Under the pieces are notes generated by a model, which saw nothing but the letters and a program-made list of their open reading frames with translations, searched no databases and was not told the origin of the DNA. Position numbers and translations under genes: made by a program. Shown here piece by piece: positions 1-64,000 of a stretch of DNA of 64,000 nt. The first letter of the stretch is position 1; each line of letters starts with the position of its first letter. This DNA comes from Lachnospiraceae bacterium MC2017. GTDB lineage: Bacteria > Bacillota > Clostridia > Lachnospirales > Lachnospiraceae. The stretch covers positions 62,001 through 126,000 of the forward strand of contig JNJK01000002.1 in the NCBI GenBank assembly GCA_000701625.1, read 5' to 3'.

Positions 1-733
1 GGATCAGGTTTGACAGCCGTATCAGGATTTCATTTCCTTTTTCGACGCCAAACAGCTGATTTATCATCTTAAATTCCTTAAAATTAGTCAGCAGCATCAC
101 ACGCGGAACATCCGGAGATTCATTTAAATGTATCCTTACCGCGTTTTCAAATCCTCTTCTATTGTAGAGGCCTGTGAGGCTGTCATGAGAAAGCCGGTAC
201 TCTACCCCAGTTTCGGCTCTCTGCGGCAGTTTTTGCAGCCTTTTATCCTGAAATAATACGCTGTCAGCTGCCTTGATCACGTTTTTGTAATTATTTCCAT
301 TTTCAGGATATCGCGCATATCCCAGGCCAATTCCTACCCTTATTGCAGCCTCAGTAAGCACGACTTTTCTGTTCATGGACTCACGTACACGATCTATGAT
401 CTCTTCATAAAATTCCGGATCACATGCACCGCGTATAAGAATCGTATACTCATCGCCTCCGGTACGAAAAACCATATCTGTTTCCCGGATACAGTTCTTT
501 AGTTTCTTTGCTGTAACGATCAAAATCTGATTTCCTATATCTTCACCAAACCGATCATTTATCAGCGACAACTCATTCAGATCCATAACGATTATTCCAT
601 ACGGACCACCGGATGCCTGAATTTCATTCAGCGTCTTAATATACGACGAGGCATCAAAAAGCCCCGTCAGCGTATCGCGACCGGACTTTTCCATGCCCCA
701 TTCGTTTTTCTCCGTTCGTTTTTCCCCCATCAT
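1..733 (-). CDS. Tandem GGDEF-domain signalling protein (3' end outside window)
   Basis: Reading the minus strand from the double ATG at 733/730 gives an open frame to the window edge. GAGG lies just upstream as ribosome binding site. The first domain is a complete diguanylate cyclase domain: DTLTGLF near residue 20, the signature GGDEY at about residues 92-96, and RETD (an RxxD inhibitory site) five residues before it. It is therefore probably able to make cyclic di-GMP and to be product-inhibited. A second domain begins near residue 183 with HDSLTGLYNRRGF, a second GGDEF start, and is cut by the window end. No membrane segment or sensor domain is seen in front, so the protein looks cytoplasmic. 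An EAL domain could follow outside the window. The family call is firm; the substrate role of domain two is unknown. Confidence 0.85.
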   Translation of the reverse strand, partial: MMGEKRTEKNEWGMEKSGRDTLTGLFDASSYIKTLNEIQASGGPYGIIVMDLNELSLINDRFGEDIGNQILIVTAKKLKNCIRETDMVFRTGGDEYTILIRGACDPEFYEEIIDRVRESMNRKVVLTEAAIRVGIGLGYARYPENGNNYKNVIKAADSVLFQDKRLQKLPQRAETGVEYRLSHDSLTGLYNRRGFENAVRIHLNESPDVPRVMLLTNFKEFKMINQLFGVEKGNEILIRLSNLI

Positions 734-834
734 TTTACCTCGCAGAGAAATCAATATTTATACGTTCGTTCGCCCTCAGCATCTACTGCCCGGCTCTTCC
801 GAATAGTTTACCGTAACTGTACAATTTCAAGTAC

Positions 835-865
835 ATTATACAATAATACATCAATCATTTGTAAA
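835..865 (-). promoter_or_regulatory. Possible promoter of the tandem GGDEF gene
   Basis: On the minus strand a perfect TATAAT (835-840) follows TTTACA (860-865) after a long 19-base spacer. It lies about 100 bases before the GGDEF start. The spacer is longer than ideal, so this is tentative. Apart from this and the terminator at 949-987, the 734-988 gap shows nothing. Confidence 0.35.
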
Positions 866-948
866 TTTATCGTATTTTTTCAAAAAATAGTTGTCCATAT
901 GAAGTTACAGTTCAGACGCAACCGGAACAAAGAATTTCTTATAAGATT

Positions 949-987
949 AAAAAGTTCCTGAAGTTGTAACTCTCCAGGAACTTTTTC
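949..987 (-). terminator. Intrinsic terminator after the subtilase-like gene
   Basis: An inverted repeat AAAAGTTCCTG / CAGGAACTTTTT with a 14-base loop lies directly after the stop codon. It gives a T-rich tail on the minus strand and could act in both directions. Confidence 0.75.
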
Positions 988-988
988 T

Positions 989-2986
989 TTACCATATGAA
1001 TTTAATCTTTACTTTATATTTTTTACGCGTTCCTTCCGGATCACTTATATCACATGAACCAAATACCGCATACAGCCTGACTGTTCCCTGAGCCCCTGGA
1101 TCAACCTCTATTTTTCTGGTTTCCTCATTCCAGAACAGCTTGAAATCATTTGCGGGGATCCAATATGGTTTTCTGCTCGTCCCTGACACAAAAATATCCG
1201 GATCGATTTCTGTAATACCGTTCATAGATATGGTTTTCATGTCTATCTCATATTTTTTTTCTACTACCGGCATTTCTATCGTCAGATTTGCTGAACTTAC
1301 CGTAGTCCATTCACCGGATTTGTTATACTCCATATTTATCTGTACTTCACCGGGGTTCCTGGGTGACAATATACCCTTATTTGATACTCGTGCTATTTTA
1401 TTATCCATCGAGCGATAACGGACTTGTTCACCCGCTCCGGCTCCGTCGAACAGATACGTGATATCAACTTTTTGTCCTGCAGTAAGGGTAGAATCGTTGA
1501 TCCAAAAATCCCCTGCCGCATCATCATATTCTTCATCTTCATCCTCTTCTTCGTCTTCGTCATCATCCTCATCAGCATCTGCATCCACCAGCTCTGCATT
1601 ATTAATGCCGCCTTTAACGATATGCTCACCATAAACATATTCTATATCATCCGCTGTTTCGATCATCGACTCATATACTTCCATGGGACGTTCTTCACCT
1701 TCAATCCCTGCTATTTCCTCATCTGCCGACAAGAGAAGGGCAGCTGACGCTGATACTATTGCAGACGCCTGTCCTGTTCCCACCATCCATGAATACTCAT
1801 TATTTATGTCACATGATAAAATACCGTTTACTTTCCATTCTTCCTGTGTTTCCGCCATTTTCTGTTCGGAAGTATAAAAATCGCCTCCCGGAGCTGCTAT
1901 ATCAACATGATCACCATAATTTGAAAACGACGACAGAGTATCATAACTCGTATAAGATGCCACAGAAATAACACCATCATATGCAGCAGGATAAATTGCT
2001 TCATCGCTTGATGCATCTCCCACTGAAGCAACGAGCACCACTCCTGCTTTCAGCGCATTTTCTATCGCATCCTCCTCTACGCTGAGATAATGCTTTGAAC
2101 CAAAGCTCATATTTATAACATCAACTCCAGCTTCCACAGCATGATTTATCCCGGCAATCTCATCCGACAGACATATTCTACCGTCCTCTGTTACCTTTAT
2201 AATGTACATCTCTGCCCCCGGAGCTATTCCGATACCTCCGTAAGCATTTCCTTTTTCCCCTGCTATAAGCCCTGCTATGTGAGAGCCATGGCCATCCGTA
2301 TCTTCCGCATCACTTTCCGGATCTAAAACATTATAACTTCCCGCTATCCGGTTCTTTAGATCGTCGTGGTCAAGATCCGCTCCGGTATCGAGCACAGCTA
2401 CAGTTACGCCTTCTCCCTCTGTAATATCCCAGGCAAACCCGTTATATACTGAATTATGAAACCACTGATAGCCATATTTATAATAAGGGTCTTCTATCTG
2501 TCCCTGCATTTTCGCATTCGACACCGCACTATCAGTATTCTCCTCTTTATCGTTTGTGACCTCTGTTCCTTCATCTGACACCGGTACTACATCGTCTTTA
2601 ATCTTACGGATCAGATCCGGATATATCGGAGTTGAGGATAGTTCCTCTTCTAATGCACGACTTAGGACAGTCTGGATTTCTTCTTTTAATCCAAGTACAG
2701 CCACCCCATCATTATATTTTATCAACTCAGAACTGTATTCATCCGCAACGTTAGCCGCTTCTTCTTCAGATTCTGCAATAAAAAAAGCCCGATACACATC
2801 ATAATCCCTGCCTTTTTCCAGACCATCAAGTGTGTTCAGAGCTGCCTGCATCTGCTCCGCTGCATCCGCTTTCCTGTCATCAGATATTTCTCTGCTCTCC
2901 GCTGCAAATAGAGTCCCTTCAAGAGATGCCGACATAGAAAGCGCAATAACCAGCGCAATGATACTTTTTAATTTTCCTCTCCTCAC
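989..2986 (-). CDS. Secreted subtilase-fold protein lacking the catalytic serine (probable pseudoprotease)
   Basis: The start is taken as GTG at 2986, with AAGGGG six bases upstream, giving 665 residues. Residues 1-29 form a signal peptide (basic MRRGKLK, hydrophobic core, ending LFAA). Residues 60-115 resemble an inhibitor I9-type propeptide. A peptidase S8 fold follows, with the Asp motif AVLDTGADLDHDDL (D200) and the His motif DTDGHGSHIAG (H233). The usual GTSMA serine motif reads GTGQASA (G405 replaces Ser), and the oxyanion Asn position is Asp (SVGD, D324). Both changes argue against normal proteolysis. A very acidic linker of mostly D/E (about 450-480) leads to a C-terminal Ig-like, BIG_2-like region. 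A sigma-28-like promoter sits upstream. The fold is certain; loss of activity is inferred and the role is unknown. Confidence 0.85.
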   Translation of the reverse strand: MRRGKLKSIIALVIALSMSASLEGTLFAAESREISDDRKADAAEQMQAALNTLDGLEKGRDYDVYRAFFIAESEEEAANVADEYSSELIKYNDGVAVLGLKEEIQTVLSRALEEELSSTPIYPDLIRKIKDDVVPVSDEGTEVTNDKEENTDSAVSNAKMQGQIEDPYYKYGYQWFHNSVYNGFAWDITEGEGVTVAVLDTGADLDHDDLKNRIAGSYNVLDPESDAEDTDGHGSHIAGLIAGEKGNAYGGIGIAPGAEMYIIKVTEDGRICLSDEIAGINHAVEAGVDVINMSFGSKHYLSVEEDAIENALKAGVVLVASVGDASSDEAIYPAAYDGVISVASYTSYDTLSSFSNYGDHVDIAAPGGDFYTSEQKMAETQEEWKVNGILSCDINNEYSWMVGTGQASAIVSASAALLLSADEEIAGIEGEERPMEVYESMIETADDIEYVYGEHIVKGGINNAELVDADADEDDDEDEEEDEDEEYDDAAGDFWINDSTLTAGQKVDITYLFDGAGAGEQVRYRSMDNKIARVSNKGILSPRNPGEVQINMEYNKSGEWTTVSSANLTIEMPVVEKKYEIDMKTISMNGITEIDPDIFVSGTSRKPYWIPANDFKLFWNEETRKIEVDPGAQGTVRLYAVFGSCDISDPEGTRKKYKVKIKFIW

Positions 2987-3042
2987 TATAACCCCTTCTT
3001 TCAGTATTTCAACGAAACGCATAATACTGTATACATATATAT

Positions 3043-3070
3043 TTATCGGCGTTTCTTTTATGAGGTTATA
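3043..3070 (-). promoter_or_regulatory. Sigma-28-like promoter of the subtilase-like gene
   Basis: On the minus strand a perfect GCCGATAA (3043-3050) matches the -10 element of flagellar sigma factors (FliA/SigD). The -35 is weaker: TAAC at 14 bases or TATA at 16 bases upstream, against TAAA-N15. It lies about 57 bases before the GTG start. Confidence 0.5.
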
Positions 3071-3137
3071 TAAAAAGGAAAGATGTTCTAAAAAAAGTGC
3101 CGGAGAATACATTTCATGCACTTCGCATCTTATGCAC

Positions 3138-3188
3138 GTAGTGCATTTTTAACTTATAGGAATTCCAACGGAATTTCCTATAAGTTAA
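3138..3188. repeat. Dispersed palindromic repeat, copy 1
   Basis: A near-palindrome has arms at 3149-3166 and 3170-3188 (TTAACTTATAGGAATTCC against GGAATTTCCTATAAGTTAA). It is preceded by GTAGTGCATTT. Its first 29 bases (3138-3166) are identical to 57574-57602, and its right arm recurs at 8222-8240. All three copies lie beside a terminator hairpin of a leftward gene. Confidence 0.7.
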
Positions 3189-3222
3189 ATAGCCCGGAGC
3201 ACAATTTGTACTCCGGACTATT
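3189..3222 (-). terminator. Terminator-like hairpin after the degenerate-GGDEF gene
   Basis: An imperfect inverted repeat TAGCCCGGAGCAC / GTACTCCGGACTA sits 50 bases past the stop of the 3274-3954 gene. On the minus strand it runs into CTATTTAACTTATAGG of repeat copy 1. The T-run is short. Confidence 0.5.
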
Positions 3223-3273
3223 AAAATGATGACGGAGCCAAAAATATTTCGGATCCTTACATCATAAGATGAA

Positions 3274-3954
3274 TCATGCCCCAACATTTTCTATTGAATA
3301 AGTCAGCGAAATCTCTTGCATATTTGGAACAACTTTCTTGAATTCGCTAACTATTCTCTCTGCAACCTTTTCTCCGTTACCTGTATCACTTCCCATGAGA
3401 AGTATCGCAAATTGACTTTCAGACAGATGATTCGATACGTCACCTCTCCTAAGAGAGCCGCTTATCACTTCTGCCAGCTTTGAAGCACATTCCTCCTTGA
3501 TTTCTTCTTTTACTTTATTATGCTCCAGATTCAGTAAAATCAGCTGTACATTTATACCCGTACGCTCTATCACTCTTGAAACAAAACGAAAAATATCCTG
3601 AAAACTACCTGTATCGACACGATATGCTCCATTCTCTGTTTCATTCTCGGAAAGAGCATTTATTACTCTGCGTAAAGCCACATCAGTTTCATTAGATGAA
3701 TCCGAATCATCTGATAACTCGTCAGATACATAATAACCACTGTGATAATTCTTCCAATCCTCGCCTTTTCTGTTTCTTTCATACCTGCAGATACTTTCCT
3801 TAACAGTTGTATCTGTTACATCCTTATGAAAATCCGCCCATTTACAATGCCAACATTCCCTAAGACACAGAAGTCCGTTTTCTTCTGGTTCAAACCTCTC
3901 ACAACAATCCCTCTCTCCAACGATCAGATATCCGTCTTCATCATACCTGTGCAT
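3274..3954 (-). CDS. Cys-rich N-terminus fused to a degenerate GGDEF-like domain
   Basis: The start at 3954 is chosen because AGAGGAG lies five bases before that ATG, not before the ATG 24 bases upstream; this gives 226 residues. The first 60 residues carry six cysteines: CC near residue 18, then CLRECWHCKWADF, then SICRYER. That spacing could bind zinc or an Fe-S cluster. The C-terminal half (about 110-226) has the strand/helix pattern of GGDEF domains, but the signature loop reads LSESQFAILL, so it should not make cyclic di-GMP. No membrane segment is seen. It lies 70 bases after the histidine kinase on the same strand and may share its transcript. A sensor or c-di-GMP/nucleotide-binding role is only a guess. 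Confidence 0.6.
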   Translation of the reverse strand: MHRYDEDGYLIVGERDCCERFEPEENGLLCLRECWHCKWADFHKDVTDTTVKESICRYERNRKGEDWKNYHSGYYVSDELSDDSDSSNETDVALRRVINALSENETENGAYRVDTGSFQDIFRFVSRVIERTGINVQLILLNLEHNKVKEEIKEECASKLAEVISGSLRRGDVSNHLSESQFAILLMGSDTGNGEKVAERIVSEFKKVVPNMQEISLTYSIENVGA

Positions 3955-4024
3955 AAAATCTCCTCTATAAACGTCCATTCATATATGGCTCAACATTGCC
4001 GAACATCCGTTTACATCTGTCGTT

Positions 4025-5326
4025 TCAACATCCAATCACGACCATTGTGATAAATCTGTCTCCATCCTGACTAAAACCTGCAGCTCCCTGATATTCCAAT
4101 GCGATATCCCTGACGCTTTTCGTGCCTGTACCGCCCCGAACCTCCTTTGTACTTACAGGTAAACCATCTTCAGTAAATCTCGTCTGTACCGCACAGGTAT
4201 TTTCAACCTGTATACGGAGTTTTCCATCCCTGTAATGTATCTTAATATTTACAAGGCGTTTTTTCTCTTCTACCTTTTGCAATGCATCGCATGCATCTTC
4301 CAAAATATTGGATAATATCGCTGTCAGATCAAGATCACTTATCTTCAGATCTTCCGGCACCGATGCCCTTATCTTTGTAATACATGCCAATCTGCTGAAC
4401 CGCATCTGAAAAACCGACAAAATACTGTTAATGAGATGGTTTTCACAATATGTCATCTGGACAACCTGATCCAGATTCCCGTCTATCTCGTTCAAATACC
4501 CAACAGCCTTATATGTATCTCCGCCTCTCAGATATTCTCTCAAAACACGGGTATAATGTCTCAAATCGTGATGGTATCTCTCAACCAGCGACCTATTTTC
4601 TTCATAGGCAGCCAGCTGCTTTTCCATGTTCCGTATTCGTTCTTCCTGTCGTTTTGATATATCTCTTATATGCTCTTCCTGTTGTTTCTTCCTAACCTTC
4701 TCGTTCTCAAGTTCCTCCGCCTGATAGCCAAAGAACTGATATTGTATCAACCCGGCCCAGACTGCAAGAATAAAATACACTACCGGGTAATATGTGAGTA
4801 TATCTTTGCCATAATGTGCAAAACGGACTCTTAAAGGCGTCCACATATATAATACCGACAAGACCAGACCAAACGTCGATGCCAGACTGCCAAGCACTAT
4901 TCCCGCAAAATAATCCACGAAAAACGGTATCATAAGTATCCACAACCAAAAGGCATCAAATCCAACCGACTCAGGATCAGGCTCTGTAATAAAAGCTATC
5001 CCAAAGACAAGGATTACACCCAGAACGCAGCATACCGCCACATAATCCGGACGTTTTAAATATTTAACCCACAAAACCGACAATGCAAATACCGCTACCA
5101 GCCCCATGTATGTCATCACAAGGTGATAACCGCCATGCGATAGCGGAAATAACGAAAGAACAATACACAAGAGCATCATGCCCAGGACGCCTCTCGACAA
5201 TAGATGAATCTTGTGTTCCATAAAGCGTGGTGCACGTTCAATATCACGTATCTCCAGAAGGTCATAATGAAAAATTTCTTTAAACTTTTTTGATACAAAC
5301 TGAAAAAATACATTTTTATTTTCCAT
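4025..5326 (-). CDS. Membrane sensor histidine kinase, LytTR-partner (AgrC/GHKL) type
   Basis: The 433-residue protein starts at an ATG with AAGGA upstream. Residues about 45-200 contain five or six hydrophobic membrane helices. A charged coiled coil follows (EELENEKVRKKQQEEHIRD...). The phosphoacceptor region is SLVERYHHDLRHYTRVL, and the GHKL ATPase domain has ILSNILEDACDAL as N-box and RGGTGTKSVRDIA as G-box. This layout is typical of kinases that pair with LytTR regulators, and such a regulator lies immediately upstream at 5448-6152. The signal is unknown; peptide sensing is common in the family but no peptide gene is visible here. Confidence 0.85.
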   Translation of the reverse strand: MENKNVFFQFVSKKFKEIFHYDLLEIRDIERAPRFMEHKIHLLSRGVLGMMLLCIVLSLFPLSHGGYHLVMTYMGLVAVFALSVLWVKYLKRPDYVAVCCVLGVILVFGIAFITEPDPESVGFDAFWLWILMIPFFVDYFAGIVLGSLASTFGLVLSVLYMWTPLRVRFAHYGKDILTYYPVVYFILAVWAGLIQYQFFGYQAEELENEKVRKKQQEEHIRDISKRQEERIRNMEKQLAAYEENRSLVERYHHDLRHYTRVLREYLRGGDTYKAVGYLNEIDGNLDQVVQMTYCENHLINSILSVFQMRFSRLACITKIRASVPEDLKISDLDLTAILSNILEDACDALQKVEEKKRLVNIKIHYRDGKLRIQVENTCAVQTRFTEDGLPVSTKEVRGGTGTKSVRDIALEYQGAAGFSQDGDRFITMVVIGC

Positions 5327-5343
5327 ATTTGTCCTTCTCTACT

Positions 5344-5365
5344 CCTAAATTACCATGAATTTAGG
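5344..5365. promoter_or_regulatory. Perfect inverted repeat upstream of the histidine kinase
   Basis: CCTAAATT and AATTTAGG (8 bp, loop ACCATG) sit 18 bases before the kinase start. They lie in the 121-base gap separating kinase and regulator, and could be an operator or a leader hairpin. Confidence 0.4.
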
Positions 5366-5447
5366 ACGTTAACTTGCGAATGTCGTGATTTCGTATTATT
5401 TTGTCGAGTGCAATTTAATTATGCAAGTGTCAAAAGCGCTATATAAT

Positions 5448-6152
5448 TTAGTCAAAAGAAAACCTTAAAAACAGCTCACTTACTGTTCGATAATATCCTC
5501 TTGGCAAAGAAAAAATTTTCCCGTCTTCCATGGTTATTTCCGACGAACTGATCTTTAATATCCTTTTAAGATTGATTATTAATTTATTGCTGAGAAGATA
5601 AAAATACTCCTCTCCTAATTTCTCATGAATACTGGCCATTGTCTCACGAACAAGATAAGTTGTACCATCCCTACAGACTATATCCTTATAGTGATCATCA
5701 CTAGTTATATACATGATCTCACTAACCGGCACTTTCCGTATCCCATCTCCGTCTTTAACTGCATAGCACCGTTCTTCCTCGCTATTAAGTATTCGATCCA
5801 TTGCATCATTAAATTCTTTAGTATCTACTGGTTTTTCAAGATAATGAGCTGCATTTAATCTAAACGCGTCCTTATAATGAAATGCCGAAGTTGTCAGAAA
5901 GATAATTGCAGCATTATCCCTATCTTTCCGTATACTTTCCGCCAGATCTATCCCACTCTGGGCATCAATAAATACATCCAGTATATATGCATCAAAGGTT
6001 CTTTTATCCCTGGCCTCCATGAGTTCCAAAGTTGATGAAAATGTTTCGAGCTCGGCATCTATCTCCGGATGTTCCTTCATATAGGCATCAAAAAGTTGTT
6101 TTACATAACTTATACTCCGCTCTTCATCGTCACATGCAGCTATCCTCGTCAT
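5448..6152 (-). CDS. Response regulator with LytTR DNA-binding domain
   Basis: The start at 6152 has GGGGGAG eight bases upstream, giving 234 residues. The receiver domain shows the acidic pair CDDEE near residue 8, phosphoacceptor Asp in AYILDVFIDAQSG, Thr in FLTTSA and Lys in YLEKPVD. The C-terminal LytTR domain (about 135-234) has EIMYITSDDHYKDIV and SNKLIINLKRILKI. It should be phosphorylated by the downstream kinase at 4025-5326 and bind paired direct repeats. No convincing LytTR site was found in the window, so its targets are unknown. Confidence 0.85.
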   Translation of the reverse strand: MTRIAACDDEERSISYVKQLFDAYMKEHPEIDAELETFSSTLELMEARDKRTFDAYILDVFIDAQSGIDLAESIRKDRDNAAIIFLTTSAFHYKDAFRLNAAHYLEKPVDTKEFNDAMDRILNSEEERCYAVKDGDGIRKVPVSEIMYITSDDHYKDIVCRDGTTYLVRETMASIHEKLGEEYFYLLSNKLIINLKRILKISSSEITMEDGKIFSLPRGYYRTVSELFLRFSFD

Positions 6153-6218
6153 ATATTTCTCCCCCATTAAATGATGTAAAGAACAAATATATTTTTGTCC
6201 CTGTCACCATTAGATTTT

Positions 6219-7592
6219 TTACCCCTTATTTCTCTTTTTTATTTTTTTCCGTGATGTTTCTAAGTGACCTGAAACCTTATGAATACACCACATCACCATT
6301 GGCGCTACATAGCAGCAGGCAAGCAGCCATGCACTTTGGTCTGAAATACATATAGCTGTAAATCCGTAGACAGGAACCAAAATAAAGCTCACGCTCACTC
6401 TGGCGATCATTTCCAAAACCCCTGAAATTATCGATCTTCCTGAATATCCCAAAGCTTGTATGCTCATACGGCATACATTCAATATTCCAAGTGACCAGTA
6501 AAAAAATCCCAGAAATCTTAAATACTTTCCTGCCTGATCGAGCACCGCAGTCTCCTTTGCATTTACAAGCATCATACAAAGATTTCGGCCCCAAAAAATC
6601 AACACTATACCTATAAGGACTCCATAGGTTATTCCCGTTATCACACCTGTAATAATACCATTTTTAACCCGATCCATTTTTCCTGCACCATAATTTTGTC
6701 CTGCAAAAGTAGATACTGATGTGGAAAGTGCATCAAATGGACACATTGCAAACTGCTTTATCTTCATTCCGGCAGTAAATGCGGATACATACACTGTTCC
6801 CAGTCCGTTATTTGCTGCCTGCATGACCATACTTCCAACAGCCGTTATTGAATACTGAAGCCCTGTCGGAAGTCCCATCAGAATAGTAGTTATAGCAATC
6901 CTGCTATTTAACTCTAAATCTTCCTTTTTGAAATGTAGAATTTCAAATTTTTTTATTATTAATATAAGACACAGAATTCCCGAAATTGCCTGAGAGACTA
7001 CTGTTGCTATACCGGCACCCATACATCCCAGATGAAGCACCAATATACAGAAAAAATCCAAAAAAATATTTATAATCGTTGATAAAGCCAAAAAAAAGAA
7101 AGGCGTTCTGCTATCGCCGACCGCCCTTAAAATACCTGACAGAAAATTATAGAGGATCGTAAACGGGATACCAATGAAAATTACCAACAAGTATAAATAT
7201 GCATTTTTAAAAATTTCTTCCGGCGTCTTAAGTATATTAAGGATTGTCGAACAAAGCAGTACCGTTGTTACCGTAAGCAGCACTGCTGCTGTGATCGACC
7301 ACACCATACCATGAAATATGTACTGTCTCATTCCATGATAATCCTCAGCCCCAAACCTCTGGGCTACAGGAATGGAAAATCCCAGACAAATACCAATGCA
7401 GAAACCAAGCACAAGAAACTGAACACTACTGGAAGCGCCTACAGCAGCCAGCGCATCCGTACCCAAAGTCTGTCCTACTATGGCTGCATCAGCGAGATTA
7501 TATGCCTGTTGAAAAAGATTTCCTAAAAGTAACGGGAACGCGAACTTCAATATCAAAAAAAGTGGTTTTCCCGATGTCATACTCCTTGTCAT
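6219..7592 (-). CDS. MATE-family multidrug/sodium antiporter
   Basis: This 457-residue protein has about 12 hydrophobic segments and the MATE N-terminal signature PLLLGNLFQQAYNLADAAIVG. The second half repeats the first (MGLPTGLQYSITAVGSMVMQ, FAGQNYGAGK). The family exports cationic drugs or metabolites using sodium or proton gradients. The C-terminus is basic (SRKKIKKRNKG), as expected for a cytoplasmic tail. It lies 94 bases downstream of the OhrR-like gene on the same strand and could be read from that promoter or its own. Substrate unknown. Confidence 0.9.
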   Translation of the reverse strand: MTRSMTSGKPLFLILKFAFPLLLGNLFQQAYNLADAAIVGQTLGTDALAAVGASSSVQFLVLGFCIGICLGFSIPVAQRFGAEDYHGMRQYIFHGMVWSITAAVLLTVTTVLLCSTILNILKTPEEIFKNAYLYLLVIFIGIPFTILYNFLSGILRAVGDSRTPFFFLALSTIINIFLDFFCILVLHLGCMGAGIATVVSQAISGILCLILIIKKFEILHFKKEDLELNSRIAITTILMGLPTGLQYSITAVGSMVMQAANNGLGTVYVSAFTAGMKIKQFAMCPFDALSTSVSTFAGQNYGAGKMDRVKNGIITGVITGITYGVLIGIVLIFWGRNLCMMLVNAKETAVLDQAGKYLRFLGFFYWSLGILNVCRMSIQALGYSGRSIISGVLEMIARVSVSFILVPVYGFTAICISDQSAWLLACCYVAPMVMWCIHKVSGHLETSRKKIKKRNKG

Positions 7593-7609
7593 AAATGCCT
7601 CTATTCTTG

Positions 7610-7688
7610 AACTGGTTACTTTTCATGTATTCTATCATGGTATAATTCAGAACATCCCAAAGTTAAACCCAATAGTTTATAACCAGTT
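7610..7688. promoter_or_regulatory. Spaced inverted repeat flanking the MATE promoter region
   Basis: AACTGGTTA (7610-7618) and TAACCAGTT (7680-7688) are exact reverse complements 61 bases apart, framing the ohrR-MATE gap. The right copy overlaps the ohrR stop codon. It may be a paired operator or chance. Confidence 0.3.
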
Positions 7689-8130
7689 AACTATCAAGAC
7701 TATCCAACACCTGATAAAGCATTTTATAGAGCATTACTGACTGTTCTTTATCAAGGCACACACATTTTTCCATCTTTGAAGGCACTTCAAGTGCTCTTTC
7801 ACGAAGCTTCATTCCATCATCAGTGATCGTAACGATCAAATTTCGTTCGTCACGCTCTGAACGCTGCCTGCTTATATATCCCTTTGACTCTAGTTTCTTT
7901 AACAATGGGGTCAAAGTCCCAGAATCAAGATATAGTTTTTTTCCAAGCTCCTTAACATTTGACTGCTTCTTTTCCCATAAAATAAGCATAGTAATATACT
8001 GTGTATATGTAAGATCCAGCTTATCGAGAAAGGGCTTGTATTTGCGCACTATCTCCTTTGCGCAGGCATATAGCGGAAAACAGATCTGATTTTCTAATTT
8101 CAAGCAATCATATTTTTGAGATTCACTCAT
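7687..8130 (-). CDS. ohrR: OhrR-like MarR-family redox-sensing repressor
   Basis: The start at 8130 is preceded by GAGGAG, giving 147 residues. The sequence follows OhrR closely: LENQICFPLYACAKEI carries the conserved peroxide-sensing cysteine near residue 15, then LDLTYTQYITMLILWE, LYLDSGTLTPLLKKLE (recognition helix) and RSERDERNLIVTITDDG (wing). OhrR proteins repress until the N-terminal Cys is oxidised by organic peroxides. No ohr peroxidase gene is in the window; the downstream gene is a MATE exporter, so the regulon may differ from the classic one. An OhrR-type operator overlaps its own promoter, implying autoregulation. Confidence 0.8.
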   Translation of the reverse strand: MSESQKYDCLKLENQICFPLYACAKEIVRKYKPFLDKLDLTYTQYITMLILWEKKQSNVKELGKKLYLDSGTLTPLLKKLESKGYISRQRSERDERNLIVTITDDGMKLRERALEVPSKMEKCVCLDKEQSVMLYKMLYQVLDSLDS

Positions 8131-8162
8131 GAACAGCTCCTCTAATAGCATTAATAATTGTT

Positions 8163-8198
8163 TACAATTAAATTATGCTGTTTTCAGACAATTGTCAA
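8163..8198 (-). promoter_or_regulatory. ohrR promoter with overlapping OhrR-type operator
   Basis: On the minus strand TTGACA (8193-8198), a 17-base spacer and TAATTT (8170-8175) form a good sigma-A promoter. The plus strand at 8163-8177 reads TACAATTAAATTATG, which nearly matches the palindromic OhrR operator TACAATTAAATTGTA and covers the -10. GACAATTGTC nearby is a second palindrome overlapping the -35. Confidence 0.65.
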
Positions 8199-8200
8199 GT

Positions 8201-8240
8201 GTGCATAATAGGAAGTCCATTGAAATTTCCTATAAGTTAA
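8201..8240. repeat. Dispersed palindromic repeat, copy 2 (degenerate left arm)
   Basis: GTGCATAATAGGAAGTCC followed by GAAATTTCCTATAAGTTAA: the right arm matches copy 1 (3171-3188), while the left arm has lost the TTTAACTT segment. It abuts the rplA terminator. Confidence 0.6.
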
Positions 8241-8280
8241 AAAAACTGCCGTATGAAATCTCTTTCATACGACAGTCTTC
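8241..8280 (-). terminator. Intrinsic terminator after rplA
   Basis: A 13-bp stem with one mismatch (CTGCCGTATGAAA / TTTCATACGACAG, four-base loop) is followed on the minus strand by seven T residues. It ends the ribosomal/nusG block. Confidence 0.85.
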
Positions 8281-8300
8281 TGTATATCTTATGATATTAA

Positions 8301-8990
8301 TTAATATCTGTTAGCAACAACCTTTACGCCAGGTCCCATTGTAGGAGCTACAGAGATGCTCTTGAGGTACTGACCCTTAACAGATGACGGCTTAGCCTTC
8401 TCAAGTGCTGCGAGAAGTGCGTTGAAGTTATCTGTAAGCTGTTCTGATGTGAAAGAAGCCTTTCCAACCGGAACATGAATGATGTTTGCCTTGTCAAGTC
8501 TGTACTCAACCTTACCAGCCTTGATATCGTTGATAGCCTTTGTTACATCCATAGTAACTGTACCAGCCTTCGGGTTCGGCATGAGACCCTTAGGTCCGAG
8601 AACCTTACCAAGACGTCCTACAACACCCATCATATCAGGTGTAGCAACAACAACGTCAAAATCAAGCCATCCATCATTCTGGATCTTCGGGATGAGCTCC
8701 TCGCCGCCAACATAATCAGCGCCTGCAGCCTGAGCTTCGTCAAGCTTAGCACCCTTAGCGAATACGAGAACCTTTACGCTACGGCCTGTTCCGTGAGGAA
8801 GTACAACCGCACCACGAACCTGCTGATCAGCGTGACGGCCATCACAACCGGTTCTAACATGAACTTCGATAGTCTCATCAAACTTAGCTGTTGCAGCCTT
8901 CTTTACGAGCTCCATAGCCTCAGAAGGCTCATACTGCTTTGAACGGTCGATAGCCTTTGCAGCCTCAACATATTTCTTTCCGTGTTTCAT
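8301..8990 (-). CDS. rplA: 50S ribosomal protein L1
   Basis: 229 residues, the normal L1 length, with a strong GGAGG site. Family landmarks include [39 protein letters not shown] and [20 protein letters not shown]1 binds helix 76-78 of 23S rRNA at the E-site stalk and in many bacteria also represses its own operon by binding the rplK leader. It lies 13 bases after rplK as the last gene before the terminator at 8241-8280. The usual downstream rplJ-rplL pair does not follow here. Confidence 0.97.
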
Positions 8991-9003
8991 CGTTGAACCC
9001 TCC

Positions 9004-9429
9004 TTACTTCTCTACCTCGACACCCATGGATCTAGCGGTGCCGGCAATCATGCTCATTGCAGCCTCAAGGGAAGCAGCATTAAGGTCAGGCATCTTTCTC
9101 TTAGCAATTTCCTCAAGATCAGCCTTGGAAAGGGTTGCAACCTTTGTCTTATTCGGTACACCAGAAGCCTTCTGGATCTTGCATGCCTTCTTGATGAGTG
9201 CAGCTGCAGGCGGCTCCTTGATGATGAATGTGAAACTTCTATCTGTGTAAACTGTGATAACAACAGGGATAACATAATCACCCTTATCTGCTGTCTTAGC
9301 ATTGAACTGCTTTGTAAACTCAACAATGTTTACACCGTGCTGTCCAAGTGCAGGACCTACCGGCGGTGCAGGTGTAGCTTTGCCGGCCTGGATCTGTAAC
9401 TTGATGTATCCTTCGACTTTCTTAGCCAT
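9004..9429 (-). CDS. rplK: 50S ribosomal protein L11
   Basis: 141 residues with AAGGAGG upstream. Typical L11 motifs are [38 protein letters not shown] and the C-terminal rRNA-binding stretch [17 protein letters not shown] ... GTARSMGV. L11 forms the GTPase-associated centre of 23S rRNA. It is preceded by a 145-base structured leader after nusG, a likely place for L1-dependent control. Confidence 0.97.
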
Positions 9430-9576
9430 TTTTAGCCTCCTTATTAAACTGGCATTTCTGCCGTTTGTGGTAATGCGGGCAGGAAAGACCCTCCCACTGT
9501 ATCTATCTTAAAATGTCACAGGACATTTTAATTCACCACACATCATATATCATTCTGAAAAGAGTAAACACTCTTT
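9430..9576 (-). promoter_or_regulatory. Structured nusG-rplK intergenic leader
   Basis: On the minus strand it contains AAAGAGT/ACTCTTT overlapping the nusG stop (9559-9576), then TAAAATGTC/GACATTTTA (9509-9530) as a terminator-like hairpin, then GGGAGGGT...CCTGCCC and GGCAGAAATGCC before the rplK site. An L1-binding autoregulatory site would be expected here by analogy with other rplK-rplA operons. I did not identify one positively. Confidence 0.4.
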
Positions 9577-10102
9577 AATCAGCTATCTTGGAAATCTCAT
9601 CAAAGCTGATTTCCACAGGTGTTTCACGTCCGAACAGTTCAACAGAAATTGTCGCGGACTGCTTATTCGGATCTATCTTTGAAATGACACTTACTGTATC
9701 CTTCCATGCTCCTGCAACAACAGCAACACGGTCGCCCACATCAAAGCTGACTTCCATATTTTCAACGTGAATGCCAAGCGGCTTCATTTCTTCGTCAGAC
9801 AACGGAATTGGTTTGCTTCCCGGTCCCACGAAACCTGTGACGCCCCGGGTATTGCGAACAACATACCAGGTATCGTCATTCATGATCATATTGATCAGCA
9901 CATAGCCTGGGAAAAGCTTTCTCTCCACAGACTTCTTTGTACCGTTAGCTCTGACCTCTGTCACAGCCTGGGTCGGAACCCTTACCTCCAGAATAGCATC
10001 CTGAAGATTACGATTCGCTATTGTCTTCTCAAGATCCACTTTGACCTTATTTTCATATCCTGAATATGTATGTACTACGTACCAGTGCGCTTCTTCAGCC
10101 AT
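9575..10102 (-). CDS. nusG: Transcription termination/antitermination factor NusG
   Basis: 175 residues with the NGN domain (EEAHWYVVHTYSGYENKV, LFPGYVLINM, WYVVRNTRGVTGFVGPG) and a C-terminal KOW domain (FDVGDRVAVVAGAWKD). NusG binds the RNA polymerase clamp and modulates pausing and Rho action. secE lies 12 bases upstream, the classic order rpmG-secE-nusG. Confidence 0.97.
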   Translation of the reverse strand: MAEEAHWYVVHTYSGYENKVKVDLEKTIANRNLQDAILEVRVPTQAVTEVRANGTKKSVERKLFPGYVLINMIMNDDTWYVVRNTRGVTGFVGPGSKPIPLSDEEMKPLGIHVENMEVSFDVGDRVAVVAGAWKDTVSVISKIDPNKQSATISVELFGRETPVEISFDEISKIAD

Positions 10103-10114
10103 AGAAATCCTTTC

Positions 10115-10354
10115 TTACTTTATCAGGAAATTAATCCCATAGAGAACTGCTCTGTCGATCACTGCAATGATTGCACCAACGACCACAGACACCACAACTA
10201 CTGCTGTGGATTCTTTAATAAGAGTACTGCGGTCAGGCCATACTATCTTCCTGAACTCAGCCTTGATACCCTTCCAGAAAGAACCCTTCCCCGTATCTTT
10301 GGACTTCTTCTCGGATTTGGAAGCAGCATTTGTTGCATTTACTGAATCACTCAT
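10115..10354 (-). CDS. secE: Preprotein translocase subunit SecE
   Basis: 79 residues with a charged N-terminus and one membrane helix (ESTAVVVVSVVVGAIIAVIDRAVLYGINFLI) preceded by the amphipathic FRKIVWPDRSTLIKE motif. Single-span SecE is the Firmicute form. It clamps SecY in the translocon. It starts 30 bases after the rpmG stop. Confidence 0.95.
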   Translation of the reverse strand: MSDSVNATNAASKSEKKSKDTGKGSFWKGIKAEFRKIVWPDRSTLIKESTAVVVVSVVVGAIIAVIDRAVLYGINFLIK

Positions 10355-10384
10355 TAAATACCCTGCCTTTCAATCCGTAGAAAA

Positions 10385-10534
10385 TTATTTGGTCTCTTTA
10401 TGTGTAGTATGCGTCTTGCAGAACTTGCAATACTTACGGATTTCCATTCTCTCCGGATGGGTCTTCTTATCCTTTGTCGTATTGTAGTTACGATTCTTGC
10501 ACTCTGTGCAAGCAAGTGTGATTCTTGTACGCAT
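10385..10534 (-). CDS. rpmG: 50S ribosomal protein L33
   Basis: 49 residues beginning [19 protein letters not shown], with GGAGGA upstream. Two CxxC pairs (CTEC and CKFC) show the zinc-binding form of L33. Zinc-independent paralogs are used in zinc starvation elsewhere, but none is in this window. It is the first gene of the leftward block and follows a complex leader. Confidence 0.95.
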
Positions 10535-10684
10535 TGTAATTCCTCCATTCTTAGTGGCGGGATTTCTCCCGACTGGCGGTTCTATCGACAGTAAAGCTGT
10601 CTCCCGCTGCGTTATTGGACACCAAAAAAAGGCCCCACGGCCCTTTAGCTCTCATACTATATCACACGACGCCGTATCCGTCAA
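10535..10684 (-). promoter_or_regulatory. rpmG promoter and structured leader with early terminator-like hairpin
   Basis: On the minus strand TTGACG (10679-10684), 17 bases, TATAGT (10656-10661) form a strong promoter. Transcription should begin near 10649. At once comes a hairpin AAAGG-CC/GG-CCTTT followed by eight T (10624-10646), which looks like an intrinsic terminator. Farther down, GACAG/CTGTC forms a hairpin, and GCGGGA (pairing site 10602-10607) can pair with TCCCGC (10557-10562). The latter otherwise closes a local CGGGA-GAAA-TCCCG hairpin (10558-10571) just before the L33 ribosome site. This resembles an attenuator. Confidence 0.6.
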
Positions 10685-10843
10685 CGCCCAATTTTAAACG
10701 GTTTTCATCGCTATTAACATTATTACATAGGTATTGTATTTTGTACACAAAAACATGTTGTTTTTCAGAAATTTACGTGATATCTTATTATTGTATACAT
10801 CTACTTATTTTGAAATTATGTCTATTTTTTGATACAAATACAT

Positions 10844-10869
10844 CAGGGTCAAAACCGCTTTTGACCCTG
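10844..10869. promoter_or_regulatory. Perfect 11-bp inverted repeat before the FliD-like gene
   Basis: CAGGGTCAAAA, loop CCGC, TTTTGACCCTG, without a following T-run in either direction. It sits 63 bases before the ATG, so an operator or leader hairpin is likelier than a terminator. The rest of 10685-10843 is AT-rich with no clear signal. Confidence 0.5.
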
Positions 10870-10931
10870 TCATCATAAAGACCTGCTGACATTGTTTTCC
10901 ATGGATGGAAATTTCAGAAAGGAGGGATCCT

Positions 10932-12230
10932 ATGTCGGCTTATTCTCTCTCCGCTGTGTATAGTCAGATTTTTTCTGACTACAGCGTTTCATCCACGCGC
11001 TATGACTCGCATAAAAAGGATGAGTTAAAATCTATCTATCATCAGATAGTGAAAAAATCTGAGGACTCTCATGTTTATATGCCGGACAAGACAGGTTCCT
11101 CTCAGGCTTATGCTATCAGTTTGAAAGAAGATGCGCGTTTTCTGAAGAATTCCATCTCATCACTGAGTTCTGAATATTCTTCCAGCATATTAGATAAGAA
11201 AGTTGCTTCCTCATCAGATAGTGACATAGTATCTGCTGAATATATAGCAGCAGGGAACTCCTCGAACATACCGGATTCCTTCGATATATTTGTAGAGCAG
11301 CTTGCATCTCCACAACTTAATATCGGAAATTTTCTCCCAACAGGCGAGACAAGTCCACTTTCTCCTGATCTGTATTCATTCGACATCCTTATCAATGATT
11401 CAGATTATGAATTTCAATTTGCGGTAGATGCTTCCGATACAAATGATACTATTGAGCAGAGGATCGCAAGACTCATTAATAAATCTTCAATAGGAGTAAA
11501 CGCCACCGTAATTTCAGGAAAAGGCACCAGCGCTCTTCGCATAGAAAGTAATGCTTCCGGTCAAAGAGCCGACGGAAATCCGACTTTTTCAATTTCAGAT
11601 GAATCAACCAGCAAAACAAGCGGTGCTGTAGCTTACTTTGGACTTAATTCTGTAGCTCACGAACCTACAGATGCTGTTTTTATAATTAATGATAAAGAAC
11701 ATAAAGCAAGATCTAATACTTTTACCGTCCAACGAGCCTACGAGATAACCCTTAAAGGCATTAATGAAGAAGGAAGCGATCCGGTTCACATAGGATTAAA
11801 ACCTGATCTGGACGCTCTTACAGAAAATATAAATCATCTGGCCGGTGCTTATAACGATTTTATCCGCCGGGCAGACGAATATTCAATACTATACGATCAG
11901 TCCAATAAATTCATGAGAGAAATGAACGGAATAACGAAACGGTTCACAAATTCTTTAGATGCTGTCGGAATGTCCTTAAAAACTGACGGAACCTTTGAGA
12001 TTGACACTAAACTGCTTCAGACTTCAGCCACAGAATCTGACCCCAGAAAATCACTTTCGGCGGTACAGCAGTTTACAGATGCGCTTGTTTCCGAGACCAA
12101 AAGGATTTCTATCGATCCAATGCAATATACCGATCGAAAGATTGCCACGTACAGGATACCGGGTGTTTATCATCCTAACCCATACATGTCCAGCATGTAC
12201 ACCGGAATGCTTTTTTCAAGCTTCTGCTGA
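10932..12230 (+). CDS. Orphan FliD-like (flagellar cap-like) protein
   Basis: The start at 10932 has GAAAGGAGG six bases upstream, giving 432 residues. The N-terminal part (about 65-140) matches the start of FliD_N in style: FLKNSISSLSSEYSSS, then SSDSDIVSAEYIAAGNSS and SFDIFVEQLASPQ. Residues 300-400 resemble FliD_C: DLDALTENINHLAGAYNDFIRRADE and AVGMSLKTDGTFEIDTKLL. It lacks the canonical N-terminal LTGLISGMDT segment that the true FliD at 16288-17844 has, and ends in a Pro/Met/Tyr-rich tail (YHPNPYMSSMYTGM). It stands alone on the plus strand, away from the flagellar cluster. It may be an alternative cap or an adhesin-like secreted protein; function unknown. Confidence 0.6.
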   Translation: MSAYSLSAVYSQIFSDYSVSSTRYDSHKKDELKSIYHQIVKKSEDSHVYMPDKTGSSQAYAISLKEDARFLKNSISSLSSEYSSSILDKKVASSSDSDIVSAEYIAAGNSSNIPDSFDIFVEQLASPQLNIGNFLPTGETSPLSPDLYSFDILINDSDYEFQFAVDASDTNDTIEQRIARLINKSSIGVNATVISGKGTSALRIESNASGQRADGNPTFSISDESTSKTSGAVAYFGLNSVAHEPTDAVFIINDKEHKARSNTFTVQRAYEITLKGINEEGSDPVHIGLKPDLDALTENINHLAGAYNDFIRRADEYSILYDQSNKFMREMNGITKRFTNSLDAVGMSLKTDGTFEIDTKLLQTSATESDPRKSLSAVQQFTDALVSETKRISIDPMQYTDRKIATYRIPGVYHPNPYMSSMYTGMLFSSFC

Positions 12231-12269
12231 ATCTATCGGAGGTTCAAAATTTGAATATTATCCCAGTGT

Positions 12270-12310
12270 AAAAGGTCCGTGTCACCATTTGAGTAAACAC
12301 GGACCTTTTT
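12270..12310. terminator. Bidirectional terminator between the FliD-like gene and glf
   Basis: AAAAGGTCCGTGT and ACACGGACCTTTTT form a 12-13 bp stem with T-runs on both strands. It serves two convergent genes. Confidence 0.85.
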
Positions 12311-12315
12311 CATTA

Positions 12316-13458
12316 TTATCTATTTAAGATTTTCTTTGCATCCGAAAGTGCATCTGCAATGACATCATCCATATCATAATACTTATACTTTCCGAGACGG
12401 CCACCGAAGTATACGCCTTCTGTCTCAGCCGCCAGCGCACGATATTTCTCATAAAGTGCATTGTTTTCTTCATTATTTACCGGATAGTACGGCTCATCAC
12501 CCTTTTCCCATGTTGCGGGATATTCCCTGGTGATGATAGTCTTTCCATCCTGCGATTTCTTTGGCGCAGAACCGAATTCCTCAAAATGCTTATGCTCGAT
12601 TATTCGTGTGTAAGGAATTTCATATTCCGTATAGTTTATTACGGCATTTCCCTGATAATCATCCGTATCGAGTTCTTCTGTCTCAAATCGAAGACTTCTG
12701 TATTCCAGTGTACCGAACCTGTAATCAAAGAACTCATCAATAAGACCGGTAAATACTATTTCCTTTGCTTCTGCAGTGAGCTTTTCTCTTTCTTTATAAA
12801 AATCTGTTCCGAGGCGTACTTCCGTATCTCCTAAAAGTTTCTCGACAAGTCCGGTGTAACCACCTATAGGAATTCCCTGATAACGGTCATTGAAATAATT
12901 ATTATCAAAGATAAATCGGAAAGGAAGGCGTCTGATTATAAATGAGGGAAGCTCGGTCGCTCTACGTCCCCACTGCTTCTCTGTATAGCCCTTGATGAGC
13001 TTTTCATATACGTCCTTACCTCCGAGAAGCAATGCCTGCTCCTCGAGGTTTTTCGGTTCGCTGCCGATCTTTTCTGCAGCTTCTGCTGTCTGACGGGCAA
13101 TCTCCGCCTTTGCCTCTTCCGGAGTACGAACTCCCCATAATTCATGGAAAGTATTCATATTAAAAGGCAGATTGTACATCTCATCCTTATATCTGGCCAC
13201 CGGAGAATTTGTGTAGCGGTTAAACTCCGCAAAGCTGTTCACATAGTCCCATACTTCTTTATTATCTGTGTGAAAAATGTGGGCACCGTAGCGATGTACC
13301 TGTATTCCAAGTTTTTCCTCGGTGTAAATATTACCGGCGATATGCTCTCTCTTATCAATTACCAGACATTTCTTTCCGGCCTTTGCAGCCTCATGTGCAA
13401 AAACCGCGCCATACAGACCGGCTCCGACTATCAGATAATCATACATTTTTTTCTCCAT
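12316..13458 (-). CDS. glf: UDP-galactopyranose mutase
   Basis: 380 residues of normal length. The N-terminal FAD-binding motif is YLIVGAGLYGAVFAHEA, followed by IDKREHIAGNIY and HRYGAHIFHTDNKEVWDYV; EYRSLRFETEEL and GGRLGKYKYYDMDDVI near the end are family marks. It converts UDP-galactopyranose to UDP-galactofuranose for surface glycans. It overlaps closely the end of the upstream ligase/polymerase gene (TGAGAATG junction), so the two are translationally coupled. ATG at 13446 with GGAG six bases upstream is an alternative start. Confidence 0.95.
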   Translation of the reverse strand: MEKKMYDYLIVGAGLYGAVFAHEAAKAGKKCLVIDKREHIAGNIYTEEKLGIQVHRYGAHIFHTDNKEVWDYVNSFAEFNRYTNSPVARYKDEMYNLPFNMNTFHELWGVRTPEEAKAEIARQTAEAAEKIGSEPKNLEEQALLLGGKDVYEKLIKGYTEKQWGRRATELPSFIIRRLPFRFIFDNNYFNDRYQGIPIGGYTGLVEKLLGDTEVRLGTDFYKEREKLTAEAKEIVFTGLIDEFFDYRFGTLEYRSLRFETEELDTDDYQGNAVINYTEYEIPYTRIIEHKHFEEFGSAPKKSQDGKTIITREYPATWEKGDEPYYPVNNEENNALYEKYRALAAETEGVYFGGRLGKYKYYDMDDVIADALSDAKKILNR

Positions 13459-13460
13459 TC

Positions 13461-15119
13461 TCAGTTTTCCTCATATATAGCACGCATTCCGTTTGTGCGT
13501 ATGATACTTGCACCTGCACCGATCACCATGAAGATCATCGGTGTACATATTATCTGCTGATAGCAGAAGAAATTGTGTGCCATATATGAAGCTATTGCCA
13601 TGATAACAGCGATCAGTTCAGGATGTGCCTGTGATTTCTTTGAAAGTACCACGATGGCTGACACAAAGATACCAAGATAACATACACCACCTACGATACC
13701 TACATTGATCACCTGTGTCATCCATTCATTATGTGCACAGGTAAGGATCGTACCTTCTCCCCATTTTTCAAAGAGTTCCTGCGCATGATACTTATAGCAC
13801 GTATTATAAAATCCATCCGGGCCTGCTCCGAAAATAGCACGCATAGGATCATCTCTAAGACAATCAAAGAAAGACTTCACTGTGATCGTCCAGGAGTGAC
13901 CACGGTTATTTCCCCAAAATTCATCAAAGTAAAGGTAATTATTTATGCTGTTCTCTTCATTTGTATGTCTCAGTGATTCAGGAAGCGCTCCTGTTGTGTT
14001 GAGGACAATATAAAGAACTACTCCTGCTATACCAATGCCTAATATAATAAAATAAGCCGTGCGAACCCATGTAAGACTGGTTACATCAACTTTGCCTTCC
14101 TTATCAAAACGGCAGAATACTACATAAAGCGCTGCCAATATTACAATAGGGATCCAAAGCAAAGCTCCCTGTGTACCCATGATCATCAGCTTTCCAAGAG
14201 GAACTGCCGCATCCGGGAAAGCTATCTGCAAAAATCCGATAACTCTCCATGACAGAAGCATGATCAGCATTATCTCTATAAAGCGCTTCATATATTTATT
14301 TTCACGGAATGAGAAAGCAAAGAGCACACTGATCTCTGCGATCAGCGCAAAAAATGCACTGTCCGAATCCTGTGTTATAAGGGTCATAGAACCAAGTATA
14401 TTGTAAACAAGTGCCAGCTTACGAACCCATGCTTTTTCAGCATACCAATAGATAAATACGCCGACAGGAAGCATTATGGCAACAAAACTAGAGTACCATG
14501 TCGCCTGACCGAGAGTAGACAGGAACATTTGCACATACATCTCGTCAAGACCCGTATACATCTCCAGCGGATCTATACGGAAACGGTTCAGAACTCCAAA
14601 AAGGAAAACTAAAGCCGAGGCCGACATATAGATCAGAAGCATTATGTCATCCCACCGCCAGAATCGCGAAACAAAGAAATATAAAAGGACAAAAGCAACC
14701 TGCGCTATAAGTCCCATGTACCATCCATCGTAACCCCAGAGAATGTAATCCTTATAGGGAGAAAGGATAGTAGAAACCAGACAAGCCACCGAATATGCCA
14801 ATACAAATTTATCGGTTGCTGTAGTCTTTTTCGGATCCCAAAAAGCCTTTATCCTTCCTTTCCGTACCAAATCAATCTGATACCATATAAAGAATAAGAT
14901 CATCAATACCAAAAATGTCGGTATGGGAAACGATCCTCCTGAAATATAGTATGTAACCGTACGGAAGAAATTCCACTTTGCATCTCCCATATTGAAGTAC
15001 TTATCCTCATAGTAAAGAGGATATACTACGAACATCAAAAAAAGATAAATCGCAAGAGTCTCTTTTACGAACTTAAATGAAATAAGTTCCTGAACGACTT
15101 TCGTTGCCTTTTTCTTCAT
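13461..15119 (-). CDS. O-antigen ligase/polymerase-family membrane protein
   Basis: 552 residues with about 12 hydrophobic helices. The C-terminal half carries the Wzy/WaaL-type periplasmic loop pattern: WGNNRGHSWTITVKSFFD, FGAGPDGFYNTCYKYH and CAHNEWMTQVINVGIVGG, where R and H residues are usually essential. Such proteins polymerise or ligate lipid-linked glycans at the outer face of the membrane. Pairing with glf suggests a galactofuranose-containing polymer. Which reaction it performs cannot be told from sequence. Confidence 0.8.
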   Translation of the reverse strand: MKKKATKVVQELISFKFVKETLAIYLFLMFVVYPLYYEDKYFNMGDAKWNFFRTVTYYISGGSFPIPTFLVLMILFFIWYQIDLVRKGRIKAFWDPKKTTATDKFVLAYSVACLVSTILSPYKDYILWGYDGWYMGLIAQVAFVLLYFFVSRFWRWDDIMLLIYMSASALVFLFGVLNRFRIDPLEMYTGLDEMYVQMFLSTLGQATWYSSFVAIMLPVGVFIYWYAEKAWVRKLALVYNILGSMTLITQDSDSAFFALIAEISVLFAFSFRENKYMKRFIEIMLIMLLSWRVIGFLQIAFPDAAVPLGKLMIMGTQGALLWIPIVILAALYVVFCRFDKEGKVDVTSLTWVRTAYFIILGIGIAGVVLYIVLNTTGALPESLRHTNEENSINNYLYFDEFWGNNRGHSWTITVKSFFDCLRDDPMRAIFGAGPDGFYNTCYKYHAQELFEKWGEGTILTCAHNEWMTQVINVGIVGGVCYLGIFVSAIVVLSKKSQAHPELIAVIMAIASYMAHNFFCYQQIICTPMIFMVIGAGASIIRTNGMRAIYEEN

Positions 15120-15158
15120 CCGGGTTTTCTCCTTTATTTTTCCGTTTTTACATGATGA

Positions 15159-15235
15159 TGTAAGACGTGAATATTTTACATCTTACAGCTTCGCATAACT
15201 CGATAAAGTATACCACACCTGTTTTGTTTTTTAAA
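15159..15235 (-). promoter_or_regulatory. Promoter and leader inverted repeat of the ligase-glf operon
   Basis: On the minus strand TTTAAA (15230-15235), 17 bases, TATACT (15207-15212). Just downstream TGTAAGACGT and ACATCTTACA (15159-15187, 9-base loop) form a hairpin or operator in the leader. Confidence 0.5.
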
Positions 15236-15245
15236 TTGATAAGAA

Positions 15246-15272
15246 CCGCCGACAGATATACTCTGCCGGCGG
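15246..15272 (-). terminator. Terminator after the flaG-fliD-fliS-fliT-like operon
   Basis: An 11-bp stem CCGCCGACAGA / TCTGCCGGCGG (one mismatch, five-base loop) is followed on the minus strand by TTCTTATCAATTT. The T-run is interrupted, so efficiency is uncertain. Confidence 0.55.
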
Positions 15273-15330
15273 CTCCTGTCGCAAACGGACGGAAGCGCCT
15301 CCGCCTCCTGTTCCGGTTGTTTTGAATTGA

Positions 15331-15816
15331 TCATTTCTTGTTGTCTACAAAAAATGCTTCCGTACTATTCGTTGTGGATGAACCACGCATCTGACTTGCA
15401 TAGGTACTCAGCTTATTGACATTTCTCCTTCGTTCACCGAGCTGTTTCCGCTTTTCACTCAGGAGTGATGTCACATGATTTTTGTGTCTTGCCTCTTCTG
15501 CTCCGATCTTTACAGCTTTTTCCGTGATCACTGCGATAAGATCCTGCATCCTGTGGATCTCATCTTTGTACTCTGTCTTATTCTGAATGAGCTCGACCCT
15601 TACCTTTTCATAAAGGCTTTCAAAACCGTCATCCAATCGTGACAGTTCAGCTGCTAACTTACCTATCTTTTCCTGATTATCATGAAGTGCATCGAGATCA
15701 GGTTCTTCTGCTGAAAGTATCTCCTCCTGTTCAGCATCACACTCCATTACTCTGTCAAGTACTTCAGATTTTCTTTCCAAACTTTCGATCAGAATATTCA
15801 CATACGTGTTTTTCAT
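15331..15816 (-). CDS. Helical flagellar protein, probable FliT-like chaperone
   Basis: 161 residues, almost wholly charged and helical (KSEVLDRVMECDAEQEEIL, LSRLDDGFESLYEKVRVEL, SLLSEKRKQLGERRRNV). No catalytic motif or membrane segment is seen. It is the last gene of the flaG-fliD-fliS operon, 21 bases after fliS. In many flagellar loci that slot holds FliT, the FliD export chaperone. The assignment rests on position, size and helical character, not on clear sequence identity. Confidence 0.5.
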   Translation of the reverse strand: MKNTYVNILIESLERKSEVLDRVMECDAEQEEILSAEEPDLDALHDNQEKIGKLAAELSRLDDGFESLYEKVRVELIQNKTEYKDEIHRMQDLIAVITEKAVKIGAEEARHKNHVTSLLSEKRKQLGERRRNVNKLSTYASQMRGSSTTNSTEAFFVDNKK

Positions 15817-15837
15817 CGTCGTACCTGTCTTCCGGTT

Positions 15838-16239
15838 TTATGCCTGTCTGCGGTTACCTGCTAAATCCTGTGGAGCGGTTCTCATTACTTCTTTCCACGC
15901 GTCTCTCATGGTTCTCATATGTGTTGCACATTCTTCCAGGATTTCTTTTTCCTTGGAAATATTTGCCTCAACAAGACGCCTTCCGACATACTCATAAACC
16001 ACATCAAAGTCCTTTGCTACCGGGTATTTAAAATCCAGAGTTCTTCGAAATTCATCAATTATCTTTTCCGCTTTCTGGATATTAAGGTTGGCTTTCTGTG
16101 TATCCTTATCCTCAACAGCCTTTATCGCAATGTTGATAAACTTGATACAACCTTCATAAAGCATCAGCGTAAGCTCCGCCGGAGAAGCGGTAAGGATCTT
16201 ATTCCTGTTATACTGTGCATATGCATCTGAAGCTAACAT
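15838..16239 (-). CDS. fliS: Flagellin export chaperone FliS
   Basis: The start at 16239 is preceded by GGAGGG, giving 133 residues. It reads MLASDAYAQYNRNKILTASPAELTLMLYEGCIKFINIA, the typical FliS beginning, with a four-helix pattern after it. FliS binds the C-terminal helix of flagellin in the cytoplasm until secretion. No flagellin gene is in the window, so its client is encoded elsewhere. Confidence 0.93.
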   Translation of the reverse strand: MLASDAYAQYNRNKILTASPAELTLMLYEGCIKFINIAIKAVEDKDTQKANLNIQKAEKIIDEFRRTLDFKYPVAKDFDVVYEYVGRRLVEANISKEKEILEECATHMRTMRDAWKEVMRTAPQDLAGNRRQA

Positions 16240-16287
16240 AACTTTCCCTCCAAACATCACCTGTTTCCAAGCACCATCGGATCATAC

Positions 16288-17844
16288 TCATCTCATATTC
16301 AAAAGAGACGATATCGCACTGCTATTATTTTGAAGCTTTGCAAGTGCGGACTCCATTGCTGTGAACTTACTATAGTAGTAATCTTCCATGTCTGAAACAT
16401 ACTTCTCCTGCTTCGTTATCTCCTCGGAAAGCTTATCATATTCTTTCTGAAGCAGCTTATCGTTATAAACCTTATAAACACTTCTTGTGTTCTCGATGCT
16501 CTTCATTAGTCCGCTTGTGCCAAGTCCCTTATAAAGATTTCCTGTAATCTCAGTCATGAACTTCGCTACACGATCCGGATCGGATGCAAGCATCTTTTTC
16601 AGAACGTCCTCGTTATCTTTTGTATTCTCATCATCGCTGTTTCCATCGATGTGATAAGCACCCTTTTCATTATCTGCTGCATTGAAATATCCAAGGGTTG
16701 CTATTCCAAAGGTTGACCAGCTGTCGCCGGATTTTGATGTACCAGCCATCGTATTCTTAAAGAGATTAATAAGAGTAGATAAGCTGTCATCCTTACGAAG
16801 GAGCGAATCCTTGATCTTTGATTCCCACTTCTCTATCTGATCATCAGACATTTCAGACTTTTCATCTTCTGAAAGAACATCGTAGCCCTTTGCTGCGTCC
16901 GCGTTATAGAGCTTGTCCATTTCATTTATGAGAGAATTGTATTCATCAAAGAAGTCAACGATCTTATCATAAATGGCATCAACATCACGGCTTGTTGTTA
17001 TCGTTGTTACAGAACCTGTCGCACTTGTTGACTTTGCCTGGATAGTCATTCCATTTACAACAAATGAATTACTGCTGGAAGTATATTTTGCGCCATTTAA
17101 CTCGATCTCAGCATCGGTTCCCTGTACCTTTACAGGTACCGAAGATCCAGACTCAGAAGTATCATATATATGTTTTCCATCCGAATCTGTAGTATAGGTA
17201 TAGTACAACCCCATACTCTGGAGTGCCGCTTTATTTGCGGCATTTCCGATAATCTCAAAATTCTTATCTGCACCACTGTCTTTGGAGCTTAAGAAGAAAC
17301 GCTGATTTGTTTCATCAAAACTTGCATTAATACCAGCTTTTTTAAACTCATTTACAGCCTGAGCTATAGTCATTGAGTCATCAAGCTGGACATTTTTTGT
17401 ATCATCACCGATCGCTACTCCAACAGTAACTGATCCGGAAAATCCTCCCAGCTCTGAAAGTTTAGTTCCGGTCGTAGCTTTGGATCCTCCGGCTGATACT
17501 GCACCACCTGTAAGATATCCGCTGGTTGCCAGTGATTTTACGGCAAGTGTCTGTGTTCCGATAACACTTGCGCTATCAACAGAAACAGAAGCTATAGACG
17601 CATCTGCAACAGTTGCTGTCTTCGTATTAAAGGTATTTTCCAGACGCATTTCTGATAATGCGCCGGTATAGAAACTATATACCTTTGAGTTTAGTGTTTT
17701 CCACGCCTCCTGTTTCCAGCCGAGCTTTGTCTGTTGGTTTTTCAGTTTTGTTGTTTTATAATTTGCAGCTGAAACCAGCGCGCCTACAATTGTTGAAGTA
17801 TCCATTCCCGATATAAGACCGGTCATCCTCATTAGATCTGACAT
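16288..17844 (-). CDS. fliD: Flagellar filament cap protein FliD (hook-associated protein 2)
   Basis: The start at 17844 has GTGAGGAA upstream, giving 518 residues. The N-terminus MSDLMRMTGLISGMDTSTIVGALVSA is diagnostic. FliD_N follows (residues 25-130, TQTLAVKSLATSGYL), then a variable middle, then FliD_C with DAIYDKIVDFFDEYNSLINEMDKLYNAD and the coiled-coil end EEITKQEKYVSDMEDYYYSKFTAMESALAKLQ. It caps the growing filament and directs flagellin folding. Compare the orphan paralog at 10932-12230. Confidence 0.95.
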   Translation of the reverse strand: MSDLMRMTGLISGMDTSTIVGALVSAANYKTTKLKNQQTKLGWKQEAWKTLNSKVYSFYTGALSEMRLENTFNTKTATVADASIASVSVDSASVIGTQTLAVKSLATSGYLTGGAVSAGGSKATTGTKLSELGGFSGSVTVGVAIGDDTKNVQLDDSMTIAQAVNEFKKAGINASFDETNQRFFLSSKDSGADKNFEIIGNAANKAALQSMGLYYTYTTDSDGKHIYDTSESGSSVPVKVQGTDAEIELNGAKYTSSSNSFVVNGMTIQAKSTSATGSVTTITTSRDVDAIYDKIVDFFDEYNSLINEMDKLYNADAAKGYDVLSEDEKSEMSDDQIEKWESKIKDSLLRKDDSLSTLINLFKNTMAGTSKSGDSWSTFGIATLGYFNAADNEKGAYHIDGNSDDENTKDNEDVLKKMLASDPDRVAKFMTEITGNLYKGLGTSGLMKSIENTRSVYKVYNDKLLQKEYDKLSEEITKQEKYVSDMEDYYYSKFTAMESALAKLQNNSSAISSLLNMR

Positions 17845-17909
17845 AATATATTCCTCACTTTCCATGCACACTACCGACTATCACGCAGTACAATTCCCGG
17901 TAGCAGCTG

Positions 17910-18302
17910 TCATCTCTTTTCATCCACCAGAATGCCTGCCATTTCCCAAATCTTTGCAAGCATGTCCAAAGTCTTCTCCGGAGGGATTTCCTTAATGACT
18001 TTCTTACTGTCTTTGTCCACGATCTTTATCGTGACTCTGTTTGTTTCATCGTGAATACCAAAGATTGCCTCGGAATTTAAAAGCATATTTTTATTAATAT
18101 TTTCAACTTTTTTTCGGATCTCTTCATTCACAGTCTTGCTGTTGCCTTGAGCCACTGAGACATCATCTGACACTTCTTCCGCTGCCTGCTCTGCCGCCGG
18201 TGCTTCCTGAACCCGCGCAGTTTCGACATCAATATCTGCTGCCTTGGATGTGGTTCCTGCCGCATAAGGAACTGTGCTTTTCATTTGATTGATCACTGCC
18301 AT
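17910..18302 (-). CDS. flaG: FlaG-family flagellar protein
   Basis: 130 residues. The first half is low-complexity and Ala/Glu-rich; the second half has the FlaG core LLNSEAIFGIHDETNRVTIKIVDKDSKKVIKEIPPEKTLDMLAKIWEMAGILVDEKR. FlaG proteins affect filament length and lie next to fliD in many genomes, as here. Its ribosome site GGAGGTGG is embedded in a perfect CsrA consensus, so translation is probably repressed by CsrA. Confidence 0.9.
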   Translation of the reverse strand: MAVINQMKSTVPYAAGTTSKAADIDVETARVQEAPAAEQAAEEVSDDVSVAQGNSKTVNEEIRKKVENINKNMLLNSEAIFGIHDETNRVTIKIVDKDSKKVIKEIPPEKTLDMLAKIWEMAGILVDEKR

Positions 18303-18308
18303 TGTTCC

Positions 18309-18318
18309 ACCTCCATGT
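18309..18318 (-). promoter_or_regulatory. CsrA binding site overlapping the flaG ribosome site
   Basis: The minus strand reads ACATGGAGGT, an exact match to the CsrA consensus ACANGGANGU, and includes the flaG Shine-Dalgarno GGAGG. csrA and its antagonist fliW lie just upstream. Further GGA motifs occur in the leader (AGGATG, TATGGAG, CAAGGAGG). Confidence 0.65.
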
Positions 18319-18403
18319 GTAAAAAATTACAATAAAACCTAAAAGAGCCGCCTCCTTGCGAAGCTCTCCATACCAGAGATTTCCCAACTTTTGATCTTAA
18401 GAT

Positions 18404-18439
18404 CAAAAAAGGATGTCGGGAGAGCTCTCCCGGCATCCT
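18404..18439 (-). terminator. Strong intrinsic terminator between csrA and flaG
   Basis: AGGATGTCGGGAGAG pairs with CTCTCCCGGCATCCT as a nearly perfect 15-bp stem. Six T follow on the minus strand. It would end the fliW-csrA transcript but also lies inside any transcript started from the sigma-28 promoter at 18463-18490. Confidence 0.85.
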
Positions 18440-18446
18440 GCCAGCA

Positions 18447-18498
18447 TATCTCTCTATGCATTTTATCGGCAAAAACGCGCCTGATAATTAGAGAGATA
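18447..18498. promoter_or_regulatory. 9-bp inverted repeat bracketing the flaG sigma-28 promoter
   Basis: TATCTCTCT (18447-18455) and AGAGAGATA (18490-18498) are exact reverse complements 34 bases apart on either side of the promoter. They may be an operator pair or a long-range RNA stem. Confidence 0.4.
18463..18490 (-). promoter_or_regulatory. Sigma-28 promoter for flaG-fliD-fliS-fliT-like
   Basis: A perfect GCCGATAA -10 (18463-18470) is preceded after 16 bases by TAAT (18487-18490), close to the TAAA-N15-GCCGATAA flagellar consensus. It lies about 160 bases before flaG. Confidence 0.65.
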
Positions 18499-18549
18499 CG
18501 TATTATTTTGATCAATAACACATTTCTTTATAGAAACTTTACAAAAATT

Positions 18550-18765
18550 TCAGAAAAGTTTTTTAAGTTCATCTACCTGTTCAGCTGATACTGAAGTACT
18601 ATTTGCCTTCTGTATCTCAAGATAGATTTCTTTTCGATAAATAGGTACTTCCTTTGGTGCTGAAATTCCAATCTTGATCTGATCCCCACGGATATCCAGC
18701 ACGGTAATCTCAATATTATTATTAACTACCAGGGATTCTCCTTTTTTTCTGGACAAAGTAAGCAT
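18550..18765 (-). CDS. csrA: Carbon storage/translational regulator CsrA
   Basis: 71 residues starting at ATG 18765, which overlaps the fliW stop as TGATG. Sequence MLTLSRKKGESLVVNNNIEITVLDI ... IKIGISAPKEVPIYRKEIYLEI is a standard CsrA. It binds GGA motifs in mRNA leaders and blocks ribosome access; FliW releases it in Firmicutes when flagellin is low in the cytoplasm. A predicted target (flaG) lies 250 bases downstream. Confidence 0.97.
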   Translation of the reverse strand: MLTLSRKKGESLVVNNNIEITVLDIRGDQIKIGISAPKEVPIYRKEIYLEIQKANSTSVSAEQVDELKKLF

Positions 18766-19238
18766 CACTGCACCGCCTTTCCGTCTGATTCTTTGGCTTT
18801 TGCCAGGATATCATAGATTGGGAAACGGATCTCGCACGAGTCGTCATTTAGTATCAACTGTGCGCCTTTTTTGGTTGCAGCGTTAATGATTATCGGTGCC
18901 ATCAGATTCACTGTCATCTTTTTCAGATCATGCGGTACTGTAACAGTAACCAGCAGAACGATCTCTTCTGATTTCAGCTCTCCAAGCGGCGCCAACAGCT
19001 CATCTTCAAATACCGGATTATAATCAGGCTTTACAATGAGAGGATTCATTACAGGCATATCAAAGGCCGGTTCGTCCAGTGACTGTAGGAATCCGAGACC
19101 GGACCCGTCTGATTTCTCCGAATCATGAAGCAGCGCAAAGCGCTTCATGTCCGGAAAGCCTACAATTCCACCGGGGAACTCGATAATCTTCTCATCGTCA
19201 AGGTCGATCGTGCCAAATAATCTGGTTGTTACTTCCAT
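18765..19238 (-). CDS. fliW: Flagellar assembly factor FliW (CsrA antagonist)
   Basis: The start at 19238 has GGAG upstream, giving 157 residues. MEVTTRLFGTIDLDDEKIIEFPGGIVGFPDMKRFALL and VTVTVPHDLKKMTVNLMAPIIIN are FliW signatures. FliW binds either flagellin or CsrA, coupling flagellin translation to secretion. The fliW-csrA pair is translationally coupled. Confidence 0.96.
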   Translation of the reverse strand: MEVTTRLFGTIDLDDEKIIEFPGGIVGFPDMKRFALLHDSEKSDGSGLGFLQSLDEPAFDMPVMNPLIVKPDYNPVFEDELLAPLGELKSEEIVLLVTVTVPHDLKKMTVNLMAPIIINAATKKGAQLILNDDSCEIRFPIYDILAKAKESDGKAVQ

Positions 19239-19327
19239 ACTTTCTCCATTCCGGAGCATAACAGCCCCTTTTTACACATCCCCCAAAAACAGTCTGTCCT
19301 TTCCACCAATCTGTTTCCTCACGTATA

Positions 19328-19333
19328 AGTATA
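19328..19333 (-). promoter_or_regulatory. Possible -10 of a fliW-csrA promoter
   Basis: TATACT on the minus strand lies about 90 bases before fliW, between the flgL terminator and fliW. No good -35 is present. Confidence 0.3.
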
Positions 19334-19409
19334 ACAGACGTATGTACAAAAGATTGTTTGAAAACAAGTACCTGACTGTTTTTTCTACATTTTTTTGCTC
19401 ATCATAACA

Positions 19410-19437
19410 CCGGAGGCCGTTCTATACCGACCTCCGG
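19410..19437 (-). terminator. Terminator-like hairpin after flgL
   Basis: CCGGAGGCCG / CGACCTCCGG form a 9-10 bp stem 15 bases past the flgL stop. The following minus-strand sequence has only scattered T residues, so partial read-through into fliW-csrA is possible. Confidence 0.5.
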
Positions 19438-19451
19438 ACATATACTTTTTA

Positions 19452-21077
19452 TCAGATGTAATCTACCAGTGACTGCTGCGAGATACGTCCCGTAACCATC
19501 AGTGCTGCATTGTAATACAGATTTGCCTGCTTTACTTCTACGGAAAGTGATGAAAGATCCACATTCTCATTTTCAGATGCCTGCGCTTTTACCGTAGTTT
19601 GATCTTCTGTAAGACGGTTTTGGATAACTTGAAGTCTGTGAACCGTAGTTCCGCAGGTAGTTCCGGCAAGGTTAACTTCATCAAAATACTTCCCTGCCTT
19701 GGTAATACCATTACTGAACATGGTAGTTACTTTCTGATTTGCATAATCCAGTTCCTTTTCCGCAGCACCGAGGAGAATACGTATCTGCTCCTGTTCGTCT
19801 TCAGTAGGATATGTCTCCACATCATCCTGCATCTTTTTAAGCTTTTCAACCTTTGCCTCTGCCTTGTCAACAGCGTCCAACGCGTCTTCCAGCTCATCAA
19901 GATCTCTTAATACATTAACATCAAACGCATTTCTGGCATTTGTATTGACTTTTACCGACTGACTGCTTCCTACGGAATAATTCATCTCCTGAAGATAGTC
20001 ATTATAGACTATAGGCGTATTATTGCTATCACCAACCTCTGTACAGCAGAAGTAGTGTTCCGGCTTTACATCTCCCTCATTCCAGTCGCTTTTATCGTAT
20101 GCAAACTCAATGTCATCAACCTGTACCAGCTGTTTCTGTGTCTGCGCGGTAAAGATCAGATTTCCTGTAACAGTATTGAGATATACCGTTGTGTCCGTGT
20201 CACCGGTAAAAACTGCCTCTGCATCATCCGTTATAGCTGTAACATTCATCGTTCCGGCAACAGTATATGAATTTGTGGAAGAATTATAATTCTTTAATGT
20301 CAGTGTATAAGAACTGATATTATCTGCCGCGCCATTCGGATAATTATACGTGTACGTATTTCCGGTCGTTACATCATCAATATTTTTATAAGACAATCTC
20401 AACCGGTATTCCGAGTACGCCTCTACCTGTGTCTCATCCGCAGGTGTTATTCCCGGAGCAACGCCGGTAATATCTCCATCCGTGATTCCCGAGGAGTACG
20501 TTGTTCCATTTTGATAAGAAGTATAGGTATAACTCTCAACATTATCTTTCGTGAAATGTTCTGCGATTCCTTTATACTGGAAAGGATGACTCTGATCCAC
20601 TGCTGAGATCATTCGTTCATCAATATTGTTATCCGTAAAGGTCAGGCTGTCTGATGTACGATATCCTGTAAAAATATACCGATCTTCATTTGTAGAATTT
20701 CCTACCGCAAAATACTCAGTTGCATCAGCTTTCATTTTTTCAAGAAGGCTTCTTTTATCACTGTTGGTATTTGTACTGTTTGTTGCAGCGTTATACTGCT
20801 CTTTAAGATCGCGCATGATCTCTACTGCCTTATCAAGCGCAGTTTGTGTACTGCTTGTCCAGCTTACAGCATCCTTCGCATTTTTTTCCAGATACTGGGT
20901 AATAGAAGCGAGTGACCCTCTGAAACGCAGAGAACGGATGGCAATTATAGGATCATCCGACGGATCGTTGATCTTTTTCTGGGTAGCCGCCTGTGTATTA
21001 AGGGCATCCATTACTTCCTTATTGTTATTGATATTGTATAAGGAATTGTTGTTTATCATCTTATTGGTAATTCTCAT
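19452..21077 (-). CDS. flgL: Flagellar hook-associated protein 3 (FlgL)
   Basis: 541 residues, longer than the roughly 300 of many FlgL proteins. The N-terminal flagellin-like domain is MRITNKMINNNSLYNINNNKEVMDALNTQ with DPSDDPIIAIRSLRFRGSL. The C-terminal helix is SLSVEVKQANLYYNAALMVTGRISQQSLVDYI. The middle 200 residues are an inserted beta-rich, Thr/Asn/Tyr-rich region that would face outwards. FlgL forms the last junction layer between hook and filament. AAAGGAG precedes the ATG. Confidence 0.92.
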   Translation of the reverse strand: MRITNKMINNNSLYNINNNKEVMDALNTQAATQKKINDPSDDPIIAIRSLRFRGSLASITQYLEKNAKDAVSWTSSTQTALDKAVEIMRDLKEQYNAATNSTNTNSDKRSLLEKMKADATEYFAVGNSTNEDRYIFTGYRTSDSLTFTDNNIDERMISAVDQSHPFQYKGIAEHFTKDNVESYTYTSYQNGTTYSSGITDGDITGVAPGITPADETQVEAYSEYRLRLSYKNIDDVTTGNTYTYNYPNGAADNISSYTLTLKNYNSSTNSYTVAGTMNVTAITDDAEAVFTGDTDTTVYLNTVTGNLIFTAQTQKQLVQVDDIEFAYDKSDWNEGDVKPEHYFCCTEVGDSNNTPIVYNDYLQEMNYSVGSSQSVKVNTNARNAFDVNVLRDLDELEDALDAVDKAEAKVEKLKKMQDDVETYPTEDEQEQIRILLGAAEKELDYANQKVTTMFSNGITKAGKYFDEVNLAGTTCGTTVHRLQVIQNRLTEDQTTVKAQASENENVDLSSLSVEVKQANLYYNAALMVTGRISQQSLVDYI

Positions 21078-21089
21078 AAGCGTACTCCT

Positions 21090-23114
21090 TTATACACCGG
21101 TCTCCAGTATCAGACGGTCATAGATTTCTGTCATAGTCTGGATTATCTTTGCGTTCAGATTATAAGCATTCTGGAATTTAACGAGATCCAGTGCCTCTTC
21201 CTCATTATCCACTCCGGATACCGATTCTCTCTGATTTGAGATGGCGTTCCTGATATTTGTCGCATTATCCGTGAAATTTTTCGCGCTTGCCGAATTGAGT
21301 GATATATCAGTAAGGATAAGTGCCAAAAACTCAGTAGATGTACACCCCCTGTAAACCATCTTTGACTTGTTATCCTTAAGCTCTATAAGTTCCTTAACTA
21401 CATCATCGGCAGAGACGTTAATATCACCATTCTCTTTTGTAGTACTCATAAGAGCCGGGTCGTCTATGATATCCTTATTTACATAGACATTCGATGCCTG
21501 CAGATCATAATAAAGCGAATCAAGATTTTTATCATCTGCGATCGTTCCCGATCCAGCCTGTGTTTTAGCTGTATTTGTTGTAGCTCCCGCTGCTGCGGTA
21601 TAATACTCATCCAGATTATTGAGCAAACCAGTCGTAACACTTTTCCACTGCCAGAATGAGATATCCATCGCATCGCCATATAGGTTTTCAGCATCCTCAT
21701 TCACCAGACTATTTAAGCTTCCATGTTCCTCTGTATAGTTGAAGCGGTATGCAAACTGGCGTACCCACTGATTCATCTGTGCCTGATAATACGGGATTCC
21801 CTGATATTCCACACCGTTTCCGACTTCACACTTTTTACCCGGGGTTACAGTATACATAAGACCGTGAATGTCATCACCTGCTTTATTCTTATATGTGACA
21901 TCACCAAAAGTAAATGTCGCTGTAGTGCTTCCCGGTGTAAAATCAACCGTCCAACCATCATATTTATACATCGTTCCGCTGATACGGATAGATCCTTTAT
22001 CGGCAATGTTCAGCTTGGAAATAATTGTTTCAAGAGTCTCTCCTGCTTCGACGCTAACTGTCATCGTCACATCTGTTGCCGTTACTCCAGCTATCACATT
22101 TCCCTGGCTGTCCCTCGCATCTCTGGTCTGGGTAATTCCAACAAAAGAACCGGTAAGAGCCTCTCCGTTATCGCCATCACGCAGTTCAAAAAGCGCCTTT
22201 AGACTTCCGGAAAGATTATCTGCCAATACTGAAAATTCATTTCCGGTCGATGACCAGTAAAGATCATATAGTCCGTCCGCATCGGTCTGATGATACTTTT
22301 CATCCGTATCTCTTGCCCTTGTTTCAAGTGTATTGTATTCATAACCATCAACAAGACAACATCCATTACTGATCTTTACCTGGTATCTATGTGCTCCCGT
22401 CGGGTTATCCGGATCTCCTGCATTATAGATTTCCGCCTCGGTCACTTCTACGTCAACGATCTTCGATAACTTATCAACTATCAGATTTCGCTGATCCCTG
22501 AGTTCATTTGCAACACATTGTCCCTGAAGCTCGATAAGATTTATCTGCTTATTAAGCGATGCTATCTGGGCTGCATATTCATTTAACTGATCAACCTGTG
22601 ACTTTATCTCACTATTTAATATTTCCTGCTCTTTAGTAAGATTACTGGACATAGTCCTAAAGTACTCTGCAAGCGTCTGCGCCTTACCAAGAAATGATGC
22701 ACGTGATGAAGTTGTTCCCGGACTTTTTGCAAGATCCTCCAGACCTGCATAAAATTCTTCTGTGTAAATCTTTGTAAAACCCTTTACCGTTGTATCATCC
22801 TTAAAGTACTTTTCAATTTCACTCATGTAGGTTTTCTGAGCTTCATATCTTCCTACATCTGCTTCATTTGCTCTGTACTTTATATCATAATATTCGTTTC
22901 TAAGCTGTTTTATGGAAGTTACGGTTACACCTGATCCTGCCATTCCGTAAGTGGTGTAAGTTCTAAGCGCATTGGATGCCTTCTGCTCCACCACCTGCTT
23001 TGTATATCCTTCTGTCTGGATATTTGCCGCATTATTTGCAACTGTGTTATTTGCTGTTTGATATGCGGTAAGGCCAGAATAACCGATCATCAGACCAAAA
23101 AACTGTGATGTCAT
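21090..23114 (-). CDS. flgK: Flagellar hook-associated protein 1, second FlgK paralog
   Basis: 674 residues with a strong GGAGGGG site. The N-terminus MTSQFFGLMIGYSGLTAYQTANNTVANNAANIQTEGYTKQ is the flagellar rod/hook signature, and the C-terminus SGVDNEEEALDLVKFQNAYNLNAKIIQTMTEIYDRLI is the FlgK end. A large central insertion (about 260-560) holds beta-rich segments. It follows another FlgK in the same operon and is clearly divergent in length and sequence. Both may form a mixed junction, or one may serve a different filament. Family sure; division of labour unknown. Confidence 0.9.
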   Translation of the reverse strand: MTSQFFGLMIGYSGLTAYQTANNTVANNAANIQTEGYTKQVVEQKASNALRTYTTYGMAGSGVTVTSIKQLRNEYYDIKYRANEADVGRYEAQKTYMSEIEKYFKDDTTVKGFTKIYTEEFYAGLEDLAKSPGTTSSRASFLGKAQTLAEYFRTMSSNLTKEQEILNSEIKSQVDQLNEYAAQIASLNKQINLIELQGQCVANELRDQRNLIVDKLSKIVDVEVTEAEIYNAGDPDNPTGAHRYQVKISNGCCLVDGYEYNTLETRARDTDEKYHQTDADGLYDLYWSSTGNEFSVLADNLSGSLKALFELRDGDNGEALTGSFVGITQTRDARDSQGNVIAGVTATDVTMTVSVEAGETLETIISKLNIADKGSIRISGTMYKYDGWTVDFTPGSTTATFTFGDVTYKNKAGDDIHGLMYTVTPGKKCEVGNGVEYQGIPYYQAQMNQWVRQFAYRFNYTEEHGSLNSLVNEDAENLYGDAMDISFWQWKSVTTGLLNNLDEYYTAAAGATTNTAKTQAGSGTIADDKNLDSLYYDLQASNVYVNKDIIDDPALMSTTKENGDINVSADDVVKELIELKDNKSKMVYRGCTSTEFLALILTDISLNSASAKNFTDNATNIRNAISNQRESVSGVDNEEEALDLVKFQNAYNLNAKIIQTMTEIYDRLILETGV

Positions 23115-23189
23115 ATATTACCCCTCCAAGTCAAATAAATCTGCCTTTTTGTGCAAGCACAATCGAATTTTTACTTGGTATCCTTGTCA

Positions 23190-24794
23190 TCATATGATGT
23201 TAAGAAGATTATCCAGCATTGCGTTTACAGTGTTTATGTATCTGCTGCTCGCATTGTAAGCATTCTGGTAACGTATCATCTTTGTGAGCTCTTCACTGTC
23301 AGATACTCCCATAACTTTCTGCCTTTCGTTGTCTGCTGAAAGAACTGATACTTCCTGTGCTTCTGCAGCTGCCTTATATGTATTACCGATATTTGCATAC
23401 TGGTTTACTATTCCTATGTAGTACTCTTCAAAATTCAGCGGTGTTGCCGTTCCGGGATTCAATGTGCTGAACTTGTCCGTAAATATTTGCCCAAGTGCAT
23501 CAGCAACTTCCTGATTAACTGATTGATCTGACAACATAAATCCGTTATTCAGATGCGTCGGCTCCAGAAGAAGTTCCTGATTTACCGTAAGGTTTGATGT
23601 AGTATAGTCGCCATTTGAAGATATTAGAGTGAAAAGCGGCGGATAATCATTCGGATTGCTAACCGCTTCAGGATTGATCACAGTCGAACCATCTGCAGAA
23701 CGTCCCTGAACCAGATTATTTATCATAGTCACCATTCCATTTATCATATGATCAAATTCCGTCATGATGGCTGTTAACGAAGATCCGGCTACCTTATCAA
23801 ATGTCTCCGCAGGAGTCAGCGTAACAAGATTTCCGTTTTTATCTGTTTCCGTAGAAACTTCCATATCCTTATAAGTTGCGACCTTTGTTCCCCTGGAGAA
23901 ATACAGTGCCTTAAGCGAGCCATTGTCACTACCTATATCGGCAGAAATCGGCTGAGTAAGACTAAATACTCTCTGATCTTTATATGCAGGCCATACAGGT
24001 GTGTAAAATCCTGTGTCTTTATCTTCATCCAGGATCTTGGCTTCCATCTTGTAGACATTGCCATTTTTTACCAGATCCACTCCTTCAAACTGTACATTAA
24101 CTCTGCCATAAAGATCTTCGGAGTACTCGATCCTTCCCATTGCAGAGAGCTCATCAAGGATCTGGTTTCTTGCGTCGCGCAGATCATTTGCGCCCTCGAC
24201 CTTTCCAGCTTCGATCGATACGATCCTTTCATTAAGATCTGCTATCTGATCTGCATATTTATTGATCTTATCTACCTGATCCTTTATCTGCTGATTCAGA
24301 TTATTCTGATACTCAGCCAGACCGTTATAGATCATTTGCGCTCTGTCTAAAAACTGCTTGGCTGTCGTTACGACTTTTCCCTGCATGGTCGCATCCGAAG
24401 GTTTAGTCGCAAGATTCTGAAAAGCCTGCTGGAATTCCTGCAAAGCTTTCTGGAACTGCGTGCCCTCCGTTTCGCCAAAGTGCATATTCACTTCTTCTAT
24501 TACTTCATAACAAGTGGAATAATATCCTGAACGGCCATTTTCTGTGCGATAGTGCCTGTCAAGAAATGAATCTCTGATCGCACGGACATCCTGATAAGCA
24601 GAGCCCATTCCGACCTGGAGATCATTATTGAAAGAATGACCAACCGTATTATATATACGGTTCGCCTGATATACCTGCTGACGGGTATATCCTGTAGTAT
24701 GTAGATTTGCAAGATTGTGCGCAGTTGTATTCAGAGCGTACTGACTGGTCTGAAGCCCTGATACACCTACATAAAAAGAACCCATAAGCGGCAT
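23190..24794 (-). CDS. flgK: Flagellar hook-associated protein 1, first FlgK paralog
   Basis: The start at 24794 has GAGGTGAACAAG upstream, giving 534 residues. MPLMGSFYVGVSGLQTSQYALNTTAHNLANLHTTGYTRQQV and the end GVSDSEELTKMIRYQNAYNASSRYINTVNAMLDNLLNII are canonical FlgK termini. Its length is near the family norm, so it is the better candidate for the standard HAP1. It lies 49 bases after flgN, its probable chaperone. Confidence 0.94.
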   Translation of the reverse strand: MPLMGSFYVGVSGLQTSQYALNTTAHNLANLHTTGYTRQQVYQANRIYNTVGHSFNNDLQVGMGSAYQDVRAIRDSFLDRHYRTENGRSGYYSTCYEVIEEVNMHFGETEGTQFQKALQEFQQAFQNLATKPSDATMQGKVVTTAKQFLDRAQMIYNGLAEYQNNLNQQIKDQVDKINKYADQIADLNERIVSIEAGKVEGANDLRDARNQILDELSAMGRIEYSEDLYGRVNVQFEGVDLVKNGNVYKMEAKILDEDKDTGFYTPVWPAYKDQRVFSLTQPISADIGSDNGSLKALYFSRGTKVATYKDMEVSTETDKNGNLVTLTPAETFDKVAGSSLTAIMTEFDHMINGMVTMINNLVQGRSADGSTVINPEAVSNPNDYPPLFTLISSNGDYTTSNLTVNQELLLEPTHLNNGFMLSDQSVNQEVADALGQIFTDKFSTLNPGTATPLNFEEYYIGIVNQYANIGNTYKAAAEAQEVSVLSADNERQKVMGVSDSEELTKMIRYQNAYNASSRYINTVNAMLDNLLNII

Positions 24795-24843
24795 CTTGTT
24801 CACCTCGTCCTTCCGAAGCAGACCCGCTATATGGGAGCCCGCC

Positions 24844-25362
24844 TCACTGCTTGGCGTCAAAGCCGCTCTGGGCACTTCCTAATACATTTCCCGCAATAGC
24901 TGCGTTACGTGTATATTCTCCTGTTTCCGGTGCTTCCCGCAATTCTCGCTGGAGCGCCAGATTAAAATCGATCATGTCCAAAGATTGTCGAATCAGTTCG
25001 CGGTTCTGGTCGTTTACCACCATAAGCTCACCGATTGTAGCTTTGAGCCTGTCATGGACACGTGAAAGCTCTTCACGTTCCTTTGGTCTTTTCTCAAGCA
25101 TCTCAATCAGATAGGAAAGCTTCAAAGTCTTAACATCCCTGTTAAGTACATTGGCGATGTCTTCCATCACCGTCTGTCGCTCATGGTCAAGCTTTGCAAC
25201 CTGATCCAGAACAACCTGTTCTTCATCCGTGATTTTTTGAAGTTCCGCAACTTTACCTGTTACAATAACAGGTGTTTTTGATTTGGACAGACTAAGCAGC
25301 TCTGTGTATTTTCCTTCTTCCAGCTTGAGTGTCTGGATCAGTTCTTCCATCAGGCTTGCCAC
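24844..25362 (-). CDS. flgN: FlgN-family chaperone for FlgK/FlgL
   Basis: 172 residues from a GTG at 25362 (CAGG close upstream; ATG at 25350 is an alternative). It is helical throughout, with the FlgN pattern MEELIQTLKLEEGKYTELLSLSKSKTPVIVTGKVAELQKITDEEQ and a later REELSRVHDRLKATIGELMVVNDQNRELIRQSL segment. FlgN keeps FlgK and FlgL export-competent, matching the three genes downstream. Confidence 0.88.
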   Translation of the reverse strand: MASLMEELIQTLKLEEGKYTELLSLSKSKTPVIVTGKVAELQKITDEEQVVLDQVAKLDHERQTVMEDIANVLNRDVKTLKLSYLIEMLEKRPKEREELSRVHDRLKATIGELMVVNDQNRELIRQSLDMIDFNLALQRELREAPETGEYTRNAAIAGNVLGSAQSGFDAKQ

Positions 25363-25406
25363 TTAACCTGCCTCACTTTCTTCCCGCGTCCGGGATAAAA
25401 TATGGT

Positions 25407-25679
25407 TTACAGTCCGAGTTTTTCTAACAGCTTATCTGCAAAGCTCTCGCCTGAAATATCATAAGTACCATCCTGGATCTTTGATTTCAGCGGAGCTGTC
25501 AGCTCTTCGCGGATGTCCGAGCTATCCATTACTGCTTTTTTTACTGCCTGAATATTCTGGCCAATTCCGGAAATCTCAACCGCGTCACGTGCGGAACTGA
25601 TTATTGATGCCCCGCCTGTCTTTGTTGTTTTCCTTGAGCCGTATACCTGCTGTACCTGAGTATAAGCCTCTACACGCAT
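25407..25679 (-). CDS. flgM: Anti-sigma-28 factor FlgM
   Basis: 90 residues, mostly disordered N-terminally, with the sigma-binding C-terminal helices VKKAVMDSSDIREELTAPLKSKIQDGTYDISGESFADKLLEKL. FlgM holds sigma-28 inactive until it is exported through the finished hook. It heads the flgN-flgK-flgK-flgL operon and has a sigma-28 promoter of its own, a negative feedback arrangement known elsewhere. AAAGGAGGAG precedes the ATG. Confidence 0.93.
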   Translation of the reverse strand: MRVEAYTQVQQVYGSRKTTKTGGASIISSARDAVEISGIGQNIQAVKKAVMDSSDIREELTAPLKSKIQDGTYDISGESFADKLLEKLGL

Positions 25680-25764
25680 AACAGACTCCTCCTTTCTTGA
25701 AAATTGTAAAACGCGAATATTGTATACAGTTTTAATAACTGTACATTTTTGATTTACACCTTAT

Positions 25765-25791
25765 GTATCGGATTAAAAATTATTTACTTTA
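25765..25791 (-). promoter_or_regulatory. Sigma-28 promoter for the flgM operon
   Basis: On the minus strand TAAA (25788-25791), exactly 15 bases, then TCCGATAC (25765-25772), close to TAAA-N15-GCCGATAA. It lies about 85 bases before flgM. Confidence 0.75.
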
Positions 25792-25857
25792 GAGTATAAT
25801 CCAAAAAAGTTTAAAATGAGACACAATTCCAGCATATCATTGTCTAATGCCTTGATT

Positions 25858-26397
25858 TTACAGCTCTTTTTTCATAAATTCCGACAAAACCACTGCGTTT
25901 TTATCAAGAGATTCCGTCACATTGATGATTCTTTGATTTGAACTTCCCCGAAATCTTAGTGCTAAATTCTTTTCTTCTATGTGAAATTCTCCGTCAACCA
26001 GTATATCGACAAGAGATAACATCGGCATTGTATACTCCGTGTGACATCTTTTGTTTTCCGGATCTGTGAGTTCTTCCCATGTATATCCGGAAAACGCCCA
26101 TATTGTCTTATCCGGATACGTTTTTCTTATTTTTTGGAGAAATGGGTACAGTGCTTCCTGATTTGAAGGTTCCCAGGGTTCTCCCCCGAGAAGTGTCAGT
26201 CCGTCTACGTAATCAGGCTTTAGTGATTCTATTATTTCGTCTGCTACTCTGTCTGTGAATAGCTCGCCGTAATTAAAGTCCCAGGTTTCGGGCTGAAAGC
26301 ATTCTTTGCAGTGATGTGTGCAGCCGGACACGAACAGCGTTGTCCTGACTCCGTTTCCGTTTGCGATGTCGCAGTATTTTATATTGCAGTAGTTCAT
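25858..26397 (-). CDS. nrdG: Anaerobic ribonucleotide reductase activating protein
   Basis: 179 residues. A radical-SAM cluster motif CTHHCKEC (C-x3-C-x2-C) follows GVRTTLFVSGC, and LLGGEPWEPSNQEALYPFL is the SAM-binding GGE region. It generates the glycyl radical in NrdD. It lies 154 bases after nrdD with two hairpins between, so its level may be set separately. GGAG precedes the ATG. Confidence 0.95.
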   Translation of the reverse strand: MNYCNIKYCDIANGNGVRTTLFVSGCTHHCKECFQPETWDFNYGELFTDRVADEIIESLKPDYVDGLTLLGGEPWEPSNQEALYPFLQKIRKTYPDKTIWAFSGYTWEELTDPENKRCHTEYTMPMLSLVDILVDGEFHIEEKNLALRFRGSSNQRIINVTESLDKNAVVLSEFMKKEL

Positions 26398-26418
26398 AGT
26401 TCTCCTTTTTCTTCATGA

Positions 26419-26454
26419 TAAAAGCTCCGTACTGTTGCAGATACGGAGCTTTTA
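26419..26454 (-). terminator. Terminator-like hairpin upstream of nrdG
   Basis: TAAAAGCTCCGTA / TACGGAGCTTTTA form a 13-bp stem with a 10-base loop 22 bases before nrdG. The minus-strand tail is TTTTATC. It may reduce nrdG relative to nrdD. Confidence 0.6.
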
Positions 26455-26471
26455 TTGTAAGTAACGCTCAA

Positions 26472-26506
26472 CCTGTATAACTTGTTTCTGGAAGAAGTTA
26501 TACAGG
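26472..26506 (-). other. Hairpin in the nrdD-nrdG gap
   Basis: CCTGTATAACTT and AAGTTATACAGG are a perfect 12-bp inverted repeat with an 11-base loop and no T-run. It may act in RNA stability or processing. Confidence 0.55.
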
Positions 26507-26551
26507 CTTCGCTGATTTTATTAAAACTTGTAGCTATTTAAATGTAACATA

Positions 26552-28720
26552 TCACAAGTGAAGCACTCTCTCGCGGATTTCCTGGGTTCTGCCCTGGTTC
26601 CAGAAGTTTGTGCCGATGTAGCCGCAGGTTCTGCGCGCTACGTTCATCTTATTCTGATCGCGGTTACCACAGTTCGGGCACTCCCATACAAGCTTTCCGT
26701 TTTCGTCCTCAACGATCTGGATCTCTCCGTCATATCCGCAGCACTGACAGAAATCACTCTTTGTATTGAGCTCAGCGTACATGATATTTTCGTAGATAAA
26801 CTTCATCACGGAAAGTACTGCCTCAATGTTGTCTGTCATCTTAGGTACTTCAACATAGCTGATCGCTCCGCCCGGTGAAAGCTTCTGGAAGTCGGATTCG
26901 AACTTCAACTTTGTAAATGCATCGATCTTTTCACGAACATTTACGTGATAGCTGTTGGTGATGTAATTATGATCAGTTACATCCTTTATCTTGCCCCAAC
27001 GCTTCTGAAGCACCTTGGAGAACTTATAAGTAGTGCTTTCAAGCGGTGTTCCGTATACGGAATAATCAATATTTTCTGCTGCTTTCCACTCATTACACTT
27101 GTCGTTGAGTTTCTGCATAACTCTCAGTGCAAACGGCTTTGTATCAGGATCTGTGTGTGACTTTCCTGTCATGTACATGCACATTTCATAAAGACCTGCA
27201 TATCCAAGAGAAATAGTTGAATATCCACCATACAGGAGTTTATCGATCTTCTCGCCCTTTTTCAGTCTGGAGATCGCGCCATACTGCCAAAGGATAGGGG
27301 CTACATCAGATGTTGTTCCGAGAAGTCTCTCATGACGGCATCTCAGTGCTTTATGACAAAGCTCAAGTCTCTCATCAAGTATCTGCCAGAATTTATCCAT
27401 ATCTCTGTTAGATGAGCAGGCAACATCCACAAGATTGATAGTCACCACACCCTGATTGAATCTTCCGTAATACTTACGCTTTTCGCCTTCCGGAGAAAAT
27501 CTGTCAGGTGTTAAGAAGCTTCGGCATCCCATGCAGGGATATACATCACCGTTTTTGTACTCTCTCATCTTCTTTGCGGAAATATAATCCGGAACCATTC
27601 TCTTTGCTGTACATTTTGCTGCAAGCATTGTGAGATTCCAATATTTACTTCCTTCAGTGATATTATCCTCATCGAGTACGTAGATCAGCTTCGGGAACGC
27701 AGGTGTGATATATACGCCTTTTTCGTTCTTTACGCCAAGTATCCTCTGCTTCAGCATCTCCTCGATAACAAGCGCAAGGTCTTCTCTTGTCTGACCTTCC
27801 TCAGCTTCATCAAGATACATAAATACTGTGATGAACGGAGCCTGTCCGTTTGTTGTCATCAGAGTTGTTACCTGATACTGGATAGTCTGTACGCCCTGCT
27901 TTATTTCTTCCGCAGTTCTGTGCTCTGCAATAGCATCGATCTTTTCAAGATCCAGCGGGATTCCGTTCTCTTCAAACTCTCTTTTTACGATCCTGCGGTA
28001 CTTCTGACGGCTGATATCTACAAACGGTGCAAGATGTGCCAAAGAGATACTCTGTCCGCCGTACTGTGAACTTGCGATCTGAGCTATACACTGAGTCGCA
28101 ATGTTGCAGGCTGTAAGGAAGCTCCTCGGCTTCTCTATCATGGTATCACTGATAACCGTACCGTTCTGGAGCATGTCCTCCAGATTAACGAGGCAGCAGT
28201 TATACATATGCTGTACATAGTAATCGGAATCATGAAAGTGAATGATACCTGCCTTATGCGCTTCTACAACATCATGTGGAAGCAGCAGTCTGTCTGTAAG
28301 ATCACGGCTTACTTCTCCTGCCACATAGTCACGCTGTACTGATACGACCATGGGATTCTTATTGGAATTTTCTTCCTTTACTTCCTCATTGTCATATTCT
28401 ACAAGAGTCAGGATCTTATCATCCGTGGTATTGCTCTTACGTACAAGCTCTCTCTTATAACGGTAAACCGTGTAGATAGTAGCTACGTGGAATGCGCCTT
28501 CTTCCTGAATAGACTCGATAACGTAATCCTGGATTTCTTCAACTCCGGCTTCGTGATCAAGATCCTTCAGCTTTCGGGCAACCTTTTCCTCTACTACTCT
28601 TATCTGGCTTGCAAGCAGCTGATCTTTCTCGCTCACTTCATTGTTTGCCTTCTCAACGGCAGCAATGATCTTGGATCCATCATACTCTACTTCTTTACCA
28701 TTTCTCTTAATGATATTCAC
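26552..28720 (-). CDS. nrdD: Anaerobic (class III) ribonucleoside-triphosphate reductase
   Basis: The start is taken as GTG 28720 with GGAGGG six bases upstream, giving 722 residues beginning MNIIKRNGKEVEYDGSKI. Residues 3-90 are an ATP-cone allosteric domain. The catalytic core is followed by a zinc site (CQCCGYDG ... CPNCGNR) and the glycyl-radical motif RRTCGYIGTNFW near the C-terminus. It makes dNTPs without oxygen, activated by NrdG. NrdR-type boxes lie over its promoter. An oxygen-independent enzyme fits a strict anaerobe. Confidence 0.95.
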   Translation of the reverse strand: MNIIKRNGKEVEYDGSKIIAAVEKANNEVSEKDQLLASQIRVVEEKVARKLKDLDHEAGVEEIQDYVIESIQEEGAFHVATIYTVYRYKRELVRKSNTTDDKILTLVEYDNEEVKEENSNKNPMVVSVQRDYVAGEVSRDLTDRLLLPHDVVEAHKAGIIHFHDSDYYVQHMYNCCLVNLEDMLQNGTVISDTMIEKPRSFLTACNIATQCIAQIASSQYGGQSISLAHLAPFVDISRQKYRRIVKREFEENGIPLDLEKIDAIAEHRTAEEIKQGVQTIQYQVTTLMTTNGQAPFITVFMYLDEAEEGQTREDLALVIEEMLKQRILGVKNEKGVYITPAFPKLIYVLDEDNITEGSKYWNLTMLAAKCTAKRMVPDYISAKKMREYKNGDVYPCMGCRSFLTPDRFSPEGEKRKYYGRFNQGVVTINLVDVACSSNRDMDKFWQILDERLELCHKALRCRHERLLGTTSDVAPILWQYGAISRLKKGEKIDKLLYGGYSTISLGYAGLYEMCMYMTGKSHTDPDTKPFALRVMQKLNDKCNEWKAAENIDYSVYGTPLESTTYKFSKVLQKRWGKIKDVTDHNYITNSYHVNVREKIDAFTKLKFESDFQKLSPGGAISYVEVPKMTDNIEAVLSVMKFIYENIMYAELNTKSDFCQCCGYDGEIQIVEDENGKLVWECPNCGNRDQNKMNVARRTCGYIGTNFWNQGRTQEIRERVLHL

Positions 28721-28850
28721 AGCATTCCCTCCATGCTCATATGTTAATGATGTCATTCCTGGTGCATCCGGCTGAACCGGAATATTCATTTTGCGCACCC
28801 CGGCGCATATAAAAGCGACCCACAGAGCCACTGTAGGTCGCCGAATCCGC

Positions 28851-28923
28851 AATATCTAGTATCGTTCACCACATTTGGCACCACATCTAGTATTATAATA
28901 CTAGATATAGTAAAAAATGTGAA
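28851..28923 (-). promoter_or_regulatory. nrdD promoter with three NrdR-box-like motifs
   Basis: On the minus strand TTCACA (28918-28923), 17 bases, TATTAT (28895-28900). NrdR-type sequences are TACTAGATATAGTA (28899-28912, in the spacer), ATCTAGTAT (28885-28893) and AATATCTAGTAT (28851-28862). The middle part forms a 22-bp palindrome centred on TATTATAATA. NrdR represses when dATP is high; the nrdR gene is not in the window. Confidence 0.7.
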
Positions 28924-28947
28924 GACGCAATTTTGCACAAAACTATC

Positions 28948-29694
28948 TTATTTCCCAAAATAAAGATCAACACCGTTAGCTATACCTGTCACCATTTTAG
29001 ACTGATATGCGGCATTTTCCATATTTACGTCATCTGCCGGATTTGTCATAAATCCCATCTCAAGAATAGTTACAGGCATTGTGCACCAGTTTATTCCCGT
29101 CATTGTATCACTTAACTGCACTCCGCAATTCTTCATGCCTGTAGCAGCACAGTAAGAAGCGAGTACATCCTGAGAAAGCAGCTGACTTCCTGCGGACAGG
29201 CTGCTGACATAGGGATTTGCAGCAGAAGGTGCGAGTGCTAAAGCACCTGACGCTGATGCAGAGGACGCACCGTTAGCATGAAGGCGTATGGTTATCTCTG
29301 CACCTGCAGCTGTCGCATACTGAGCTCTTTCTTTATTGCTTATATTTACATCATGAGATGTTCTGGTCATTACTACAGTATAACCACGTCTCTGAAGCTC
29401 AGCCTGAAGCTGTGCAGCGACATTGAGTGTCAGCTGATATTCATAAACACCTGTAGTGGTGCCATGTGTTCCTCCGGTTACTCTTGCCTTCATCACAGCA
29501 GAACCGGGACCATTTGGTTCAGGAGTACTGTCTCCATGAGCCTGATGACCGGGATCTATGCATACCACATGACTTGTTGCTACATTAGTAAGCTCTGCCG
29601 CATACACGGGAACAGATGAAGAACCTGCAAATGCAACTGCTATCAGAAGAAGTGCTGCCGCAAATCCTATAATAACCGACTTCCTAACACTCAT
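28948..29694 (-). CDS. Secreted N-acetylmuramoyl-L-alanine amidase (Amidase_3)
   Basis: The start at 29694 has AGAGAGG upstream (29700 is an alternative), giving 248 residues. Residues 1-33 form a signal peptide ending VYAAE. The zinc-dependent amidase fold shows VVCIDPGHQAHGD (zinc His), GVYEYQLTLNVAAQLQAEL (zinc Glu), ITIRLHANGASS (zinc His) and TILEMGFMTNPADD (catalytic Glu). It cleaves peptide stems from peptidoglycan outside the membrane. No cell-wall-binding repeat is attached. Its start region overlaps the need for a separate promoter: it begins 30 bases after glnN and is probably cotranscribed. Confidence 0.92.
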   Translation of the reverse strand: MSVRKSVIIGFAAALLLIAVAFAGSSSVPVYAAELTNVATSHVVCIDPGHQAHGDSTPEPNGPGSAVMKARVTGGTHGTTTGVYEYQLTLNVAAQLQAELQRRGYTVVMTRTSHDVNISNKERAQYATAAGAEITIRLHANGASSASASGALALAPSAANPYVSSLSAGSQLLSQDVLASYCAATGMKNCGVQLSDTMTGINWCTMPVTILEMGFMTNPADDVNMENAAYQSKMVTGIANGVDLYFGK

Positions 29695-29723
29695 ACTCAT
29701 CCGCCTCTCTCTTATCTTAACGA

Positions 29724-31838
29724 TCAAACTTCAAATAACATATCTCCGTAGCTCGGCATTGGCCAGTATTCCTTATCTACGATCATTTCAAGGCGATCGA
29801 TCGGAGCACGGAGTTCTTCCATATCAACTTTTACATTATCTCTGCAGAAAAGAGCTCTTTCCTTTGCATCAGCAATCGTGAGTGACTTTTCGTCATCCTG
29901 CACAAGCTTCTGCAGAGCTTTCTGAGAATCATTTGTAAGCTTATTTACCTCTGTAAGGATCTCACGCGCAGCGCTTCCATCAACACCTGCCTCTTTAAGA
30001 GAGATCACTATATCAGCAAGTGCCTTACTATACTTGAGACATGCAGGAATGATAGACTTTGATGCCATATCTATCATTGTACGGGCTTCGATATTTACCT
30101 CTTTTGAATAACCCTCATACTTGATCTCAGAACGGCTCTCAAGCTCTGCCTCGGTAAAGATCTTAAAACGGGTAAAGAGTTTAACTGATTTCTCAGCTGT
30201 AAGGCTGGGAATTGCGTCTACCATACCCTTAAGGTTAGGAAGACCTCTTCTCTCTGCTTCCTCTACCCACTCATCAGAGTAACCGTTTCCGTTAAATACG
30301 ATTCTCTGATGTGCTGTTGCATATTCCTTTATGAGGTCATGTACAGCCATCTCAAAGTCATCTGCTTTTTCCAGCACATCGCAGGCATCTGCAAAAGCCT
30401 CGGCTGTTATCGTATTTAATACGATATTCGGAGCTGCAATGGATGCAGAAGAGCCAACCATACGAAACTCAAACTTATTTCCTGTAAATGCAAATGGTGA
30501 CGTACGGTTACGATCTGTTGCATCTTTCATGAAATCCGGAAGAGTACTTACACCCGTTTCGAGTTTTTCACCCTGCTTACTGCTGGTAGCCATACCTGTA
30601 GAAATAAGCTGTGACAAAACATCCTGCAGCTGCTCTCCAAGAAATACCGATACGATAGCCGGCGGAGCCTCGTTTGCTCCGAGACGATAATCGTTTCCAA
30701 CATTTGCAGCAGACTCTCTTAACAGATCCGCATGCTCATCAACTGCCTTGAGAAGACATGTCAGTACCATCAGGAACTGGATGTTATCATGAGGAGTTGC
30801 GCCGGGATCAAGTAGATTTATACCGTCATCCGTTACAAGAGACCAGTTGTCATGCTTACCGGAACCATTTACTCCTGCAAAAGGCTTCTCATGGAGCAGG
30901 CACATCATTCCCTGACGTTCTGCAACCTTTTTCATGACTTCCATGGTCAGCTGATTGTGGTCTACCGCAACATTGCAATCGCTGTAGATGGGTGCCAGCT
31001 CATGCTGTCCCGGTGCCACCTCGTTATGCTGAGTCTTCGCAGATACACCCAGTTTCCAAAGTTCTTCATTTATCGCCTTCATGAAGGAAGCGACTCTCTC
31101 TCTGATGGCTCCAAAATACTGATCATCAAGTTCCTGCCCCTTTGGAGGCATTGCACCGAAAAGAGTATGACCTGTATAAATGAGATCTTTTCTCTTTAAG
31201 AACTTGTCACGATCAACAAGGAAGTACTCCTGCTCAGCACCTACGCTGGGAGTAACCTTCTTTGAAGTAGTATTTCCGAAAAGACGCAGCAGACGTAATG
31301 CCTGTACATTAAGCGCTTCCATGGAACGAAGAAGGGGAGTCTTCATATCCAAAGACTCTCCTGTATATGAACAAAATGCTGTCGGGATACACAGGATCGC
31401 TCCTGCGGCATCATGACGAACAAAAGCCGGACTTGTGCAGTCCCATGCCGTATATCCTCTTGCTTCAAAGGTAGAACGGATACCGCCTGACGGGAAAGAT
31501 GATGCATCAGGTTCAGATTTTATAAGCTCTTTACCTGAAAACTCCAGAATAGCTCTTCCGTCTTTTCTTGGCGGAGCCAGGAAAGAATCATGCTTCTCTG
31601 CCGTGATACCTGTAAGCGGCTGGAACCAGTGTGTGTAGTGAGTAGCACCTTTTTCAAGCGCCCAGTCCTTCATTGCCTCAGCTACAACATCTGCAACCAC
31701 AGGATCGAGTTCTTTTCCCTCATCAATAGTCTTACGAAGCTCCTTGTAGACCTTTTTAGGAAGACGCTCCTGCATAACAGTGTCATTAAAAACATCTTCG
31801 CCGAAAATTGCCGTTATACTGATCTTTTCTTCACTCAT
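29724..31838 (-). CDS. glnN: Glutamine synthetase, type III
   Basis: 704 residues from ATG 31838 (GGGA upstream; 31850 also possible). The size and motifs mark GSIII, not the 450-residue [64 protein letters not shown] and [22 protein letters not shown]. It condenses ammonium with glutamate in the cytoplasm as a dodecamer. GSIII is typical of Bacteroidetes and anaerobic Clostridia. Confidence 0.96.
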
Positions 31839-31913
31839 TGTGTTTCCCATCCCAGGGTATTACCCCTGCTGCTGACAGCCTTAAGCCGTATATTTAATTA
31901 CCCACGGCTCTTC

Positions 31914-31943
31914 ATTATATAGTATGTATGTCTTTTAGTCCAA
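31914..31943 (-). promoter_or_regulatory. glnN promoter
   Basis: TTGGAC (31938-31943), 18 bases, TATAAT (31914-31919) on the minus strand. The leader then contains AGCCGT/ACGGCT as a small hairpin. Confidence 0.6.
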
Positions 31944-31982
31944 TTAAAAAACGCCCGGTATCAGACCCTTTCCCATCCGGGT
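31944..31982 (-). terminator. Terminator at the end of the glycosyltransferase operon
   Basis: CCCGG inside the last codons of the GT11 gene can pair with CCGGG at 31953-31957, followed on the minus strand by CGTTTTTTAATT. The stem is short but the T-run is good. Confidence 0.5.
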
Positions 31983-32887
31983 ATAGTCCATATATTTGAA
32001 TCATGATCCTTTAAATAAGCTTTTGGGTAGATCACGAGTGCATCAGGTCTGCCATTTAAGAGGCCTGCCCATTCGGAAAATGTGGAATTTGCTGTGATAA
32101 GAGCCCGGCATCTGCTCATAAGTGCCATATCAAGATAGCTCCGGCTCCCTGTATTTCCGTTTACGACGGTGACATTATCCAGCCAGCTGAACGCTGTTTG
32201 TATATATTCTTTGTCATCTGAAAAAACAAAAAATCTGGGGTTAGACACAGTTTCTTTAACCCTCTCGACCGCTCTTCGGTAATAATCCATTCCAAGATTA
32301 ATGAAATTCTCAGTATAACCGGGTGCCAGATAATCACCACGGCGAACATGTATCGCAACAGAGTTTTCCTTATCGATCTCACGAAGAAGCTCTTCATTTT
32401 CCTCTCCTATATCAGACAAGTCAAATGTAAAAGCCTTACGTATATCGCCAAGGTTATCCTTATAATATTCTTCTTCCAAAAAATATCCTGTGATATAGGC
32501 ATTTTTCCCTTCCGGAAGATTATCGATTCTCTCCTTAAGGGTATTTTCGTTTTCTCTGCCTGTCTCATAATAGTGAATATTTTCAAAATGAGAACCTGCA
32601 CACAGCCTCGTTATCCTGTTAAATACTCTCATGAGGACATTTTTCTGGGGAACTGCCCCGGAACAGCACCAGGTTTCAAAGGTATTTGCCCTTTCAAGCC
32701 TGAATGCTTTGTTTTCGTCTCTCTCAAAGAGTTTTGCAAGCTCAAAGCCCTGATGAGCATGATTCCAGGTGAACCATGAAATATCGGCAAGTACCCTCTC
32801 TGACGGGTACTTCCTGCGAAGATATGTATAGAAAGCATATTGGAACATCTGATTTCCAAGACCACTTGTAAAACGAAGAATAATCAT
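31961..32887 (-). CDS. GT11-family fucosyltransferase (alpha-1,2-fucosyltransferase type)
   Basis: 308 residues. The GT11 signatures are LRFTSGLGNQMFQYAFYTYLRRKYP at the N-terminus, SVAIHVRRGDYLAPGY (GDP-fucose site HxRRGDY) and CRALITANSTFSEWAGLL. It would transfer fucose from GDP-fucose to a galactose-type acceptor in the cytoplasm. manC at 61030-62100 makes GDP-mannose, the usual GDP-fucose precursor. It is the last gene of the seven-gene leftward glycan operon. Confidence 0.87.
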   Translation of the reverse strand: MIILRFTSGLGNQMFQYAFYTYLRRKYPSERVLADISWFTWNHAHQGFELAKLFERDENKAFRLERANTFETWCCSGAVPQKNVLMRVFNRITRLCAGSHFENIHYYETGRENENTLKERIDNLPEGKNAYITGYFLEEEYYKDNLGDIRKAFTFDLSDIGEENEELLREIDKENSVAIHVRRGDYLAPGYTENFINLGMDYYRRAVERVKETVSNPRFFVFSDDKEYIQTAFSWLDNVTVVNGNTGSRSYLDMALMSRCRALITANSTFSEWAGLLNGRPDALVIYPKAYLKDHDSNIWTIPGWERV

Positions 32888-32902
32888 TTCTGTCTTTTCC
32901 CT

Positions 32903-33850
32903 TTATTTCACTGCCGGTTCTGAACCATCTCTGATCCGCGGATGACCAAATCTCACATGAAGGTAATACTTCAGTCCCTTTGTGAAGAGTTTCCAGGTTT
33001 CTGCAGACGGTCCCTTTATAAATACCGATGCCGTCGTCTTAAATTCTTTTCCGGCTCTTGCTATCGCCCTATCCGTAAGTCCTGCGTTTATCTCAACCCA
33101 CTCCATTATGGTTCTTTTAAGTGCACATTCTTCTATCAGATAGTTACGCTTTAATTTTCTGGAGTTCCAGCTTTCTCCTCCTGCCTTTTCAACGTATCTA
33201 TGTGCAACCATCACGTCGTCAAATCTGAAGATCTTTCCCTGAAGCAGGATAAATGTGAAAATGACGCCATCATCTATGAAATCGTGAGCGCGATAAAGGA
33301 TCGTGTAATCCATTTTTTTGTTATGGAAAAAATTCCTGCAAACATTGCTGGCAGTCTGTCCCGGCCATGAGCCTGCCTTCTGCCAGTCAGAAAAGGTATA
33401 ATCCCCGCTCCAGGAATAAAGCTTTGTCAGTGATTCGTTCACGATCGGCTCGTCCTTTTCACCGATGAGACTAAACGTACAGGTAGTTCCCATATAATCC
33501 GGATGACTATCAAGAAAATCCACCTGCTTCTGAAGTTTATACGGATCTGTCCAGTAGTCATCACCCTCGAGAAATGCAAGATATTCTCCCTCACATTCCA
33601 TGGCAGTCTGATAAACATTCAGTGTCGGACAACCAAGATTTTTTTCTCTGAAAAGGAGCCGAAGCCTTCCCGGATATTTTGCGTCATATTCCCGAAGGAT
33701 ATCTCTGGTGTGATCTGTAGAACAGTCTTCACCGACAACGACTTCAAAGTCAAAATTCGTTTTCTGCATGAGAACACTATCCAGCGCCTGCCGGATAAAG
33801 GGTTCATGATTATATGTGATAAAAACCACAGAAAGTTTTGGATTACTCAT
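32903..33850 (-). CDS. GT2-family glycosyltransferase
   Basis: 315 residues with a GT-A fold: LSVVFITYNHEPFIRQALDSVLMQ, VVGEDCSTDHT and the metal site YLAFLEGDDYWTDPYKLQKQVDFLD. The acceptor region RYVEKAGGESWNSRKLKRNYLIEE is found in many Clostridial enzymes of this class. It overlaps the flippase stop by ATGA, so the two are coupled. Donor and acceptor sugars are unknown. Confidence 0.85.
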   Translation of the reverse strand: MSNPKLSVVFITYNHEPFIRQALDSVLMQKTNFDFEVVVGEDCSTDHTRDILREYDAKYPGRLRLLFREKNLGCPTLNVYQTAMECEGEYLAFLEGDDYWTDPYKLQKQVDFLDSHPDYMGTTCTFSLIGEKDEPIVNESLTKLYSWSGDYTFSDWQKAGSWPGQTASNVCRNFFHNKKMDYTILYRAHDFIDDGVIFTFILLQGKIFRFDDVMVAHRYVEKAGGESWNSRKLKRNYLIEECALKRTIMEWVEINAGLTDRAIARAGKEFKTTASVFIKGPSAETWKLFTKGLKYYLHVRFGHPRIRDGSEPAVK

Positions 33851-35616
33851 TTCTTTCCTTCCACGAAAAGCGATGCCGGATCAACGGAAATGACCTTTCC
33901 GCCCTCCACACGATATACATATTCACAGTTTCTAAGCGTTGTCAGGCGATGAGCGATTATTAAGAGAGTTTTCCTGCCATGCAGACTGTCGATCGCTTCC
34001 ATGACTGCTTTTTCTGTCTCACTGTCAAGAGCACTGGTTGCCTCATCAAGCACCAGTATTTCCGGATCTCCGTAAAGTGCCCTGGCTATTCCTATCCTCT
34101 GTCGCTGACCGCCGGAGAGTCTTACGCCTCTTTCTCCGACCATTGTATCCAGTCCTTCCGGAAGGCTCCGCACAAAGTCACTTAGCTGCGCTTCATCCAG
34201 TGCTTTCCACACATCATCTTCGGAAATCTTATCAGGTTCAATACCAAAAGCAATATTTGCACGTATCGTGTCATCTGCAAGATAGATCGCCTGAGGAATA
34301 TATGCAAGCTTCTCTGACCAGGCAATCGGATACTCATGAACATTCATTTTTCCGTACATGACTTTTCCGTCTCTCGGGAAAAGGATTCCGAGTATAACAT
34401 CTGCCATAGTAGACTTTCCTGCTCCGCTCTCACCGATAAGACCTACAGACGCCCCAAGAGGTATTCTGAAATTTACATCATGAAGCACATCTTCATCAGT
34501 ATTTGGATAACGATAAGAAAGGTTCATGACTTCTATTGAGTCAGAACTCTTATCCTCAAGCAGCCTCTCGCCCTTATCTACGATCTCAACCTGAACCATA
34601 TCCTCGGTCTCTTTCAGATCATGATAGATAAGATCGATAGACGGCCTTAAAAATGTGATGTTATTCAGATAATTACTGATCTTTCCGACCGACGGCAAAA
34701 GCTTAAAAGCAGCCACCGCAAAGGTTGCGAGCTGCGGCAGTATCGCATTTAGATCTGTACCATTTTTCAGCTTTATCACAAGCACCAGCATTATCCCTGC
34801 GACAGTGACTGTTTCGATCACATACTTCGGAATAGTTCCAAAGAAGTTTGTGTTGATAAGCGCTGTCATTTTTTTCTCACCGCAGGACACGAATTGATTT
34901 ACAAAGTATTTCTCACGGTGAAGGATCTTTATATCCTTTACAGCTCCCAGAGCCTGATTTATGGCCTGATGCATCTTTCCGTCATATTTCTGGTTCATCT
35001 GACCATAGGAATGAACCCTTTTCTTTGTCGCGATACGGAAAAGTCCCATGCAGAGGACAAGGATGCCGCCAACTATCACACACATAAGCGGATCGGAGAT
35101 AATAAGATAAAGCATCAGAAGAACCGAAAGAAGTCCTTCACTTGAAACATTGAGGACTGACAGGATCAGCTGGAAGAGTCTGTCTGTATCCAGCATGATA
35201 TTTCGGATCATGTCGGACGTATTATGGTCAAGGTGATAGGTGTACTCTTTCTTCAGGTAGCAGTCGATAAGACGTCCAGCAACCTTTAACTGATTTTTAT
35301 AAATGTATGAATACTGAAAATAGTACATTGCTGATAAAAAGATATTTTTTATCAGATACAAAAATATGATCACAAATACCAGAAACACAAAAAAATCCGT
35401 GATGTTCTTCATACCGAGCATCACGTATACAGAGTTTACGATTCCGGGCTTCTCTACCACATCAGGAGTTGATATCAGCTGTATAAGAGGCATTATCAGG
35501 GAAACTCCCACAAGTTCAAGAGCTGCACCTATGAAAATAGCAACGAGAAGCATTGCCATCTGGCGTTTCTGCTTTCTGTTAAATATATAATTTAATTTTC
35601 CAAGTATATCCTGCAT
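33847..35616 (-). CDS. ABC exporter, lipid-linked glycan flippase type
   Basis: 589 residues: a six-helix transmembrane domain (residues 20-320) and an ATPase with Walker A GLIGESGAGKSTMADVILG, Q-loop YIPQAIYLADDTI, signature RLSGGQRQRIGIARAL and Walker B ILVLDEATSALD. Its half-transporter layout and position inside a glycosyltransferase operon fit PglK/WlaB/MsbA-like flippases that turn undecaprenyl-linked glycans outward. No Wzx-type flippase is in this operon, so it probably fills that role. Confidence 0.85.
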   Translation of the reverse strand: MQDILGKLNYIFNRKQKRQMAMLLVAIFIGAALELVGVSLIMPLIQLISTPDVVEKPGIVNSVYVMLGMKNITDFFVFLVFVIIFLYLIKNIFLSAMYYFQYSYIYKNQLKVAGRLIDCYLKKEYTYHLDHNTSDMIRNIMLDTDRLFQLILSVLNVSSEGLLSVLLMLYLIISDPLMCVIVGGILVLCMGLFRIATKKRVHSYGQMNQKYDGKMHQAINQALGAVKDIKILHREKYFVNQFVSCGEKKMTALINTNFFGTIPKYVIETVTVAGIMLVLVIKLKNGTDLNAILPQLATFAVAAFKLLPSVGKISNYLNNITFLRPSIDLIYHDLKETEDMVQVEIVDKGERLLEDKSSDSIEVMNLSYRYPNTDEDVLHDVNFRIPLGASVGLIGESGAGKSTMADVILGILFPRDGKVMYGKMNVHEYPIAWSEKLAYIPQAIYLADDTIRANIAFGIEPDKISEDDVWKALDEAQLSDFVRSLPEGLDTMVGERGVRLSGGQRQRIGIARALYGDPEILVLDEATSALDSETEKAVMEAIDSLHGRKTLLIIAHRLTTLRNCEYVYRVEGGKVISVDPASLFVEGKK

Positions 35617-35633
35617 TAATTGCTATTTTCCTT

Positions 35634-36746
35634 TCATCTATAGAACGCCGAATATATCATATTCATGATCTTCTTCCGATTCATTCCCGGATAAAAATAC
35701 CGTTCCAGCGCACCTTTTCTCACTTTGACGTTTTTTACCGGTCTGGAAATATCATAAAGAAATATCCTGTGTCCGGCTGTCCTGTATAGAATATTTGCAT
35801 CTATAGGTCTGAGATCAAGCCCGTAGCTGCCAACTTTTTCATATGGAAGTGTATCCACCGAATAAAAGAATTTATCCTGCGTATTTCCGCCTATAGCGCC
35901 GTCTCTCATTTTTAATCCGTATAAGTCTGACGGATGAGGCAGATCCATGTTTTCGAAAAAGGCATCATATCTTGCTCTTGACTGTTCGACAGTAGAAAAA
36001 ATGTATTCTCCCCTGTGTACTGCCCTCATTGGAACCTGCAGATCCGTAACGGATGCCGAAGCATGTTCTCCCGCATCTGCAAAATTCGTTGTCTCCGAAA
36101 CTCTTGGATATAAAAAGTACCGATCAGTATCAACAAGATAACGTATTGCATACTTAAGCCATGAACTGTCGCCCCACTCGGCAACGTTTGACGGCATACC
36201 GGCGTCATGAAGATCTTCACCGTCATGCGCTTCCTGCCAATCACGAAATCCATCCCACTGTGAAGCTGTCCATGCCTGTCCCCAGCTCGAAGCAAACTGA
36301 AAATACCAGTTATCATAACCATCATCAACTGCTTCAAAGGGCAGACGAGCAAATACATTAAACCTGTGGTTGTAAAGAGAAACCCCTCCCACACGTGGAT
36401 CCGAAGCTGTGTGAGAAAGTGCCTTTGATGCAAAATTATAGAAATCCGGTGAAACATACAGATCATCTTCAAGCATGATAATACTGCCGTATTCATCTGC
36501 ATAATTTCCGCAAGTCAGTATATGCCTCTTAAGACCCATACGCTCCTTACGTACAACAACCTTTTTTTCTCCATGCTTCCAGATAAATTTCTCTGCGACC
36601 TTTTCAACCTCTGGCTTACCACTGCGATCCAGACTTATGATCAGAGTAATATCATCCTCAGAGTAATCTGCTGATGCGATGCTTCCAAGCAGACGTTTTA
36701 ATGAATCTGCCCGATCATATCCGATAACGACTATAGCCGGCTTCAT
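35634..36746 (-). CDS. GT-A glycosyltransferase (GNT-I/GT2-like)
   Basis: 370 residues. It starts MKPAIVVIGYDRADSLKRLLGSI and has the donor metal motif IIMLEDDLYVSPDFYNFASKAL, where EDD replaces DxD. The WGQAWTASQWDGF segment follows. This architecture resembles N-acetylglucosaminyltransferase-I-like bacterial enzymes in polysaccharide loci. The C-terminal basic tail (RYFYPGMNRKKIMNMIY) may touch the membrane. Specific linkage unknown. Confidence 0.78.
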   Translation of the reverse strand: MKPAIVVIGYDRADSLKRLLGSIASADYSEDDITLIISLDRSGKPEVEKVAEKFIWKHGEKKVVVRKERMGLKRHILTCGNYADEYGSIIMLEDDLYVSPDFYNFASKALSHTASDPRVGGVSLYNHRFNVFARLPFEAVDDGYDNWYFQFASSWGQAWTASQWDGFRDWQEAHDGEDLHDAGMPSNVAEWGDSSWLKYAIRYLVDTDRYFLYPRVSETTNFADAGEHASASVTDLQVPMRAVHRGEYIFSTVEQSRARYDAFFENMDLPHPSDLYGLKMRDGAIGGNTQDKFFYSVDTLPYEKVGSYGLDLRPIDANILYRTAGHRIFLYDISRPVKNVKVRKGALERYFYPGMNRKKIMNMIYSAFYR

Positions 36747-36749
36747 CTT

Positions 36750-37424
36750 TCACCTTTCCTGTAAAAATCTGTCAATATCAGAAAAATCCTCTATATGTGT
36801 TTCTATCCATGAGGTTTCTTTTTCCCACCATGGATCTGATAAAAGTGCCCTTATTTTTTCTTCCGGAAAACGATAGCGGATCACTTTTGCCGGTACACCG
36901 ACGGAAATACTGTATGGTGGCAGCTCTCCGGTTACGACAGCGCCGCTTCCAACAACCGCTCCATCTCCGATGACGGCTCCATCCAGGATTTTTACATCAT
37001 TTCCGATCCAGACATCACTTCCGATAAAAACCCCTTTTGTCACGCTCTCCCAGCTTCTATGGTTAACATAACTATACCCAAACACTTTATCCGGATTATT
37101 AAATGCAGGATGCATGGCCACGTGATCCAAAGGGTGATCTCCGATCTCAGTCCTTACTCTGGTCCCTATCGAAGTATATCTGCCTATCACTGTATGAGAA
37201 AAATCCCCTTCCCGGTTTACATAAGTTCCATACCCTATCTTGCCATCCGTGAAAGATGTCTTTTTTCCAAGATAATTTTTTCCCTCAAGCACAGTATTGC
37301 GGACGTACACTCCCGGACAGAGTATACTTCCGCTCTTTATTTCCATTATGCACTTTCGGATAGGATAAATAAATGTCCTGTAAAGCCCGGACAGAATCCA
37401 TATGATATGTCTCTTAACAAACAT
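36750..37424 (-). CDS. Hexapeptide-repeat acyltransferase (CatB/LbH type)
   Basis: The start at 37424 has AGAAGG upstream, giving 224 residues; longer readings would run into the upstream gene. Left-handed beta-helix turns are visible (GSDVWIGNDVKILDGAVIGDGAVVGSGAVVTGEL), with the catalytic-type His in GDHPLDHVAMHPAF and the C-terminal GVPAKVIRYRF. Such enzymes O-acetylate sugars using acetyl-CoA. It is probably a decoration enzyme for the glycan made by the neighbours. Confidence 0.85.
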   Translation of the reverse strand: MFVKRHIIWILSGLYRTFIYPIRKCIMEIKSGSILCPGVYVRNTVLEGKNYLGKKTSFTDGKIGYGTYVNREGDFSHTVIGRYTSIGTRVRTEIGDHPLDHVAMHPAFNNPDKVFGYSYVNHRSWESVTKGVFIGSDVWIGNDVKILDGAVIGDGAVVGSGAVVTGELPPYSISVGVPAKVIRYRFPEEKIRALLSDPWWEKETSWIETHIEDFSDIDRFLQER

Positions 37425-37426
37425 AT

Positions 37427-38230
37427 TCAAACCTTCTTCTGACCTCTGACAGTCCTCTGAACTTTTCTGATCACATATTTTAGCCAGCCCGGAAAATGAT
37501 CCATTCCAAACTGCTTTAGATCGATCCACCACATCTTTCGCCTGAGCTCATCATCCGTCGGCTGCGGAATCCCATGCGCTCTCCTGATATGAATACTTTC
37601 AACAAATGTGTCTTTAAGCCGCACACTTGATGTGCCTGTCTTACTGACTCTTCCGACCAGTACTCCACTATCACTGAACTTCTTTTTTTCGTCATTCAAT
37701 GTGAGCAAAAAATTGTAATCAGCACCTATCGGATATTTCAGATCAAAGGGGTGACGTAGTAATTCTTCTCTTCTTACAAAAACGCTCTGATGAGAAAAAG
37801 GCATGCGTTCTTCTATTAATTCCGGGCATTTCCTGAAGTAATGGAGTTCACCAAACTCTTCTTCTGCCATGTCTCCATATATCAGATCCGTTCCTCTCCA
37901 ATCCCTTTCCTTAAATATTTTTTCCAAAACATCCTCTGAAAAAAATTCATCTCCGGCGTTCATGAAATTTATCCATTCACCGGATGCCTCAGCTACTCCG
38001 GCATTCATTCCATCATAAATGCCCCTGTCTCTTGCTGTGATCAGGCGGAATTTTATTCCCTTTTCAATAAATGCTTTCTCATAGGAACGGGCTATCGACA
38101 CCGTATCATCTGATGATCCGCCATCCTTTATGATATATTCAAAATCATGATATGTCTGCCTAAGGACAGACTCAATAGTTCCACGGATCGAATCGCGCTC
38201 ATTATAACATATGGTTATTACAGATATCAT
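37427..38230 (-). CDS. GT2-family glycosyltransferase (WcaA/colanic-type)
   Basis: 267 residues: ISVITICYNERDSIRGTIESVLRQTYHDFEYIIKDGGSSDDT, then DRGIYDGMNAGVAEASGEWINFMNAGDEF and GADYNFLLTL, the classic set for short GT2 enzymes. It overlaps the upstream GT4 stop by ATGA. Sugar specificity cannot be read from sequence. Confidence 0.87.
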   Translation of the reverse strand: MISVITICYNERDSIRGTIESVLRQTYHDFEYIIKDGGSSDDTVSIARSYEKAFIEKGIKFRLITARDRGIYDGMNAGVAEASGEWINFMNAGDEFFSEDVLEKIFKERDWRGTDLIYGDMAEEEFGELHYFRKCPELIEERMPFSHQSVFVRREELLRHPFDLKYPIGADYNFLLTLNDEKKKFSDSGVLVGRVSKTGTSSVRLKDTFVESIHIRRAHGIPQPTDDELRRKMWWIDLKQFGMDHFPGWLKYVIRKVQRTVRGQKKV

Positions 38231-39321
38231 CTGGTCAGTACCTCATAAAGCTTTGCTACGATGGGTTCCCACCTGAAATCATGCCATGCATAATCTGCGA
38301 TCTCACGCGCACGCGAATCCCAGTCTGCACTTGAATTCATAAGACGCACAAACGCCCCCGACAGCGCCGGTATGTCATCCGGCGGCACGATAAATCCAAA
38401 TTTACCATCATTATAAATGTCCCGTCCTGCAGGAACTCCGGTGGTAGTTATCAGAAAATCCCCGTTTGCGGCAGCCTCAAGCAAAACTATTCCAAAACTC
38501 TCACTTCTGGACGGAAGCACAAATATCTTGGCTTTCCTGTATATTTCCGCAAGTTTCTCCTTATCTCTGATCTCGCCAGTGAAATGTATCCTGTCCTTCA
38601 GATCTTCATGACGGCTCATGAAATCACGGATAAACGGCTTAAAATCCTGTGCAACAGGTCCGACAAGTTCAAGTTTCCAGTCATTCCCCCCTGCCGCTCC
38701 CGCAAAGGCACGGAGAAGCGTATCAGTTGCCTTGGCATAGGTTCCGAGAGCACCGACAGTAAGAATTATATTTTCTTTATTAAAATCCTTTGCAGGCTCC
38801 GATGCATAAAACCCGTTTGGTATGTACAGTACTTTCCTTCCGTACTTTATCTTAAGCTTCTGAGAAAGGACAGTAGTTTCTACTGAAATCACATCTGCAA
38901 GCCACATAGTAAGCCTCTTTATGAGACCTACCGGGTTTTTCATAAATAACCTCTTATAACCCTTGAGATCCATATCAAGCTTCAGATAGCCCTTTCCTGA
39001 AGACTTTTTTCTGAGTTTATAAATAAGCAGATACAAAAATGAAGACAGATTAAGATGATACACATTTAATACATCTATTTTTTCTGCATTTTTCCATACA
39101 TATTTCATTCCGGCGATAAGCGGTGAAACCGGATGCTTTTTTAAGAATTGAAGCTTAAGTCCTTTAACTTCATTTCGGAGATAAGGATAATCCTCCTCAT
39201 TGCGTGCAGATACCACTATACTTTCAACGCCATGATCCCTATGAAGAATATATGGTATCATTCCTACATCTTTCAGCAGGTGAACATTTTCAAGTCTGGT
39301 AAAGAGAGTGACAAAAACCAT
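38227..39321 (-). CDS. GT4-family glycosyltransferase
   Basis: 364 residues with a GT-B fold. The C-terminal donor domain has ENIILTVGALGTYAKATDTLLRAF, RIHFTGEIRDKEKLAEIYRKAKIFVLPSRSESFGIVLLEAAANG and GKFGFIVPPDD, where E-x7-E is the nucleotide-sugar motif. It is the first gene of the left half of the operon. Its start is only 35 bases from the divergent gene at 39357, leaving little room for a promoter. Confidence 0.87.
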   Translation of the reverse strand: MVFVTLFTRLENVHLLKDVGMIPYILHRDHGVESIVVSARNEEDYPYLRNEVKGLKLQFLKKHPVSPLIAGMKYVWKNAEKIDVLNVYHLNLSSFLYLLIYKLRKKSSGKGYLKLDMDLKGYKRLFMKNPVGLIKRLTMWLADVISVETTVLSQKLKIKYGRKVLYIPNGFYASEPAKDFNKENIILTVGALGTYAKATDTLLRAFAGAAGGNDWKLELVGPVAQDFKPFIRDFMSRHEDLKDRIHFTGEIRDKEKLAEIYRKAKIFVLPSRSESFGIVLLEAAANGDFLITTTGVPAGRDIYNDGKFGFIVPPDDIPALSGAFVRLMNSSADWDSRAREIADYAWHDFRWEPIVAKLYEVLTR

Positions 39322-39356
39322 TGCCGCGCTTCCTTTCGGATATTATAATTAACCTC

Positions 39357-40220
39357 ATGAATACTGCACTTATCGTACTTAACTATAATGATGCGGACCG
39401 TACAGCATCTCTTATAAAAAAGATTTCCGGCTACCGCTCACTTACTCATATAATCATCGTAGACAATTGTTCTACGGATGATTCATTTGAAAAATTACTG
39501 CCTCTCGCAGACAGCAAGATCGACGTTATCCGCACCGAATCCAATAACGGATATGCTTCCGGCAATAATGCAGGTGTACTCTTTGCTCTAAAGCATTATG
39601 CACCTGAATATCTTTTTATTGCAAATCCCGATGTCTTTTTTGATGACGAAACCGCACTTGCCATGCTAAACGCGCTCCATAACACTCCGTCATACGGAGT
39701 GTCAGCGCCACTCGTCCGTCAGGGCACAAATGTATGGAATCTTCCCGGATTTGCAGGGATAATCGAGAGCCTTTTCCTGGTTTTATTTACGCTTGATAAA
39801 AAGCGGATCAGACGAAATATACTTAACGACTCACGATCCATTGTTCCTGTGGATGTGGTCGAAGGCTCATTCCTTGCAATAAAGGCTGATGCCTGGAAAA
39901 AAGCGCATGGCTTTGATAACAGGACTTTCCTCTATGCGGAAGAGATCATTTTTTCACGCCGTTTGCGAAACGCCGGCTTTACTGAGTGTGTTCTTAAAGA
40001 TTACCGCTATGATCATCTTCATTCAGCCAGCATCAAAAAAGCCCACAGATCGAGAAAAGCTGCCGCATTCCATTATTTCCGCGACAGTTTCAGGATATAT
40101 AACCGTTTCTACCTGAATACAAATCCTTTGCAGAACATTATCTTTGATATCTGCTGGGATCTCGGATACATTGAAAGATGCCTTTATGACATCATCTCAT
40201 CATTCAAGTCCGGTCATTGA
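39357..40220 (+). CDS. GT2 glycosyltransferase, rhamnosyltransferase-like, inverted in the cluster
   Basis: The start at ATG 39357 gives 287 residues beginning MNTALIVLNYNDADRTASLI; no clear ribosome site is visible before it. GT-A motifs are NNGYASGNNAGVLFAL, EYLFIANPDVFFDDETAL, VVEGSFLAIKADAWKKAHGFD and FLYAEEIIFSRRL, the last typical of dTDP-rhamnosyltransferase-like enzymes. It is the only plus-strand gene between 28 and 55 kb. Its last 21 bases overlap the end of the convergent GT4 gene. Confidence 0.83.
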   Translation: MNTALIVLNYNDADRTASLIKKISGYRSLTHIIIVDNCSTDDSFEKLLPLADSKIDVIRTESNNGYASGNNAGVLFALKHYAPEYLFIANPDVFFDDETALAMLNALHNTPSYGVSAPLVRQGTNVWNLPGFAGIIESLFLVLFTLDKKRIRRNILNDSRSIVPVDVVEGSFLAIKADAWKKAHGFDNRTFLYAEEIIFSRRLRNAGFTECVLKDYRYDHLHSASIKKAHRSRKAAAFHYFRDSFRIYNRFYLNTNPLQNIIFDICWDLGYIERCLYDIISSFKSGH

Positions 40221-41306
40221 TGAAATGGTATCTACCATATGTTCCCAGCTGAATCTGTCGGAATCTTTGTCTATATTTTCTTCAAAATCTACCTGATCCC
40301 TTAGTTCGAAAAATCTGCGTATCGCAGATGACAGAGCTTTGGGATCATTTGGTTTACATAAAACCCCTGTCTGTCCATCAGTAACAACTTCAGGAAGACC
40401 ACCTACTTCAGTAGCTATTACCGGTTTTCTAAATCCAAATGCTATCTGAGCAATACCACTCTGAGTCGCATCAATATACGGAAGCACTACAGCATCCGCA
40501 CTTTCAAAGTATTTCTGAACTTCATGATCCGGTATATATCCGTCATGAATTTCCGTTCTTTCACTTATTCCACATTCACTGATCTCATTTATATATTCTT
40601 CTTTATGACCGCCGAAATCACCTACTATCATCAGTCTGACTCCGGGACATTCTGACATTGCACGTATCAGGATATGCAACCCTTTATATGGGCGCACAAA
40701 GCCAAAGAAAAGCAGTGTCTTCTCATGTGGTGCCGGTTCCGAAAGCGGCTCCATCTGAAATGCATTATAAGTAGGGTGCATGTTCACCCTATATGATGCA
40801 TCTTTTAATATTGTCTTTAATTCATCTGCTTCTTTTGACGAATGAAGGATGAAATGATCACCCTTTCTAAGCGTCATTCTTGTAAGCAAACGATCCATCG
40901 GAAATCTCTCATGCGGAAAAACATTGTGACAGGTAAACAGAACTTTCGACTTTAAGCAACTGCAAAGGATCATATAACATGGAGCAAAATACGGATGCCA
41001 CCACTCGATTATCACAAGATCCGGTTTCCAGCGGTTGATATTACGGGCAACCGAAATAATGTTAAACGGATTTGCAGTATTTATCAGATACTCTGTTCCG
41101 TCTATCTTAAAGCTGTCATCCTCATAATTTCGCTGTTCCTTCTTAAAAAGGATCTTTGGATACTGCATAGAATACGAAACAGTCCGGACCTTGAATCGTT
41201 CTGACAGGGCCCGGACGAGAAGTCCTGTATAGTGAGAGATACCTCCCTTAAATGGATATACAGGACCTATTACTGCAATTTTTTTACGCGTCTTTACTTT
41301 CGTCAT
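40200..41306 (-). CDS. GT4-family glycosyltransferase
   Basis: 368 residues. The N-terminal domain begins KIAVIGPVYPFKGGISHYTGLLVRAL, a glycine-rich acceptor-side loop; the donor domain has TLLFFGFVRPYKGLHILIRAM, YFESADAVVLPYIDATQSGIAQIAFGFRKPVIATEVGGLPEVV. It overlaps the upstream GT2 gene by 23 bases, so the pair is cotranscribed. The 3' end meets the inverted gene at 40220. Confidence 0.87.
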   Translation of the reverse strand: MTKVKTRKKIAVIGPVYPFKGGISHYTGLLVRALSERFKVRTVSYSMQYPKILFKKEQRNYEDDSFKIDGTEYLINTANPFNIISVARNINRWKPDLVIIEWWHPYFAPCYMILCSCLKSKVLFTCHNVFPHERFPMDRLLTRMTLRKGDHFILHSSKEADELKTILKDASYRVNMHPTYNAFQMEPLSEPAPHEKTLLFFGFVRPYKGLHILIRAMSECPGVRLMIVGDFGGHKEEYINEISECGISERTEIHDGYIPDHEVQKYFESADAVVLPYIDATQSGIAQIAFGFRKPVIATEVGGLPEVVTDGQTGVLCKPNDPKALSSAIRRFFELRDQVDFEENIDKDSDRFSWEHMVDTISSMTGLE

Positions 41307-42252
41307 TCGTATCCTCGCCGACTTCCATTCTGCGAATCCTATATTGGATATCCTCCATGATCTTTCGGTTAGCAGCCATAAGATCCGCCTGAAGTCCCAT
41401 CATAAATGTAGTAAATCCAAGCATCATAAGCGTACTTGCAAATACGAGAGACTGGATATGACCATTACCGGTTCCATTAATAAAGAATAAAATGAAACGA
41501 ATCCCAAGTACAAGTCCCGCGATAAACGGTATCATTCCGACAACCGTAAAAAATACCAACGGTCTGTACATCATATACGCGCGAATTATGGTCAGCATGG
41601 ATTTCTTTATATATCCTCCCATGCTGCTGAAAAGTCTTGATTTTCTAAGTTCTGCATTGGTACGGATCGGCACGCTGGTAATCGCCATCCTGTTTCTTCC
41701 TGCCTGAACTATGGTTTCCAGTGTATATGTATAGTTATTTATAACATTCAAATGCATTGCCGCATCTCTGGAAAAGGCTCTGAATCCGCTGGGTGCATCC
41801 GGAATATCCGTTGCGGATGCCTGACGTACTACAAAAGAGCCCAAATGCTGCAGTTTCTTCTTTAACGGAGAAAATCCCGGTGTGTCATCAATAGGACGCT
41901 CACCGATCACTATTTCTGCCTTTCCATCAAGTATCGGACGTACCAGTTTCTCAATATCTTCTCCGCAATACTGATTATCTGCATCTGTATTTACAATGAT
42001 ATCCGCGCCATTCCTAAGGCATGCATCAAGACCTGCGATAAATCCTCTCGCAAGCCCCTTGTTATTTGCGAAACTAACAACATAATTCACGCCCCATTCC
42101 TTTGCGACACGAACAGTATCATCGCTGCTTCCATCATTGATGATCAGATATTCAATTTCATCTATTCCATCTATGTGCTTCGGAAGATCGTCAAGCGCTA
42201 CCGTAAGTGTTTTTGCTTCATTAAGACACGGAATCTGGATGATCAGTTTCAT
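41284..42252 (-). CDS. GT2 glycosyltransferase with C-terminal membrane helices (GtrB/DPM1-like)
   Basis: 322 residues. The catalytic part reads MKLIIQIPCLNEAKTLTVALDDLP, EYLIINDGSSDDT, NKGLARGFIAGLDACLRNGADIIVNTDADNQYCGEDI. Two hydrophobic helices follow (VFFTVVGMIPFIAGLVLGIRFIL, SLVFASTLMMLGFTTFMMGL). Such enzymes usually make polyprenyl-phosphate-linked sugars at the inner membrane face. It starts the cluster 52 bases past the U32 gene, after a small GACGC/GCGTC hairpin. Confidence 0.87.
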   Translation of the reverse strand: MKLIIQIPCLNEAKTLTVALDDLPKHIDGIDEIEYLIINDGSSDDTVRVAKEWGVNYVVSFANNKGLARGFIAGLDACLRNGADIIVNTDADNQYCGEDIEKLVRPILDGKAEIVIGERPIDDTPGFSPLKKKLQHLGSFVVRQASATDIPDAPSGFRAFSRDAAMHLNVINNYTYTLETIVQAGRNRMAITSVPIRTNAELRKSRLFSSMGGYIKKSMLTIIRAYMMYRPLVFFTVVGMIPFIAGLVLGIRFILFFINGTGNGHIQSLVFASTLMMLGFTTFMMGLQADLMAANRKIMEDIQYRIRRMEVGEDTNDESKDA

Positions 42253-42304
42253 AATATCCTTTCACAGACGCTTATCGCGTCAATTATGTATTTTCGCTAT
42301 ATCC

Positions 42305-43540
42305 TTACTCTTTTCTGCGGAGAATGTCCAGCGCAGAAGGTGTTCCTGAAAGCTTGATATGAAGAAGCTGCTTCGGATGAGGCGCAGATTCCTGCGAACC
42401 GTTTTCAGGATCTGTAATCGAAAGAACCTTTACTATCTCATTTGTGAAATCAGGCTTCATGATTTCGATCTCATCACCTACAGAGAATTTGTTCTTCTGA
42501 TGAATAACGGCCTCTCCCTCGGGAGTAACTGCTTCTACCTGTCCCAGGTATGTATACTCCTGAACATAGGTATTGCTGTCGTAGATCTGTGATTCCGCTC
42601 CAGGCTTTCCGAAATAGAAACCTGTTGAGAAATTACGCATGGTACACTTTCTGATCTCATCATGATACCACTGCATATTTGCCTGATATTTCTCAGGAGA
42701 TTCAAAATAGTCATCGATAGCACGGCGATATGTTCTGGCTGTTGTAGCAACATAAAGTGCTGTCTTCATCCGTCCCTCGATCTTAAAGCTGTCGATACCA
42801 GCCTCCACCAGTTCCGGAATATGCTCTATCATACACAGATCCTTAGAATTAAAGATATATGTACCTCTCTCATTTTCTTCGATCGGCATATATTGTCCTG
42901 GTCTCGTCTGCTCTGCAACAGCATACTGCCAACGGCACGGATGAGTACATTCTCCATGATTGGCATCACGACCGGTGAAATAGTTTGAAAGAAGGCATCT
43001 TCCTGAATAGGATATGCACATCGCACCATGTATAAAAGATTCGATTTCCAGCTCATCCGGGATATGATCACGGATCTCACGGATCTCATTTAACGAAAGC
43101 TCTCTGGCTGTAACGATACGTGTCGCACCCATTCTGTGCCAGAAAAGAGCCGTCTGATAATTAGTATTATTTGCCTGTGTACTAATATGGATCTCAACAT
43201 TCGGACAATTCTCTTTCGCAAGAGTGAACATACCGGGATCTGCTACAAGTACTGCATCCGGACGTACTTCATTAAGCTCCCGGAAATATTTTTCAGCTTC
43301 CACAAGGTCGGAATTATGGGCAAAAATATTGGCGGTCACATATACCTTTACTCCATGTTCGTGAGCAAAAGCGATCCCGTCTCTCATCTCATCAAGTGTG
43401 AAATTTCTTGCATTGGCTCTGAGACCCATAACCTCTCCACCGATGTAAACTGCATCTGCGCCAAAGTTTACTGCTGTTTTCAGTTCTTCCGGACCCTTTG
43501 CCGGTATCAGTAATTCAGGTTTTCTTCTTTTCATATTCAT
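42305..43540 (-). CDS. U32-family protein, tRNA 5-hydroxyuridine synthesis type (TrhP-like)
   Basis: 411 residues. Family marks are ELLIPAKGPEELKTAVNFGADAVYIGG, EIHISTQANNTNYQTA and the Cys-rich SYSGRCLLSNYFTGRDANHGECTHPCRW that binds an Fe-S cluster; IEGRMKTALYVATTARTYRRAID follows. Members called peptidase U32 are now known as RNA hydroxylation factors (TrhP, RlhA). It overlaps trmR by ATGA, and TrmR methylates the hydroxyuridine that TrhP makes, which supports this role over a protease. Confidence 0.85.
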   Translation of the reverse strand: MNMKRRKPELLIPAKGPEELKTAVNFGADAVYIGGEVMGLRANARNFTLDEMRDGIAFAHEHGVKVYVTANIFAHNSDLVEAEKYFRELNEVRPDAVLVADPGMFTLAKENCPNVEIHISTQANNTNYQTALFWHRMGATRIVTARELSLNEIREIRDHIPDELEIESFIHGAMCISYSGRCLLSNYFTGRDANHGECTHPCRWQYAVAEQTRPGQYMPIEENERGTYIFNSKDLCMIEHIPELVEAGIDSFKIEGRMKTALYVATTARTYRRAIDDYFESPEKYQANMQWYHDEIRKCTMRNFSTGFYFGKPGAESQIYDSNTYVQEYTYLGQVEAVTPEGEAVIHQKNKFSVGDEIEIMKPDFTNEIVKVLSITDPENGSQESAPHPKQLLHIKLSGTPSALDILRRKE

Positions 43541-44175
43541 TTCTTTACTGCTAATGTAACTCCATCTCCGGTAGGCAGGATCACTGAGCTGAATTTATCG
43601 GAATGTCTGACCTCTGTCAAAAATTCTCTCATTCTTTTATGAATGGTTCGGTCGCGTCTCATTACTGCATAACGTGATTCCAAAATATCTCCGTCCTGCA
43701 GACAATTATCCGCTGCCATCAGCCCGCCCCGGATCAGCAGTCTCTCTGTTTCTTGCAAATAATAGGGGTACTGCGCCTTTGCGGCATCTATAAAAATGAA
43801 ATCATATCCCGGTTCAAGCTTTGGCAGAATATCCTCCGCATTTCCTGTAAGAAGTGTGATCCTTTTTTCAAAACCGGCACGTTTTATATTTTCACGTGCG
43901 ACCGGAATTCTTTTCTCATAGTTTTCAATCGTAGTAATGTGGGCTTTTTCACCCGCTTCAGCTGACATCAAAATAGATGAAAAACCAACTGCTGCACCTA
44001 TCTCCAGAATATTTTCCGGATGAAAGGAATTGATCAGAAATTTAAGAAGCGCCTGTGTTTCTTTCCGAATGATCGGAACCCTGTTTCTAAGAGCTTCCTC
44101 CTCAATACTATCTAAAAGAGGAATGTTTCCGGGATCAAGCGAATTTATAAATGATGCTAGTCTCTGCTGATCCAT
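43537..44175 (-). CDS. trmR: tRNA 5-hydroxyuridine methyltransferase
   Basis: 212 residues, SAM-dependent: ILEIGAAVGFSSILMS (motif I), ITTIENYEKRIPVARENI, DFIFIDAAKAQYPYYLQE and LIRGGLMAADNCL. This is the YrrM/TrmR group of the O-methyltransferase 3 family, giving mo5U34 in tRNA. The start ATG overlaps the stop of the upstream gene (TGATG), and the U32 partner follows. Confidence 0.87.
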   Translation of the reverse strand: MDQQRLASFINSLDPGNIPLLDSIEEEALRNRVPIIRKETQALLKFLINSFHPENILEIGAAVGFSSILMSAEAGEKAHITTIENYEKRIPVARENIKRAGFEKRITLLTGNAEDILPKLEPGYDFIFIDAAKAQYPYYLQETERLLIRGGLMAADNCLQDGDILESRYAVMRRDRTIHKRMREFLTEVRHSDKFSSVILPTGDGVTLAVKK

Positions 44176-44564
44176 CAGGGAGCCTCCTCTGTGGATTCTT
44201 CTGTCGCCGGACTCATTGCTGCCATCATTTCCTCTGATGTCATGGAAGTATTAAGAGAATATGTACCGGGTTCCAGCTTTCCATGGTATTCCGAAAGAAG
44301 TTCCTGTGCTACAAAAAGCTTATCATCCTTAATGAGCCCTGCATTTTTTAAGATTTTTCCAATCTCAGATGCATCAGAGCCAAGAGGAACCTGCACAACC
44401 ACATCTATTCCTGCCCCTTCTGCAACGGCCGGCTCCGCAAATACTCTATATCCAAAGTCGTATGCCTTAAACGCCAGACGGTAGATCATCAGAATAAGAA
44501 AGAGACATATAAGTATCCTGCACAAAATCGCAAGAACTGACAGTATGGCTTTGCCTATTTTCAT
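44175..44564 (-). CDS. Short MltG-like membrane protein without catalytic domain
   Basis: The start at 44564 has GAGGAG five bases upstream, giving 129 residues. One membrane helix (ILSVLAILCRILICLFLILMIY) is followed by a LysM-like piece of MltG/YceG: VVVQVPLGSDASEIGKILKNAGLIKDDKLF and KLEPGTYSLNTSMTSEEMMAAM. The roughly 200-residue lytic domain with its catalytic Glu is missing. The context is the same as that of full mltG in other Clostridia (beside trmR and U32), so this is a trimmed family member. Its role, if any, in glycan cleavage is unclear. Confidence 0.7.
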   Translation of the reverse strand: MKIGKAILSVLAILCRILICLFLILMIYRLAFKAYDFGYRVFAEPAVAEGAGIDVVVQVPLGSDASEIGKILKNAGLIKDDKLFVAQELLSEYHGKLEPGTYSLNTSMTSEEMMAAMSPATEESTEEAP

Positions 44565-44566
44565 AA

Positions 44567-45037
44567 TCACTCCTCAAGTATACCATTCAAAATGCCATCA
44601 AACACATCCTGCATCATTTTGCAAAACGACGCCTCTGCACTCAGATAATCATAAATCTCCGGAATCCTGTATAAAGCTTCGTTATTCTCAGCAAACTTCA
44701 GTACTTCCTCTGCCACATCCTCGTCGGATGCACTCATATGAATATCAAAATTTTCCATGCGAAGAGTATCCGCAGCTCTTTTTAATTCAGGGTTTTCACT
44801 TATCTTCTTCTTTTGTGTCTGATAATTTATATATTCAGGCGTCTCACGGATGAGCGTCACAAATTCTTCCAATTCACCCGCGAGACTGCCATATACAGCA
44901 CTTCTGTCTGCACTGCCATAAGCTTCCGAAGCATAGTGTTCATCATGTGCTCTTCTGTCAAACCGCTCCCTCTGGTTTTTATTCCATCCACCGGTAACGC
45001 GACTTCGACCTGCAGTTTTTCTTGCAGATTCAAGCAT
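44567..45037 (-). CDS. YlbF/YmcA-family protein
   Basis: 156 residues. The first 50 are basic and disordered (ARKTAGRSRVTGGWNKNQRERFDRRAHDE). The Com_YlbF core follows: LEEFVTLIRETPEYINYQTQKKKISENPELKRAADTLRMEN and EVLKFAENNEALYRIPEIYDYLSAEASFCKMMQDVFDGI. In Bacillus, YlbF-YmcA-YaaT forms a complex that assists RNase Y. Adjacency to RNase J fits an RNA-maturation role. Confidence 0.82.
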   Translation of the reverse strand: MLESARKTAGRSRVTGGWNKNQRERFDRRAHDEHYASEAYGSADRSAVYGSLAGELEEFVTLIRETPEYINYQTQKKKISENPELKRAADTLRMENFDIHMSASDEDVAEEVLKFAENNEALYRIPEIYDYLSAEASFCKMMQDVFDGILNGILEE

Positions 45038-45055
45038 ACGGCAGCCTCCTTATTC

Positions 45056-46732
45056 TTATTCTACTTCCATGATGATAGGCAGGATCATGGGACGGCGCTT
45101 TGTCTTTTTCCACAAATAATCCGAAAGATCATCCCTTAATGTGCTCTTGATCTTTCCCCAATCAGTAATGCCTCTGTCAGCAAGCTTATCCAAAGAATCC
45201 TCCAGTACCTCTGTAGAATCCTCCAGAAGAGCATCTGCCTCACGAACATATACAAATCCTCGTGAAATGATATCCGGTCCTGCGAGAACCTGTCCTGTAC
45301 CACGCTCAAGGGTAAGTACGATAATAACGATACCATCTTCTGCCAGATGCTGACGGTCTCTAAGAACGACATTTCCGACATCACCGACACCAAGTCCGTC
45401 TACATATACTGTTCCTGTATGAACATGACCTGCAATGCGTCCTGTTTCCTCGTCAAGTTCAATGATATCTCCTGAATGTGCCATAAGAATGTGCTCATGA
45501 TCATATCCAAGTTCTTCTGCTATAGTAGCCTGTGCTCTGCGGTGACGGAACTCACCGTGAACAGGAATCGAATACTTTGGCTTTACAAGAGAATAAATCA
45601 GCTTGATCTCCTCACGGCATGCGTGTCCGGATACATGAACGTCCTGGAAGATAACCTCTGCTCCCTTTGCCTCAAGTTCATTTATGACCTTTGATACCGA
45701 CTTCTCATTTCCCGGAATAGGATTAGAACTGAAAATGATGGTATCGTTCGGCTTTATCTGAACCTTTCTATGGATATTCATCGCCATCCTGGAAAGAGCC
45801 GCCATAGATTCTCCCTGGCTTCCTGTTGTTACAAGAACGATCTTTTCATCCGGATAATTCTTTATCTGATCTATATCGATGAGCGTATTCTCCGGCACCT
45901 TCAAATATCCCAGTTCCTGTGCCGTATCGATGACATTTACCATGGAACGGCCTTCTACGACTACCTTTCTGCCGTATTTGCATGCAGTATTGATGATCTG
46001 CTGCACACGGTCTACATTTGACGCGAAGGTAGCGACAATGATCCTGTTTCTGGAATGCTCTGCAAACAGACTGTCAAAGATCTTTCCGATAGTCTTTTCA
46101 GACTTTGTAAAGCCTTCTCTCTCAGCATTTGTGCTATCGCACATAAGTGCCAGTACACCCTTTTTGCCTATCTCACCGAATCTCTGCAGATCGATCGCAT
46201 CGCCAAATACAGGTGTATAGTCAACCTTAAAGTCTCCGGTATGCACAACGATTCCTGCCGGGCAATAGATAGCCAATGCAGACGCATCAGCAATAGAGTG
46301 ATTTGTCTTAATAAACTCGATCCTGAATGATCCGAGATTTATCGACTGGCCATGCTTAACGACCTTTCTCTTTACGGACTTAAGTAAACCATGTTCCTCA
46401 AGCTTATGGTCGATAAGACCTACCGTAAGCTTTGTTGCATAGATCGGTGCATTTACTTCTTTCAGGACATACGGAAGCGCGCCGATATGATCCTCATGGC
46501 CGTGGGTGATTACGAATCCCTTTACCTTTTCTATATTATCCTTAAGAAAAGATACATCCGGAATACAGAGATCAATACCAAGCATGTCATCTTCAGGGAA
46601 AGCAATACCGCAGTCTACCACGATAATACTGTCCTCGTACTGAAACGCAGTGATATTCAGACCGATCTGTTCCAGACCACCCAGCGGAATGATCTTCAGC
46701 TTCGATACGGGTCCTTTATTCAGTTTCTTCAA
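45056..46732 (-). CDS. rnj: Ribonuclease J
   Basis: 558 residues from a TTG start at 46732, with GGAGG six bases upstream. The metallo-beta-lactamase motif is VITHGHEDHIGALPYVL; the beta-CASP part has ALMCDSTNAEREGFTKSEKTIG, LVTTGSQGESMAALSRMA and PVHGEFRHRRAQATIAEELG. RNase J degrades and matures RNA by 5' exonuclease and endonuclease action. Only one copy is seen in this window. Confidence 0.95.
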   Translation of the reverse strand: MKKLNKGPVSKLKIIPLGGLEQIGLNITAFQYEDSIIVVDCGIAFPEDDMLGIDLCIPDVSFLKDNIEKVKGFVITHGHEDHIGALPYVLKEVNAPIYATKLTVGLIDHKLEEHGLLKSVKRKVVKHGQSINLGSFRIEFIKTNHSIADASALAIYCPAGIVVHTGDFKVDYTPVFGDAIDLQRFGEIGKKGVLALMCDSTNAEREGFTKSEKTIGKIFDSLFAEHSRNRIIVATFASNVDRVQQIINTACKYGRKVVVEGRSMVNVIDTAQELGYLKVPENTLIDIDQIKNYPDEKIVLVTTGSQGESMAALSRMAMNIHRKVQIKPNDTIIFSSNPIPGNEKSVSKVINELEAKGAEVIFQDVHVSGHACREEIKLIYSLVKPKYSIPVHGEFRHRRAQATIAEELGYDHEHILMAHSGDIIELDEETGRIAGHVHTGTVYVDGLGVGDVGNVVLRDRQHLAEDGIVIIVLTLERGTGQVLAGPDIISRGFVYVREADALLEDSTEVLEDSLDKLADRGITDWGKIKSTLRDDLSDYLWKKTKRRPMILPIIMEVE

Positions 46733-46750
46733 TTTTTACCTCCGTAGAAA

Positions 46751-47239
46751 TCAGTTAAGTTTCAGCTTTTTGGCACATCCGGCGCAATAGCCGTAGAACT
46801 TGACTTCGTGATCCCGGATAATAAAACCTGTTGTATCTGTAACACTGCATTCGAGGTTGTCCAAAAGATCATGTTCAAACGGCATGATCTTTCCGCAGTT
46901 AATACATATCAGGTGGTGGTGACGATGATGACCCGCAGATTTTTCTTCGAGATCTCCGATTTCATAACGAACGAAGCCATCATCAAGATTGATCCGATCC
47001 ACCAGCTCAAGCTGTGTCAATAGCTGTATTGTTCTATAAACAGTGGCAAGTCCGATTCCCGGTAATATACCACATGTCTCTCTATATATTTCTTCGGCAG
47101 TCAGATGTTTCCCTCTGTTTTCTGCCAGAACGCGCAGCACAATAAGCCTCTGCTGTGTAACCTTGAGGCCCTTTTCCCTTAGAAGATTCTTAAGTTCTTC
47201 TTCGATCTTTTTGCGTTCTTTACTGTTCAATGCTGACAT
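46751..47239 (-). CDS. Fur-family metalloregulator (Fur/PerR/Zur group)
   Basis: 162 residues from ATG 47239; a TTG at 47230 with GGAG at nine bases may be the real start. The DNA-binding half is KGLKVTQQRLIVLRVLAENRGKHLTAEEIY and GIGLATVYRTIQLLTQLELVDRI. The metal-binding half has GHHRHHHLICINCGKIMPFE and YGYCAGCAKKLKLN, two CxxC pairs for structural zinc. Whether it senses iron, zinc or peroxide is not settled. It overlaps the DUF1292 gene end. Confidence 0.9.
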   Translation of the reverse strand: MSALNSKERKKIEEELKNLLREKGLKVTQQRLIVLRVLAENRGKHLTAEEIYRETCGILPGIGLATVYRTIQLLTQLELVDRINLDDGFVRYEIGDLEEKSAGHHRHHHLICINCGKIMPFEHDLLDNLECSVTDTTGFIIRDHEVKFYGYCAGCAKKLKLN

Positions 47240-47486
47240 CTCCAAGAACGGATTCGAAAGCCGGGATCACTTTTGCGATCTCATCTTCGTCTGTAACCAT
47301 CTCATAGACAGACTCTTCTTCACCGTCTGAATTTTTCTCGGTAATATATTTTAATATGAATGCCTCGGCGTCTTCTTCATTTTCTTCTGAAACAAGAAGA
47401 TACTCTGTTCCGTCTGCTTCAGCTCCGGCAATGATAAAATATTCCTGCTTTTCGCCATCTTCTGATGTAAATGTAAGTTTATCCAT
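47220..47486 (-). CDS. DUF1292 family protein (YrzB-like)
   Basis: 88 residues, strongly acidic: LTFTSEDGEKQEYFIIAGAEADGTEYLLVSEENEEDAEAFILKYI. The family is conserved after ireB-ruvX in Firmicutes and has no established function. It lies 20 bases after ruvX, and its end overlaps the Fur-family gene by about 20 bases. Confidence 0.88.
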   Translation of the reverse strand: MDKLTFTSEDGEKQEYFIIAGAEADGTEYLLVSEENEEDAEAFILKYITEKNSDGEEESVYEMVTDEDEIAKVIPAFESVLGDVSIEQ

Positions 47487-47506
47487 AATAATTCTTTCAG
47501 CTTTCC

Positions 47507-47935
47507 TTAACTCTCAGCGTGTTCATTCAGATAATCCTGAAGGATAACCGCCGCTGCAATACTGTCTACACGGTCTTTTCTATCTTTACGATCTCTTACT
47601 CCCGTGTCATCCATAATCTCATATGCTTCAACGGTACTGAGTCTTTCGTCCATAAAATGCACGGGAAGACCTGTACGTCGTGCAATCATCTCTCCAAAGG
47701 CTCTGGCTTTTTCTGCCCTGTCGCCCTCGGTTCCATCCATGTTAAGCGGCAGGCCGACGACTATCTCATCTACCTGCTCCGCTACTATGATCTCTTCAAT
47801 TCTTGCACAGGTACGACGGAGTCGTTTTTCCGAATCTCTTCTGACTATCTCCACACCATGAGGTATCGTTCCTGTCGCATCGGTCAGTGCTACGCCGACC
47901 GTTTTTGCACCATAATCAAGCCCTATATACTTCAC
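47507..47935 (-). CDS. ruvX: Holliday junction resolvase-like protein RuvX (YqgF)
   Basis: 142 residues with the RNase H-like fold: [74 protein letters not shown] and [16 protein letters not shown]. It acts on 16S rRNA 5' end maturation and is a putative resolvase. The start overlaps ireB by ATGA. Confidence 0.95.
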
Positions 47936-48201
47936 TTCTGATCCCAGCCATTACTTCTTATATACTGTTTCAAAAGTTCCTCTACGAGCTCATCACGCTC
48001 AACCTTCATAATAAGGCTTCTGGCATTATTATGACTTGTGATATAAGTCGGATCACCTGACATAATATAGCCAACGATCTGACTTATAGGGTTATAACCT
48101 TTTTCTGTCAGTGCTTCATAAACCGTTGAAAGGACAACTTTTACGCCCGTCTCAGGTTCTTTTTCCACACGAAACATCTGTGTACTGCCTAAATCCTTCA
48201 T
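47932..48201 (-). CDS. ireB: IreB-family regulatory phosphoprotein (UPF0297)
   Basis: 89 residues: [13 protein letters not shown] ... [60 protein letters not shown]. The T residues near the N-terminus correspond to the sites phosphorylated by the IreK/PrkC kinase in Enterococcus, where IreB affects cephalosporin tolerance. It is first in the ireB-ruvX operon; the usual alaS neighbour is absent here. Confidence 0.93.
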
Positions 48202-48357
48202 AGTCTCTCACATTCCGGAGCACATCCACGGCGATGACGACAGTGCTCCATCTGCCATCACCACAAAAGCGTATATTCGTTTTTATCTTATCGCAGCCCC
48301 GTAAAAAAAGCAACGAAACCGCATATTGCACGGACTATTGTACACAATCTTATATCA
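48202..48357 (-). promoter_or_regulatory. ireB promoter region and leader, with a terminator-like end of the upstream operon
   Basis: After the DUF4956 stop the minus strand has GCAA...TTGC followed by seven T (48303-48330), a weak terminator. TTGCTT-17-TAAGAT within it could be the ireB promoter. The leader then forms GGAGCAC/GTGCTCC (7 bp) before the start. None of these is strong. Confidence 0.35.
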
Positions 48358-49038
48358 TTAACTGTGATATTCGCCGTTGTAACGGATGAGTGTAACATCC
48401 TCAACACCGGCAAGTTCCTTGATTTCTTCTACAACGATCATGTCCTTCTCCGGAAGATCTACTGTAACTGTAAGTTCTTCTGTTTCGCCCCGGAGAATAC
48501 ATGACTTAACTGCATGTGAAATACCTGAAAGCTTCTCAAGTGCCTTCTTTTCACCCTCACTGCTGCAGTGGAGGATAAGTACATATGCACCAGCCTTCTC
48601 CTGCCTCTTGTGCATTGCTGCTACAAGGATCAGCATCATGAGCATACCAACAGCTGCCAGAAGATACATACTTGCTCCAATGGTAATACCCATTGTTATA
48701 GCCCAAAAAAGATACATTATATCGAGCGGTTCTTTAACAGCTGTACGATAACGTACGATAGAAAGCGCACCTACCATACCAAGTGAAATAACGATGTTTG
48801 TGCTTATCGCGAGTGTAACCATACATGTAAGTACTGTCATTCCCACAAGTGTCAGTGCAAATGTTCTGCTGTAAACAACGCCCTCGTAAAACTTCTTATA
48901 GATCTCATAGATCAAAAGACCGATCACCAGTGCGATAGCCATATCCACAAGAATCGTGAGTAATGTACTAAGAGAAATTGACTGATTGTACATGTCAGAT
49001 TCCAGGATCGACTTTTTAATCATTGCCTTTACGCTCAT
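48358..49038 (-). CDS. DUF4956 membrane protein
   Basis: 226 residues. Four hydrophobic helices lie in residues 25-140 (LLTILVDMAIALVIGLLIYEIY, FALTLVGMTVLTCMVTLAI, IVISLGMVGALSIVRYRTAVKEP, ITIGASMYLLAAVGMLMMLILVAAM), then a soluble ACT-like tail (AYVLILHCSSEGEKKALEKLSG ... TVDLPEKDMIVVEEIKEL). The motif SIVRYRTAVKEPLDIMYLFW is family-specific. DUF4956 genes typically sit beside VTC-domain and CotH genes, as here. Function unknown. Confidence 0.85.
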   Translation of the reverse strand: MSVKAMIKKSILESDMYNQSISLSTLLTILVDMAIALVIGLLIYEIYKKFYEGVVYSRTFALTLVGMTVLTCMVTLAISTNIVISLGMVGALSIVRYRTAVKEPLDIMYLFWAITMGITIGASMYLLAAVGMLMMLILVAAMHKRQEKAGAYVLILHCSSEGEKKALEKLSGISHAVKSCILRGETEELTVTVDLPEKDMIVVEEIKELAGVEDVTLIRYNGEYHS

Positions 49039-49064
49039 TTTTATCCTCTCATTTCTTTAATGAT

Positions 49065-49781
49065 TTATAAATTGATACCGCGAAGCTCTCTCATGGCATC
49101 ACAGCACATCACATATTTACTGGCAGCTACCTGCTCCGCTGCGTTAAGCGGAAGAATATCTCTCATTATCTGCGGTATGAATTCAGTAAACTTAACCTCC
49201 ATGATAAGTTTTCCGGGTTCAAGCGTCTCATACACAGGTATCGTACCATCAAACAGATCCCAGCTCATAAAACCGGATCTGACATGTTCATCAAGTGTGA
49301 TACGAACAGTGCCCGCATCCATGATAAACGGTCTGCGGTCATAGTCCACGATAACTTCCGGTCTAAGACCATTTGAAAGAAGTTCTACCGCAAACTGAGA
49401 ACACACCTCTTCTTTTCTGCTAAACAGGAAATAATAATTTCCATGAAGGATATCCTGTAATTCATCTTTCGTGAGTCTGGCTGATATCTTTCGGATGTAG
49501 CTTCCTTCTTTCTGCTTACACTCAAGACTTATAAAATCATCACTTAAATTATAAATCCTGATCCTGTATTTTTTACGGCTCGCAACCCCCGCCTCTTTAT
49601 CTTCATAAGCGCTGCGACCTATATCATCAAAATAAAGGCTCCTGATAAAATAACTGCCATTCTTCGTATGCGGATCTGTTTTTGTAAATTCTTTCAGACG
49701 CGGCAGAAGTATATCCCTCTCTCTCTCTGAGATAAGGAACTTTAGCTCATGGCGAAATACCACCTTTTTTTGCTTTGTCAT
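49065..49781 (-). CDS. VTC-domain protein (polyphosphate polymerase fold)
   Basis: 238 residues. The tunnel-fold motifs are VVFRHELKFLISERERDIL, YFIRSLYFDDIGRSAYEDK, SRKKYRIRIYNLSDDFISLECKQKEGSYIRKISARL, VIVDYDRRPFI, RITLDEHVRSG and LIMEVKFTEFIP, where the basic residues and Glu line the ATP/polyphosphate tunnel in yeast Vtc4. It may make polyphosphate at the membrane with DUF4956. No SPX domain is present. It starts 74 bases after the DUF6311-like gene and is probably cotranscribed. Confidence 0.88.
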   Translation of the reverse strand: MTKQKKVVFRHELKFLISERERDILLPRLKEFTKTDPHTKNGSYFIRSLYFDDIGRSAYEDKEAGVASRKKYRIRIYNLSDDFISLECKQKEGSYIRKISARLTKDELQDILHGNYYFLFSRKEEVCSQFAVELLSNGLRPEVIVDYDRRPFIMDAGTVRITLDEHVRSGFMSWDLFDGTIPVYETLEPGKLIMEVKFTEFIPQIMRDILPLNAAEQVAASKYVMCCDAMRELRGINL

Positions 49782-49855
49782 TTTTTCCTCTCTCGCTCAC
49801 GATTGATGACACGAATTGCATCATCATTATATTCCATCAATACATCATTCGCAAA

Positions 49856-51571
49856 TTAGTTGGTATATGTATTAAGCCCCGGCACTGTATCCTTTACTGC
49901 AACCCATGTGCCGTCAAGTTTGTATATATTCACAGGGTAATCTTTCCAGATCTCATAGTTTTCTTCATCGAGAAGTACTATGTAGTCTGCCGGAAGTGAT
50001 CCTTTTTCTGCTTCGGATCGTACCCTCTCGGCCTCAGCCTTCACAGCATGGCTGACACTTCTCGCAAAATAAAAACGGTTCATTGTGAGACCGTGCTTAT
50101 ATGCGTAATGGGCATAATCCATATCCTCAATCTGATCATCATATGTCATAACAATATGACTGTAATGGTCGATATTGGCAGTCATCACAGGATCATCCAG
50201 ATCACAGTGATTAGGCTTAAATTCTTTCGAAAGCTCTGCCTTAAATGAAGAAAGATACGGTCTCATATCCCTCGCCTGAATCACAAGACACAGAAGTGTC
50301 AAAGCGTACGCTGCTGCAAGTGCAGCCTTTACTCCGATCAGCTCTTTTCCGTATTTCGCGATAGCCCAGAAAGTAAAAGCATATATCAGATAGACCGCAA
50401 CCCATATAAATCGCCCGTTGGAACGGAAATATCCAACGATAACCTGCATCCACTTTGTGAGAGGTATCCTGAAAAGTAAATGATCATTAACGGCAACTTT
50501 CGGAAAAAAGGAAAAGAGCGCGTAGCATACACCAGCTATCAATGCGAGACACCATCTCCTATGCCCGGTAAAAAGATATTTAACAGACAGAACTTTTTTA
50601 CCGCTTTTAGCTGCATGAACGATAACAAGCATGATCGCAGCAAAAAGCAGGATAAACATGCCACACCCTAAGTATCCGAATCCTTCATACTGAAAACCGT
50701 CCTGAAGCGGTAGTTCCTTAATGAGTGATCCATACTTCAGGGGATTTATAAATGCATTGAAATTTCCTTCAAACTGTCCGATAAAATCTTCTGAATCAAG
50801 GCTTTTACTGAAAGCCCCCATGACAAAAAGAGAAACTGCTCCTGATCCAACAAGTGCCGAAAACCTGATAATGACTTTCCCTAAATCCTTGTCTCCAAGG
50901 TAATTATCCAATATGGCAAAACAAAGTATGCCGACTGCCATTGCCCATAAATACGGATGTGTCATCATTACAAGCACTGAAAATACCGTCCATACGACAG
51001 TGCCTTTCATGTACGATCCGTATCTGCCATCTTCCAGCCAAAGCAGTATCGCTGCTACAAGCATCCACTGAGCCGTAAGTGTCGTATGATAAAACATCCT
51101 CTGTATTATCGGAAAACTCAGCGCAAAAAACGGTGTCCCCATAACAGACAACACATCGTTTCCGGTAACTCTCTTAATGAGCAGTGCAGAAAAGCCGCCC
51201 ATTAAAGCGAGTGAAACCAGTCCATACCACCCAAGATACTGAAATGTCTCAGGCAGTACGCTTCGAAAGATCTTAAAAAAGAATGCCCATATAGGTATCG
51301 AATCCGTATATAAGACAGACACTTCATACGGGTAAGACAACCTGTTCATCATACCTAACGGAAATGTCCAGTCCGAAACCCTGAAGTGACACCATCCCAG
51401 ATAATGCTGCTCTATATCCGGATCGGTAAGTCCAAATATCCATTCATCATAGGTCACGTCAAGCACTCTTGTGCCAAAAGCCCACACAAAAAGAAGAGCA
51501 CCTATCACACAGCCTATAAGAAATAATTTCTTTTCACGAAAAACACTTCTCTCTGAGATGTTGTCCTTCAT
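49856..51571 (-). CDS. DUF6311-like polytopic membrane protein (GT-C-like)
   Basis: 571 residues from ATG 51571; TTG 51577 is closer to the AAGGA site and may be used instead. About 12 hydrophobic helices are followed by a soluble C-terminal domain (from about 440). Early acidic loops VTYDEWIFGLTDPDIEQHYLGWCHFR with D/E pairs resemble GT-C glycosyltransferases that use lipid-phosphate sugars. It starts five bases after thiI ends and precedes VTC/DUF4956. Function is inferred from fold only. Confidence 0.65.
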   Translation of the reverse strand: MKDNISERSVFREKKLFLIGCVIGALLFVWAFGTRVLDVTYDEWIFGLTDPDIEQHYLGWCHFRVSDWTFPLGMMNRLSYPYEVSVLYTDSIPIWAFFFKIFRSVLPETFQYLGWYGLVSLALMGGFSALLIKRVTGNDVLSVMGTPFFALSFPIIQRMFYHTTLTAQWMLVAAILLWLEDGRYGSYMKGTVVWTVFSVLVMMTHPYLWAMAVGILCFAILDNYLGDKDLGKVIIRFSALVGSGAVSLFVMGAFSKSLDSEDFIGQFEGNFNAFINPLKYGSLIKELPLQDGFQYEGFGYLGCGMFILLFAAIMLVIVHAAKSGKKVLSVKYLFTGHRRWCLALIAGVCYALFSFFPKVAVNDHLLFRIPLTKWMQVIVGYFRSNGRFIWVAVYLIYAFTFWAIAKYGKELIGVKAALAAAYALTLLCLVIQARDMRPYLSSFKAELSKEFKPNHCDLDDPVMTANIDHYSHIVMTYDDQIEDMDYAHYAYKHGLTMNRFYFARSVSHAVKAEAERVRSEAEKGSLPADYIVLLDEENYEIWKDYPVNIYKLDGTWVAVKDTVPGLNTYTN

Positions 51572-51578
51572 AAACAAC

Positions 51579-52766
51579 TTAGTCCTTCCCTACCACGATC
51601 ACTTCGTCAGTCTCGATCGCTTTCTGCATGAGATCATCTATAACCTCATTAAGTCTCTGCTCTGAACACTTTATCACATTAAGATTCGGTTTAGTAACCG
51701 GATGCTTTGCAACAAAGATCGTGCAGCAATCCTCATATGGAAGAATAGAAATATCAGCTGTACCGATTTCCTCAGCCTTGTCGATGATATCCTGCTTATC
51801 AAATCCGATAAGTGGACGATACACAGGAAATTCTGCCGCATCATCAGTGCAGTAGAGGCTCTTCATTGTCTGACTCGCAACCTGTCCGATAGACTCTCCT
51901 GTAACGAGTCCGAGACAATCCTTGGTATTTTCTGCTAAATGCTTTGCGATCTTCATCATATAACGACGCATGATGATAGTTAGCTCATCATGAGGACACT
52001 TCTGATAGATAGCCATCTGAATATCTGTAAAGTTAATGATATGAAGTCTGATCTTTCCGCAATATTCTGAAAGAACCTCGGCAAGATCGATAACCTTCTG
52101 CTTTGCGCGATCAGATGTATAAGGCGGCGCATTGAAATAAACCGCATCAAGATATACACCTCTTCTCGCGATCATGTATCCCGCAACCGGAGAATCGAAA
52201 CCACCGGAAAGAAGGAGCATAGCGCGTCCGTTTGTTCCAAGAGGGAGTCCGCCTGCACCTTTTATAAGCTTGGAATACATAAAGATTTCTGCGCGAAGCT
52301 CGATACTTAATACTACTTCCGGGTTGTGTACATCAACGTGTGTCTCAGGGAAAGCGTCGAGGATCGCTTCTCCGACTCTCGCGTCCATTTCCATCGAAGG
52401 AACCGGGTATCCCTTATTGGCACGACGTGTATTAACCTTGAAAGAGAAATTTTTGTCCTTATAATTGTCTGCGATAAACTGAACTGCAGCCTTGATAACA
52501 GCTTCAGGCTCCTGATCCTCGATCTGAGTTACAGGGCAGATTCCTACCACACCAAAAACCTTCTGCATGGCTTTGATCGCTTCGTCGTAATCATACTCAG
52601 ACTTTGTCTGTACAAAAATTCGTCCATTGATACGACTTACTTCAAATTCGCCCTCAACCTTTTCCAGTTTATGCGCAACTTCTTTTACAAGCGCATCTTC
52701 AAAAACGTGTCGGTTTTTTCCCTTTAAGCCAATCTCGGCATATTTGAGCAGAAAAGCATGAAACAT
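51579..52766 (-). CDS. thiI: tRNA 4-thiouridine synthase ThiI
   Basis: 395 residues. THUMP domain in residues 60-165, then the PP-loop ATPase motif AMLLLSGGFDSPVAGYMIARRG, and LGLVTGESIGQVASQTMKSL. There is no C-terminal rhodanese domain, as in most Firmicutes. It transfers sulfur to U8 of tRNA, with sulfur from the cysteine desulfurase whose stop codon overlaps its start (TAATG). Confidence 0.95.
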   Translation of the reverse strand: MFHAFLLKYAEIGLKGKNRHVFEDALVKEVAHKLEKVEGEFEVSRINGRIFVQTKSEYDYDEAIKAMQKVFGVVGICPVTQIEDQEPEAVIKAAVQFIADNYKDKNFSFKVNTRRANKGYPVPSMEMDARVGEAILDAFPETHVDVHNPEVVLSIELRAEIFMYSKLIKGAGGLPLGTNGRAMLLLSGGFDSPVAGYMIARRGVYLDAVYFNAPPYTSDRAKQKVIDLAEVLSEYCGKIRLHIINFTDIQMAIYQKCPHDELTIIMRRYMMKIAKHLAENTKDCLGLVTGESIGQVASQTMKSLYCTDDAAEFPVYRPLIGFDKQDIIDKAEEIGTADISILPYEDCCTIFVAKHPVTKPNLNVIKCSEQRLNEVIDDLMQKAIETDEVIVVGKD

Positions 52767-53917
52767 TATCTTCTTGTAAACCTCCGTAATGCAGGGATGA
52801 TCTCCCCAAGCTCTTTAAGCGTATAATCAATCTCTTCTTTTGTTGTATATGGCGAAAAGCTGAGCCGTACCGTCGAATCCAGCGCATACGCAGGTACTTC
52901 TATGCTTTTCAGGGTCTCTGAAATATGCGGCTGGTTTGATGAACAGGCCGAGCCTGCAGAAACATAAATATCTTTTGCTTCAAGCGCATGCAAAAGTACT
53001 TCTGCCCTCACATCTTTTACAGTCAGCGATACAATATGAGACGCCGCGTGTTCTGAACTGCCATTTATGGTAATATCAGCAATCTTCTCTATCCCATTTA
53101 TAAAGTATCCACGAAGCTCTTTCATATGCGCCTCATGTTCTTTTAAATTCAAATACATTTCTTTTGCAGCCATCGCAAATCCGGCCACCCCCGGCACATT
53201 TTCCGTACCGGATCTCATGCCGTTCTGCTGCCCGCCGCCGTAGATAAGTGGAAGTGTATGTGCCTTTTCAGACATATATAAAAGGCCGACTCCCTTCGGA
53301 CCGTGCAGCTTATGCGAACTTGCTGACAAAAAGTCGATCCCGCATTTTTTGGGAACCAGTGGAAGCTTTCCAAATCCCTGGATATCATCTACATGAAACA
53401 GGCAATCCGGTGCGATCTCCTTAATTATCTTTCCTGCTTCCTCAACAGGCTGGATAGTTCCGATCTCATTATTAACATGCATGATAGACACCAGCACGGT
53501 ATCCGTTCTGAGCTTTTCTCTAAGTTCATCAAGACTGATACGTCCCTCATGATCAACACTTAACCGGTCTATCTCCCAGCCCTGCTTCTCAAGAAAGCTC
53601 ATTGGGCTGGAAACAGCAGCATGTTCTATCGCGGTGGTGATCATATGATGTCCTCTCTTGCCTCTTGCAAGAGCTGTACCCAGGATCGCCGTATTGTTGC
53701 TCTCTGTTCCACCCGATGTAAAGAATATTTCTTTTCTGCTGCACTTCAAAATATCAGTAAAAACATCACGTGCTTCTGTGATATATCTTTCTGCATCAAA
53801 GCCCTTTTTATGAAGACTTGACGGATTACCGTAATCGCGTAGATAAATCTCATCCATGAGTTTTACGACCTCGGGAAGGACCCTGGTCGTAGCCGAATTG
53901 TCAAGATAACATTCCAT
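52766..53917 (-). CDS. Cysteine desulfurase (NifS/IscS class, ThiI partner)
   Basis: 383 residues, PLP-dependent: YLDNSATTRVLPEVVKLM at the N-terminus, FFTSGGTESNNTAI, HVDDIQGFGKLPL, PLP lysine in SASSHKLHGPKGVG and the sulfur-carrying Cys in YVSAGSACSSNQPH. The direct coupling with thiI points to a NifZ-like dedicated donor for tRNA thiolation rather than a general IscS. GAGG precedes the start. Confidence 0.93.
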   Translation of the reverse strand: MECYLDNSATTRVLPEVVKLMDEIYLRDYGNPSSLHKKGFDAERYITEARDVFTDILKCSRKEIFFTSGGTESNNTAILGTALARGKRGHHMITTAIEHAAVSSPMSFLEKQGWEIDRLSVDHEGRISLDELREKLRTDTVLVSIMHVNNEIGTIQPVEEAGKIIKEIAPDCLFHVDDIQGFGKLPLVPKKCGIDFLSASSHKLHGPKGVGLLYMSEKAHTLPLIYGGGQQNGMRSGTENVPGVAGFAMAAKEMYLNLKEHEAHMKELRGYFINGIEKIADITINGSSEHAASHIVSLTVKDVRAEVLLHALEAKDIYVSAGSACSSNQPHISETLKSIEVPAYALDSTVRLSFSPYTTKEEIDYTLKELGEIIPALRRFTRR

Positions 53918-53989
53918 CTTAATACTTTTTCCTCTTACTTATGGTTACTGTTCACTCGCCTTCAGCTAGCTCACGTAACTATCGTCATA

Positions 53990-54730
53990 TTACTTTTCAT
54001 ATCTGTATATGAGCCATGAAAGTACGACCATGGCTGCCGTCTCAGTACGAAGTATCCTGTGTCCGAGAGTTACCGGAGTAATGCCTGCCTCACTTGCAGT
54101 CTGTACTTCCTCTTCTGAAAATCCACCCTCCGGACCTATGAAAATGCCTATACTGCTGCCATCACTAATACCTTCGATAACTTCTCTCGTTGCCTCAAAA
54201 TTCTCAGCATGTTCATAAGGTATCAGTCTGAAATCCAGAGATCCTGCATCTTTCATAGCTTCCTTCATGGTCATTACAGGAGTAACCACAGGAATAACAG
54301 CTCTCTTACTTTGTTTTGCAGCTGCCTCAGCTTTTCCATTCCAGTGCTCTACACGCTTTGCAGCTTTTTTTGCATCGAGTTTAACGACGGATCTACTGCA
54401 CGCCACAGGAACAATCCTGCTGACCCCCAGTTCAACGCACTTCTCTACAATGAGGTCCATCTTATCTGCCTTGGGAAGTCCCTGATAAAGCGTCACCTGT
54501 ACCGGAAGCTCCGTATCAGCTTCCTCGATATGATCAATGATCAGATGTACACGCTCATCTTCAAAGTCCTCTATATGACAGCGGTAATCTTTTCCGGAAA
54601 TTCCATCGCTTACGGAAACCTCTTCCCCCTGCCTCATACGGAGAACATTCCTTATATGATTAAAATCTTTACCTTCGAGATAAATATCTTTCTCAAAGAT
54701 ATTACCCGACTCTGTGAAAAAGTGATACAT
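53990..54730 (-). CDS. rsmE: 16S rRNA (uracil-1498-N3)-methyltransferase
   Basis: 246 residues of SPOUT fold: YLEGKDFNHIRNVLRMRQGEEVSV in the N-terminal PUA-like part, QGLPKADKMDLIVEKCVELGVSRIVPV, then SIGIFIGPEGGFSEEEVQTASEAG and VTLGHRILRTETAAMVVLS, the SAM knot. Its start lies inside the end of prmA (29-base overlap), so it depends on prmA translation. Confidence 0.95.
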   Translation of the reverse strand: MYHFFTESGNIFEKDIYLEGKDFNHIRNVLRMRQGEEVSVSDGISGKDYRCHIEDFEDERVHLIIDHIEEADTELPVQVTLYQGLPKADKMDLIVEKCVELGVSRIVPVACSRSVVKLDAKKAAKRVEHWNGKAEAAAKQSKRAVIPVVTPVMTMKEAMKDAGSLDFRLIPYEHAENFEATREVIEGISDGSSIGIFIGPEGGFSEEEVQTASEAGITPVTLGHRILRTETAAMVVLSWLIYRYEK

Positions 54731-55676
54731 AGCACACCCATTCGCCGTCCTGCTGTTTTTCGATGATCTCGAAACCGGCCTTTTCGAGAAATCCCTTTAC
54801 CATGTCTGCCTTCTCTGCGATTATACCGGACACGATATACATGCCGCCGTTCTTCAAGAGTCCCGGAACCATTGGCGTAAGCGGTTCAAGAACATCCGGA
54901 AGTATATTTGCAACGACAAGGTCATACTCTTTTCCGACCTTGTCCTGTACACTCTTATCATCAATGATATTTCCAAGAATCAGCTCAAAGTCAGCATTTG
55001 CCAGTCCGTTCCGCTCAAAGTTTTCCTTAACTGCCGGAACTGCTCCCGGATCGAGATCCGTGCCCATTCCCTTTGATGCACCAAAAAGAAAGAGCATCAG
55101 CGCAAGAATACCGCTGCCTGTTCCAATATCAAGGAAACGCAAACCTTCCTTCGCATATTTCTGCAGAGCACGTATGCAAAGCCTCGTTGTCTCATGTGCA
55201 CCCGTGCCGAATGCCGTACCCGGATCAATGTGCACTACATGATCGTGCTTACCTTCCTCAGGAAGATTTTCCCATGAAGGGATAAAAAGGGCATTCTTAC
55301 CGTCTTCAAAAGAGATCTCAAACTGATGGAAATATTCCTTCCAATTGTTGATCCAATCTTCGTCAGCCGTGGAAGACACGGAAATACCTCCATCTCCCAT
55401 ATCGATGTTCTCCCTGAGTCTCTCTATCAGAGCTGAGACATCATGAAGTACTGCGCTCCTGTCCTTTCCTTCTGCAAGGTAAAAACTTACTAGTGCCTCT
55501 CCTTCCGGCACCACACTTTCCGGGAGCTCATCATAAAATATCTCACTACCGCGGATTTCATCCGGGATACTGTTATCATCGATCTCAACACCGTCAACGC
55601 CAAGCTCTGTAAGCTCAGCTGACAAAATATCTTCTGCCTGCACAGTTGTTTTTATTGTATATTTATCGTATTTCAT
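54702..55676 (-). CDS. prmA: Ribosomal protein L11 methyltransferase
   Basis: 324 residues from ATG 55676; no strong ribosome site is visible before it. SAM motifs are IDPGTAFGTGAHETTRLCIRALQKY, RFLDIGTGSGILALMLFLFG, VVANILPDVLEPLTPMVPGLL and the N-terminal EDWINNWKEYFHQFE. It trimethylates L11, encoded at 9004-9429. It heads the leftward run prmA-rsmE-desulfurase-thiI and diverges from the CotH gene. Confidence 0.94.
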   Translation of the reverse strand: MKYDKYTIKTTVQAEDILSAELTELGVDGVEIDDNSIPDEIRGSEIFYDELPESVVPEGEALVSFYLAEGKDRSAVLHDVSALIERLRENIDMGDGGISVSSTADEDWINNWKEYFHQFEISFEDGKNALFIPSWENLPEEGKHDHVVHIDPGTAFGTGAHETTRLCIRALQKYAKEGLRFLDIGTGSGILALMLFLFGASKGMGTDLDPGAVPAVKENFERNGLANADFELILGNIIDDKSVQDKVGKEYDLVVANILPDVLEPLTPMVPGLLKNGGMYIVSGIIAEKADMVKGFLEKAGFEIIEKQQDGEWVCYVSLFHRVG

Positions 55677-55728
55677 AAGAAGTAATGATAACATAAAACC
55701 TATAAGCAAACAAGAAAGACGTTCTTTA

Positions 55729-55745
55729 TGTTATAATGCAGATTA
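55729..55745 (+). promoter_or_regulatory. Extended -10 promoter giving a probable leaderless CotH mRNA
   Basis: TG-T-TATAAT (55729-55737) is a consensus extended -10, placing the start of transcription near 55744. The first usable ATG is at 55745. No good -35 and no ribosome site are present. Confidence 0.55.
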
Positions 55746-57577
55746 TGTTGAAATTTATACGCTTTTTATCAAAAAAAGGCTTATCGATACCGATCCTTAT
55801 AATAGCAGCCCTCTGTCTGTTTGCTCTTGCGCTGCATCTGACAGCTTCTGAAAACAGTCAGACTGTTCCATCGCCGGTTTTATCCAGAACCAGCGGTTTT
55901 TTTGACGAACCTTTTTCACTTTCGATCAGTTCACGAAGTGATCTCACCATACATTACACGCTTGACAGTTCCGATCCGACATTAGATTCTCCTGTATATA
56001 CGGAACCGATTTCAATAACTGACCGAAGCAACGAACCTAACCTTTACGCAGGAAATCCACAGATCTCTGTAGATTATTTTTCATATTCAAAAAGACACGG
56101 CTACACCTTACCGACCACTCCTGTAGATAAATGCACCGTTGTCAGAGCAGCAGCCTTTGATAGCGAAGGGAAACGAAGTGACATTATTACTGCTTCATAT
56201 TTTATAGGTTATCAGGATCGGCCACAGTATGACGGATATGGCATTCTCTCACTCGTAAGCGATCCGGATGGTCTTTTTGGTAATGATAACGGAATTTTTG
56301 TAATCGGAAAACTGGGCCAGGATGCTTTCCTCCGTCGCCTTATGAAGCGAGATGATACATCCGCTTATCTAAAGGAAAATCCGGACACACCTCTGGACGG
56401 AAGTGTCAGTGTCTGCGGAATCGGCATGGAAGAAGATTTTATATATAACTATTCTCAGTCCGGTATAAGCTGGGAAAGAGAGACCAGTGCGACCTTCTTT
56501 GATGAATGGCAGCTTCCTCTCGTTTCTTCTACCCTCGGGCTCAGGATCCGGGGAAATAATTCGAGAAATTTCCCACAAAAGAGCATGGGGCTTTTCCAAC
56601 GTGACACCTATACCGATTCCAGATTCTACTTCCCATATATCCATGAATCTGTGAAAGACACTGTTGCCATATCCGGCGGCGCTGATGACATGTATACCAA
56701 TGTCCGTGATAAATTCTGTTCAAAGCTCTTTTCAGCACTGAATTTTGGAAATATGGAGTTCAGTTCACCGTTTTACATTTTCCTTGACGGTGAATTTTGG
56801 GGAACCTATCTAATGAGTGAGAAGCAGAATACCGAATATATCAAACGTCATTATAAGGTCGCCGAAAATAACGTTCTCGTAGTAAAAAACGGAACTCTTT
56901 CAGATGGTGATGAAACTGCTTTTAACGAACTATATACTGAGTTCCGTGATTTCCTGCGCGAAAGAGACTTTACTACTGAAGAAACTTACAGAGATTTCTG
57001 CAAAATGGTTGACATCGACAGCCTTATGGACTACTATGCAGCCCGGCTGTATATAGATGAAGGAAATGACTGGCCAAAATCAAATGTTGCCCTATGGCGC
57101 ACTGTAAACCCCGGTAAACAGCCCTATGCTGACTGCAAGTGGCGTTTTCTTAATTTTGACAATAATTCAGATCTGCTCTCTTATTCCATCGATGTAAATA
57201 CCATCGAAAGAATCCTTGAAAAGGGTGCCGGTGATGAAGAGGAAGTGTTAGAAGACTGGGCTTCCGGAAAGGGGTATCGCTATACAAAATTCGAGCGTAT
57301 GCTTTTTTATGAACTCATGAAAAACGATCAGTTCCGCAAAGATTTTCTTGAACGCTTTACTGAAATATGCGATACAATATATGACCCTGATCATGCTATC
57401 GCTATCCTTGATAATGTTGCGGAAGAGATGCGTTACCCCATTGTTATCGGTTACAGCCGCTGGTACGGTGACAGATGTTCATTCAAAGATTTTGATTCAA
57501 AGATCGAAGAAATGCGTACTTTCTTACGCGAACGCAGGCAATATATTCTGCCTTATGTTAAGGAAGCATGTAAGTAG
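55745..57577 (+). CDS. CotH-kinase family protein with N-terminal membrane anchor
   Basis: 610 residues from ATG 55745; the earlier ATG (55736) lies in the -10 element. One N-terminal membrane helix (IPILIIAALCLFALALHLT) is followed by a chitobiase/FN3-like region (HYTLDSSDPTLDSPVYTEPISI). The CotH kinase domain spans about 260-590: LGLRIRGNNSRNFPQKSMGL, DGEFWGTYLMSEKQNTEYI, WKSNVALWR-type DWPKSNVALWRTVN and KWRFLNFDNNSDLL. CotH kinases phosphorylate secreted proteins outside the membrane. The nearby VTC and DUF4956 genes are common partners. Confidence 0.85.
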   Translation: MLKFIRFLSKKGLSIPILIIAALCLFALALHLTASENSQTVPSPVLSRTSGFFDEPFSLSISSRSDLTIHYTLDSSDPTLDSPVYTEPISITDRSNEPNLYAGNPQISVDYFSYSKRHGYTLPTTPVDKCTVVRAAAFDSEGKRSDIITASYFIGYQDRPQYDGYGILSLVSDPDGLFGNDNGIFVIGKLGQDAFLRRLMKRDDTSAYLKENPDTPLDGSVSVCGIGMEEDFIYNYSQSGISWERETSATFFDEWQLPLVSSTLGLRIRGNNSRNFPQKSMGLFQRDTYTDSRFYFPYIHESVKDTVAISGGADDMYTNVRDKFCSKLFSALNFGNMEFSSPFYIFLDGEFWGTYLMSEKQNTEYIKRHYKVAENNVLVVKNGTLSDGDETAFNELYTEFRDFLRERDFTTEETYRDFCKMVDIDSLMDYYAARLYIDEGNDWPKSNVALWRTVNPGKQPYADCKWRFLNFDNNSDLLSYSIDVNTIERILEKGAGDEEEVLEDWASGKGYRYTKFERMLFYELMKNDQFRKDFLERFTEICDTIYDPDHAIAILDNVAEEMRYPIVIGYSRWYGDRCSFKDFDSKIEEMRTFLRERRQYILPYVKEACK

Positions 57578-57610
57578 TGCATTTTTAACTTATAGGAATT
57601 CCTATAAATT
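57574..57610. repeat. Dispersed palindromic repeat, copy 3 (short form)
   Basis: Bases 57574-57602 are identical to 3138-3166. The right arm is reduced to CCTATAAATTAA. The unit starts at the CotH stop codon and abuts the HPr-like terminator. Confidence 0.65.
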
Positions 57611-57645
57611 AAAAAGGACAAATACACCATGTGCATTTGCCCTCC
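57611..57645 (-). terminator. Terminator of the HPr-like gene
   Basis: AGGACAAATACAC / GTGCATTTGCCCT form a 13-bp stem with two mismatches and a three-base loop. The minus strand then has TTTTTAATTTATAGG. Confidence 0.7.
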
Positions 57646-57668
57646 AATACATAACCAGTCGATCAATA

Positions 57669-57899
57669 TCAAACGATATAAGGATCAAGTATCTTCATTA
57701 CTTCATCAACATTTTCTTCTGCGTGGATATTCAGATCAATAGGCTTGCTGAGATCCAGGGAGAAGATACCCATAATAGACTTGGCATCGATTACGTATCT
57801 GCCGGATACCAGATCAAAGTCATAGTCAAACTTGGTAATATCATTTACGAAAGACTTTACCTTGTCGATAGAATTCAGAGAAATTCTGACTGTTTTCAT
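57669..57899 (-). CDS. HPr-like protein lacking the phospho-histidine (Crh-like)
   Basis: 76 residues of HPr fold: KTVRISLNSIDKVKSFVNDITKFDYDFDLVSGRYVIDAKSIMGIFSLDLSKPIDLNIHAE. The regulatory serine motif AKSIMGIFSL (Ser41, equivalent to Ser46) is intact. The His15 loop (HARPA) is replaced by SIDKV, so it cannot carry PTS phosphate. That pattern is the one seen in Bacillus Crh, which acts only in catabolite control. A solo gene with its own promoter. Confidence 0.85.
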   Translation of the reverse strand: MKTVRISLNSIDKVKSFVNDITKFDYDFDLVSGRYVIDAKSIMGIFSLDLSKPIDLNIHAEENVDEVMKILDPYIV

Positions 57900-57939
57900 A
57901 TAGAACTGCCCTCCTTATGCGATAAACGGTTATGTTTAT

Positions 57940-57968
57940 ATCGTATGATTGACGGGAATAAAAGTCAA
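57940..57968 (-). promoter_or_regulatory. Promoter of the HPr-like gene
   Basis: TTGACT (57963-57968), 17 bases, TACGAT (57940-57945) on the minus strand, about 40 bases before the start, which has GGAGGG. Confidence 0.5.
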
Positions 57969-58050
57969 CTATCAAACAGCACGAAATTTTGCACATAATA
58001 CAGGCTAACCTGCCGGAATCCGGCATACATTTTTGATTTAGGAAGAAATA

Positions 58051-59364
58051 ATGAGTAAAAAAACAGTTGCAATGCACAACCTTGGCTGCAAGGTCAATGC
58101 TTACGAAATGGAACATATTGCTGATGCCCTTCAGGAAGCCGGCTACAAGCTCGTCTCCTTTGAAGACAAGGCAGATTTCTACATAGTTAATACCTGCTCT
58201 GTCACTAATATTGCTGACAGAAAATCTCGTCAGATGCTTCATCGGGCCAAAAAAGAAAACCCAGATGCAGTCGTGATCGCTGCAGGTTGTTATGTAAACA
58301 CCCGCGGTGAAGATAACGTACTTGCAGACGGCATCGATATCGTGGTTCCAAACGAAGAAAAAAAGAACATGGTCGATATCATACATTCATGGGAAGAAGC
58401 ACACGGAAACGAAGAACTTCCGTTCGAGACCACTCCTTATCCTGACGAATCTCCTGTAAGCGCGTATGAGCGTGATCATGCACCTGCCGAAGGCGGATAC
58501 ACCAGAGCTTTCCTGAAAGTTCAGGATGGATGCAATATGTTCTGCAGCTACTGCATCATCCCCTATGCCCGTGGACGCATAAAGAGCCGCACTATTGCTG
58601 ATGTTACAGAAGAAGTAAGGTCGCTTATCTCAAAGGGCTATCATGAATTCGTAGTTACCGGTATCCACCTTTCATCCTTCGGAAAAGACAGACCTGACGA
58701 TCAGGAAGATCTGATGGATCTCCTGCGTGCCATCGATGCGATTCCTGGAGCAGACAGGATCCGTATGGGATCTCTTGAGCCTCGTATCATCACGGACGAA
58801 TTTGCAGCATCCCTGGCTGAGACCCCTTCCATCTGTCCTCAGTTCCATCTGTCTCTCCAGAGCGGCTGTGATAGTGTCTTGAAGCGTATGAACCGCCATT
58901 ACACTGCTCAGGAGTTTCTTGACGGAGTGGACAGGCTTAGAAAAGTGTTTAAGGATCCTGCTATCACGACCGATGTCATTGTTGGTTTCCCGGGAGAAAC
59001 ACCGGAAGAATTTGAAGAAACTCACAGTTTCTTACAAAATATTTCTTTCTATGAAACTCATATTTTCCCTTACTCAAGGAGAAAGGGCACGCCGGCAGAC
59101 AGAATGTCCGGTCAGCTCTCAAGAGCAGAAAAACATGACCGACTGGTGATCCTCAGTGATCTCAATGTCAAAAATAAGACCAATTTTCAGAATATATGGA
59201 CAGACGGCAGAACCGTGGAAGTTCTTATAGAAGACAATAATGAAGGTTACACCAGAGAATATGTCAGAGTGAGATCCGTATCTGCCCTGCCTTCCGGTAC
59301 TATCGTACGTGGCAGGATAACAGGACGCATCGACGCAGACACTATGGAATTTACTCCGGAATAA
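58051..59364 (+). CDS. mtaB: tRNA t6A37 methylthiotransferase MtaB
   Basis: 437 residues. UPF0004 domain: MHNLGCKVNAYEMEHIADAL, VNTCSVTNIADRKSRQ, AAGCYVNT (three Cys of the auxiliary cluster). Radical-SAM motif CNMFCSYCIIPYARGR, then LSLQSGCDSVLKRMNRHYT and a C-terminal TRAM region. The pattern GCKVNAYE marks MtaB rather than MiaB. It makes ms2t6A in ANN-decoding tRNAs. GGAAG precedes the start. A TGCCGG-AAT-CCGGCA hairpin sits 26 bases upstream. Confidence 0.93.
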   Translation: MSKKTVAMHNLGCKVNAYEMEHIADALQEAGYKLVSFEDKADFYIVNTCSVTNIADRKSRQMLHRAKKENPDAVVIAAGCYVNTRGEDNVLADGIDIVVPNEEKKNMVDIIHSWEEAHGNEELPFETTPYPDESPVSAYERDHAPAEGGYTRAFLKVQDGCNMFCSYCIIPYARGRIKSRTIADVTEEVRSLISKGYHEFVVTGIHLSSFGKDRPDDQEDLMDLLRAIDAIPGADRIRMGSLEPRIITDEFAASLAETPSICPQFHLSLQSGCDSVLKRMNRHYTAQEFLDGVDRLRKVFKDPAITTDVIVGFPGETPEEFEETHSFLQNISFYETHIFPYSRRKGTPADRMSGQLSRAEKHDRLVILSDLNVKNKTNFQNIWTDGRTVEVLIEDNNEGYTREYVRVRSVSALPSGTIVRGRITGRIDADTMEFTPE

Positions 59365-59376
59365 AGCAGACATTAA

Positions 59377-59410
59377 GTTACAGTTCACAATCAACCAGAT
59401 GAACTGTAAC
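59377..59410 (+). terminator. Terminator after mtaB
   Basis: GTTACAGTTCA / TGAACTGTAAC, perfect 11 bp, followed by GATTTTAAGG. The T-run is short and the next gene starts 20 bases later, so read-through is possible. Confidence 0.5.
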
Positions 59411-59429
59411 GATTTTAAGGAACTGGATC

Positions 59430-61025
59430 ATGAAACAGAATTTACTGCAAAAACTCCCTATACTCAGCGTTATGCTTCTCTATATGATCCTAACGCTGAT
59501 ATTCGGACATTATAAAGCATACCTGTACGAAGATGAAGTTCTCTCCTATACTGCCGCTAACTCACAAGCAGGGATGCGGCCTTCCTTTGAAAGAAACTCC
59601 GTAACTGACGGAAAGACTTTCGTACAGAATGCTATAACCGTATCCCCGGAACACCGTTTTGATTTTTCCAATGCAGCGAAGAATACAGCTTCCGATCCGC
59701 ATCCTCCGCTGTATCTGTTCCTTTTGCACGGGATATCATCTTTATTTCCCGGGGTATTCTCCAAGTGGTTCGGGATCACTATAAATCTTCTTTTCGGATT
59801 ACTTACTCTATACTATCTTTACAGAACTTCCGAAAAGATCACAGGCAGCATCTTTATGGCTGCGATAGTATCAATTATCTATGCCACATCACTTGGTTTA
59901 CTGCATCAGACCATGTTTTTACGCATGTATCTTATGCTTCAGGCATTTACGATGATGCTCACAAGACAGTATATTGATCTTCTGATCTCACGGAGTGCTC
60001 TCAACCGAAAAAGACTTATCTCTCTCTTTTTCACCGTAGTCCTCGGAACGCTTACTCATTACTACTTTCTTATTTATGCGTTCTTCTGTGCTGCGTTTTA
60101 TTCGATCCGGTTATTATTCATCGGAAACAAAAATCAGCTGATCCGGCACATTCTGCTGTACGTAGTATCCGGTTTTGCCGTAATCATGCTGTTTCCATCG
60201 ATTTTTTGGCAGCTTACCGGCAGTGATGTGGGAAGTGAATCCTTCGAAGGAAGAACACTATCTATGATCGTTCACCGTGCACGGACTATGCTATCCCTCC
60301 TTAATCTTGATCTCTTCGGCGGAAACCTTAAATACTACGCGCTGGCCTTCCTCTTTTTTGCAGCGCTGCTCTTCCTGTCTGTAAGACATACAGGTATACG
60401 CGAGCTGATATATGGACTTGAGCGCAAAGACTCTCCCCAGGTTTTTTACATGCTGTCAAAGCCTGAAAAAATAGCCATTTTATTTATTTTAACTACTGTG
60501 GTATGCTATTTTACGGTGGTTTCCGTCACAACTCCGTATCTCACGGACCGTTACCTGACACCGATCTATCCGCCGGTAATATTACTCACGCTGTTGGCAT
60601 TTACACCCATTATACAGGCTCTTTTCAGAAGCCCTATACTTGGACTTATGCTTTTTCCGGTCATTATGATGATGCCGTTATTCTCTGAAATGGGGAACGG
60701 TCTTTATGACTCTTCAAAAGCAGAGATGCAGTCTCTCGCCACTCAGCATAGCGATGATTACTGCATTTACTTCAGCGGAATTTCGAACGAAGAAAACTAC
60801 TTTGAATTAGAACTGTACCGCGGAATATACGCAATGAAACTTAATGATGATACACCAATCATCGATGAAGTCGCCTCTTCCGATGAGCTCATCGTATATA
60901 TTCCTGAAGGCAAAGATCCCGAACCTTATTTCAAACGTGTACAGGAATCCTGCCCGGGACTCACAGATATTTCCAGGCTATATAGAGCCTATTATTCTGA
61001 TGCATATTTAATGAAAGGGAATTAA
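59430..61025 (+). CDS. GT-C family membrane glycosyltransferase (PMT/ArnT-like)
   Basis: 531 residues with about 11 hydrophobic helices. The first outer loop carries the acidic pair in AYLYEDEVLSYTAANS, and ASDPHPPLYLFLLHGISSLF is typical of GT39/GT83-like enzymes. The C-terminal 90 residues are soluble. Such proteins move sugars from polyprenyl phosphates to outer acceptors. Four bases separate it from manC, implying a shared transcript and perhaps a mannose donor. Confidence 0.8.
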   Translation: MKQNLLQKLPILSVMLLYMILTLIFGHYKAYLYEDEVLSYTAANSQAGMRPSFERNSVTDGKTFVQNAITVSPEHRFDFSNAAKNTASDPHPPLYLFLLHGISSLFPGVFSKWFGITINLLFGLLTLYYLYRTSEKITGSIFMAAIVSIIYATSLGLLHQTMFLRMYLMLQAFTMMLTRQYIDLLISRSALNRKRLISLFFTVVLGTLTHYYFLIYAFFCAAFYSIRLLFIGNKNQLIRHILLYVVSGFAVIMLFPSIFWQLTGSDVGSESFEGRTLSMIVHRARTMLSLLNLDLFGGNLKYYALAFLFFAALLFLSVRHTGIRELIYGLERKDSPQVFYMLSKPEKIAILFILTTVVCYFTVVSVTTPYLTDRYLTPIYPPVILLTLLAFTPIIQALFRSPILGLMLFPVIMMMPLFSEMGNGLYDSSKAEMQSLATQHSDDYCIYFSGISNEENYFELELYRGIYAMKLNDDTPIIDEVASSDELIVYIPEGKDPEPYFKRVQESCPGLTDISRLYRAYYSDAYLMKGN

Positions 61026-61029
61026 GATT

Positions 61030-62100
61030 ATGAAAAAAACAGCACTTATCATGGCCGGCGGTCATGGAGAACGCTTCTGGCCGAGAAGCCGCAGAAACCT
61101 GCCCAAGCAGTTTCTGTCACTTACAAGCGACGGAAAAACTCTTATCCAGCTCACAGTTGACCGTATCCGTCCTCTTGTAGACAGCGAAGATATCTATATC
61201 TCCACAAACAAGGATTATGCAGATCTGATCCACGAACAGCTCCCCGATATTCCAAAGGAAAACATCCTCTTTGAGCCTGTCGGACGTAACACAGCACCTT
61301 GTATCGGAATGGGTGCAGCCTTTGTATCAAAAAAATACGAAGATGCCATCATGATGGTCCTGCCCTCCGATCATCTGATCAAATATAATCAGATGTTTGT
61401 AAGTACTCTTAAAGATGCCTGCGATATTGCCGAGGCTAATCCTGCACTTGTTACCATCGGAATCGCACCCACATTTGCAGAGACTGGCTACGGTTACATC
61501 CGCTTTGATCCTAACAATACACTTAACCGCGGCTACAAAGTACAGAACTTCACAGAGAAGCCGTCTCTGGAAGTCGCTAAGGAATATGTTTCCAGCAACG
61601 AATACCTCTGGAACTCCGGTATGTTTGTATGGAAGGCATCTTCTATCCTTGAGCGTTTTGAACGCCTGATGCCAGATGTATATGAAAACCTCGAGATCAT
61701 CAAAAATGCCATCAATACCAGTCAGCAGAATGAGATCATCGAGAAAGTTTTCCCAAGCTTCCCGTCTATCTCCATCGACTACGGTGTAATGGAGAAATCC
61801 GACAATATCTACACTATTCCCGGTACTTTTGGCTGGGACGATGTAGGAAGCTGGCTTGCAATGGAGCGTATCCGCAAGACCAACGAATTCGGAAACATCA
61901 CAGATGGAAATGTTATGACTATCAAGACCCAGAATTGTATCATTGAGGGACATAAAAAACTCATAGCATGCGTAGGAGTAGAAGATCTGGTAATCGTAGA
62001 TACAGATGATGCAACCCTCATCTGTTCTAAGGACTCCACCAATGATATCAAGAAGGTCATTGAAAATCTGAAAGTCTGGAACAGAGACGAATATCTCTGA
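61030..62100 (+). CDS. manC: Mannose-1-phosphate guanylyltransferase
   Basis: 356 residues: the nucleotide-binding MAGGHGERFWPRSRRNLPKQFLSL, FEPVGRNTAPCIGMGAA, VLPSDHLIK, FTEKPSLEVAKEYV and GTFGWDDVGSWLA are diagnostic. It has no C-terminal isomerase domain, so it is the short GMP form. It makes GDP-mannose for glycan and GDP-fucose supply (see the GT11 enzyme at 31961-32887). Confidence 0.95.
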   Translation: MKKTALIMAGGHGERFWPRSRRNLPKQFLSLTSDGKTLIQLTVDRIRPLVDSEDIYISTNKDYADLIHEQLPDIPKENILFEPVGRNTAPCIGMGAAFVSKKYEDAIMMVLPSDHLIKYNQMFVSTLKDACDIAEANPALVTIGIAPTFAETGYGYIRFDPNNTLNRGYKVQNFTEKPSLEVAKEYVSSNEYLWNSGMFVWKASSILERFERLMPDVYENLEIIKNAINTSQQNEIIEKVFPSFPSISIDYGVMEKSDNIYTIPGTFGWDDVGSWLAMERIRKTNEFGNITDGNVMTIKTQNCIIEGHKKLIACVGVEDLVIVDTDDATLICSKDSTNDIKKVIENLKVWNRDEYL

Positions 62101-62108
62101 TCGACATG

Positions 62109-62133
62109 GGATCCGGCTTTGCCGGATCCTTTA
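62109..62133 (+). terminator. Terminator after manC
   Basis: GGATCCGGC-TTT-GCCGGATCC, perfect 9 bp, followed by TTTATTAATTT. Confidence 0.75.
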
Positions 62134-62151
62134 TTAATTTATGGTATGAAG

Positions 62152-62188
62152 AAAAGGCGTATCGAGCATCAAACTCGTTACGCCTTTT
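62152..62188 (-). terminator. Terminator after dnaJ
   Basis: AAAAGGCGTATCGAG / CTCGTTACGCCTTTT, 15 bp with one mismatch, with T-runs on both strands; works for dnaJ and as backup for manC. Confidence 0.8.
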
Positions 62189-62203
62189 CTTTATATTCAG
62201 GAT

Positions 62204-63370
62204 TTAGAAAAATCCCTTCTTCTTTTTCTTTTCCGGTTCTTTATTACCGTTTTGTCTCTCCGCAGCGTGAAGAGAGTCACCTGTAATCTCATCAAACTGC
62301 TTTAAGAGATCCCTTGCTGATGCAGTAAGACCAGTAGGCACCTGAACCACAAGTGTTACATAATGGTCTCCACGCACATCTTTTCTCTGGAGCGTAGGAA
62401 CACCCTTACCCTTCAGACGGATCTTTGTATCAGTCTGCGTGCCGGGTTTAACGTTATATACTACCTTGCCGTCAATGGTATCAATGACAACATCTCCACC
62501 AAGTGCTGCTTGTGCATAGCTTATAGGAGCTGTTGAATATATATTGTATTCCTGTCTCTGGAAGATCGGATGTCTGGAAACGATAACCTCTACCAGAAGA
62601 TCTCCGCGAGGTCCACCGTTTGTTCCGGGTTCACCCTTCTCACGAATTCTTACCATCTGACCATTGTCAATACCTGCCGGAATAGAAACCTGAAGCTTCT
62701 TTTTCCTTGCGATATATCCTGTTCCGTAGCAGTCCGGGCACTTATCTTTAACGATCTTACCTGTACCACCACAGTCCGGACAAGTCTGGACATTTCTAAC
62801 AGTTCCGAAAAGACTCTGCTGTGTAAATACAACCTGTCCTTTACCGCCGCACTTAGGACACGTTACAGGGCTTGTTCCGGGCTTAGCACCAGTACCGTGG
62901 CACTTTTCACAAGTGTCCTTAAGAGTCAGCTCTATCTCCTTCTCGCAGCCAAATACAGCTTCTTCAAAGGTTACACGAACCTGAGTCCTGAGATTTGCTC
63001 CCTTCATCGGTCCGTTATTTGCAGCACGTCCTCTGCCTCCTCCAAAGATATCTCCGAATATATCTCCAAAGATATCTCCAAAATCAGCACTGTTAAAGTC
63101 GAAGCCGCCAAAGCCTCCGGCTCCGCCGCCACCGCCGTTTTCAAATGCCGCCGGTCCAAACTGGTCATACTGCTTACGCTTCTGAGGATCGGAAAGCACC
63201 GCATATGCCTGTGATGCTTCCTTAAACTTCTCCTCTGCCGTCTTATCACCCGGGTTCATATCCGGGTGATATTTCTTGGCCAGGACACGATATGCCTTTT
63301 TTATGGTCGCGTCGTCTGCATTTTTATCAACGCCAAGGACCTCATAATAGTCTCTTGAATGTTCTGCCAT
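62204..63370 (-). CDS. dnaJ: Chaperone DnaJ
   Basis: 388 residues: J-domain with [12 protein letters not shown] (HPD), Gly/Phe-rich linker ([14 protein letters not shown]), zinc domain with four CxxCxGxG-type repeats from [25 protein letters not shown], and the C-terminal substrate domain. It ends in a lysine-rich tail KKKKKGFF. It stimulates DnaK ATPase. It follows dnaK by 22 bases. Confidence 0.97.
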
Positions 63371-63392
63371 AGTTCCTCACAATCCTACAGTC

Positions 63393-64000
63393 TTATACTT
63401 CTCTGTAGTCTCCGTCAACAACGTCCGGACCTGCACCATTATCAGCACCATTGCTCTGTGCTCCCATATCCGGACCTGCCTGACCAGCAGCTCCCTGTGC
63501 AGCCTGTGCGTTCTCGTACATCTTTGCGAAGAGCTTCTGTGCAGACTGCTCAAGCTTCTCTCTTGCAGCCTTGATCTCAGCAACATCAGCATCTGTCATT
63601 GTAGATGCATCCGGGTGCTTTGCAAGGATATCCTTCATTGCCTGAAGGTCAGCCTCTACAGCTGTCTTATCATTAGCATCGATCTTGTCGCCAACTTCCT
63701 CCATTGCCTTCTCTGTCTGGAATGCAAAGGAATCAGCATCGTTGCGGGCATCGATAGCTTCCTTACGCTTCTTATCCTGAGCCTCGTACTCAGCAGCTTC
63801 CTTAACAGCCTTATCGATCTCATCATCAGACATGTTAGAACCACCTGTGATAGTGATGTGCTGCTCATTACCTGTTCCAAGATCCTTAGCAGAAACATTT
63901 ACGATACCATTTGCATCGATATCGAATGTAACCTCAATCTGCGGAACACCTCTTCTTGCAGGCGGGATACCATCAAGACGGAACTGTCCGAGTGACTTAT
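63393..64000 (-). CDS. dnaK: Chaperone DnaK (5' part outside window)
   Basis: The minus-strand frame is open to the window end. It covers the last 201 residues or so: [42 protein letters not shown] of the substrate domain, then the helical lid [29 protein letters not shown] and the tail with [21 protein letters not shown]. That is a typical Hsp70 end. grpE and hrcA would lie beyond the window. Confidence 0.97.

Follow-up and report, generated by a model that had tools for sequence, protein, structure and literature searches.

A conserved S8 subtilase homologue of Lachnospiraceae with glycine at the catalytic serine site and aspartate at the oxyanion site

To our knowledge, pseudoproteases have been described mainly in eukaryotes, with a few bacterial systems besides, and in 2007 Siezen et al. 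reportedly surveyed prokaryotic subtilases whose catalytic residues differ. The existence of inactive homologues is in itself no novelty, since 42 putative ones were counted in 2008 among 966 prokaryotic serine proteases from five families (PMC2605481; this and the other papers cited by PMC number are used in excerpt). A close parallel to the protein described here is offered by CspC and CspA of Clostridioides difficile (Peptostreptococcaceae), clostridial S8 proteins with a subtilase fold, a prodomain and a non-catalytic role in germination (PMC6636752, PMC12880746). The Ser of CspC is replaced by Gly (G485), and the protein has a critical non-catalytic role, its prodomain remaining uncleaved (PMC6636752); it pairs with CspA (PMC12880746). 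MamO and the degenerate MamE copies of magnetotactic bacteria share a history of repeated duplication, catalytic loss beside active paralogues and re-use of the scaffold, but they have a trypsin-like fold, a role in biomineralisation and a metal site at a surface di-histidine (PMC4794232). PIMMS2 of Plasmodium, a pseudoenzyme candidate, has a secretory subtilisin-like domain without the GTS motif, but it is eukaryotic, has a transmembrane domain, and in P. berghei keeps Ser and Asn (PMC5520436). Subtiligase or peptiligase (subtilisin S221C/P225A) combines P225A with an altered residue 221 (PMC7921005), as our protein does, but retains a Cys nucleophile and performs peptide ligation, whereas our protein has no nucleophile and an oxyanion Asp. 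Among the matches listed, the open-access literature searched held no report of pseudo-subtilases of Lachnospiraceae; the kind of protein is known, and its residue signature, parallel occurrence and setting are new to us and did not turn up in these searches.

The gene lies in a window of 64,000 nucleotides (the whole stretch analysed) from Lachnospiraceae bacterium MC2017, and its parts are given in Table 1, with residues counted from the GTG start. The subtilase profile PF00082 matches residues 191-445 (1e-47, 163.3 bits against a cut-off of 21.8; profile positions 1-273 of 288), and the equivalog cut-off of mycosin TIGR03921 was missed (170.1 bits against 278.75). Alignments with thermitase and the AK.1 protease, which end before the Ser site, match the Asp, His and oxyanion positions, and all four sites could be read in alignments with other S8 frames of the genus. 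A preliminary description of this DNA had reported intact Asp200 and His233, with Gly405 (GGA) replacing the Ser and Asp324 the oxyanion Asn, and the sequence and the S8 alignments agree with it on each; it had missed that the Pro following the Ser motif is also lost, at a site (Ala409) that we take to be P225 in subtilisin numbering. The triad of an active S8 peptidase is therefore incomplete, with Asp and His present and Ser replaced, and its oxyanion Asn is missing as well. Without a Ser nucleophile a subtilisin has no classical cleavage route, and from this chemistry the protein would be expected not to be proteolytic.

Table 1. Features of the pseudo-subtilase gene and a neighbouring frame, in window coordinates.
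Feature	Position	Strand	Remarks
Pseudo-subtilase gene, 665 aa	989..2986	minus	GTG start at 2986, stop 989-991
Signal peptide, residues 1-29	2900..2986	minus	By eye: RRGKLK, hydrophobic stretch, small residues last
Prodomain-like core, residues 55-127	2606..2824	minus	Alpha/beta elements in model
Variable linker joining prodomain to catalytic domain, residues 128-165	2492..2605	minus	
Subtilase domain, residues 166-468	1583..2491	minus	Profile match and model
Catalytic Asp200, intact	2387-2389	minus	GAT
Catalytic His233, intact	2288-2290	minus	CAT
Asp324 at the oxyanion-Asn site	2015-2017	minus	GAT
Gly405 at the catalytic-Ser site	1772-1774	minus	GGA
Ala409	1760..1762	minus	Site is Pro in 102/104 intact S8 frames of the genus
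Acidic linker, residues 469-496	1499..1582	minus	
C-terminal Ig-like module, residues 497-665	992..1498	minus	Ends RKKYKVKIKFIW
Hairpin with T-rich tail	943..989	minus	Likely terminator of the pseudo-subtilase gene
Small protein with partial GGDEF match	3277-3978		Adjoins GHKL kinase and LytTR regulator

The signal peptide (recognised by eye), the prodomain-like region and the acidic linker are present as previously described. An Ig-like domain had been named too, and the C-terminal module is indeed there, but its Big_2 match is sub-threshold (0.0054, 17.1 bits against a cut-off of 22.8) and the module is longer than described, covering residues 497-665. Five of the seven secreted proteins of the genus that were fetched (L082, L083, L084, L086 and L088) end with a related Ig-like module, and these modules share with that of the pseudo-subtilase a terminus of the form K-K-[YF]-[KR]-x-K-[IV]-[KR]. 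The PPC and Big_2 labels of these proteins come from profile matches, and others among them are, we presume, beta-helix-like and LRR-like. The module is possibly one for surface retention or sorting and, since related modules end other secreted proteins, it may hold the pseudo-subtilase at the cell surface. At the 3' end of the gene, 936-995 folds at -20.0 kcal/mol around the hairpin of Table 1, which is absent from the output of a simple scan; a promoter scan was uninformative (7 found against 9.8 expected).

Using AlphaFold2 we modelled residues 30-470 from 21 sequences (mean pLDDT 69) and the full-length protein from nine sequences (mean pLDDT 45). In blocks of ten residues the catalytic domain mostly scored 68-98, with values near 40 for residues 371-400, which lie just before the Ser site; the prodomain scored 52-79 over residues 60-109 and 29-45 outside them. 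The model of residues 30-470 matches thermitase (1thm) with a Z of 37.9 and an rmsd of 2.0 over 259 residues (Foldseek was also run), and on this match the pseudo-subtilase is predicted to have a plain subtilisin fold.

The pseudo-subtilase differs from CspC in several respects. According to the excerpts cited, Csp proteins have an insertion of about 130 residues with a jelly-roll fold within the subtilase domain, and CspC has lost the His (T170) and kept Asp105; the pseudo-subtilase is without the insertion, keeps the His and has Asp in place of the oxyanion Asn. It also has, unlike Csp, a signal peptide and an Ig-like C-terminal module. Its spacing is 91 residues from the His to the Asn site and 81 from there to the Ser site, and the profile match has no large insertion; the His and Ser equivalents of CspC are at positions 170 and 485 (PMC6636752). 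Membership of the Csp family was rejected since the jelly-roll insertion is missing and the His and oxyanion sites differ. No cspBA-cspC-like cluster was seen, there being no adjacent second S8 gene; the nearest in the genome lies about 39 kb away on the same contig. No Csp chain was found among the 50 best VIA-align structural matches, which has no bearing on Csp membership. In the excerpts consulted, Csp proteins of Lachnospiraceae have intact triads (PMC6636752, PMC12880746), a statement that covers another S8 family and should not be extended to the subtilases of Lachnospiraceae as a whole.

When 48 genomes of the genus were searched at the protein level, 36 contained matches and, besides the window's own gene, three full-length orthologues were found (loci L007, L008 and L009), with identities of 79% in G001, 82% in G047 and 54% in G030. 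All four proteins read Asp/His/Asp/Gly, the Ser sites of the orthologues being GTGQASA or GSGQAAA and the oxyanion site Gly-Asp. Since three orthologues from other genomes carry the same four residues, a single local mutation or sequencing slip is ruled out, in agreement with the preliminary description, which had argued that both catalytic features were lost and that no reading slip was involved; an intact Ser in the orthologues, with this genome alone mutated, would have spoken against it, and none of the three has Ser or Asn at these sites. The codons at the Gly405 site (GGA, GGA, GGG, GGT) and at Asp324 (GAT or GAC) differ among the four, implying that both residues were retained through synonymous change. 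The variable linker is 17 residues shorter in L008. SFG (294-296) and YPAAY (332-336) are invariant in the four orthologues, and by homology with subtilisin we take them to line the substrate groove.

The gene order is also common to all four, with a large gene, presumably of GGDEF type, on one side and, on the other, a GHKL kinase, a LytTR regulator and genes that we take to be MATE-like and nusG/rplK/rplA-like. The GGDEF match of the small neighbouring protein is below cut-off (0.0013), and at 40% coverage KH1P17 has no counterpart of it there. A scan of named genomes gave six loci, of which three are the orthologues already described (two of them sharing the protein id); they lie in Lachnospiraceae bacterium NK4A144 and KH1P17, presumably both cultured rumen isolates, and in an uncultured Lachnospiraceae MAG. 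Among 397 genomes of the family (334 genera, with at most three candidates scored per genome), 1e-70 was passed by G000 and G030, both of this genus.

We determined pairwise Nei-Gojobori dN/dS by region for pairs of Ser-less (dead) proteins and for active pairs. In the catalytic domain four dead pairs gave 0.088, 0.089, 0.068 and 0.082 (dS being near saturation in the last, and a fifth pair saturated; the L060/L063 pair, described below, is saturated in this domain), and five of six active pairs gave 0.162, 0.113, 0.067, 0.212 and 0.218. The dead pairs are thus not above the active ones (0.068-0.089 against 0.067-0.218), and with dN/dS of about 0.07-0.09 purifying selection acts on the catalytic domain of the pseudo-subtilase. 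In the C-terminal part the values were 0.084, 0.059 and 0.057 for three dead pairs against 0.225, 0.198, 0.147, 0.143, 0.191 and 0.093 for six active pairs, a loose comparison since the active pairs bear other modules. Compared with the catalytic domain, the pro region is less constrained in the dead pairs (0.383, 0.285, 0.171 and 0.291) and in most active pairs (0.204, 0.262, 0.114, 0.600 and 0.246). The count of invariant positions among the four orthologues is 172 of 303 in the catalytic domain and 93 of 166 in the C-terminal part (497-662), with 26 of 73 in the prodomain core, whereas the first linker has 2 of 38 and the acidic linker 2 of 28. Selection is therefore visible on the subtilase domain and the C-terminal module and not on every part, the linkers being kept in kind and hardly in sequence; the earlier claim that selection keeps the protein is supported. 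Relaxed decay is ruled out by the dN/dS values together with the codon changes. Conserved loss of catalytic residues is thus combined with selection and, by the model, with a retained fold, as in a pseudoprotease.

The PF00082 search detected S8 proteins in 36 of the 48 genomes (121 matches). From these we assembled a census of 122 distinct S8-like frames, made up of 120 of the 121 matches and two further frames, with L036-L046 (named copies, other named loci and viral loci) excluded; the match outside the census, L145, reads intact. Asp, His, Asn and Ser are all present in 104 frames, five read Asp/His/Asp/Gly, two read Asp/Gln/Asp/Ala, and in three the site is strongly altered, with Arg for both His and Asn and, in two of them, Phe for Ser. 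All 105 frames that have Ser and in which both sites could be read have Asn, and the seven frames with an oxyanion Asp carry Gly or Ala in place of the Ser. In the 104 intact frames the Ser motif is followed by Pro in 102, and Gln follows the Ser in 27. The strongly altered proteins, of 1124-1191 aa, are L147 (minus, 1269), L148 (minus, 1742) and L150 (minus, 930), the first two having the Phe. Another Ser-less type, found in L060 (minus, from 1109) and L063 (+, 1139), has His changed to Gln, Asn to Asp and Ser to Ala, with no prodomain recognisable by eye; L074 (minus, 1480; G023), a truncated relative, reads GNA where the Ser would stand.

A tree of 59 catalytic domains, built with masked key columns (12 of the 71 rows, being fragments, near copies, surplus viral rows or short frames, were excluded), places the four dead orthologues in one clade (100/99), sister to the Ser-intact L001, L054 and L048 (98/95). 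The same join had a support of 92 in a quick tree of 115 of the 122 frames (seven with fewer than 150 filled columns, including L150 and L074, were excluded). It was not among the starred sets of an 85-row tree (30 of the 115 rows, divergent or near-identical and including the dead L147 and L148, were excluded), in which L060, the other dead type, likewise has L054, L001 and L048 as its nearest intact rows. The sister relation is thus strongly supported in one tree of three and, since the other two are less clear, is likely and not settled; the 59-row grouping suggests that the gene was duplicated in an ancestor of these species. L001, L054 and L048 resemble the pseudo-subtilase in their signal peptide (by eye), prodomain-like region and subtilase domain and are closest to it in the 59-row tree, but they have Ser, Asn and Pro intact and another C-terminal module. 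Their rows come from three of the four genomes that bear the pseudoprotease and from no other genome, the fourth being 75% complete. The window's genome encodes four other S8 proteins, all with Ser and Asn. The pseudo-subtilase is real, conserved and secreted, and its sister is probably a live enzyme.

The same set of changes was found in L130 (G034:C355, frame + 666), a single sequence from one MAG whose 3' end is cut by the contig end. It reads Asp/His/Asp/Gly with Pro changed to Ala and has GTGQAAA at the Ser site, yet it is not an orthologue, falling in another group of 17 rows (100/100); of the six relatives shown, five have GTSM and one GTSQ, all with Pro. A single origin of the window clade and L130 was rejected (log-likelihood 63.4 lower, p-AU 0.0011), in a test whose group had been picked by the masked residues and with the quick tree already known. 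The three exchanges at the Ser, Asn and Pro sites therefore occur together in two separate lineages. A single origin of the window clade and L060/L063 was not rejected (p-AU 0.222), so independence of these two losses is not claimed. Two Ser-less origins are thus established, and up to four appear on the quick tree, although its starred branches alone force one. Besides the window clade and L130, DNA patterns for Gly-x-Gly-[Gln or similar]-Ala hit eight other places in the 48 and 397 genomes and, with a slightly different pattern, seven in 393 genomes of the class, and none of these 15 places had an S8 profile match. Reversed control patterns matched three genomes in each of the first two scans and, in the class scan, more genomes than the pattern itself; Ser-less sites that are spelled differently escape these patterns, and the genomes scanned are a sample. 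Since the signature occurs in one genus only among those sampled, it may be a narrow specialisation.

The reading that we favour, and consider fairly probable, is that of a secreted pseudoprotease, derived by duplication of an S8 protein, with a widened acidic pocket that binds a polypeptide at the surface without cutting it. An S8 subtilase gene would have duplicated in the ancestor of a few species of this one genus, and one copy would have exchanged its nucleophilic Ser for Gly, its oxyanion-donating Asn for Asp and the Pro of the following helix for Ala, while keeping the subtilisin fold, the Asp-His pair, the SFG groove strand, the prodomain and the C-terminal Ig-like module. Engineered subtilisins with P225A or P225N have a shorter helix at residue 221, which moves by 0.5 Å and makes space on the substrate side (PMC7921005). 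From this effect, together with Gly in place of Ser, we predict that the pocket is opened, and Asp324 would render it acidic beside His233. The predicted opening, the charge of Asp324 and the invariant SFG and YPAAY lead us to propose a binding pocket, and the pattern of the changes suggests re-use rather than wear. What the groove holds at the cell surface, with no turnover, could be the protein's own prodomain left uncleaved, a partner protein or a peptide of foreign origin, the ligand in the pocket itself being perhaps a polypeptide or a cationic group. The looser prodomain (dN/dS 0.17-0.38, as in most active pairs, 0.11-0.60) does not favour the prodomain as the main ligand. Peptide binding of the ordinary kind could be impeded by an oxyanion-site Asp, which counts against the reading that we favour. 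A 'binding or structural protein', as suggested earlier, is likewise a proposal made from the sequence.

More tentatively, Asp/His/Asp/Gly with the Pro to Ala change might be, rather than decay, a definite second use of the subtilisin site, that is, a widened acidic pocket selected at least twice and independently within this genus for a specific ligand, such as a polypeptide, a free amine or a cation. A dead site that is conserved in relatives and paralleled in a distant cousin suggests a new, non-cutting job, and if this possibility is correct, the genus repeatedly recruits dead subtilases as secreted binding proteins beside live ones. Live and dead paralogues stand side by side in one genus, and the active site was remodelled identically in two lineages, a natural experiment in what a subtilisin pocket becomes once cutting stops; the dead copy and its live relative form a testable pair in the isolates NK4A144 and KH1P17.

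Rather unlikely, in our judgement, is a role as partner of an active paralogue, in which the pseudo-subtilase would pair with, activate, restrain or shield a Ser-intact S8 protein, either the sister or another of the four in the genome. The availability of these four intact enzymes would suit it, as would the restriction of the L001-type clade to three of the four pseudoprotease genomes, given the incompleteness of the fourth. CspC/CspA are believed to play such a role toward CspB, and MamO plays one toward MamE; MamE-type duplication with a degenerate copy, seen three times, has been read as selection for pairing (PMC4794232, in excerpt). The pseudoprotease and its closest paralogue are, however, on different contigs and differ in their C-terminal modules, and neither fusion nor operon joins them.

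It is very unlikely that the site has acquired an altered chemistry, with Asp200, His233, Asp324 and the space left at Gly405 forming a metal or cation site or activating water, so that the protein would be another enzyme or a metal binder. Two lineages arrived independently at the same changes, which is beyond what simple decay predicts, Asp at the oxyanion site accompanies the loss of Ser across the census, and a metal-binding pseudoprotease is known in MamO (PMC4794232, in excerpt). Against this, no nucleophile is left, and L060/L063 have the Asp without the His, so Asp324 need not act with His. A nucleophile moved to a neighbouring Thr or Ser is unsupported, Thr404 being Ser and Ser408 being Ala in L009. 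Finally, although Ser-less S8 frames are not rare in the genus and L074 is truncated, a decaying protease gene or a sequencing error is scarcely credible in view of an open frame with an identical residue set in four genomes, dN/dS of 0.068-0.089 and synonymous change at the Gly and Asp codons.

Beyond the pseudo-subtilase, an S8 subtilase family occurs on viral contigs (L152-L178), the largest of 532,729 bases, and 14 of these 27 viral loci were taken into alignment A3. A viral scan with an active sister as query found no relative, and the viral S8 frames that were read (L042 and L046) have the GTSMANP motif intact. The intact-motif S8 protein L145 (G046:C1:83500-88000) adjoins a gene that we take to encode an AAA-type ATPase, an arrangement that may deserve comparison with protease-ATPase defence systems.
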